DNA of 25,444 bases from a virus. The notes under the pieces are model-generated. The model searched no databases. It was not told the origin of the DNA and saw only the letters and a program-made list of their open reading frames with translations. Every line of letters starts with the position of its first letter. The first letter of the stretch is position 1. The position numbers were made by a program, and so were the translations under genes. Shown here in pieces: positions 1-25,444 of the stretch. The stretch spans positions 1 through 25,444 of the IMG/VR virus record IMGVR_UViG_3300036859_000194. The stretch is one strand, 5' to 3'.

Positions 1-340
1 AGTCGCGGCAGACGCATTCCTGCACGAAGCCCGCGCGCTTGAGCATATCGTGCGCCTTGATGTTTTTGCGCTTGCAACGGGCAGTGATGCGCTTGGCGGC
101 CGACTGTCGAAAGACATAGTCCGCGACAGATGACAGAATTCCGCGCGTCAAGCGGCCCGACGCCGCCAATGCCATATCCATGTTGCCGCCCGGGGTGTAA
201 TCGAAAAACGCGAAGCCGACCGCAAGCCTGCCATCGTCGTCGATCCAGCCGAGCGCGGTATAGGGCGGGATTATCGTGGTGCCGATCCGACGCTCCACCC
301 ATCCCACCACCGTAACATCATGTCCGAGCAGCAGCCGCAT
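1..340 (-). CDS. GNAT-like N-acetyltransferase, C-terminus cut off by window edge
   Basis: The reading frame opens at the ATG at 338-340, directly against the TAG stop of the upstream hub gene, and runs off the left edge after 113 codons without a stop. The visible protein contains AFFDYTPGGNMDMALAASG, a basic stretch with YVFRQSAAKRITARCKRKN, then KAHDMLKRAGFVQE. The last segment resembles the C-terminal GNAT pattern in which a conserved Asn/Lys helix is followed by a 'GF' strand (compare the common 'N..s..ll.k.GF'). Phage-encoded GNAT-fold proteins of unknown substrate are common next to tail genes, so this reading fits the context. The acetyl-CoA loop is poorly conserved and the end is missing, so catalytic activity is not established. 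It is the last visible gene of the late operon. Confidence 0.6.
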   Translation of the reverse strand, partial: MRLLLGHDVTVVGWVERRIGTTIIPPYTALGWIDDDGRLAVGFAFFDYTPGGNMDMALAASGRLTRGILSSVADYVFRQSAAKRITARCKRKNIKAHDMLKRAGFVQECVCRD

Positions 341-2611
341 CTACAGCGCCCCCGTGCTGCGCTCCCACTTGATGTCGAAGCCGTTAATTTCCAATAGGAT
401 CAGCGCCGCCGGATTCTCCGGGTCGGGCGTGATCTTCATCCGCATGGCGACGCAGTAGCCGATGGCCGTCGCGCTCACCCAATCGGCCAGGCTGATCGTG
501 CCGCCTGACCACAGCGAGCCGTCATTCCAAAAGAACTGGTTCCAGCGCGCGCCCAACCCGACGAATGGCGACGCCAAGGTCTCCGGCGCGAAGTCCTGAT
601 AATCCGGGTTGAGCGTCAAGTCGGGGATGGCCGTGCCGTCCGAGCGCATCAGCGCCCGCATCAACGGGAAGCGCTTGGGCGAGCCGCGGTCGCCGAGATA
701 GTTGAACGCCGTCTTCATGTCAGCGACGATCAAGGTGCCGTTATCGGTCCCGCCGCGATCGGACAACATCACGATGCCGGTATTGCCGCCGAAATACAGA
801 TTGTCCATGAACAACTCCCAGCAGGAGCCGTTCATCCCGATATAGCGGCACCACGCCCCGGTGAGCGTGTTCATGACAAACTGGTATTGCTGCACATTCT
901 CCGTGATCGGCACGTTGAGATAGCTGGCCGTGCCCTTCGGATAGGTGATCAACTGCCAGCCGAAATTGTTCTGCGCGCTTTGCGCGGCCGCATTCATGGC
1001 CTTCTGAATGCGCGCGGTGATCGCCGATCGATTGACCGTCGAGCGGTCCATGCTGATGGCTTGCGACAGTGACACCACGCCATCGACGGTGATGACGGCC
1101 AGGTCGCCGCCGACCTTGGTCAGGCAGCGCCGGCCGATCGGGATGCCGATGTCGTAGACGCCCTTGAGAATCCACTCGTTGGCGTTCGCCGGATCGGTGC
1201 CGGCATAGACGATGACCTGACCGCGCGAGGTGATGAACACCGCAAAGTCGTCCGGCCCCCAGCCGGAGTCCATAGTCCAAGTGCCCATCGCCACCAGATG
1301 GCCGCCCTTGGTCATCAGCGGCCCGAGCGGGAATATCTGCGCGGCGCCGGCAATTGATGATGTCGGCAGATAGGCGGCATTGGTCGAATTGATCAGCACG
1401 AACCAGATGCGGTTCTTGTGCGCGTTGATGTGAATGGCCTGACTGGCCGTGATGCCGGTGATGACAGGCGTTGCCCAGACCGTGCCGTTGAAGTGCCGCG
1501 GATCATCGGCGCCATTGACGATGTAGAGAAAGCTGCCGCCGGGCGTGGTGAAGTTGATGTGCTGCCAGCGCGCGTTGGTCAGGCCGAGAACGGCCTCCAT
1601 CGCAGCGGCGGCTGTCACGTCGTATATTCGGGAGCCGCGCGCGGCGAACAGTCTCTGCACAGCGGCGGGGCCATGATAGGCCATCAGGCTTTCGATCGGG
1701 CCGGCTGGTGATGTCTCATAGGGTAGGTTGGATGGTATAGGGTCGCGCGCGATACCTACACTCAAACGCCATTCATCGATCCAGCCGCTCCACGTCTCAG
1801 TCGTAATTTCTCCGTTCCGTCCGACCGCCAATGCATTCGCGCTGTCATTCACGGTTCCGGTGATGGCGACGTCGCCGCCCTCCTGAACGCCGTCGATAAA
1901 CAGCCTCAGAATGTCACCGATGCGAACGAAAGCCAGATAATGCCAACCCGGATTGAGCGCATTGGTGAACTGAGTTGTACCTGTCACCGTGGAAAAGACG
2001 GCGCCGACCACCGCCGACGCAACCATGACATTGGATGAATTGCGGCGAATTATAAATGAGATCGTAGTCGCGGTGCCAAGCGAGTCGCACTGCGCTGCGA
2101 GTCTAGAGAACACGCCACCTGCTGCAGTGCAATTGAACCAGCAATCCGCCGTGAAGTCACTCGACCCGAGCGTGAAGTCTGCGCTGTCCGGCGTGCTCAC
2201 ATAATCGCCGGTGCCATCGCATGCCAGCGAGGTCGGGCCGAACTTGAATTGCGCGTTGTCGGTGTTGGCATTGCCGTTCGCTGTCCAGACGTGCGCCGAG
2301 CCGCCCACGTTGGTGTCCGTGATGACCGTCCCGGCATCGGCGCCGGTGAAGGGCAACAGCACCTTGGTGAAGGCATCGTTGCCGGCGACCGTGGTAGACG
2401 AGTGCTGGATATGGCCGCCGCGGAACCGCACAAACGCCGGCTCCGGAAACCAGTTGTCCAGGATGATCGCCATCGCTGGATCCATGTCCTCCAGCGGCGA
2501 GGCGGCATTCCATCCCTTGTAGGGCGGCGGGATCGTGCCGCCGCGCAGGATCGAGTTTTGGGCGCGCGCGACGGCGACGCGACGGGGACTTCGCTGCGCA
2601 TAGAGGGACAT
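341..2611 (-). CDS. P22 gp10-like tail hub / DNA-stabilization protein with LamG-like insertion
   Basis: 756 residues. The N-terminus has the typical 'ILDNWFPEPAFVRFRGG' segment (about residues 49-66) of podovirus proteins that sit below the connector. The C-terminal half from about residue 300 (GPIESLMAYHG, LFAARGSRIYDVT, then repeated beta strands ending in ILLEINGFDIKWE) looks like the beta-propeller type structural protein of that place. Between roughly residues 75 and 300 lies a domain with LamG/concanavalin-like features: CDGTGDYVSTPDSADFTLG, FTADCWF, WHYLAFVRIGDILRLFIDG and WSGWIDEWRLS. The start codon overlaps the stop of the adaptor gene as TAATG. Expected role: closing the portal vertex and binding tail fibre or needle. 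The family assignment is from recalled sequence style, not a search. The LamG part could bind a surface glycan. Confidence 0.7.
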   Translation of the reverse strand: MSLYAQRSPRRVAVARAQNSILRGGTIPPPYKGWNAASPLEDMDPAMAIILDNWFPEPAFVRFRGGHIQHSSTTVAGNDAFTKVLLPFTGADAGTVITDTNVGGSAHVWTANGNANTDNAQFKFGPTSLACDGTGDYVSTPDSADFTLGSSDFTADCWFNCTAAGGVFSRLAAQCDSLGTATTISFIIRRNSSNVMVASAVVGAVFSTVTGTTQFTNALNPGWHYLAFVRIGDILRLFIDGVQEGGDVAITGTVNDSANALAVGRNGEITTETWSGWIDEWRLSVGIARDPIPSNLPYETSPAGPIESLMAYHGPAAVQRLFAARGSRIYDVTAAAAMEAVLGLTNARWQHINFTTPGGSFLYIVNGADDPRHFNGTVWATPVITGITASQAIHINAHKNRIWFVLINSTNAAYLPTSSIAGAAQIFPLGPLMTKGGHLVAMGTWTMDSGWGPDDFAVFITSRGQVIVYAGTDPANANEWILKGVYDIGIPIGRRCLTKVGGDLAVITVDGVVSLSQAISMDRSTVNRSAITARIQKAMNAAAQSAQNNFGWQLITYPKGTASYLNVPITENVQQYQFVMNTLTGAWCRYIGMNGSCWELFMDNLYFGGNTGIVMLSDRGGTDNGTLIVADMKTAFNYLGDRGSPKRFPLMRALMRSDGTAIPDLTLNPDYQDFAPETLASPFVGLGARWNQFFWNDGSLWSGGTISLADWVSATAIGYCVAMRMKITPDPENPAALILLEINGFDIKWERSTGAL

Positions 2612-3549
2612 TATGGGTTACCCGGTCCCGGAAAGCTGCCGTTTTGAATTTGTGATGGACTGATCAGATAGCCGGGCTGCTGCGCATTGAGGCGAAGAGT
2701 GCTCTTGCCGCCGTTCCTTGATTTTTCGATTTCCAGCCGATCATCATATTCAGCTTTCAATTCGGCATAGGCAAAGCCCTTGATCGCCCAGAACTGATAT
2801 TTGATTCCCTTCTGCAACAAGCCATCCGGGAACGTCGGCACATCGGTGTCGGCCGTCAGGCTTGACGCGAAGGTGCCATCCTGCTTGAGCACCCATTTAT
2901 TGGTGATGTACTCCCACACCAAGGTGCCGGGGCTATCACCCGACGCCGACGGCGGCGGGAAGATGCGAAACACTGTCGGTTCACGGCCGACCTGGCGCCA
3001 ATGCTGGCGTGGCCCTACGGTGACGATGCCGCTGCGCATCCATTCATCGAACTGCGGCGACGTCGGCCCGATCATCGCCCACTGGAATCTGCGATCCCAC
3101 ATCGTCTGATCGATGTAGCGATCGAAGTCAGCCGGAATGTCATAGGTATCGCGCGTGAACGTCAGTGGATTGCCGATCTGCGTCACGTCTGCGGTTTCGG
3201 TCAGCGTGACCTGCGTCGCGCTGTCGATCGTGGCGCCGCGGCAGGCAATTTGCATGCCAGCGCCGGACACGGAGAAGGCATTCGATCGAGGCAGCAGCGG
3301 CGCGGTGTTGATGTTGGTGACGATGCGCGAGCCCTGCACGGTGTCGCCGGTCAACACCAGCGGCATACCAAACTCGATGATGAACTCGGTCTGTAGTCCG
3401 GTCCAATCGACATCCTTCATAAGTTGCTGGCCGATGTTATTGGCCAGCGCAGCAAACTGCCGCGTCGTCGCATCGTTCGCAGTGACCGACACGGGACGCG
3501 GCAGGCCGAGTTCGTCGGCAACTTGCTGGAGGATGGCGAGGAATTGCAT
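2611..3549 (-). CDS. Head-to-tail adaptor (P22 gp4 / tail tubular A-like)
   Basis: 312 residues. I chose the ATG at 3547-3549, which overlaps the TAA of the preceding gene as TAATG, instead of an upstream start that would add 21 residues inside that gene. The N-terminus (MQFLAILQQVADELGLPRPV, then RQFAALANNIGQQLMKDVDW) follows the pattern of phage adaptor proteins that bind under the portal: a helical start, 'LGLP.P', then 'L..lanE.g..L....W'. The middle FDRYIDQTMWDRRFQWAMIG and FRIFPPP segments are also usual in this group. The C-terminal third has an aromatic-rich strand region and a helix (FAYAELKAEYDDRLEIEKSR). Its position just before the hub protein fits. No Shine-Dalgarno is seen, so translation probably depends on coupling to the upstream gene. 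The exact family name is uncertain. Confidence 0.72.
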   Translation of the reverse strand: MQFLAILQQVADELGLPRPVSVTANDATTRQFAALANNIGQQLMKDVDWTGLQTEFIIEFGMPLVLTGDTVQGSRIVTNINTAPLLPRSNAFSVSGAGMQIACRGATIDSATQVTLTETADVTQIGNPLTFTRDTYDIPADFDRYIDQTMWDRRFQWAMIGPTSPQFDEWMRSGIVTVGPRQHWRQVGREPTVFRIFPPPSASGDSPGTLVWEYITNKWVLKQDGTFASSLTADTDVPTFPDGLLQKGIKYQFWAIKGFAYAELKAEYDDRLEIEKSRNGGKSTLRLNAQQPGYLISPSQIQNGSFPGPGNP

Positions 3550-3944
3550 TATGTCACGATCGGTGCGCTGAAGGACACACGCCAGGATGTTGCCGATACT
3601 TTCACGGCACAAATCGATGCATTAGCGGCGAATGACGACGTGGCGTCATCTGCGACGAGCTGGTTTAGTGTGCCGCCGGTTTGCGGAAACACAAGCCCGG
3701 CATTCGCGCCGGACGTATTGTAGATTTCAATCACATCGCCCAAATCCGCATCGGCCGGCAATGTGACCGCACCATTCACGCCGTTCACGTTTGCAAGCAC
3801 AATTTTATTTCCTGCCCCCCTGAGTAGACCGCCGGCACTGTTCTGCGTCGCCGCCGACGTCGTCACGTTGACAATGGTCGTGCCGGTGCGCTTCGCAAGT
3901 TCGGCGGGCTCACCAAGTCCCATCAGTGCTTCTGCGGTTGCCAT
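3549..3944 (-). CDS. Small beta-rich virion protein, unknown
   Basis: 131 residues, not recognised as a named family. The body is rich in Thr, Ala, Val and Gly and reads like a row of beta strands: TTIVNVTTSAATQNSAGG, AVTLPADADLGDVIEIYN, then KVSATSWRVSFSAP at the end. The 'TLP.....G....v.N' and closing 'W.v' pattern is seen in small phage decoration or fibre-base proteins, so a virion surface role is a reasonable guess only. Start and stop are both TAATG overlaps with the neighbours (3944 and 3549), which places it within the coupled block that runs from the capsid to the hub genes. Confidence 0.6.
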   Translation of the reverse strand: MATAEALMGLGEPAELAKRTGTTIVNVTTSAATQNSAGGLLRGAGNKIVLANVNGVNGAVTLPADADLGDVIEIYNTSGANAGLVFPQTGGTLNQLVADDATSSFAANASICAVKVSATSWRVSFSAPIVT

Positions 3945-4696
3945 TACGTGGCCTCCTCTGTGCTGGTTTGCGATTTGCGAATAGGCGGGCGCCCGCGACG
4001 TTTGACGGGTGCGGGATCGGCCGCCTTCTCGACCTTGGCGGCAAGCGCCGCGATCTGCGCAGCCATCTGTGCCAGCAAGTCAGATGGCGGCTGGGCTACA
4101 GGCGGGGCGGCAAATGGTGTTGGCCCGAGAACGCCCATCGACGGATCGGTTCGCATTCTCGCTTCGTATTCGTTCAATTTCATCTGCATGGCGACGATCT
4201 GCGCCTCTTGCTTCGCGATCGTGGCCTCAAGCATCTCCTGCGATTTCTTGAGCGCATGATAGTCATGCGTCTTCGCGGCCGTTTTCAAAAACTCGATGGC
4301 CTTCTTCTGCCATTCGTCGGCGCCGAGGCCGATGTTCTGCTTGGCGGTATCGGACAATTCCGCAAGCTGTTCGACCGTCCTGACATTGGCAAATTCCAGT
4401 GCCGCGACACGCTCCGGATATTGCGGGAACAGGATCGCCAGCGGCATTCCAGTTGGCGTCGGCGCGCGCTTCAGTCGGTAATTTTCCCATTCCGTTGGGA
4501 ACCTGTTTTTATACTCCTGAGTGGCGGGGAAGATCGGGATTCCTTCTTTCTCACCCGGCGTTTCGATGCGAACGTAGTCCGCAGCTTCGAAGACCGGATA
4601 TCCAACGGCTTCCGACTTCACGGGATTGGGCACATCGCGCGCAAAGAACGTCACGTTCTGCTTGTGCGGCGACATGGCGTTTGTCTGACCGTCCAT
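3944..4696 (-). CDS. Unknown virion-block protein with helical middle and basic AT-hook-like tail
   Basis: 250 residues. The start at 4694-4696 is set by a strong Shine-Dalgarno (AAAGGAGA, about 7 nt upstream). A longer in-frame reading would begin within the untranslated spacer. The N-terminal 90 residues are mixed (NVTFFARDVPNPV, FEAADYVRIETPGEKEG). Residues about 100-180 look helical and coiled coil-like (KKAIEFLKTAAK, ALKKSQEMLEATIAKQEAQIVAMQMKLNEYEARM). Ala/Pro-rich linkers and another helix (LLAQMAAQIAALAAKVEKA) follow. The C-terminus has KRRGRPPIRKS, which matches the minor-groove 'RGRP' AT-hook motif. It lies between the capsid region and the connector genes. The function is not recognised. 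A DNA-contacting head protein is possible because of the RGRP tail, but this is inference. Confidence 0.65.
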   Translation of the reverse strand: MDGQTNAMSPHKQNVTFFARDVPNPVKSEAVGYPVFEAADYVRIETPGEKEGIPIFPATQEYKNRFPTEWENYRLKRAPTPTGMPLAILFPQYPERVAALEFANVRTVEQLAELSDTAKQNIGLGADEWQKKAIEFLKTAAKTHDYHALKKSQEMLEATIAKQEAQIVAMQMKLNEYEARMRTDPSMGVLGPTPFAAPPVAQPPSDLLAQMAAQIAALAAKVEKAADPAPVKRRGRPPIRKSQTSTEEAT

Positions 4697-4751
4697 GATG
4701 TCTCCTTTTGAATGAAGAGGAAGGGGCAGCCTGGGAGCCGCCCCCTCCAAG

Positions 4752-5075
4752 TTAGTCGAGCGGATTGGCAACCTTGCGAACCCAGCCCACCTCGCCAGTT
4801 AGAAACGAGGTATCGGCAGCCCAAGCAGTGTCGCCAGCGCCACCGCTCGCGGCTGTAATATGAAAGAAGGTGGGGCCAGGAGTCGTCGTATTGACTATCA
4901 GCACGACATTGGGTGCCGTGACCGGGACATCGGCCTGGACATAAATCCAAGTGTCGTTCTCGTTGCCGATGGTCGGGGTGCCAAGTGTAAACCCCCTAGG
5001 ACGCTCCAGGCTTGGCACATATCGCTCTTTGAAGTTGATGCCCTCAAGAGGTATTGCAGTGATCGTAGAAGCCAT
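4752..5075 (-). CDS. Small capsid-associated protein, unknown (possible decoration protein)
   Basis: 107 residues beginning MASTITAIPLEGINFKERYV. An excellent AAGGAGG sequence lies just upstream of the ATG and overlaps the end of the capsid gene. The protein is beta-rich, with segments such as TWIYVQADVPVTAPNVVLIV and TFFHITAASGG and a tail WVRKVANPLD. Being immediately downstream of the coat gene with a strong ribosome site suggests a protein made in high amounts, and head decoration proteins occupy this slot in many phages. No residue signature confirms that. About 55 nt separate its stop from the next gene's start, long enough only for the next ribosome site. Confidence 0.65.
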   Translation of the reverse strand: MASTITAIPLEGINFKERYVPSLERPRGFTLGTPTIGNENDTWIYVQADVPVTAPNVVLIVNTTTPGPTFFHITAASGGAGDTAWAADTSFLTGEVGWVRKVANPLD

Positions 5076-5087
5076 GACCTTTCCTCC

Positions 5088-6104
5088 TTACGTGTTGGTC
5101 AGGACGCCCTGAAACAGGGCGCCGCGAAGAGTCATGTTTCCAGCCCAAGCCTGGATGCGAACCATGGCATCCTGGTTTACGCTGAAACGGTCGGGGTTGA
5201 GCGGCTCGATGTTACGATCGTGATGCGGGCGCCAACTGATGAATCGCGAATTCAGGAACCACATCGTTGACGCGGGAACGCCGCCAATCGGAACGCCAGA
5301 AGACGCCGCCTGTCCCGCGGTGCCCTGGAACGCGCCGTCCAGCACGACATCCGTGTCCATGAACTTGAGGTTCATGAAACCGGCCTTGCCGACATCACTG
5401 TCGGTGTTGGTGATGCGCTGGATCGCGTGCAGGGACTGGTTGTAAACGGTCCAGCCATTGTTGTCGGTCACGATCAGGTCCGGCCGATCGTTACCGCGCA
5501 CGCAGCGCACGTAGAGCTGCGTCATGTACTGGTAGACGTTGGCCGGGCTGAGCGCCGCGCCGCCGTCCGTGACCGCCCGGAACCGCTGGTTGCGCCAGAA
5601 GTCCCACGCCGCGCGATCGATGCCGCCGTAGGTGCCGATGGTCGGATCGAACGGCACCGCCGCCTGCAATCCGCCGATCTGGTTCGGCAACGTGCCGTCC
5701 GAGTAGACGTCGAAGGACAGGCCGTTCTTGAAGTCCTCCTCGGCCCGTTCCATGCGGGAATCGAGCAGGGCAATCGACTGCTCCCGTCCGGAGTTCTGCA
5801 ACTCCTCCAGACCGGAGATGCTGACGCTGACCGCCGCTTGCCGGATCGGATATTCCGCCGACGTGAAGCTGGTCGAAGGCGCGATGTTGATGACCTGGTA
5901 TCCGGAATACCGAGTGTAGGTCGAGTTGCCCTGGTAGGCGATTTCCTCCAGGATGGTTCGGCCGGCGGTGATGAAGTCGCGAAAGCGGCCACGAGAGTTG
6001 AGGCGAGTGAGCAGTGCGTTATTCCGGGTCACGGAATCCGCAAGCTCCCGCCTCCGACTGCGAAGCGACACGGTGGCCACTTCGCTGAGGTTGGGGTCGG
6101 CCAT
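5088..6104 (-). CDS. Major capsid (coat) protein
   Basis: 338 residues. The start is supported by TAGGAGA about 8 nt upstream of the ATG. The N-terminal helix is charged (SLRSRRRELADSVTRNNALLTRLNSRG), followed by FRDFITAGRTILEEIAYQGN and YSGYQVINIAPSTSFTSAEYPI. The middle and end carry typical coat-protein text: LIVTDNNGWTVYNQSLHAIQRI, MNLKFMDTDVVLDGAF, TMWFLNSRFISWRPHHD and MVRIQAWAGNMTLRGALFQGVL. That last pattern is the usual end of HK97-fold capsid proteins, where a P-domain strand and 'N....g..q.v' close the protein. Its place directly after the scaffold gene and the strong ribosome sites fit a highly expressed shell protein. The HK97 fold is inferred, as for nearly all tailed phages. 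Confidence 0.85.
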   Translation of the reverse strand: MADPNLSEVATVSLRSRRRELADSVTRNNALLTRLNSRGRFRDFITAGRTILEEIAYQGNSTYTRYSGYQVINIAPSTSFTSAEYPIRQAAVSVSISGLEELQNSGREQSIALLDSRMERAEEDFKNGLSFDVYSDGTLPNQIGGLQAAVPFDPTIGTYGGIDRAAWDFWRNQRFRAVTDGGAALSPANVYQYMTQLYVRCVRGNDRPDLIVTDNNGWTVYNQSLHAIQRITNTDSDVGKAGFMNLKFMDTDVVLDGAFQGTAGQAASSGVPIGGVPASTMWFLNSRFISWRPHHDRNIEPLNPDRFSVNQDAMVRIQAWAGNMTLRGALFQGVLTNT

Positions 6105-6113
6105 CTAAGTCTC

Positions 6114-7340
6114 CTAAAGTCGGTTTGCGACCTCATCGTAGGCCGCCGCTATAGCTGCCTGCCGCGAGCCGTACGAGCTGTTTGCAACAGGCACACCTTG
6201 CGGAGCGCCCTTGATGGAAACGGCCGCACGTCTCGCAGCGTCGGTTTTTGCCTGCTGCTGCTCCTGGGCCTTCGCGGCTCGCTCGTTGATGAGATGCTCG
6301 CGAATTTCCGGGTTCTGCCAGCAGGCGATGTCGTAGGCTTTCGCCAGATCGGCCGCGGGATCGCCCGTGCGCTTGACTACGCCGCTTTCGAGGAGATCGC
6401 CGATCGTCTCCTCGACGTTGTCGTAGTACTTGTGCTCGGGCTTGGACCGAAACGTCTCGATGACACTGCTGGCACCCCGCATGCGCTGGCTTCGGTCGGC
6501 CTCAGCACGTTGGGAGAGCGTGGTCTTGAGCGTGGCGATCTCCTGCTGCAGCGGGCTCAGCACGGGGCCGAGCAGTTGCAGCAGGGCATTGGGGTCGGCG
6601 CCGGCATTGGTATCTGCCGGTGACCCGCCGAAACCATTGGTATTGGTCGGCGCGGAAAGCTGGAGGCCAAGTCGCTGCGCAAGCTGTTGCGTGACCTGCA
6701 TGGCCTCGTGATGGGTAAGCTTTGCATTGCCCATGATGTGGAGCAAGCCGCCCACCATGTCGCGATTGATCATGTCCTCGATGCCGGTGTAGGCGGCGAG
6801 CGCCGCCGACAACGTGGTGCCGGACTGTGTGGCGCGCTCAGCAAACGGCTTGAGCCCATCGAGCATCTTGAAGCCGTTCTCGATATTCCGTTCCTTCGTT
6901 TCAATATCCTGCTTGATGGAAGTCCATTGCTCTTCCGTTGGGACTTTTGAGTCCCATGCAGCCTTTGACTTGATCGAAAATGCGCGCGGTGGGGAGACCT
7001 GCGCCGACTTCTCCTGAGGAACCGGCGCAGGTTGCACGGTAGTTTGTGGCCTCACCTCGCTTTCCGGCTTGGGTTGGCTGACGGTCCCCTCTGCGACAGG
7101 TTTCTTCGGCAGCACGCGACCGCGCTCGTCGCGCTCGCGGTCGGCGAGCTTGCCGGGCTTGGGTTGCTCGTCACCCTCTGGTTTTGACTCGGCCTGCTTG
7201 GCCACTTGGTCATAGGCCGCTGCGATCGTCTCGCTGCGGCTTTTCGGCTGGTCTACGACCGTATCCACCTGCTTGTCGGACAAGGTTGCTTCATCAGCCG
7301 CCGTGGTATCCAACGGGAGCACAAGATCGTCATCGTTCAT
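6114..7340 (-). CDS. Capsid scaffolding protein
   Basis: 408 residues, acidic at the start (MNDDDLVLPLDTTAADEATL), followed by a charged, proline-rich disordered stretch to about residue 130. A helical middle contains SIKQDIETKERNIENGFKMLDG, and a Gln-rich coiled-coil region (LLGPVLSPLQQEIATLKTTLSQRAEADRSQRM) sits near residue 270. The C-terminus is helical. Length, composition and position between portal and coat are those of a scaffold that co-assembles with the coat and leaves the head. An unusual point is that nearly the same motif, SR..(T/A)IAAAYD(Q/E)VA, occurs near the N-terminus (about residues 34-47) and at the very C-terminus (about 392-405). P22-type scaffolds bind coat with the C-terminus. 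AAGG lies about 10 nt before the ATG. Confidence 0.78.
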   Translation of the reverse strand: MNDDDLVLPLDTTAADEATLSDKQVDTVVDQPKSRSETIAAAYDQVAKQAESKPEGDEQPKPGKLADRERDERGRVLPKKPVAEGTVSQPKPESEVRPQTTVQPAPVPQEKSAQVSPPRAFSIKSKAAWDSKVPTEEQWTSIKQDIETKERNIENGFKMLDGLKPFAERATQSGTTLSAALAAYTGIEDMINRDMVGGLLHIMGNAKLTHHEAMQVTQQLAQRLGLQLSAPTNTNGFGGSPADTNAGADPNALLQLLGPVLSPLQQEIATLKTTLSQRAEADRSQRMRGASSVIETFRSKPEHKYYDNVEETIGDLLESGVVKRTGDPAADLAKAYDIACWQNPEIREHLINERAAKAQEQQQAKTDAARRAAVSIKGAPQGVPVANSSYGSRQAAIAAAYDEVANRL

Positions 7341-7346
7341 TGGATT

Positions 7347-7628
7347 TTACCTTCTGCTCAGCTCATCCCATGCACGCCCGATGTCGGGCGCAACCGGGCT
7401 ATTCTTGATCGGCTTTCGCGGTGCGAACGTATCGTTGCCGACCTCGATGCAGCCATGCGCGCGCGTGACCTTGCGGAACTCGGACTTGCTGTCCATCAGC
7501 GCGCCCGTGATCGGATGGCGCATCGCTGGCATCACGTCGCCAATGACATGCACGCGCGGGTCGGCGCTGAGCGGCGCGGCGAGATGTTTTTCGACAAGAC
7601 GGCCATCGCGCATGACGTAGGTGGTCAC
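7347..7628 (-). CDS. Conserved small phage protein between portal and scaffold, unknown
   Basis: 93 residues. The start is a GTG at 7626-7628 that overlaps the portal stop as GTGA, so translation is coupled. The protein begins with TTYVMRDGRLVEKHLAAPL and continues with VIGDVMPAMRHPITGALMDSKSEFRKVTRAHGCIEVGND, ending in IGRAWDELSRR. This pattern ('MRDGkLveK', 'MRHP.tG...dSKs.FR..T...Gc.EvGN') is familiar from small proteins next to portal genes in many podovirus and siphovirus genomes. No function is known to me. The conserved place suggests an assembly role, perhaps in the scaffold/portal step, which is inference. There are only two Met codons near the start, both well inside the reading frame. 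Confidence 0.75.
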   Translation of the reverse strand: MTTYVMRDGRLVEKHLAAPLSADPRVHVIGDVMPAMRHPITGALMDSKSEFRKVTRAHGCIEVGNDTFAPRKPIKNSPVAPDIGRAWDELSRR

Positions 7629-10024
7629 GGCCGCGCCCCGTCCTTGGGCCTCGCCTTCGCCTGCGCGGCCTTGGCATCCATCATCTCAAGACCTAGCGCG
7701 TGCTTGTGGTCGGCACTCTCAGCAGCCAATTCGGCTTGTCGCTCCTGCGCATCGGCTTGGATCGCGATGCCGCGTTCCTTCACCATCATCTGAATGCCGG
7801 CCTCGCGCTCCTTGAGCACCAGCATGCGCTGCTCATGATCAAACTGCATTTGCAGCTTGTCGCGCTCCATGACCATCTTTTGCTGTTCCAACACAAAGTC
7901 GGCTTCTGCCTGGTCGCGCTCACGTTGCGCCGTCTCAGCATCGATCTGAGCCTGCATCCGCATCTTCTCAAGTTCGGCTCGCGCCTTGGCCTGCTCGGTC
8001 TGCGTCTTAACCTCCTCCGGTGTCGGCGGCTTGGGCGGCGGGTTGGCCGCCATCTTCTCCAGATCCGCGATGGTCTCTTCCATCGCCGTTTCCAACTCGC
8101 GGCCAACTCGGAAGCCGCGCACGCCGAACAGCAGCATCTTGCCCATCAACGGGGCCATCTTCGGCTGCTGCGCAGCCGCCTCCAGCGCCTGCGGCAGGAA
8201 CTGCGCCACCGCGCCGAGGAACTCAACCCGCGCCTGCTTCTCGGCCTGCACATCGGGCTCGATCGTCGAGTCGGTCTCGATGTCCACCCGGAAGCCGCGC
8301 AGCTTGTCCTTTTTCAGCAAATCGATGGCGGCCTGAAACCGCTCCATCGCCAGCATCTGCGGATCTGGCGGCGGCGGCTCCATCGGCATCGGGGGCTGGC
8401 CAGGCATCTGCGGGGGCTGACCGGGGGGTGACACGGGAGGTCCCAGTGGCATGCCGGGCTGCTGCGGCGGAGGCGTCGGGACATGATGCCCGGCGAACTC
8501 CTCCGGTCCCCACTGCTCATAGCCGCTCATTAAGAGCAGCGTCATTGGCGAGAAGTGCTCGCTGATGATCTCGGCCACGATGCGCAGGAAGTCGCGCGCG
8601 AACACAGCCACCGCCGACTGCCGGTCGCTGAGCCGCAGATTGGCAAACTGCCCCTTGATGCGCTGCTCGGTTGCCGTCTTCGGTGCGCCCGCCGTTGCCT
8701 GGCCGCGCACGATGTCGGACATGCCGGTGATCTCTTGCAGATCGGCCTTGACCTGCGCGCGTGCCTCATACAGCCGGATCAGGACCTCGGCCATCTCCTT
8801 GATCGGCAGCAGGTCAAGCGCGCCATCCATGCCGTTCTTGGACGCAAACTGCGACCAATTCTCGATCGGGTAGAGCGTGTTCTCGGTGCCCTCCTCCAAG
8901 AGCCGCTTGAGCGCCGGCACGCTGGCGTCATAGACGCCGGCCGCCTTGATCGCCTTGGTCAGCGCCGCGATGCGCGCGGTCAGGCTGTCGAGCTCGAGCG
9001 CCTGATCCTGATACTCGACGTAGTCCGGCGTCGGCACGATGGAGTCGTTCGCGATCGTGGCCAAGAGCGGATCGGGCGATGGCCAGAAGCATTCGAGCTG
9101 CAGCGGATCGTCCGCCACCTCCAGCGGCTTGTTGTAGTGCTCGCTGATGAAGTAGACCTTGCGGTCGTCCTTGTTCCACAGCTCCCAGATTTCCGCCTTC
9201 TTGAACATCTCGTCCAGGCTGGACTTGTCGTTCGCCTTGTCCCAGTCCTTCGGCGCATAGTTGAGCGGGACCTCTTTCAGCTCTTGGTCGGTGAGCCCCT
9301 TGCCGCGGAAGCGCGCCACCAACTCGTTGCGGGTCAGGAACGCCCGCTTGCCCTTCCAGCGCAGCTCATCACAGGTTCGCGCCGGATTGGCGAGGAAGTC
9401 CTCCCAGTGCACATAGTCGGTGCACACCATCTCGGACGCGACGATCTGCGATGGAACCGCAGCAGTTGCAGTGCCCGCAGCAGATGGCGGCGATGCACCG
9501 ACAGGGGAGGACGGGCCAAGGGGCGTGGCACTGCCCCCATTGGTTTGCGTGACCGGCGGGCCATCCGTGTAGGTCGGCTCGTAACGTCCCCACAGCACCC
9601 CCTGCCCCGGCAGCAGATAGTCCAGCACCGTCTTGCGCACGGCCTCGTGGAAGTACCCGGCCTCGATGGTGTAGCTCAGGCACCGCTCGAGAATGCGCGA
9701 CGCCGTGCGCCCGACCGGGTCGCGGTCCAGAAACCGCCGCTCGACCACCGGCCGCGGCGCCTTGGCATAGATCGCCGGCAGCAGGGTCTGCACGTTCGAC
9801 CACAGCACGTTGAAGCGCACGCCGGAGACGCGCTGGCCGTCGGTCTCTTCGTCCTGCGAGCGCTCATCGCGATAGCGCTGCACGATCTTGCGCGACCGGT
9901 CCATCCACTTCTTGCGCGCCTTCTTCGCCAGACTGATTTCGGTATGCCAGCGCTTGGCCACGTCCTCCGGCGTGAAGCCGATCTCCTGCGGCGACACCGC
10001 GCTGTCGGCAATGACATCAGGCAT
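7625..10024 (-). CDS. Portal protein (P22 gp1-like, with long C-terminal helical barrel)
   Basis: 799 residues from the ATG at 10022-10024, which overlaps the previous stop as TGATG. An in-frame TTG one codon earlier is less likely. The N-terminal portion (WHTEISLAKKARKKWMDRSRKIVQRYRDERS, FNVLWSNVQTLLPAIYAKAPRPVV) matches the portal wing and clip regions of the P22-like group. LPIKEMAEVLIRLYEARAQVKADLQEITGMSDIVRGQA is the usual crown/stem text. Two low-complexity insertions are visible: Gly/Ser/Ala/Pro-rich near residues 155-195 and a strongly Pro-rich run near 515-560. About 130 residues at the end are a continuous charged helix (EQAKARAELEKMRMQAQIDAE to the end), as expected for the long barrel of P22 portals. 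The portal is the dodecameric DNA gate of the head. Confidence 0.88.
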   Translation of the reverse strand: MPDVIADSAVSPQEIGFTPEDVAKRWHTEISLAKKARKKWMDRSRKIVQRYRDERSQDEETDGQRVSGVRFNVLWSNVQTLLPAIYAKAPRPVVERRFLDRDPVGRTASRILERCLSYTIEAGYFHEAVRKTVLDYLLPGQGVLWGRYEPTYTDGPPVTQTNGGSATPLGPSSPVGASPPSAAGTATAAVPSQIVASEMVCTDYVHWEDFLANPARTCDELRWKGKRAFLTRNELVARFRGKGLTDQELKEVPLNYAPKDWDKANDKSSLDEMFKKAEIWELWNKDDRKVYFISEHYNKPLEVADDPLQLECFWPSPDPLLATIANDSIVPTPDYVEYQDQALELDSLTARIAALTKAIKAAGVYDASVPALKRLLEEGTENTLYPIENWSQFASKNGMDGALDLLPIKEMAEVLIRLYEARAQVKADLQEITGMSDIVRGQATAGAPKTATEQRIKGQFANLRLSDRQSAVAVFARDFLRIVAEIISEHFSPMTLLLMSGYEQWGPEEFAGHHVPTPPPQQPGMPLGPPVSPPGQPPQMPGQPPMPMEPPPPDPQMLAMERFQAAIDLLKKDKLRGFRVDIETDSTIEPDVQAEKQARVEFLGAVAQFLPQALEAAAQQPKMAPLMGKMLLFGVRGFRVGRELETAMEETIADLEKMAANPPPKPPTPEEVKTQTEQAKARAELEKMRMQAQIDAETAQRERDQAEADFVLEQQKMVMERDKLQMQFDHEQRMLVLKEREAGIQMMVKERGIAIQADAQERQAELAAESADHKHALGLEMMDAKAAQAKARPKDGARP

Positions 10025-10245
10025 CAATTTGACTTTCTGCGGAACTTGGCGGAGATGCGCTCGGCCTCGTTCATGTCCTGATGCATCTGCACCGCACGAT
10101 CAAACGGGTGCTTATGCGCCCAAATGTTCAGGGCGACTGTGCGCGGGTCATCGCCGCGCCGATCCTCGATATTCTCGCTCGGCTGCGAGTACGGCAGGTA
10201 GTCGGCAAGCGATCGTGTGACCTTGTCGCGCGCGCTGTCAGCCAT
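10024..10245 (-). CDS. Small unknown protein upstream of portal
   Basis: 73 residues starting MADSARDKVTRSLADYLPYS at 10243-10245, overlapping the preceding gene by 8 nt. A longer in-frame reading to 10299 is Arg/Trp-rich and lies inside that gene, so I rejected it. The protein is hydrophilic with a helical end (VQMHQDMNEAERISAKFRRKSN). Its stop overlaps the portal ATG as TGATG, so it may feed ribosomes to the portal. The family is not recognised. Confidence 0.6.
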   Translation of the reverse strand: MADSARDKVTRSLADYLPYSQPSENIEDRRGDDPRTVALNIWAHKHPFDRAVQMHQDMNEAERISAKFRRKSN

Positions 10246-10516
10246 CCTCGCGGTCCTCGTAGCTGGCCGCCACCGACGCCGCCACGCGCGCGCGGACAAA
10301 CTCAGGCAATTGCTCGGCGTTCTGCATCAGCTCGAGCCCGGAAGCGACCACGGCAACAACCGTGTACGGCCCGCTGAAGATCATCCGCTCGCGCATGAAC
10401 ATCGTCAGCACCGCATCCTGATCGACCGGATGAATGGTCGTGACCATGTGAAAGCCGCGCGCCGCCATATCCTCGGCGACAAGCTCCGCGAACCGCGCGC
10501 CGGCGACATCACGCAT
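10238..10516 (-). CDS. Small unknown protein of the head block
   Basis: 92 residues beginning MRDVAGARFAELVAEDMAARGFHMV. The sequence alternates amphipathic helices with a short strand-like part (SGPYTVVAVVASGLELMQNAEQLPEFVRARVAASVAASYEDRED). The start follows the TAG of the upstream gene by 3 nt, and only a G-rich stretch (TAGGGGCGG) is available as ribosome site. It lies in the run of small genes between the virion-surface genes and the portal. The ordered, Ala/Val/Glu-rich composition argues that this frame is real. No function can be assigned. Confidence 0.58.
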   Translation of the reverse strand: MRDVAGARFAELVAEDMAARGFHMVTTIHPVDQDAVLTMFMRERMIFSGPYTVVAVVASGLELMQNAEQLPEFVRARVAASVAASYEDREDG

Positions 10517-10519
10517 GTT

Positions 10520-11317
10520 CTAGGCCGCCCCTACCGCCGTCATGTAGCCTGCTATCGCCTGATAGAACGCCAGCTCCATGCCGGCGAGCGACGCGCCCCA
10601 CGCCGCCGCGGCGATCTGCCGGGTCGAATAACTCGATGGACTGGCCCCGCAAATCCACTGTTCCATGTCGGGGACGCCGTTCGATGTGGTCAGCATGTCG
10701 GCGCCGAGCTGCACACCGTTGTGCCATGCCTTCTTGAAGCCGGCATCGGAGCGCGATGCCCCCGAGAAACCGATCGAGGAAGGCGTTCCCGTCTCGTTTG
10801 GCGCCGCGTCATTAATCCCGATCGAGATGTCGCCGTTTGCGTTCATCGCGCAGACTACTGCGATCGGAGGAACGATCGTGCCGACATCACCCACCGAACT
10901 CAACGAACCCGTCCGGCTCCAGACCCACAGCGACGCATCGTCCTGCGTGTAGTTCACGCCATTCACCGTCGGATTGTACCGCGTGTGAATGCGGGCCGAG
11001 ACTGCCACGCTGCCGGTGAAGCCGCGATCGACCGCAAACGCAGTGTTGAGCGCGACCAAGGGGGCAGTCACCCCCTTCCAGTTTAGCAACGCCGCCTGCT
11101 CGTCGTGCGCCGCCAGCACCCAGAGCACATCCAGCAGCGGCCACGCGCCGGCTGCCTTCAGCGCCACGATGCAGTCGTTGATCACGATCTTGCGCGCGTT
11201 GTCCGGCTGCGCCGTCATCCGGGCGAACAGCGCTTCGGCGTCCGGGTCCCACACCGGCACCGCTCCGCCACCTGCGTCCCATGCATACCGCCGCCGGAAC
11301 CGGAAGCGCGAGGACAT
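10520..11317 (-). CDS. Virion-surface / tail-associated beta protein (concanavalin-like style), unknown
   Basis: 265 residues. The ATG at 11315-11317 overlaps the TAA of the preceding gene (TAATG), so I use it instead of an upstream start that adds 41 residues inside that gene. The first third has the recurring phage text DAEALFARMTAQPDNARKIVI, LKAAGAWPLLDVLWVLAAHDEQAALLNWKG. The rest is a beta-rich body with RYNPTVNGVNYTQDDASLWVWSR and SIGFSGASRSDAGFKKAWHNG, and a final helix (ELAFYQAIAGYMTAVGAA). I recall this layout from uncharacterised phage proteins associated with fibres or appendages. A lectin-like jelly-roll fold is likely but unproven. Such a gene between terminase and portal is a little unusual, because fibre-type genes normally lie after the hub genes. 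Confidence 0.65.
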   Translation of the reverse strand: MSSRFRFRRRYAWDAGGGAVPVWDPDAEALFARMTAQPDNARKIVINDCIVALKAAGAWPLLDVLWVLAAHDEQAALLNWKGVTAPLVALNTAFAVDRGFTGSVAVSARIHTRYNPTVNGVNYTQDDASLWVWSRTGSLSSVGDVGTIVPPIAVVCAMNANGDISIGINDAAPNETGTPSSIGFSGASRSDAGFKKAWHNGVQLGADMLTTSNGVPDMEQWICGASPSSYSTRQIAAAAWGASLAGMELAFYQAIAGYMTAVGAA

Positions 11318-11649
11318 TACCGCCCTTGCCCCGTCGTGAAATAAAACACGTTCGCGGGTGTTCCAATCGTCGCCACGTGCGTTACGTTCGGGCCAATCGT
11401 GAACGCCTGCGCCGTGCCAGGCAGGATCGGCGTCGAGCATGGCGACGTCCCCGGACCCGCGACAGCCACCACACCCGGGCCGCCGAACTCGACGAATGCA
11501 ATCGCATTGGCCGCCAGCGACGTCACCACTACTTGCCCGCCCGCTGCCCCACCGGCAAAGACCAATGGCGTCGTCTCCGATGTCGCTCCCGCCAGCGTCT
11601 CGACGACCGTGCCAACCGCATTCGGCGTGAATGCCAGACCCATCGACAT
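11317..11649 (-). CDS. Small beta-rich virion protein, unknown
   Basis: 110 residues starting MSMGLAFTPNAVGTVVETLAG. GGAGGG lies about 8 nt before the ATG. The composition is Gly, Ala, Val and Thr with repeated short strands (GGQVVVTSLAANAIAFVEFGG, TIGPNVTHVATIGTPANVFYFTTGQG). Its C-terminal half resembles the small beta-sandwich proteins often paired with fibre or appendage proteins. It is coupled to the next gene by TAATG, so the two products may form one structure, which is inference. Confidence 0.6.
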   Translation of the reverse strand: MSMGLAFTPNAVGTVVETLAGATSETTPLVFAGGAAGGQVVVTSLAANAIAFVEFGGPGVVAVAGPGTSPCSTPILPGTAQAFTIGPNVTHVATIGTPANVFYFTTGQGR

Positions 11650-11682
11650 CTCAAATCCCTCCTACGGTTCTTCGACCAGAGC

Positions 11683-11862
11683 TCAGAATGTCCGAAGCTC
11701 GCACCGCCACCCGCCTTCGCCGAGGCTTCGGCGGGCATGCCGCATCTGATACTGCGCGGCCCGCACGCACCACGCACGCTCCTGATACTGCCCGCCCTCG
11801 AACTCCCCCTTCGACAAGGGCTCAGGACCCGCAAACGTCAGGATCAGCAGCCACACCTGCAT
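11683..11862 (-). CDS. 59-residue small protein containing two repeat-derived segments
   Basis: The frame opens at ATG 11860-11862, three nt after the TGA of the preceding gene, and closes with TGA at 11683-11685. It fills what would otherwise be the only gap of more than 200 bp inside the head-gene block. The protein begins MQVWLLILTFAGPEPL, a short hydrophobic start, and contains FEGGQYQERAWCVRAAQY and a final WRCELRTF. Small phage proteins with a hydrophobic start, a central 'C..A', and a closing 'WRC' are common, which supports this as a real gene. Two palindromic repeats lie in frame: one encodes PEPLSKG and one HARRSLGEGG. Removing them would leave a normal short protein. The start has only a weak ribosome site. 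Function unknown. Confidence 0.5.
   Translation of the reverse strand: MQVWLLILTFAGPEPLSKGEFEGGQYQERAWCVRAAQYQMRHARRSLGEGGWRCELRTF
11710..11735. repeat. Palindromic REP-like element inside the 59-residue gene
   Basis: An imperfect palindrome with arms CCCGCC and GGCGGG and an inner GCCGA...TCGGC alternative pairing. I recall closely similar sequences as dispersed palindromes in Rhizobiales genomes, but only a genome count can show that here. It lies in the reading frame of the small gene at 11683-11862. Confidence 0.55.
11808..11827. repeat. REP-like 20-mer copy 1
   Basis: Plus-strand text CCTTCGACAAGGGCTCAGGA. The same 20-mer recurs in the opposite orientation with one mismatch at 12507-12526 and at 14146-14165. 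Its ends CCT.(C/A)GA and TCNAGG-like halves make it partly self-complementary, as REP sequences are. Confidence 0.6.
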
Positions 11863-11864
11863 GA

Positions 11865-12092
11865 TCAGCGCCCCGCAAGCCCCGCAAGTGCTTCAAGAAA
11901 GCCGCGATATTCCTTCACCGTAATCCGACCATCGCGCAGAGCCTGAAGATAAATGGCCGCACGCGGATCAAGCGGAGGCGGGGACGGCGACGGCATGCCG
12001 CCAGCGTATGCTTGCCCCGGCAAAACAGGATATGGCGACGCATCCGACATTGTCGGATCAGTCAGAAGACGTGCTATGCGGTCATCGGCCAT
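11865..12092 (-). CDS. Small unknown protein, N-terminus paralogous to the gene upstream of terminase
   Basis: 75 residues from the ATG at 12090-12092. GGAGGAG about 5 nt upstream sets this start over the TTG one codon before it. The N-terminus MADDRIARLLTDPT then PYPVLPGQAYAGG matches the first 35 residues of the protein at 13959-14396 (MPDDRIAAILAGLL, PFPILLGQQYA). A Pro-rich middle (PSPSPPPLDP) leads to a helical end (RAAIYLQALRDGRITVKEYRGFLEALAGLAGR). The shared start suggests a common docking peptide used by two small proteins on either side of the large terminase gene. Function unknown. Confidence 0.62.
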   Translation of the reverse strand: MADDRIARLLTDPTMSDASPYPVLPGQAYAGGMPSPSPPPLDPRAAIYLQALRDGRITVKEYRGFLEALAGLAGR

Positions 12093-12116
12093 CAACTCCT
12101 CCCACTACCCGCATGA

Positions 12117-12605
12117 TCAGCCCCGCCGCTCGCGATCCACCTTTTGCTCCTTAACCCACGGCCCCGTCCCCATCACACGCCCCGTCACAGACTGCGAGCC
12201 GCCCCCGAACAGATTCAGCGGATCAAGCGGGCGCTTGAATATCTGCTGTGCCTGCTCAATCGGCAGCATCGCCGCCGACTTCAGCGCACCACCCGGATTC
12301 TGGACAAAGCTCTTCGCCTGCTCGATCGGCGCCATCAGCGGAGCTGTCGCCGTCTGCAGCGGTCGCCGCGCAAAGTCCTGGATGCCCCGCAGCGGCGCCA
12401 TCGCCGCATCCTTCAACGTCCCCAGCGGCTGATCCACAAGCTGCCCGGGCGCCGGGACCGCAGGCGCCATCGCGCCCGGCATCCCCGCCAGCGCCGCCGC
12501 TACACGTCCTGAGCCCTGGTCGAAGGAGCCGCCCGGCAGCCCGCCAAACCGCCCCAGCACCGACCCGGCACCCAGCGCCGGCGAACCCTGCATCCCTGGC
12601 AGCAT
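12117..12605 (-). CDS. Pro/Ala-rich protein with three imperfect helical repeats, unknown
   Basis: 162 residues. The ATG at 12603-12605 follows the terminase stop closely (TGAGATG), with GGAGG 7 nt before it. The N-terminal 55 residues are Gly/Ala/Pro-rich and look disordered. Residues about 60-130 contain three imperfect amphipathic repeats of about 22 residues, each with (A/S)AAM.P or LMAP, then an I-x-x-(A/F) helix and a Pro break: DAAMAPLRGIQDFARRPLQ, PLMAPIEQAKSFVQNPGG, SAAMLPIEQAQQIFKRPLD. A REP-like 20-mer lies in frame at 12507-12526 and encodes GSFDQGSG. Helical repeat proteins with little sequence constraint in this place are sometimes virion or ejected proteins, but nothing here decides that. 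Confidence 0.58.
   Translation of the reverse strand: MLPGMQGSPALGAGSVLGRFGGLPGGSFDQGSGRVAAALAGMPGAMAPAVPAPGQLVDQPLGTLKDAAMAPLRGIQDFARRPLQTATAPLMAPIEQAKSFVQNPGGALKSAAMLPIEQAQQIFKRPLDPLNLFGGGSQSVTGRVMGTGPWVKEQKVDRERRG
12507..12526. repeat. REP-like 20-mer copy 2, inside a coding region
   Basis: TCCTGAGCCCTGGTCGAAGG, 19 of 20 bases equal to the reverse complement of copy 1 at 11808-11827. It sits in the frame of the Pro/Ala-rich protein but is read in a different phase from copy 3, so the similarity is at DNA level and not protein level. Confidence 0.6.
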
Positions 12606-12606
12606 C

Positions 12607-13959
12607 TCAAATCCTCCGCGCGCCCTGATGCCGTTCCTTCAACTCCCACAGCCGATCCAGCGTCGGCTCCTCCTTCACCACTTCCGCCACAAACACCGGC
12701 CCGCGCGGCGTCTCAACCATCCGCCCAGCAGGCGGCGCCGCAGCCGGTGCAATCTCCCGATAGGCCATCGCAAGATACCGAAATGCGTCGGACGCGTGAG
12801 TGGCCCAGTCCTTGCGCGGAACATCCTTGAACGTCTTGAGCTTCTCGTCATACTCCGCCCGGTACTGCCGCAACGCCTCCAGCCCATCCTTGCACTTCAC
12901 CGCGTCAAACCAGAACCGCTTGAACTCCACCCGCGCCCCGTTGATCCCGTCCTCAACCTCGTGCAACGCCACCAGCCGCGGCTTGCGCCCCATCTCGATC
13001 AGCGTCTCAATCCGGGTCTTCCCCGTCTCCATGCTCGGCACCTTGGCATCGTGCGGCACCCAGTCCGTCCCGTGATACCCCCGCGCATCCAGGTCGGCGC
13101 AGTACTTCTCCATCGAGTAGCCATACGACTGCAGAAAATCGACAACCCGTATCTCGCCGGGCGCCCCGTGCTGCCACACCCAGATCGCCATGTGGTCGCC
13201 GTTGCCAAGGTCCCATGCCGTGTGCGCCGGCAGGCTCGGATCGTAGGGCACAACGCCGATGCGGCCGCGACGCTGAGCCTCAGCCATCTCCTTCCCGAAG
13301 TAGGCACCGAGGATGGCCGCCTCAAACGAACACTCGAACTCCTGCTCGTACTGCTCCGGCGTCATCTGGTCACGCCAGACCGCCAACTCCAGATCAGGGA
13401 TGATGCCGGTCTCCGATGCCTTCATCACCGCCGAGAACCAGGTCGGATCACCTTGCGCGGCCTCGTGGAGAGCGTGAAACTCGTTGTGGCCCTTCGGCGT
13501 CCCGATGAACGTCGCCCAGCCCTGCCGATCCGCCAGCATCGGCCCGATCACCTCGCCCCACACGCTCGGCCGCATGTCCGCGTACTCGTCCATCACAATC
13601 CCATCCAGATACGGCCCGCGTAGCCGGTCCGGGTTGTCCGCCCCGTGGATGCGTATGCGCGCCCCGTTGATCAGCTCCACCCACAGCTCGCCCTCGTTCT
13701 TGTCCTTCACGATCGGCTGCGCATACCGCTTGAGATAGTCCCACGCCACCTCCTTGGCCTGCGCCAGGAACGGCGCCACATAGGCATAGCGCCCGTGCGG
13801 CTGCGCACTCAGCACCGCCCGCTTCACCATGTCGTTGATGCACGCCACCGTCTTCCCCGCCCGCCGGTGCGCCACGATGCACGCCCAGCGCTGCGCCCGC
13901 CGGTGATACGGTCCGAAGATGCGCCGCGGCGCGTAGGGGATGGTGACGACGCGGGCCAT
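12607..13959 (-). CDS. Terminase large subunit (packaging ATPase-nuclease)
   Basis: 450 residues. The ATPase domain has a Walker A-type loop HRRAGKT at 31-37, Walker B GIVMDE at 120-125 with D124/E125, and the coupling motif FIGTPKG at 151-157. The nuclease domain follows, with candidate metal ligands D250 (AWDLGNGD), D304 (PHDA) and D391 (THASDAFRY). All key positions look intact, so this should be an active motor that cuts concatemers and pumps DNA through the portal into the head. The ATG overlaps the previous stop as TGATG. Length and motif spacing are usual for TerL. The closest packaging type (headful or cos) cannot be read from these motifs. Confidence 0.93.
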   Translation of the reverse strand: MARVVTIPYAPRRIFGPYHRRAQRWACIVAHRRAGKTVACINDMVKRAVLSAQPHGRYAYVAPFLAQAKEVAWDYLKRYAQPIVKDKNEGELWVELINGARIRIHGADNPDRLRGPYLDGIVMDEYADMRPSVWGEVIGPMLADRQGWATFIGTPKGHNEFHALHEAAQGDPTWFSAVMKASETGIIPDLELAVWRDQMTPEQYEQEFECSFEAAILGAYFGKEMAEAQRRGRIGVVPYDPSLPAHTAWDLGNGDHMAIWVWQHGAPGEIRVVDFLQSYGYSMEKYCADLDARGYHGTDWVPHDAKVPSMETGKTRIETLIEMGRKPRLVALHEVEDGINGARVEFKRFWFDAVKCKDGLEALRQYRAEYDEKLKTFKDVPRKDWATHASDAFRYLAMAYREIAPAAAPPAGRMVETPRGPVFVAEVVKEEPTLDRLWELKERHQGARRI

Positions 13960-14396
13960 CAGCGCTTCAGAATGCTCCTGATCTGCTCAAGCTCGGCCGC
14001 CCACTCAGCGTCCGACATGTCCTGCACCCGGTTGAACTCCTGCCCCCCAGCCTCCCGCATCTGCTCCCGACGCTGCTCGCGGGTCATCCCCGCAGTCTCC
14101 TTCCGGATAGCCTCAAAGGCCTTCTCAACCTCGCGCTCCGTCGGCTTCTGAGCCCTTGTCGAAGGATTTGCCTCACCCTTGATCCGAGGCAGCCGGCCCG
14201 CCGCCGACACTGGGCCGGCCACACTCCCCACCAACTGGTTGGGATCGGGGATGAGCGGGCTGAACCCCGTCAGCGGGTTGTACAGCTTGTCCGCTGCGTA
14301 CTGCTGCCCCAGCAGGATCGGGAACGGCATGGCGTCGGTCGCCACCGGAGGCGGCAGCAACCCGGCCAGGATCGCCGCTATCCGGTCATCCGGCAT
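13959..14396 (-). CDS. Unknown protein coupled to terminase, with MxDDRIA N-terminal motif
   Basis: 145 residues beginning MPDDRIAAILAGLLPPP, a start shared with the protein at 11865-12092. Residues 20-75 are Pro/Leu-rich (PFPILLGQQYAADKLYNPLTGFSPLIPDPNQL). Residues about 85-145 are strongly helical and charged (EREVEKAFEAIRKETAGMTREQRREQMREAGG, SDAEWAAELEQIRSILKR). The stop overlaps the terminase start. A REP-like 20-mer is read in frame as PSTRAQ at the junction of the two halves (14146-14165). Its place and helical end would fit a packaging accessory protein, but I do not recognise a family. Confidence 0.62.
   Translation of the reverse strand: MPDDRIAAILAGLLPPPVATDAMPFPILLGQQYAADKLYNPLTGFSPLIPDPNQLVGSVAGPVSAAGRLPRIKGEANPSTRAQKPTEREVEKAFEAIRKETAGMTREQRREQMREAGGQEFNRVQDMSDAEWAAELEQIRSILKR
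14146..14165. repeat. REP-like 20-mer copy 3, inside a coding region
   Basis: TTCTGAGCCCTTGTCGAAGG, 19 of 20 identical to the reverse complement of copy 1. It lies at a domain junction of the MxDDRIA protein, in a third reading context. Confidence 0.6.
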
Positions 14397-14399
14397 CGG

Positions 14400-14732
14400 T
14401 CAGAACGCGTCGTTCAACTTGTCCAGCAACTTCAGGCACTCCCGCAGCCGGTCCTCCGCCATGGACAGCGCGGCGTGCAGGCCCGAAGTACACGGCGCAC
14501 TAGGCGAGCTGCCCGCCTCGACGCCGCTGCCAGCGATGCGCCCCGTGAGTCCTTGCAGTCGTCCGTGGAGTTCGTCCAGGCCGGTGCATAGGCCCTCAGC
14601 CCGGGTCAGGAAGCCGATCTCCTTGGGCGCAGACGGCTGGTAGTTCCGCTGCGCCTGGTAGGCCCGCTTGAGCGCCTCGGGGCTGGCCTGGCCGACGCCG
14701 CCCATACCGAGTTGATTGCCAAGACTCTCCAT
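14400..14732 (-). CDS. Small helical unknown protein of the packaging region
   Basis: 110 residues beginning MESLGNQLGMGGVGQ. GAGGAG about 6 nt upstream gives a clear start. The protein contains EALKRAYQAQRNYQPSAPKEI, a middle helix with GLDELHGRLQGLTGRIAG, a Ser/Pro/Gly linker, and a final helix SMAEDRLRECLKLLDKLNDAF. Such short two-helix proteins without conserved residues are common next to terminases. Small terminase subunits are also helical, but this one lacks an evident HTH. Function unknown. Confidence 0.6.
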   Translation of the reverse strand: MESLGNQLGMGGVGQASPEALKRAYQAQRNYQPSAPKEIGFLTRAEGLCTGLDELHGRLQGLTGRIAGSGVEAGSSPSAPCTSGLHAALSMAEDRLRECLKLLDKLNDAF

Positions 14733-14895
14733 CCGTCACTCCTCTCGTTGTGAAGCTATCGCTCATGCCACATATGCGGGAAACCGGCGCTAAGCCGTTG
14801 ATGTTGCTCAGAACTGGGGCGTCACGTAACTTTTTGCCATCGCTTTCGTGAGCCAGGCGCTCCCCAACCAAGGGGACGCTCTACGTTGATATCAC
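14733..14895. other. Intergenic spacer of 163 bp, nothing firmly identified
   Basis: No uninterrupted short frame with a good start is present. A TCCCC-AACCAA-GGGGA hairpin lies around 14865-14880, without a T-run, so it is not a standard terminator. The spacer ends in the ribosome site of the following leftward gene. Confidence 0.4.
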
Positions 14896-15228
14896 TCAGG
14901 TTTTCGGCGGTTCCACGTTCTGTCCACCGATTGGAGTAGATTGCTGCGATGCAGCATCATTTTGTGGCGCCGCATCATCAGCCCATCGAATGACGTGCTC
15001 AATGGGTCCGTGCTCATCATCGCCGACGACCGCCTGTGGAACCTTGCCGTCGAGGCGGTCGGCGAGCTCGCGGATTGCGTTGACGTCGCCGGCTTTGGCC
15101 TTTTCGAGGTGTGCGGCCGCTACTTCGCGCAACGTTTTGAAATTGTCGCCAGCTTCAGCGATCGCCATTCGCAGGGCGTCGCGATAAGGTTTGTCACGCT
15201 GTTGACCTCGACTTATTGGATTTGCCAT
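14896..15228 (-). CDS. Possible terminase small subunit
   Basis: 110 residues from ATG 15226-15228. An in-frame start 15 codons earlier would lie in the AT-rich control region. The sequence MANPISRGQQRDKPYRDALRM, AIAEAGDNFKTLREVAAAHLEKAKAGDVNAIRELADRLDGKVPQ is a familiar phage pattern in Alphaproteobacteria: a basic start, then helices ending 'AIRE.ADRLDGK..Q'. It continues with an acidic DDEHGPIEHVIRW segment and a disordered tail. Proteins of this pattern stand at the head of packaging operons and are often proposed as small terminase subunits, because the LREVA..HL.KA..GD..A segment may form a DNA-binding HTH. I give the role as inference. It is the first clear gene of the late block. The ribosome site is weak. 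Confidence 0.62.
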   Translation of the reverse strand: MANPISRGQQRDKPYRDALRMAIAEAGDNFKTLREVAAAHLEKAKAGDVNAIRELADRLDGKVPQAVVGDDEHGPIEHVIRWADDAAPQNDAASQQSTPIGGQNVEPPKT

Positions 15229-15262
15229 TTGGAAACCTAAGTTCTTGGCGTCACGAAATATT

Positions 15263-15274
15263 ATTGCGCGCAAT
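15263..15274. promoter_or_regulatory. 12-bp perfect palindrome upstream of packaging operon
   Basis: ATTGCGCGCAAT, flanked on both sides by AATATT-like sequence, 35 bp before the start of the possible small terminase gene. It is a possible binding site for a dimeric regulator. On the leftward strand TAATAT just downstream could serve as a -10 hexamer, with no convincing -35. Confidence 0.4.
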
Positions 15275-15382
15275 ATTGTTGCGTGCGGTATTTCAGCACC
15301 ACGCTGTAGTTTTTTTCTCTCGCGGGTTCAGAAAGAACCTGAGAGGATCTCGGCTGTCCCCGCGCGCGGAACGCGCGGCAGT

Positions 15383-15580
15383 TTAAGGGGACTTGCGAGG
15401 TGGTGATTGGAAGGCGCGGACTGCTTCGTTACAGAGAGCGCGGAGTGATGCTTTGTCGGAAGGTGGTGTGAGACCCTTACGGACGATGCGATGCAGGCGG
15501 GCCATTTTTCGGGCTCGCGCTGGATCGTAGTGGAATGGAAGGAATGGCCGCTTTCGGCCTGAGCCTCGAAGGATTTGCAC
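15383..15580 (-). CDS. Doubtful small basic protein in control region
   Basis: Reading leftward from a GTG at 15578-15580 gives 65 residues with KRPFLPFHYDPARARKMARLH and then RIVRKGLTPPSDKASLRALCNEAVRAF, which looks like a folded basic helical protein. The same frame stays open upstream to 15673 and yields more plausible text (AIARASRQNTAVARARILQGN), but without a normal start codon. A second leftward frame, opening at ATG 15700-15702, reads a Ser/His/Thr-rich protein through the same DNA. The sequence may therefore be a gene broken near its start, or noncoding. No ribosome site is evident. I report it because its composition is better than that of the other frames here. Confidence 0.3.
   Translation of the reverse strand: MQILRGSGRKRPFLPFHYDPARARKMARLHRIVRKGLTPPSDKASLRALCNEAVRAFQSPPRKSP
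15558..15573. repeat. Degenerate REP-like copy
   Basis: CCTGAGCCTCGAAGGA keeps both ends of the REP-like 20-mer (CCTGAGC and TCGAAGG) with a shorter centre. It is weaker than the three copies in the late block. Confidence 0.35.
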
Positions 15581-15668
15581 GGCGCTGTTTCCTTGAAGGA
15601 TGCGCGCGCGTGCGACGGCTGTGTTTTGCCTTGACGCTCGCGCGATTGCATATTTTCGGACGTTTGCA

Positions 15669-15687
15669 TATGCTCAAAGTGAGCATA
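15669..15687. promoter_or_regulatory. Operator-like perfect inverted repeat
   Basis: TATGCTCAAAGTGAGCATA: two perfect 8-bp arms around AAG. Length, symmetry and AT-edge/GC-core pattern are typical of an operator for a dimeric HTH repressor. It lies 25 bp from a DnaA box. Confidence 0.5.
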
Positions 15688-15711
15688 GCTGATTTCGTCC
15701 ATTTTTCGGGC

Positions 15712-15720
15712 TGTGGATAA
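15712..15720. promoter_or_regulatory. Perfect DnaA box
   Basis: TGTGGATAA, the exact reverse complement of the consensus TTATCCACA. A single box can occur by chance (about one per 130 kb per strand at even base composition), but its place within the cluster of inverted repeats is notable. It could serve host DnaA as a transcription regulator or replication helper. Confidence 0.4.
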
Positions 15721-15731
15721 CTTGGCAGATC

Positions 15732-15761
15732 GTTTGTATGCAAACAGTCACTCGGGGACTG
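15732..15761. promoter_or_regulatory. Adjacent short inverted repeats
   Basis: GTTTG-TATG-CAAAC at 15732-15745 is followed directly by CAGTC-ACTCGGG-GACTG at 15745-15761. A related TTTG...CAAA pair follows at 15763-15778. The repeated GTTTG/CAAAC half-sites suggest a second regulator-binding cluster or a structured leader. Confidence 0.35.
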
Positions 15762-15801
15762 ATTTGCGTGTGTACAAACAATCAATGCGGCAGCAGCGCC
15801 C

Positions 15802-15818
15802 CCTGAGTTAGTCGAAGG
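15802..15818. repeat. Degenerate REP-like copy
   Basis: CCTGAGTTAGTCGAAGG is a 17-base variant of the same element, in the noncoding control region. The centre differs from the late-block copies. Confidence 0.35.
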
Positions 15819-15894
15819 GTTGGCGCTTTGACCCTGCAGCGGGTCCCCAGATATCGCCTGCCCGCGGGTCAGGCCAACTTGATCTGGTATTTTT

Positions 15895-15923
15895 GCGATA
15901 TGCTGATTTGCAGAATTTGTCAA
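15895..15923 (-). promoter_or_regulatory. Candidate leftward (late) promoter
   Basis: On the minus strand TTGACA (15918-15923, perfect -35) is followed after 17 bp by TATCGC (15895-15900, a weak -10). The -35 lies inside the perfect palindrome ATTTG-T-CAAAT (15915-15925). It sits just past the end of the lipoprotein gene and points into the control region and the packaging genes, as a late promoter should. The weak -10 might indicate dependence on an activator. Confidence 0.42.
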
Positions 15924-15932
15924 ATATCGAAG

Positions 15933-16256
15933 CTATTTGCAGGCAACCAGGATGCTTTTGGTGTCGATGGAGCCGTAAACGAAGCCGCTCCCGGTCGCCA
16001 TCGCTGCCGGCGTGCTCTGACCGCTGCGCCCGATCAGGTCGTATCCTCGGGTCCCGCAAAGTTCGCCAGCCTTTTCAAAGCAATAGTTCATTCCGACGCC
16101 GCTGCCGTCGCAGGAAATGCTGTGCCCCTGCCGGCCATCGGGCAGATAGGTTTTGGTGGCTTGAGCACACCCAACAAGCACTATGGCGGCCGCAATCAGC
16201 AAGCCAGCCGTCATGCAAACGAGCGTGAAGGCGCCGCTGCGCTCCAGATGAGTCAT
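15933..16256 (-). CDS. Small secreted lipoprotein, unknown (possible lysogenic-conversion gene)
   Basis: 107 residues. The ATG at 16254-16256 has GGAG 7 nt upstream, and the earlier TTG is less likely. Residues 1-30 form a lipoprotein signal: a short charged start (MTHLERSG), a hydrophobic core (LLIAAAIVLV) and the lipobox LVGC with Cys30. The mature part is short with three further cysteines: SISCDGSGVGMNYCFEKAGELCGTRGYDLIGRSG, ending in ILVACK. The 'iSCdG......C...A...CG.rGYd' pattern occurs in small cell-envelope lipoproteins of proteobacteria, not in virion proteins. It lies at the end of the leftward early block, directly before the late control region. This is a usual place for a 'moron' gene that alters the host envelope, for example in superinfection exclusion. 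That role is inference. Confidence 0.72.
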   Translation of the reverse strand: MTHLERSGAFTLVCMTAGLLIAAAIVLVGCAQATKTYLPDGRQGHSISCDGSGVGMNYCFEKAGELCGTRGYDLIGRSGQSTPAAMATGSGFVYGSIDTKSILVACK

Positions 16257-16284
16257 GGGCAAACTCCATTTTTTATCCAATAAT

Positions 16285-16836
16285 TTACAATTTCTCCAAT
16301 GACGTCACCGGCAAGTCAATGGTGGTCATCTGCCCCATGAACGCCAGTAGCACCTTGGCGCGCTTGGTCGCCGTGGCCGAGCGCAGCCTGTGAATGAATT
16401 CGATGATGGTGGCGTTGAGGCCGGCGAACGGCCCGTCCGACACCCGCACCAGCTCGTCGAGCTCGAAATGCGTCGGCCAGCGTGTGGTGCGGTCGAACAG
16501 GCCGCAGGCTTCGGCCTTCATCAAGGCATCCATGCGCGCGGCCGGCACGTAGCCGGGGGCGTCGCCGCCTGGCATGCGGAGCACGTCAATGACGCCATCA
16601 ACATCCAGGAGTTCCTGCCAATCCTGCCGATACGGATCAACCTGCACCGGCACGTAGCGCTGGAATAGTGGGCGCGAGATAGGTTTGCACGCCGGGTGAA
16701 TTCGAAACCGTTCCATGGGCAGGAAAACGCCATAGCCTAAATCCTTTGCGATGTCGGCACAGACATCCTTCTCGGCACGCGGCTCGACGTAGGCGATGTG
16801 CCAGAGCGGCCCGGAATAGCATTCTTGCGCCATCAT
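16285..16836 (-). CDS. NusG-like transcription antiterminator (phage NusG paralogue)
   Basis: 183 residues from ATG 16834-16836, with GGAGG 7 nt before it. Residues 11-115 match an NGN domain: LWHIAYVEPRAEKDVCADIAKDLGYGVFLP has the usual 'W.v....g.E..v...l...g...f.P', then PLFQRYVPVQVDPYRQDW and VDGVIDVLRMPGG, as in NusG and RfaH. Residues 127-182 form a KOW-type C-terminal domain with VRVSDGPFAGLNATIIEF and AKVLLAFMGQMTTIDLP. NusG paralogues bind RNA polymerase through the NGN domain and make it resistant to pausing or termination. As the second-last gene of the early operon, facing the long late operon, this is probably the late-gene antiterminator. It overlaps a 28-codon ORF by ATGA, suggesting translational control. 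Host NusG would be the main alternative, but the neighbours are all phage genes. Confidence 0.82.
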   Translation of the reverse strand: MMAQECYSGPLWHIAYVEPRAEKDVCADIAKDLGYGVFLPMERFRIHPACKPISRPLFQRYVPVQVDPYRQDWQELLDVDGVIDVLRMPGGDAPGYVPAARMDALMKAEACGLFDRTTRWPTHFELDELVRVSDGPFAGLNATIIEFIHRLRSATATKRAKVLLAFMGQMTTIDLPVTSLEKL

Positions 16837-16919
16837 GCATCCACCTCCATCCCGAACCGGATGATGATGAACCAACTGCCTTGGTCGAGCACGAGCACGT
16901 AGCAGGGGTGAAGTTTCAT
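16833..16919 (-). CDS. 28-codon leader ORF coupled to the NusG-like gene
   Basis: ATG at 16917-16919, with GAGG 7 nt upstream. The frame reads MKLHPCYVLVLDQGSWFIII then RFGMEVDA and ends in a TGA that overlaps the NusG-like start (ATGA). The ribosome site of the NusG-like gene lies inside its last codons. The peptide is hydrophobic with three Ile in a row. Both the good ribosome site and the exact overlap argue that it is translated. It may regulate the downstream gene by coupling or attenuation, or be a small protein in its own right. No homologue is recognised. Confidence 0.55.
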   Translation of the reverse strand: MKLHPCYVLVLDQGSWFIIIRFGMEVDA

Positions 16920-16922
16920 GGC

Positions 16923-17366
16923 TCAGCCTCGATATGGCAGCAGCCGGCCATGCTCGAACACGCCGATCGGCCGGCCATATTTTTTGGTCATTTCCTCATA
17001 GCTTTCCGCTGCCGAATAGTGTGGGCGCGGGAGCCTCAGGGGCGGCGGCAGGCTTGAGTATTTCGCCACTTTGGTGCGGTGCTCGATCTCCGCCGCGCAC
17101 GCCTCCACGATCTCCGCCGGACTCGGCGGCCATTTGCAGCGGCGCTGGATGCCCGTTGTGGGATCCGTCACGTATTCCACGATCTCCGGCGCGTACTGCG
17201 CCAGGATGGCCCCCAGCGTCGCCACGAACCCCTCTGGGTCGTGGTAGTCGGCCTTGCGGTACGAGGCCATCAGCAGCGCCACCCGACCCATGACCCAGTC
17301 GGGATCGGACTTTGGCGATGGCCTCGCTGATGGTCGATTGTCCGGCATGAACGTTGACTGATCCAT
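16923..17366 (-). CDS. Conserved phage protein of replication region, unknown
   Basis: 147 residues. The ATG at 17364-17366 has AAGGA about 7 nt upstream. The first 20 residues are Ser/Pro-rich. From residue 21 the text becomes ordered: DPDWVMGRVALLMASYRKAD, FVATLGAILAQYAPEIVEYV, CKWPPSPAEIVEACAAEIEH. This matches a frequent phage pattern in which 'W...r...Ll..Y' is followed by a helix and 'R.P.P.EI...c'. Proteins of this pattern occur in replication or early regions with no known function, and a loader or primase accessory role is a guess. Its first 370 nt overlap the preceding frame in another phase. The first 20 codons look less gene-like than the competing frame, so the true start could be the internal ATG of VMGRVALL. 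Confidence 0.65.
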   Translation of the reverse strand: MDQSTFMPDNRPSARPSPKSDPDWVMGRVALLMASYRKADYHDPEGFVATLGAILAQYAPEIVEYVTDPTTGIQRRCKWPPSPAEIVEACAAEIEHRTKVAKYSSLPPPLRLPRPHYSAAESYEEMTKKYGRPIGVFEHGRLLPYRG

Positions 17367-17871
17367 TTGGTTTTCCTTGGAAAGGCGAGGATTTCCAGTT
17401 TTCCCAAGCCGCATCCCAGTTGGCGTAGCGGCGATCGTGAGCGCGCGCGGAATTCTTGAACCGCTCGAATTCGGCGGTATCCGATTCCGCCAACCCATTT
17501 TTTGGCTGAAAGTTTTCAGGAAGCGGGACTTTCGAGGAAGGCTTTTTGCCCCTCGCGCGCGCAACCCCTACTTCCTCTTTCTTTTCTTCCTCAACAGAAG
17601 AAAGAGAAGAAGTAGTATTACATATAGGCTCAACGTCACAGGTGACGCTTGTGACGTCACCGTGACGCTCGATTTCCTCTTCTTCCTTTTTCTTTCTCCA
17701 CCGACGAGTACGCGCTGCACCTGAAGTCGAAGCTCCGCGCCATGAAGCTTCAATGCGTTCAACAGCCGTCACCAGTGCGTCACCGGTGACGCCAGCCGCC
17801 ATCAATTCTCGGAGAATGGGCGCGACCGTGTTCACAGCATCATCCTTAGCGAGCAGCGAGATCCGAACCAT
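16996..17871 (-). CDS. Replication-region DNA-binding protein (lambda O-like in position), 3' part doubtful
   Basis: 291 residues if read from ATG 17869-17871 to the next stop. The first 190 residues look real: VRISLLAKDDAVNTVAPILRELMAAG, GAARTRRWRKKKEEEEIER (a basic patch familiar in phage replication-region proteins), a flexible Glu/Ser-rich linker, then FERFKNSARAHDRRYANWDAAWENWKSSP, the 'W..W..W' end seen in DUF1376-like and other phage replication proteins. A helix TISEAIAKVRSRLG follows. After about residue 200 the text is Gly/Arg/Ala/Pro-rich and looks like the shadow of the next gene. The natural end may therefore be lost, or a frameshift may join both genes. The coding sequence contains a cluster of GTGACG repeats and a purine tract, reported separately. 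The start overlaps the previous gene by 26 nt and lacks a good ribosome site. Confidence 0.62.
   Translation of the reverse strand: MVRISLLAKDDAVNTVAPILRELMAAGVTGDALVTAVERIEASWRGASTSGAARTRRWRKKKEEEEIERHGDVTSVTCDVEPICNTTSSLSSVEEEKKEEVGVARARGKKPSSKVPLPENFQPKNGLAESDTAEFERFKNSARAHDRRYANWDAAWENWKSSPFQGKPNGSVNVHAGQSTISEAIAKVRSRLGHGSGGAADGLVPQGRLPRPRGVRGDAGGHPGAVRAGDRGIRDGSHNGHPAPLQMAAESGGDRGGVRGGDRAPHQSGEILKPAAAPEAPAPTLFGSGKL
17568..17792. other. Candidate phage replication origin inside a coding sequence
   Basis: Eight copies of GTGACG/CGTCAC lie between 17634 and 17791, five of them within 34 bp (17634-17667). They build three perfect inverted repeats: CGTCAC-AG-GTGACG at 17634-17647, GTGACGTCAC at 17651-17660, and the 16-bp GCGTCACCGGTGACGC at 17777-17792. 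Directly beside them is a strand-asymmetric, AT-rich tract at about 17568-17632 (pyrimidine-rich, then AGAAGAAAGAGAAGAAG and TAGTATTACATATAGG), far below the GC level around it. Iterons followed by an AT-rich purine/pyrimidine-biased stretch within the initiator gene is the layout of the lambda ori inside gene O. This is an architectural analogy only. No initiator binding is shown. Confidence 0.45.
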
Positions 17872-18757
17872 TTGCTTGCCGCTTGGCCCGCCTGGCTTCT
17901 GCGACCTTGCGTTTCCATTCTTTCGCCTCTTCCCATGTGCGTGGGAAGGCAATAGGTGCTACCGGTGTTTCTTCTTTGCTGCAGAGAATGAGTTCGAGCT
18001 TTTCGAATTCGTTGAATACTTGGTTCAATCTCTCTTCGCTGGTCGATTTGCGTGAGTCGGGATGCAAACAAGCCAGGATTTTTTTGAACATCGACCGGGG
18101 CATCACACCCTTGGTCCGTGAATCGATTATGGCTTGAGCATGCTCCAATCGCTTTTGACAACTGGGTAGCCACACCCCCTCTATGTGCTTACGGCACTCT
18201 CGCTGGACTGCGTCCCAATACCCGGCATCAAGTTTCTTCTTGTGCTGCTTGATGGCCGCTTCCAATTTTTGCTGTGCAGTCAGCGACAACATGTCGGGCG
18301 TAATCGTCGGCTCAGCCTCGCGGCGCCCTTGCTCGCGAGCAACCACGGTCCGGATGAGCTGGACCCCGACGCCGGTTTCGGCTCTTATCTCCTCCTCGGA
18401 CTTGCCTTCATCGAGACGAGCAGTCGCTATTGCCTCGGCGACGTCAGGATCAACGCGCTGCGGCTTGTCCTTCTTGCCGCTGCCCTTGGGGCGGCCTTCA
18501 CCTTTCCGGCCCCGCTCTGATGTGCGAGGTTGAGTTTGTTCATCGTGAACAAACTCCTTGAGATCGCGAACGATAGTCGGATGGCTCACACCAAGTTGCG
18601 TGGCGATGTACTCCATCGTGTAATTCTGTTTGTAGAGACCCTCGGCTATGGCCTTGCGTTGTGCTTTCCGGCCTTCCGTCGAAAGACCATGCCATACCGC
18701 GAGCAGACAACTGTCGGGGCAGGTTCGGTCACCGCCGCTGGGACATACACATTTCAT
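17846..18757 (-). CDS. Two-HTH DNA-binding protein with N-terminal Cys cluster and HPD motif
   Basis: 303 residues from ATG 18755-18757, with AGAAGGAT 7 nt upstream. The N-terminus is CVCPSGG..TCPDSC (C3, C5, C13, C17), a likely metal site. Residues 45-70 form a good HTH (TMEYIATQLGVSHPTIVRDLKEF) of the sort in ParB-like or transposase-like proteins, and residues 118-142 a second (KSEEEIRAETGVGVQLIRTVVARE). They are separated by a basic Gly/Lys-rich linker. Near the end, FKKILACLHPDSRKSTSEERLNQVFNEFEKLE (residues 224-255) contains HPD at 232-234 with flanking helices, resembling a short J-domain. The region is in the early operon just before the origin-like gene, so roles as a replication or transcription regulator are possible. 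I recognise the style from alphaproteobacterial phages but know no function. A hairpin leader precedes it. Confidence 0.68.
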   Translation of the reverse strand: MKCVCPSGGDRTCPDSCLLAVWHGLSTEGRKAQRKAIAEGLYKQNYTMEYIATQLGVSHPTIVRDLKEFVHDEQTQPRTSERGRKGEGRPKGSGKKDKPQRVDPDVAEAIATARLDEGKSEEEIRAETGVGVQLIRTVVAREQGRREAEPTITPDMLSLTAQQKLEAAIKQHKKKLDAGYWDAVQRECRKHIEGVWLPSCQKRLEHAQAIIDSRTKGVMPRSMFKKILACLHPDSRKSTSEERLNQVFNEFEKLELILCSKEETPVAPIAFPRTWEEAKEWKRKVAEARRAKRQANGSDLAAR

Positions 18758-18778
18758 TGTCGCGATCCTTCTGTTTGT

Positions 18779-18796
18779 GCGGGACGCCATGCCCGC
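18779..18796 (-). promoter_or_regulatory. 5' leader hairpin of the HTH/HPD gene
   Basis: On the minus strand, GCGGG-CATGGCGT-CCCGC precedes AGAAGGAT and the ATG. The same arrangement, hairpin then AGAARGAT then 7 nt then ATG, occurs before the gene at 18840-19244. Confidence 0.5.
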
Positions 18797-18801
18797 GTCT
18801 G

Positions 18802-18829
18802 AAAAAAACCGGGGGTCATTACCCCCGGT
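18802..18829 (-). terminator. Rho-independent terminator (leftward)
   Basis: On the minus strand a perfect 9-bp stem ACCGGGGGT/ACCCCCGGT with a 4-nt loop (AATG) is followed by seven T. It ends 10 nt after the stop of the gene at 18840-19244. Transcription beyond it into the HTH, replication and NusG-like genes therefore needs read-through or a promoter in the short leader. Confidence 0.85.
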
Positions 18830-18839
18830 ATTAGTTGGG

Positions 18840-19244
18840 TCAATCGCCGTTTCCGCCGGGCACGATCTCGCCACCCAGCATGTTGCGACGCTCATTGCGG
18901 CTGAAACCGTAGCGCCGCAGCACCACTCCGAGTGCCTTGGAGATGGTGGCGAGCTTCTGCTTGCTCACCTCGACATTGCCCTTGGCTTGCGCATGCTCCC
19001 GGATCAGCGCAGCTGCCATCGTGTTGTCGGCCGACAGCGAACCTTCAACTGCCTGCTCGTCATACACCGCATAGAGGAAAGCCTTGTAGGCCTTGTCGGT
19101 TTCGTACAAGCCCAAGTGGATTTCCTCGACTTGGTCGTTGAGCGTCCGAGTGTTTTCGCTCTTACGATGCTCCATGAATTGGCGAACCGTGCCCGGGAGC
19201 TGAGGCGGAAGGGGTTTCTTGTTGAGAACTTCAGTCATTGACAT
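18840..19244 (-). CDS. Unknown early protein
   Basis: 134 residues. Three in-frame ATG codons lie close together. I chose 19242-19244 because AGAAAGAT then stands 7 nt upstream, as AGAAGGAT does before the HTH/HPD gene. The protein has a Pro-rich start (KKPLPPQLPGTVRQFMEHRKSEN), then helices TLNDQVEEIHLGLYETDKAYKAFLYAVYDEQAVEG and ALIREHAQAKGNVEVSKQKLATISKALGVVLRRYGFSRNERRNMLGG. It is followed by a strong terminator, so it can be expressed by itself together with GcrA and RusA. No family is recognised. The mostly helical, charged build would fit a small regulatory or inhibitor protein. Confidence 0.65.
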   Translation of the reverse strand: MSMTEVLNKKPLPPQLPGTVRQFMEHRKSENTRTLNDQVEEIHLGLYETDKAYKAFLYAVYDEQAVEGSLSADNTMAAALIREHAQAKGNVEVSKQKLATISKALGVVLRRYGFSRNERRNMLGGEIVPGGNGD

Positions 19245-19259
19245 GATAGTCATCTTTCT

Positions 19260-19321
19260 GCGGGCGCTATGCCCGCGGTTGTGGGCATGATGCCCCGCTT
19301 GCCCTCGTAAAGGACAAGCGG
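19260..19321 (-). promoter_or_regulatory. Three tandem hairpins in the leader between the gcrA-like gene and the next gene
   Basis: In transcription order: CCGCTTG...CAAGCGG (19295-19321, 7-bp outer stem with two more inner pairs), GGGCAT-C-ATGCCC (19283-19295, perfect), and GCGGGC-ATAGC-GCCCGC (19260-19276, perfect). The first and second meet at 19295. None is followed by a T-run. They fill the whole 72-nt gap, which suggests a structured leader controlling translation or RNA stability. Confidence 0.5.
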
Positions 19322-19325
19322 CGCA

Positions 19326-19817
19326 TCAAACCTGTACCAATGGTCGGCCGGTGCCGCTGTGGGCGCGCGCGGCGTGCGCGGCGCAGTAACAGCGGCCGGC
19401 GGTGAAGTCGGCTTCGAGTGCGCCGCAATAAAAAAAATCAGAAGTGCGCGGATCGCCCACGGGGAATCGGCAGGTCCAGTTCGTCAGCTCCAGGAGCGTT
19501 TTCCTTTGCTCGACCGGGATGGCGCTGTCGTCGGTGAAAGTGGGAACCGGTTTTGGCTCAAGCGCCGGCGGTGGTGCGGCCAACCGCCGGTGCGGCGAGA
19601 ACTTCTCGCGGGGCGGCGGCCGATGGCGGGGCTTCGGTCGAGGCATCGATACTTCCGGCCTTGGATTGGCGAGGCCGAGCCTCCAGAGTTTTCCCAGCAC
19701 CGAATTTCGGGTGCATGGGCCGAAAAGCTTTTTTAGTTGGACCGCGATCCACGATGCGGAATGCTTCAGCTCATTGAGCCGCTTGAGTTCGGCCGTAGCG
19801 TCGTCATTCCACGTCAT
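19326..19817 (-). CDS. gcrA: GcrA-family cell-cycle regulator paralogue
   Basis: 163 residues from ATG 19815-19817, with AGAGGA 5-6 nt upstream and ATGA overlap with the RusA stop. The N-terminus MTWNDDATAELKRLNELKHS, ASWIAVQLKKLFGPCTRNSVLGKLWRLGL is the GcrA DNA-binding domain ('W..e....L..l...g.Sas.IA..l....tRNaViGK..RLgL'). The middle is a Pro/Arg-rich linker. The end, TLLELTNWTCRFPVGDPRTS, DFFYCGALEADFTAGRCYCAAHAARAH, is the GcrA C-terminal Cys/His region that contacts sigma70. GcrA activates promoters with CcrM-methylated GANTC in Alphaproteobacteria. A phage copy in an early operon could redirect host transcription or time phage genes to the cell cycle. Differences from host GcrA (a two-residue longer first loop with FGPC) suggest altered specificity, which is inference. 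Confidence 0.85.
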   Translation of the reverse strand: MTWNDDATAELKRLNELKHSASWIAVQLKKLFGPCTRNSVLGKLWRLGLANPRPEVSMPRPKPRHRPPPREKFSPHRRLAAPPPALEPKPVPTFTDDSAIPVEQRKTLLELTNWTCRFPVGDPRTSDFFYCGALEADFTAGRCYCAAHAARAHSGTGRPLVQV

Positions 19818-20215
19818 GCGCATCCTCTCAGCACAAGCCGGCAGCCCGCCGGCGCCTCGCCCCATGTCACCGTGAGCCGGCGCAGGTAGCGCTTGTCATC
19901 GTTGCGGATGAGCTCGATCCGGCGCAGGTAGTCGATCGCGGCCTTGATCGAATTGTCCAAATCCTGTCGGCATTTCTTCTCGCACAGGATGATTTGGAGC
20001 TCGAAGCGCTCGGGCAGCTCGATACCCGTAGTGGCGCGGAACTGGCCGGACGCCATGAGCAGCATGTCGGCCTGCTTTTTCCAGCGCTCGACCTCGCGGG
20101 CGGCCGCCGGATCAATGCGCCGCGTCCTGTTCACACTCGGCGGCAAGGGGATGTCGAGCACGACATCCGGCGGGCACCCGAACGGCCGATCCTCGCAATC
20201 GCGGGCGTCAAGCAT
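19814..20215 (-). CDS. rusA: RusA-family Holliday junction resolvase
   Basis: 133 residues from ATG 20213-20215, with GGAGAG 6 nt upstream. The N-terminal VLDIPLPPSVNRTRRID is the RusA 'lp.PPsvN' start. The catalytic set is complete: D85 and D87 in RQDLDNSIKAAIDYL, K91, and D106 in LIRNDDKRY, with the same spacing as D70/D72/K76/D91 of E. coli RusA. The enzyme cuts four-way junctions as a dimer. In phages it resolves recombination and replication branches before packaging. It fits the RecT/YqaJ pair encoded on the other arm. Its stop overlaps the GcrA-like start. Confidence 0.9.
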   Translation of the reverse strand: MLDARDCEDRPFGCPPDVVLDIPLPPSVNRTRRIDPAAAREVERWKKQADMLLMASGQFRATTGIELPERFELQIILCEKKCRQDLDNSIKAAIDYLRRIELIRNDDKRYLRRLTVTWGEAPAGCRLVLRGCA

Positions 20216-20240
20216 GGACCACTCTCCAAGGGAGGCGGAT

Positions 20241-20471
20241 TTACTCAGCGGCAACAGGCTTGCGCATGCGCCAGAGCGAGACGGGCGCAGACTTGCCCCG
20301 CATCGCCAGCGCTGCGTTCATGACCACGTAGGTGTCGGAGGGAAACCGGCCGGAGTTCTTCCAATTCCAGATTGTCGAGGTCGAGCACTCGGTTAGCGTC
20401 TTGACCGCGGCCACGCCGCCCAATGCGCCGATCACGTCGTCAACCGTTTGGAGGAGCTTGCAGTCGTTCAT
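20241..20471 (-). CDS. Cro-like small HTH regulator
   Basis: 76 residues beginning MNDCKLLQTVDDVIGALGG. GVAAVKTLTECSTSTIWNWKNSGRFPSDTYVVMNAAL is an HTH of the Cro/YdaS kind: the recognition helix 'S.s.I.nWk..grfP..t....'. A short basic tail follows (SLWRMRKPVAAE). No ribosome site is seen. The predicted start of transcription is only 2-3 nt before the ATG, so the first gene of this operon may be read from a leaderless transcript. Divergent from the XRE gene, it is the expected antagonist in a lysis-lysogeny switch. Confidence 0.78.
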   Translation of the reverse strand: MNDCKLLQTVDDVIGALGGVAAVKTLTECSTSTIWNWKNSGRFPSDTYVVMNAALAMRGKSAPVSLWRMRKPVAAE

Positions 20472-20479
20472 GAAGAATG

Positions 20480-20508
20480 GTTATACTCCAAATAGTTTGG
20501 TGGTGCAA
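20480..20508 (-). promoter_or_regulatory. Leftward early promoter with operator in spacer
   Basis: On the minus strand TTGCAC (20503-20508), 17 bp, then TATAAC (20480-20485): 4 of 6 and 5 of 6 matches to the sigma70 consensus. The spacer contains the perfect inverted repeat CCAAA-TAG-TTTGG (20488-20500), where a repressor would block RNA polymerase. A weaker rightward promoter may share the site: TTGCAG at 20458-20463, 18 bp, TATACT at 20482-20487. Confidence 0.65.
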
Positions 20509-20563
20509 GAGTACAAAAGTGCTGGGTAGCGTTCAAGACATTTGGCGGTCATCTTCCGCGTCC

Positions 20564-20872
20564 ATGAACGGCGGAAAATGGCTCGGGCCCGATGCCCCAC
20601 ATGCCCAACGTTTACGGACGTTGCGAAAGGTTTTGGAGTTCGAGACGGCCGCGGCTTTTGCCGGCCGCCTGGGCATCTCGCCATCGCGGCTCAGCAATGT
20701 GGAAAACGGCGCCCCGCTCGGAAAGGACATCGCCTTCCGGATCGTCCAGCGTGTGCCGGGTATGACCTTGGACTGGCTGTGGCTCGGCAGGCCGGACGGG
20801 TTGCCGCTGCGGCTCGCTCAGAAGCTGGAGCCCGCTCCAGGGACCACCCGGAGGGGTGGGACGCGTTCCTGA
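20564..20872 (+). CDS. Short XRE-family repressor-like protein
   Basis: 102 residues from ATG 20564-20566. The frame is open upstream, but the text before this Met is not protein-like. AQRLRTLRKVLEFETAAAFAGRLGISPSRLSNVENGAPLGKDIAFRIVQRVPGMTLDWLWLGRPDGLP is a full XRE HTH with the 'tldWL..Gr.dglp' end common in phage and chromosomal regulators of Alphaproteobacteria. The remaining tail is short and basic (TTRRGGTRS). No peptidase domain of LexA/CI type is present, so RecA-dependent self-cleavage is not expected, and release from repression would need another route. The last 55 bp overlap a convergent gene. No ribosome site is clear. Confidence 0.75.
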   Translation: MNGGKWLGPDAPHAQRLRTLRKVLEFETAAAFAGRLGISPSRLSNVENGAPLGKDIAFRIVQRVPGMTLDWLWLGRPDGLPLRLAQKLEPAPGTTRRGGTRS

Positions 20873-21024
20873 GCCTCGGGCTTGGCTGGGGCTATCCCCG
20901 CCGCAAAACGCACCAGATCGGACGCCAGCGCCAGCACGAATAGGGCGTCCTCGGTGTTCCCTGGCAGCTGAGCCGCGACTTGGAAGGCCAGCGCCCGCCG
21001 CGCGTCATCCCCGATCTCACTCAT
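20818..21024 (-). CDS. Small convergent protein, unknown
   Basis: 68 residues, ATG 21022-21024 with GAGG 5 nt upstream. The text MSEIGDDARRALAFQVAAQL, PGNTEDALFVLALASDLVRFAAGI reads as two amphipathic helices, much better than other frames in this stretch. The C-terminal third is Pro/Val-rich and lies antisense to the end of the XRE gene. A convergent overlap of 55 bp could link their expression. No family is recognised. Confidence 0.5.
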   Translation of the reverse strand: MSEIGDDARRALAFQVAAQLPGNTEDALFVLALASDLVRFAAGIAPAKPEAQERVPPLRVVPGAGSSF

Positions 21025-21376
21025 TCCGGCCTCACTGGTATATTTTTACCGCATCCACCGTCACCATCATGACACCGCCGGGAGTTGCGTCAATTCAATT
21101 CACATCTCCTCGCGGCATTTTGACGTGTCCAAATTATTTTATGCACAGGGCTTGCGTCTTCAAGAAATTTGTAGTAGGTTCTGACCATCAGATAGGAACT
21201 GGGAAGCCCGCCGAAGACACGGTGATAACGGGACAGAACGAAGGACCGGGCCTTGCAGCGACAATCGCACCCCACCGGTCGGCCGCTGATGCCTCCGGGC
21301 TCAAGCCGAAGTTCGGGGAGCCAAGCTCGCCCCACTGCTCCGGTCCTTCGTTCTGTCCCTCCCACGGGAGATGACG
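21025..21376. other. Noncoding region before the rightward operon
   Basis: About 350 bp without a convincing gene. The first 200 bp are rather AT-rich (for example GGTATATTTTTACC at 21040-21053 and CAAATTATTTTATGC around 21130-21145) and should contain the promoters of both the rightward operon and the small leftward gene. Leftward, TTGACG (around 21085-21095) with 17-bp spacing has only a poor -10. I cannot name a convincing rightward promoter. The last 130 bp form the inverted-repeat element listed next. Confidence 0.5.
21230..21359 (+). ncRNA. 130-bp element bounded by a perfect 20-bp inverted repeat (candidate structured RNA leader)
   Basis: GGGACAGAACGAAGGACCGG at 21230-21249 is exactly complementary to 21340-21359, enclosing 90 nt. 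The enclosed part has its own hairpins: GGCTC-AAG-CCGAA-G-TTCGG-GG-GAGCC (about 21298-21322) and GCGA-CAA-TCGC. Just after the right arm, CTCC-CACG-GGAG (21359-21370) can hide the ribosome site GGGAG of the next gene. This hairpin shares base 21359 with the long stem. The layout, a long closing stem followed by a hairpin over a ribosome site, resembles cis-regulatory RNA. A transposable miniature element is the main alternative, but no target duplication is seen (AC left, TC right). Confidence 0.5.
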
Positions 21377-21490
21377 ATGACCAAGCAGGCCGAAGAGACC
21401 AAGACCGAAAAGCCCGAGCCGCCTAAGGACGAGCCGAAGCTCGAGCTGATCCGCTTCGCCTCGGCCGGCGCGGTCCGCCGGGTGCGGTGA
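21377..21490 (+). CDS. 37-residue charged peptide, first gene of rightward operon
   Basis: Starts at ATG 21377 with GGGAG 6 nt upstream. A second ATG 6 nt earlier has poor spacing. The product MTKQAEETKTEKPEPPKDEP then KLELIRFASAGAVRRVR has a Lys/Glu/Pro-rich disordered front and a short basic helix at the end. It is too short for family assignment. Its ribosome site can be sequestered by the hairpin at 21359-21370. The next gene starts 4 nt after its stop. Confidence 0.5.
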   Translation: MTKQAEETKTEKPEPPKDEPKLELIRFASAGAVRRVR

Positions 21491-21494
21491 TCCG

Positions 21495-21695
21495 ATGCGC
21501 ACCCGCCCCGCTTGGTACCGCCCCCGCAGAATGCCGCCTGAGGCGATTTTCCTGGCGGTCGTGATGCTGCTGGCGACCTGGCTCTATTCGCTCGCCAGCG
21601 CCCCGCGCAGCCCCGCCGCGCCCGCCTCCATCACCGACATCGCGCCATCGTGCGCCGATGCGCGCCAACCATGCCGAGGGAGGGTCTCCTCATGA
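21495..21695 (+). CDS. Small single-pass membrane protein
   Basis: 66 residues. A basic start (MRTRPAWYRPRRMPPEA) is followed by one hydrophobic segment (IFLAVVMLLATWLYSLA, residues 18-34) and a short tail. The positive-inside rule predicts the N-terminus in the cytoplasm. The stop overlaps the next start (ATGA). Early-region phage membrane peptides sometimes act in exclusion or host inhibition, but there is no direct hint here. Confidence 0.55.
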   Translation: MRTRPAWYRPRRMPPEAIFLAVVMLLATWLYSLASAPRSPAAPASITDIAPSCADARQPCRGRVSS

Positions 21696-22126
21696 AGCTG
21701 TGGCCGCGAAGCGAAACCGAGCTGCCGAGAGCTGTGGACTTGGATGACCCGAAGGTGTGGCCACCGATTGTGCCAGCAGTTCGGCCGCCGAGTGAGTTCG
21801 CGCCGCGGCGCCAGCGGATGGCCGACATTGATCATGCCGTTCGGCAGATCACGACGTTCGGGGCACTGCCCACGAAGGAAATCGACGATCTGATCGCGGT
21901 CGCCAATGAGGAGCTGGCGGCGCTCGAAGCCGACGCGCAGCGCATTCGCAACGCCTATGTCGAGGTGACCGACAAGCTCCGGGCGCAGATCGAGCGGCAG
22001 CGCAAGGTGCAACGCTTCGCGTCCGAGGCCATGGCGAACATGGCGCAGCAGTGCGCGGCGCTCGATCAGCCGGAGCTGCCGTTCGATCCGCAGCCCGCCG
22101 TTCAAGAAGACGAGGTCGCGTCATGA
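21692..22126 (+). CDS. Unknown protein with central coiled coil
   Basis: 144 residues from ATG 21692 with GGAGG 8 nt upstream. An earlier in-frame Met would overlap the membrane protein more. The N-terminal third is Pro-rich (VWPPIVPAVRPPSEFAPRRQR). Residues about 55-125 are a long helix, probably coiled coil: IDDLIAVANEELAALEADAQ, RIRNAYVEVTDKLRAQIERQ. The tail is acidic (LPFDPQPAVQEDEVAS). Pro-rich then coiled-coil small proteins of this kind are frequent in rhizobial phages without known function. It is coupled at both ends by ATGA overlaps. Confidence 0.65.
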   Translation: MKLWPRSETELPRAVDLDDPKVWPPIVPAVRPPSEFAPRRQRMADIDHAVRQITTFGALPTKEIDDLIAVANEELAALEADAQRIRNAYVEVTDKLRAQIERQRKVQRFASEAMANMAQQCAALDQPELPFDPQPAVQEDEVAS

Positions 22127-22335
22127 CGCTGACCCGCATTCCCATCACGACCGCCGCGCGCCGCGATGAGCCGACGATCGACCTGTGGGCCATCGACCGA
22201 GCCATCGACGTGATCGCGCTGGTGCAGGGCGCGCCGAACCACGCTGAGGCGGTGAAGGCGGTGGCGCTGCTGCTGATGGAGGAGCGCGCGGCCGGCGGCC
22301 TTGAGACGCTGGACAGCGTGCGGAGACGGCCATGA
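22123..22335 (+). CDS. Small helical unknown protein
   Basis: 70 residues from ATG 22123, overlapping the previous stop (ATGA), with GAGG 7 nt upstream. A longer reading begins inside the previous gene and is Arg-rich shadow text. IDLWAIDRAIDVIALVQGAP, EAVKAVALLLMEERAAGGLE are amphipathic helices. Its stop overlaps the next gene's ATG. Not recognised. Confidence 0.6.
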   Translation: MTLTRIPITTAARRDEPTIDLWAIDRAIDVIALVQGAPNHAEAVKAVALLLMEERAAGGLETLDSVRRRP

Positions 22336-22646
22336 CGCACACACCGGGACCATGGCACGTATGCGGCGCCGAGCGCGGCGGCTGCATCTGCGGCCACGTC
22401 TGGGATGCGACAGGCAATGTGCACGTCGCCTCTGCCACGGCGCTCAACATGGTCAATCCCGACGATCTCGAAAGCCAAGAGGTTTGCGTTCATGACGTTG
22501 ATGAGACGAAGGCCAACGCCCGCTTGATCGCCGCCGCCCCGGACATGCTCGCGGCGCTGAAGGCGGTGGTCGCCATAGCTGATCGCCGGACGGATGAGTT
22601 TGACGCTGCGCGCGCCGCCATCGCAAAAGCTGAGGGAAAGCAATGA
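22332..22646 (+). CDS. Conserved 'TPGPW...NARLIAAAPDML' phage protein
   Basis: 104 residues. The start MTHTPGPWHVCG, a central metal-like CICGHVWDATGNVHVASATAL, and the signature ANARLIAAAPDMLAALKAVVAIAD belong to a very widespread family of small early phage proteins of unknown function (the motif 'HTPGPW...NA.LIaaAPelL.aLk'). It ends in ARAAIAKAEGKQ. The family generally lies close to recombination genes, as here. ATGA overlaps couple it on both sides. The two Cys in CIC are not conserved enough to claim metal binding. Confidence 0.78.
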   Translation: MTHTPGPWHVCGAERGGCICGHVWDATGNVHVASATALNMVNPDDLESQEVCVHDVDETKANARLIAAAPDMLAALKAVVAIADRRTDEFDAARAAIAKAEGKQ

Positions 22647-22894
22647 CCACTCCAGCCATCGGACCATATTGCCCGTGGCCCCGCGATGTGTGGGACGGGA
22701 CGTGCGTTCACCCGTCGGGCAGCGCCCGCATTGTTGCTGAGTTGCGTAACGAGCACAGGAGGCGCCATGGAGACATAGCCCTTACCAGTCGTCTTGGAAT
22801 TTTGGGATCGCTGGATGGGCCGAATACGAAACCAAATACTGAAACCGAGGGGCCCTGCAGCGCCGCATGTGACACCCGGTATCTGCGGCGATGA
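22643..22894 (+). CDS. Small unknown protein
   Basis: 83 residues. Start and stop are both ATGA overlaps (22643 and 22891), consistent with the rest of the operon. The first 45 residues (YCPWPRDVWDGTCVHPSGSARIVAELRNEHRRRHGD) look ordered, with two Cys and several Trp. The second half (SLDGPNTKPNTETEGPCSAACDTRYL) is polar and more doubtful. No family is recognised. The DNA for its last 15 codons also forms the left parts of the inverted repeats around 22851-22920. Confidence 0.5.
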   Translation: MTTPAIGPYCPWPRDVWDGTCVHPSGSARIVAELRNEHRRRHGDIALTSRLGILGSLDGPNTKPNTETEGPCSAACDTRYLRR

Positions 22895-22920
22895 AGCTCC
22901 TTAGGGCCCCGCAGATACCG
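22877..22920. promoter_or_regulatory. 12-bp perfect inverted repeat over the AP2 gene start, with an alternative pairing
   Basis: CGGTATCTGCGG (22877-22888) and CCGCAGATACCG (22909-22920) enclose 20 nt that contain the ATG of the AP2 gene at 22891. The right side can pair instead through AGGGCCCC (22903-22910) with GGGGCCCT (22851-22858). Two mutually exclusive hairpins around a start codon suggest translational control. There is no T-run, so it is not a terminator. Confidence 0.45.
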
Positions 22921-23047
22921 CGCGCGCATCATGGTAGACGGGCGGCGCATCGTTGTCGGTTCATTCAACACGCTGGCCGAAGCTGTCGCCGCGCATGAAG
23001 TCGCCGCGCGCGAAGCTCATGGAGAATTCGCATGCCGGACCCGTTGA
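22891..23047 (+). pseudogene. Mini AP2-domain protein broken by an apparent one-base insertion
   Basis: The ATG at 22891 overlaps the preceding TGA, as with the genes before it, and reads MKLLRA. If one base is removed from the GGGCCCC run (22904-22910), the frame continues as RRYRARIMVDGRRIVVGSFN and TLAEAVAAHEVAAREAHGEFA, an almost complete AP2/ERF-type DNA-binding domain ('yRa.I...gk...lG.F.t.eeAa.Ay..aA...fGEfA'). As given, the frame from 22891 runs into other text, and the AP2 part can only start at ATG 22931 (38 residues, missing the first strand). Either the gene is inactivated, the base is a sequencing error, or frameshifting occurs. AP2 domains in phages are mostly attached to HNH endonucleases. 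A stand-alone version might be a small DNA-binding factor. Confidence 0.6.
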
Positions 23048-23964
23048 AGAAAACGATCAGCGCGACCGAAACACCGGCCCTGTTTGGCGCATCGCCCTAT
23101 ATCACCCGCTGGATGCTGCTCAGAAAGTTCATCCATGGTGACCCGATTGACGATCCCGCGGACAATCGGATGGATTGGGGTCGCCGAATGCAGCCCCTGC
23201 TCCTCGCCCAAGCCGCCGAGGATCTGCATCTTGAGGTCCGGCCGAATGCCGCAGATGAATACGTGCGCCGAGGCTTGCTCGGCTGCACGCGTGACGCTGA
23301 GGTCATCTGTCCTGACCGCGGGCCCGGTGCGCTCGAGACGAAATGCGTCTTCGATTATGGGACTTGGATGGAGACCTGGAACGGCGGCAAGACGCTGCCG
23401 AAGCACGTCGAGATCCAGACCCAGCAGCAGATGATGGTTGGCGATGGCAAAAATCCGTTTAACTGGGGCGTCATCGCGGTCTGGGTCTGCGGCGAGATCA
23501 AGTATTTCGAGCGCAAGCCCATCGAGGATCTGTGGACCGCGATCAATGTCGAGAGCTTCAAGTTCTTCGATGACGTTGAGGCAAAGATCGAGGGCGAGCC
23601 GTTCGGCGAGCCGGTCGAGATGCCGCTGCTCGCGCGCCTGTTCGCGCCGCTGCCCGGCAAGGTGATCGACTTCACCACGCATCCGAAGGCGGCCGAACTC
23701 GCCGAGCAGGTGCGCATGATGCGCTATCACGCCGACGCGCGCAGCGGCCACGACAAGGGCGAGCGCGCCATCAAGGCGATGCTCAAAGCGCTGATGACCG
23801 ACGCCGAGGAAGCGACGTTCCTGTACGGCATCAAGGTCCGCGCCAAGAAGATTGACCGCGCCGGCTACACGGTCAAGCCATCGAGCTATGTGACGCTGGA
23901 CGTATTCGTGCCCGAGAACGCGCCGGTCGGCCCAGCGCCGGAACAGATTTTGAAAGCAGGATAA
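23032..23964 (+). CDS. YqaJ-type viral recombinase exonuclease
   Basis: 310 residues from ATG 23032, with GGAG 7 nt upstream. The PD-(D/E)XK core is visible: WGRRMQPLLLAQAAEDLHLEV (helix with 'G...Ep.....'), LGCTRDAEVI with D88, GALETKC with E102 and K104, and HVEIQTQQQMMVG (Q129, Q132), the 'Q.Q..m' helix of lambda-exonuclease/YqaJ enzymes. The C-terminal third is helical and may contact the partner. Such enzymes resect 5' ends to give a 3' single strand for an annealing protein. Its stop is followed after one base by the RecT gene, the classical SynExo pair. The first 16 nt overlap the AP2 gene. Confidence 0.85.
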   Translation: MPDPLKKTISATETPALFGASPYITRWMLLRKFIHGDPIDDPADNRMDWGRRMQPLLLAQAAEDLHLEVRPNAADEYVRRGLLGCTRDAEVICPDRGPGALETKCVFDYGTWMETWNGGKTLPKHVEIQTQQQMMVGDGKNPFNWGVIAVWVCGEIKYFERKPIEDLWTAINVESFKFFDDVEAKIEGEPFGEPVEMPLLARLFAPLPGKVIDFTTHPKAAELAEQVRMMRYHADARSGHDKGERAIKAMLKALMTDAEEATFLYGIKVRAKKIDRAGYTVKPSSYVTLDVFVPENAPVGPAPEQILKAG

Positions 23965-23965
23965 C

Positions 23966-24958
23966 ATGAACGAGCTTGTGGCCTTCGAACGCCAGCTCGC
24001 GCCGCTCGCGCCGCGCTTCGCTGAGGTGCTCGGTCAGACGATGCCGGTCGAGCGCCTCATCCGCACGGTGGCGGTGGCGGTCGAGCGCCTTCCCAAGCTG
24101 CTCGACTGCAATCGGCAATCGCTATTCAACGCCGCGATGTCGGCGGCCGTGCTCGGCCTCGAAGTCGATGGCGTCACCGGCCAAGCGTTTCTGATCCCCT
24201 TCAAGGATCGCGCGCAACTCGTCATCGGGTACAAGGGATTCTCCACGCTCGCGGCGCGCGCCGGCATCACGATCACCGGCGCTGTGGTGCGCGAGGGCGA
24301 CGTCTTCGAATACGATCTCGGCGAGAGTTGGATCACGCACAAGCCAACGCTCGGCAATAAGGGCCGCATCGTCGCCGCTTGGGCCAAGGCTGCCCACTCC
24401 AGCCGGCCGCCGGTGGTCGTGGTGCTCGGCATCGATGAGCTGCTCGCCGTCAAGGCAAAGTCACCGGGCGCGCGCAAGGCCGACAGCCCCTGGAACGATC
24501 CGGCCATCGGCTTCCCGGCGATGTGCGAGAAGACTGCCAAGCGCCGTCTCGCGCGCTCGCTGCCGCTTAATACGATGCACGCTGCAGCTCGCATGGATGA
24601 GGCGGTCGATGAGCAAGGCAAGTCGGCCTGGATCGATCCGGCGCGCGGCGTTGTGGTCGAGGGCGAAGTAATCGAACCCAACGAAACGCCGACAGCCGCG
24701 CAACTGATCGGCCAGCCTTCCCGCGGGGCTTTAGACCATTCACCCGCGGCGACCAAGCCGGCGCCCGCCCTCCAAACTGCATCCACGGGCGCCGGCGAGG
24801 TCCTCTCGCTCGAGGACATGGCGCGCGAGGCCGCGATGCGCGGCGAGGAAGTATTCAATGATTTCTACAAAAAGCGCACGCCGGCCGAGAAGAAGCGCGT
24901 CAACCTGATCGGCGATGAGTTGCGCTCGTTGATGAATGACGCACAGGAGACGGCATAG
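23966..24958 (+). CDS. recT: RecT-family single-strand annealing protein
   Basis: 330 residues beginning MNELVAFERQLAPLAPRFAEVLGQTMPVERLIRT. The RecT core is clear: SLFNAAMSAAVLGLEVDGVTGQAFLIPF, QLVIGYKGFSTLAARAGI, VREGDVFEYDLG and SPWNDPAIGFPAMCEKTAKRRLARSLPLN, covering the usual motifs 'aa..GL.p......a.lvpy', 'vq...gykGl..la.rsg' and 'sp.w...p..M..Kta.r.l.k.lpls'. The tail after residue 225 is flexible and Pro/Ala-rich, then a helical end. It anneals strands produced by the exonuclease upstream. AGGA lies 4 nt before the ATG. Confidence 0.92.
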   Translation: MNELVAFERQLAPLAPRFAEVLGQTMPVERLIRTVAVAVERLPKLLDCNRQSLFNAAMSAAVLGLEVDGVTGQAFLIPFKDRAQLVIGYKGFSTLAARAGITITGAVVREGDVFEYDLGESWITHKPTLGNKGRIVAAWAKAAHSSRPPVVVVLGIDELLAVKAKSPGARKADSPWNDPAIGFPAMCEKTAKRRLARSLPLNTMHAAARMDEAVDEQGKSAWIDPARGVVVEGEVIEPNETPTAAQLIGQPSRGALDHSPAATKPAPALQTASTGAGEVLSLEDMAREAAMRGEEVFNDFYKKRTPAEKKRVNLIGDELRSLMNDAQETA

Positions 24959-24981
24959 GGTCAAAACCAGAGGAGAGAACT

Positions 24982-25404
24982 ATGAAGATCAAGGCAATCG
25001 ACGGGCGTCCCGTCATCGATGCAAAGAAGCCACTGAATTTGACGATCACAAAAAACGACATCGACAAGGCTGACGCCAAGGAACCGGCGGGCTGCGCCGT
25101 GGCGCGAGCGTGCCGGCGCGAATTGCACGTCGTAGAGGCGCGCGTCCATCTCGCGCGTATCTACCTCCGCTCAAACGAAGGGAATTGGGTCCGGTACATG
25201 ACCCCGCGGGCAATGCGCTCGGAAATCATCGCCTTCGACCGCGGCGGGCGTTTCCAACCAAACACCTTTCAATTGGTTCCTCCAAACACAGCCGACAGGC
25301 TGGGAGCAAAGAGAAAGACTGGACCGAAGATGACCAAAAAGGCGAAACGTCGAAAGCCGACCATCCATCACGTTCTCACCGATATTCGAAACGGTCCGGC
25401 GTAA
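24982..25404 (+). CDS. Unknown early phage protein
   Basis: 140 residues from ATG 24982 with GGAGAG 6 nt upstream. The N-terminal part MKIKAIDGRPVIDAKKPLNL, TITKNDIDKADAKEPAGCAVARACRRELHVVEARVHLARIYLR is ordered. A central YMTPRAMRSEIIAFDRGGRF is followed by a Lys/Arg-rich end (GAKRKTGPKMTKKAKRRKP). The pattern 'D...A....p..C..A.a..r.....ArV...r.Y......w.Ry.tp...r.ei..fDrg..f.p..f.l' is familiar from phages next to recombination genes; function unknown. The strongly basic tail may bind nucleic acid. Confidence 0.7.
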   Translation: MKIKAIDGRPVIDAKKPLNLTITKNDIDKADAKEPAGCAVARACRRELHVVEARVHLARIYLRSNEGNWVRYMTPRAMRSEIIAFDRGGRFQPNTFQLVPPNTADRLGAKRKTGPKMTKKAKRRKPTIHHVLTDIRNGPA

Positions 25405-25440
25405 GTCACGGCTATACGGAATAGGCAATGGGAGAGGTAA

Positions 25441-25444
25441 ATGG
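25441..25444 (+). CDS. Start of the next rightward gene, cut by window end
   Basis: An ATG at 25441 is preceded by GGGAGAGG with short spacing, so another gene of the rightward operon very likely begins here. Nothing of its product can be seen. Confidence 0.35.

Follow-up and report, generated by a model that had tools for sequence, protein, structure and literature searches.

The closest described counterparts of the locus reported here are lambda ori within gene O and the O/ori regions of Stx phages, in which repeats inside the initiator gene code for the inter-domain linker of its product and an AT-rich tract comes next. Lambda carries four iterons of 18 bp per ori, annotated at 39034-39118 (codons 117-145 of O). 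In Stx phage P27, iteron changes that were neutral at the amino acid level abolished plasmid establishment (PMC7466680). For Miko and Rachaly, an origin within or beside repA was suggested, as in lambda; the authors saw no repeats in the region examined, and the hosts differ (PMC7157519). The mycobacteriophage RepA-like proteins show distant C-terminal similarity to one relative of the gene described below (L093, from Sphingopyxis indica) and are a looser parallel. For a further group, the winged-helix initiators of phrog_10469 and phrog_186 (named DnaD-like helicase loader), no description of an intragenic origin was found in the literature searched.

The DNA analysed (the window) is the whole of the 25,444-bp linear virus record IMGVR_UViG_3300036859_000194, a contig that is a fragment. 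Its minus strand carries a replication-initiator-like gene (16996..17871, ATG at 17871), and a segment of this gene is interpreted here as a phage replication origin inside its own initiator gene, as in lambda gene O, with a probability of roughly 0.83; binding and origin function are inferred. The lambda-ori-in-O layout proposed in the initial annotation was recovered, in the order N-terminal domain, repeats coding for a linker predicted to be disordered, strand-biased tract and C-terminal domain, and the lambda iterons lie in the codons of the corresponding part of O. PHROG profiles (phrog_345, phrog_678 and phrog_9773) also link lambda O to L106 and other relatives of the window gene. The two systems differ in that the window's repeats are built from the 6-bp half-site GTNACG, frequently as overlapping palindromes, rather than from an 18-bp iteron, and in that the window protein has neither a winged-helix domain nor a PHROG match of its own. 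We infer, without having demonstrated it, an intragenic origin of the lambda kind whose repeat class is new and whose initiator belongs to a type without a winged helix.

Eight GTGACG/CGTCAC hexamers are present at 17634 (-), 17642 (+), 17651 (+), 17655 (-), 17662 (+), 17767 (-), 17778 (-) and 17786 (+), within 158 bp (17634-17791), together with three inverted repeats, as had been claimed from first inspection. The inverted repeats are CGTCAC-AG-GTGACG at 17634-17647, the palindrome GTGACGTCAC at 17651-17660 and the 14-bp palindrome CGTCACCGGTGACG at 17778-17791. Five hexamers lie within the 34 bp of the main array (17634..17667), which consists of CGTCACagGTGACG, the GTGACGTCAC palindrome and cGTGACG and encodes RHGDVTSVTCDV; the second group (17767..17791), made up of CGTCAC and the CGTCACCGGTGACG palindrome, encodes GVTGDALVT of the N-terminal domain. 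No hexamer forms a denser cluster in the contig, the maximum elsewhere being five copies per 158 bp. Chance was rejected as the cause of the cluster, as none of 100 dinucleotide shuffles reached eight copies (best cluster of any hexamer, 4-7; CGTCAC, 1-3). Synonymous shuffling, in which codons were permuted within the gene among positions with the same amino acid so that protein and codon usage were kept, gave an expectation of 1.39 CGTCAC in the first 531 nt of the gene against the 8 observed, and eight copies were reached in 0 of 1000 shuffles. Since some hexamer not named in advance reached eight copies at least once in 300 such shuffles, the excess in the window gene alone is weaker evidence than the comparative result given below. 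Under the same codon shuffle, the iteron words of lambda O itself show only modestly. CGTNAC also occurs seven times in lambda O (L120, 687-1586), where 2.3 would be expected; with p 0.02 among many tests, this is probably chance.

Directly 3′ of the main array, in the direction of the gene, lies a strand-biased tract (17570..17629) that codes for part of the linker. Its AT content is about 65%, the contig being about 60% GC; the bordering AT-rich, strand-biased tract noted in the initial annotation exists, but it is not a single uniform purine tract: the plus strand is pyrimidine-rich and then purine-rich. A second pyrimidine-rich run is found at about 17668-17698. Five of the hexamers are located immediately 5′ (in the gene) of the tract, an arrangement like that of lambda, and the other three some 100 bp beyond them in the 5′ direction, where the N-terminal domain is encoded. 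The AT fraction of the tract was 0.65 versus 0.57 after synonymous shuffling (z 2.6). Across relatives, the 60 nt after the repeats exceeded the synonymous expectation for AT in 40 of 48 genes (combined z 13.2), and the tract in about 50 relatives is usually T-poor, its peptide depending on the frame (RDRDRD, ETETDT or EQSRTEQ). In sphingomonad relatives the tract is C-rich instead of AT-rich, which indicates that the tracts share a strand bias rather than a high AT content. In the window, positions 17570-17629 form a candidate DNA-unwinding element, its melting being inferred.

The product of the hexamer-bearing gene (MVRISLLAKDD...ENWKSSPFQGK, conserved to about 17365) generated no PHROG family match on its own at E 0.01, and its assignment as an initiator therefore rests on relatives. 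Over its C-terminal half, the window protein shares 58% identity with the rep gene product of L002, which has a phrog_10469 winged-helix domain at its N-terminus; with L093 the window protein can be aligned over the full length (E 3e-12, single comparison). L002, L093 and their relatives match the PHROG replication-initiation families phrog_1408, phrog_3992 and phrog_345. The earlier suggestion that the product resembles replication-region proteins is supported by this homology, from which the product is putatively an O-like replication initiator. The true C-terminal tail is uncertain, because the reading frame runs on into the next gene as far as 16996. It is open for about 370 nt (16996-17366) across that gene, and the same long overlap is also seen in L002 (6254-6516) and in L012; it may be a real overlapping tail or a meaningless open frame.

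The next gene of the operon (16923..17366, minus strand) is conserved and phrog_9804-like and shares 65% identity with the gene that follows the initiator in L002; a helicase-loader role for its product is a guess. It is followed, in the direction of the initiator gene, by a NusG-like transcription antiterminator gene (16285..16875, minus strand; NusG E 3.8e-9, phrog_6386 E 2.5e-18). The gene immediately upstream of the initiator (17846..18895, minus strand) has a weak helix-turn-helix match (HTH_38 E 2.9e-4, below the curated cut-off). Three genes were noted upstream of the initiator, a GcrA-like gene and two more. The GcrA-like cell-cycle regulator gene (19326-19865, GcrA E 4.3e-24) lies just upstream of the replication operon and indicates an alphaproteobacterial host. 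Downstream of the antiterminator gene come terminase, portal and head genes; RecT is on the opposite strand. A Pseudomonas phage relative has the gene order repressor, CII-like activator, initiator and DnaB helicase. Upstream of the Sphingopyxis indica initiator, L093 2289-2558 encodes a stand-alone DnaA domain IV protein (Bac_DnaA_C E 1.8e-11).

About 50 non-redundant relatives carry GTNACG-type repeats at the same position, in codons for a linker predicted to be disordered. The consensus over relatives is GTNACG, with GAAACG in one class. In a set of 52 non-redundant genes (the window gene and 51 winged-helix relatives), CGTTAC/GTAACG ranked first among all hexamers under synonymous shuffling, with 172 copies against 45.5 expected (z 19.3), and the excess was absent from 203 neighbouring ORFs used as controls (z -0.6). 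The families next in rank were TGAAAC and CGTTTC, which represent a second repeat type, and ATACAGATACAG, from the tract after the repeats. Hexamers in the same orientation are spaced with peaks at 11-12 and 22-24 bp. In the Pseudomonas-type relatives L057-L092, a second GTAACG group at nt 112-170 lies in winged-helix codons (GNGDVTLHE) and is comparable to the second group of the window (17767-17791).

Linkers with VT-rich text, and the abundance of GTC and NNC codons in high-GC genomes, could suggest that the hexamers are merely a by-product of a selected repeated peptide (VT, GD, RH, RN) written in preferred codons. We give almost no credence to this explanation: the relatives' hexamers occur in all six reading registers and are coded as VT, RN, RY, RH, GD and NV, the linker is predicted to be disordered, and holding protein and codon usage constant does not remove the excess, on which ground peptide-level selection was rejected. 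Across relatives, it is the DNA sequence of the repeats that is kept, over and above the amino acids it encodes, and the codon-fixed excess bears out, for most relatives, the expectation that the hexamers are kept beyond the amino acid sequence. The opposite outcome, loss of the hexamers with the amino acids retained, was not seen in most relatives but does occur in a near one: L012, which encodes a similar protein and has a neighbour gene 66% identical to that of the window, has no GTGACG/CGTCAC-type hexamers.

Among other close relatives, the sphingomonad genes L105 and L106 each carry seven GTGACG/CGTCAC hexamers positioned as in the window. The sequence CGTCACnnGTGACG (VTCD) is common to these two genes and the window, CGTTACttGTGACG is present in L093, and L093 and L103 have CGTTAC mixed with CGTCAC or CGTGAC. 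L104 and L112 encode an N-terminal domain of the window type but have TCCACCCGA repeats instead. These two are near-identical initiator genes in one bacterial genome, G059, and would share an origin type.

Palindromic sites inside an early operon would also suit a dimeric regulator, and the repeats might then be operators through which the initiator or another phage regulator controls the early operon, with no origin present; the sites of any DNA-binding protein would show the covariation described below. We consider this improbable, because the sites lie well within the coding region and not at a promoter, and recur in the initiator linker codons of very different phages, followed by a strand-biased tract as in lambda ori. 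Operator and origin roles are, in any case, not mutually exclusive.

The AlphaFold model of the window protein (mean pLDDT 64, modest confidence) contains helices at residues 9-25, 30-47 and 49-69 and a helical C-terminal domain, separated by low-confidence residues 71-109, which are coded by the repeats and tract and form the predicted disordered linker. No winged helix was found in the N-terminal domain, modelled at this modest confidence as a short domain of three helices, and a fold search of the model against the PDB gave no match. The third helix is basic (predicted codons 17665..17727, minus strand; residues 49-69, TSGAARTRRWRKKKEEEEIER) and contains AARTRRWRKKK. It follows the short helical domain in the window protein and a winged-helix domain in the other class, as in the model of L013 (mean pLDDT 80), which shows a winged helix, a separate basic helix at 99-112, a disordered linker and a helical C-terminal domain; its PDB matches were GntR/MarR-type winged helices with weak E-values. 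L002, L013 and about 50 relatives in phrog_10469 and phrog_186 share with the window the basic helix, GTNACG-type or GAAACG repeats and, in part, the type of C-terminal domain, and differ from it in that the window N-terminal domain is short and helical without a winged helix.

Linker repeats were classed as W (CGTWAC), T (CGTTTC) or S (CGTCAC or CGTGAC), a type being named when it had at least three hits and 60% of all hits, and any one gene carried almost only a single type. In the first set, Thr stood at R-2, two positions ahead of the basic helix's first Arg, in all 11 T-type genes and in 1 of 30 W-type genes. At fresh loci, for which the prediction had been written beforehand, the 23 T-type genes had 22 Thr and one Ser, and none of nine W-type genes had Thr (Fisher p 3.6e-7); of the 54 new genes in all, 14 were left mixed by the type rule and six could not be read by the motif. 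Thr at R-2 pairs with CGTTTC, and Ala or Asn with CGTWAC; in several mixed Thr genes, CGTWAC is as numerous as CGTTTC. Tree-independent pairs agreed in five of five supported cases, but the sign test (p 0.0625) remained above 0.05, and relatedness is therefore not fully excluded as a cause of the covariation. All pairs with differing C-terminal domains and N-terminal identity of at least 64% share a repeat type. On the first winged-helix tree, T-type repeats were unclustered (10 changes versus a shuffled mean of 10.0), whereas on a larger tree repeat types were clustered (14 changes versus 24), so that a part for the winged helix in reading the repeats stays open. The helix is coded just before the repeats, and physical linkage in recombination could therefore transfer both together.

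An attempt to extend the pairing to S-type repeats failed. Thr at R+1, drawn from the window, L105, L106, L065 and L066 as a marker of CGTCAC, was wrong in both fresh winged-helix genes (Met in L147, Ser in L148). Lys at R+1 was associated post hoc with CGTGAC (L050, L056, L141, L145, L152, L192 and L193), in some cases also with CGTCAC.

A gene product that lacks the winged-helix domain of the other class might only recruit the helicase at a real origin whose repeats are read by a different protein, perhaps the one encoded upstream, which has a weak helix-turn-helix match, or a DnaA-like protein, as the domain IV gene upstream of the L093 initiator could suggest. This division of labour seems unlikely, though it deserves somewhat more weight than an operator function, given that repeat type covaries, among winged-helix genes, with a residue in the basic helix that each gene itself encodes, and that the N-terminal part and the repeats occur together even where C-terminal domains differ, as between L106 and L105. 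The preferred reading, an origin served by its own initiator, is retained, and the short basic helix is inferred, less firmly and without binding data, to be the part that reads the repeat; being common to both classes, it would explain why initiators with unrelated N-terminal domains share a repeat. What is new is that the repeats within a gene agree in their variant and that this variant goes with a residue of a basic helix common to two unrelated N-terminal domains.

Basic helices on sites with an ACGT core are familiar from eukaryotic bZIP factors. The likeness, an analogy only, lies in the basic helix and in the palindromes GTTACGTAAC, GTGACGTCAC and GTCACGTGAC, which have a central ACGT and a varying flanking base. 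No further long helix that could form a leucine zipper follows the basic helix in the window and L013 models, and no bZIP homology was found. We raise, as a tentative idea that we hold to be more doubtful than probable, that these proteins are a class of initiators in which a basic helix carried on unrelated N-terminal domains reads ACGT-centred GTNACG or GAAACG sites and a few residues set the variant (CGTWAC, CGTTTC, CGTCAC or CGTGAC) at the origin, a bacterial-virus analogue of bZIP recognition in which origin and specificity helix are exchanged as one module.

Computation established the cluster itself, a hexamer excess that coding constraint does not account for, the return of the cluster with variant repeats in relatives, and the initiator homology; initiator binding, melting of the tract and helicase recruitment are inferences. 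Copies of the initiator would bind GTGACG half-sites, which in relatives are often spaced by roughly a helical turn and arranged as palindromes. The array so occupied would assist in opening the strand-biased, AT-rich tract next to it, and the replicative helicase may be brought in with help from the C-terminal domain. The GC skew inflection anticipated at the site was not borne out in the complete or near-complete relatives L117, L118 (50.0 of its 50.2 kb, the final 183 bases of the record being absent) and L119; skew is a weak test for temperate phages. The skew minimum of the window itself is at 19068, in a contig that is only a fragment. Confinement to one alphaproteobacterial phage family, also suggested initially, does not hold, as the feature extends beyond it. 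Our literature searches, which left most subscription journals uncovered, turned up no account of these origins.

Other O-like genes (L094, L095, L096, L099 and L100) have their own distinct linker repeats (CCAAAAACGGG, GGACCGCCCGGCGGT, GTGCACCCCCG, GGTGCTGACAGCACC), and intragenic origins may therefore be general in the O-like superfamily. Most origins of temperate phages are unannotated. If the rule holds, the origin, its initiator and the matching repeat could be read from sequence in many phages and prophages, the cue being oddly repetitive linkers in which VT, RN or RH text is followed by RDRDRD, ETETDT or EQSRTEQ, and the pairing of helix residue with repeat variant makes origin specificity directly testable.
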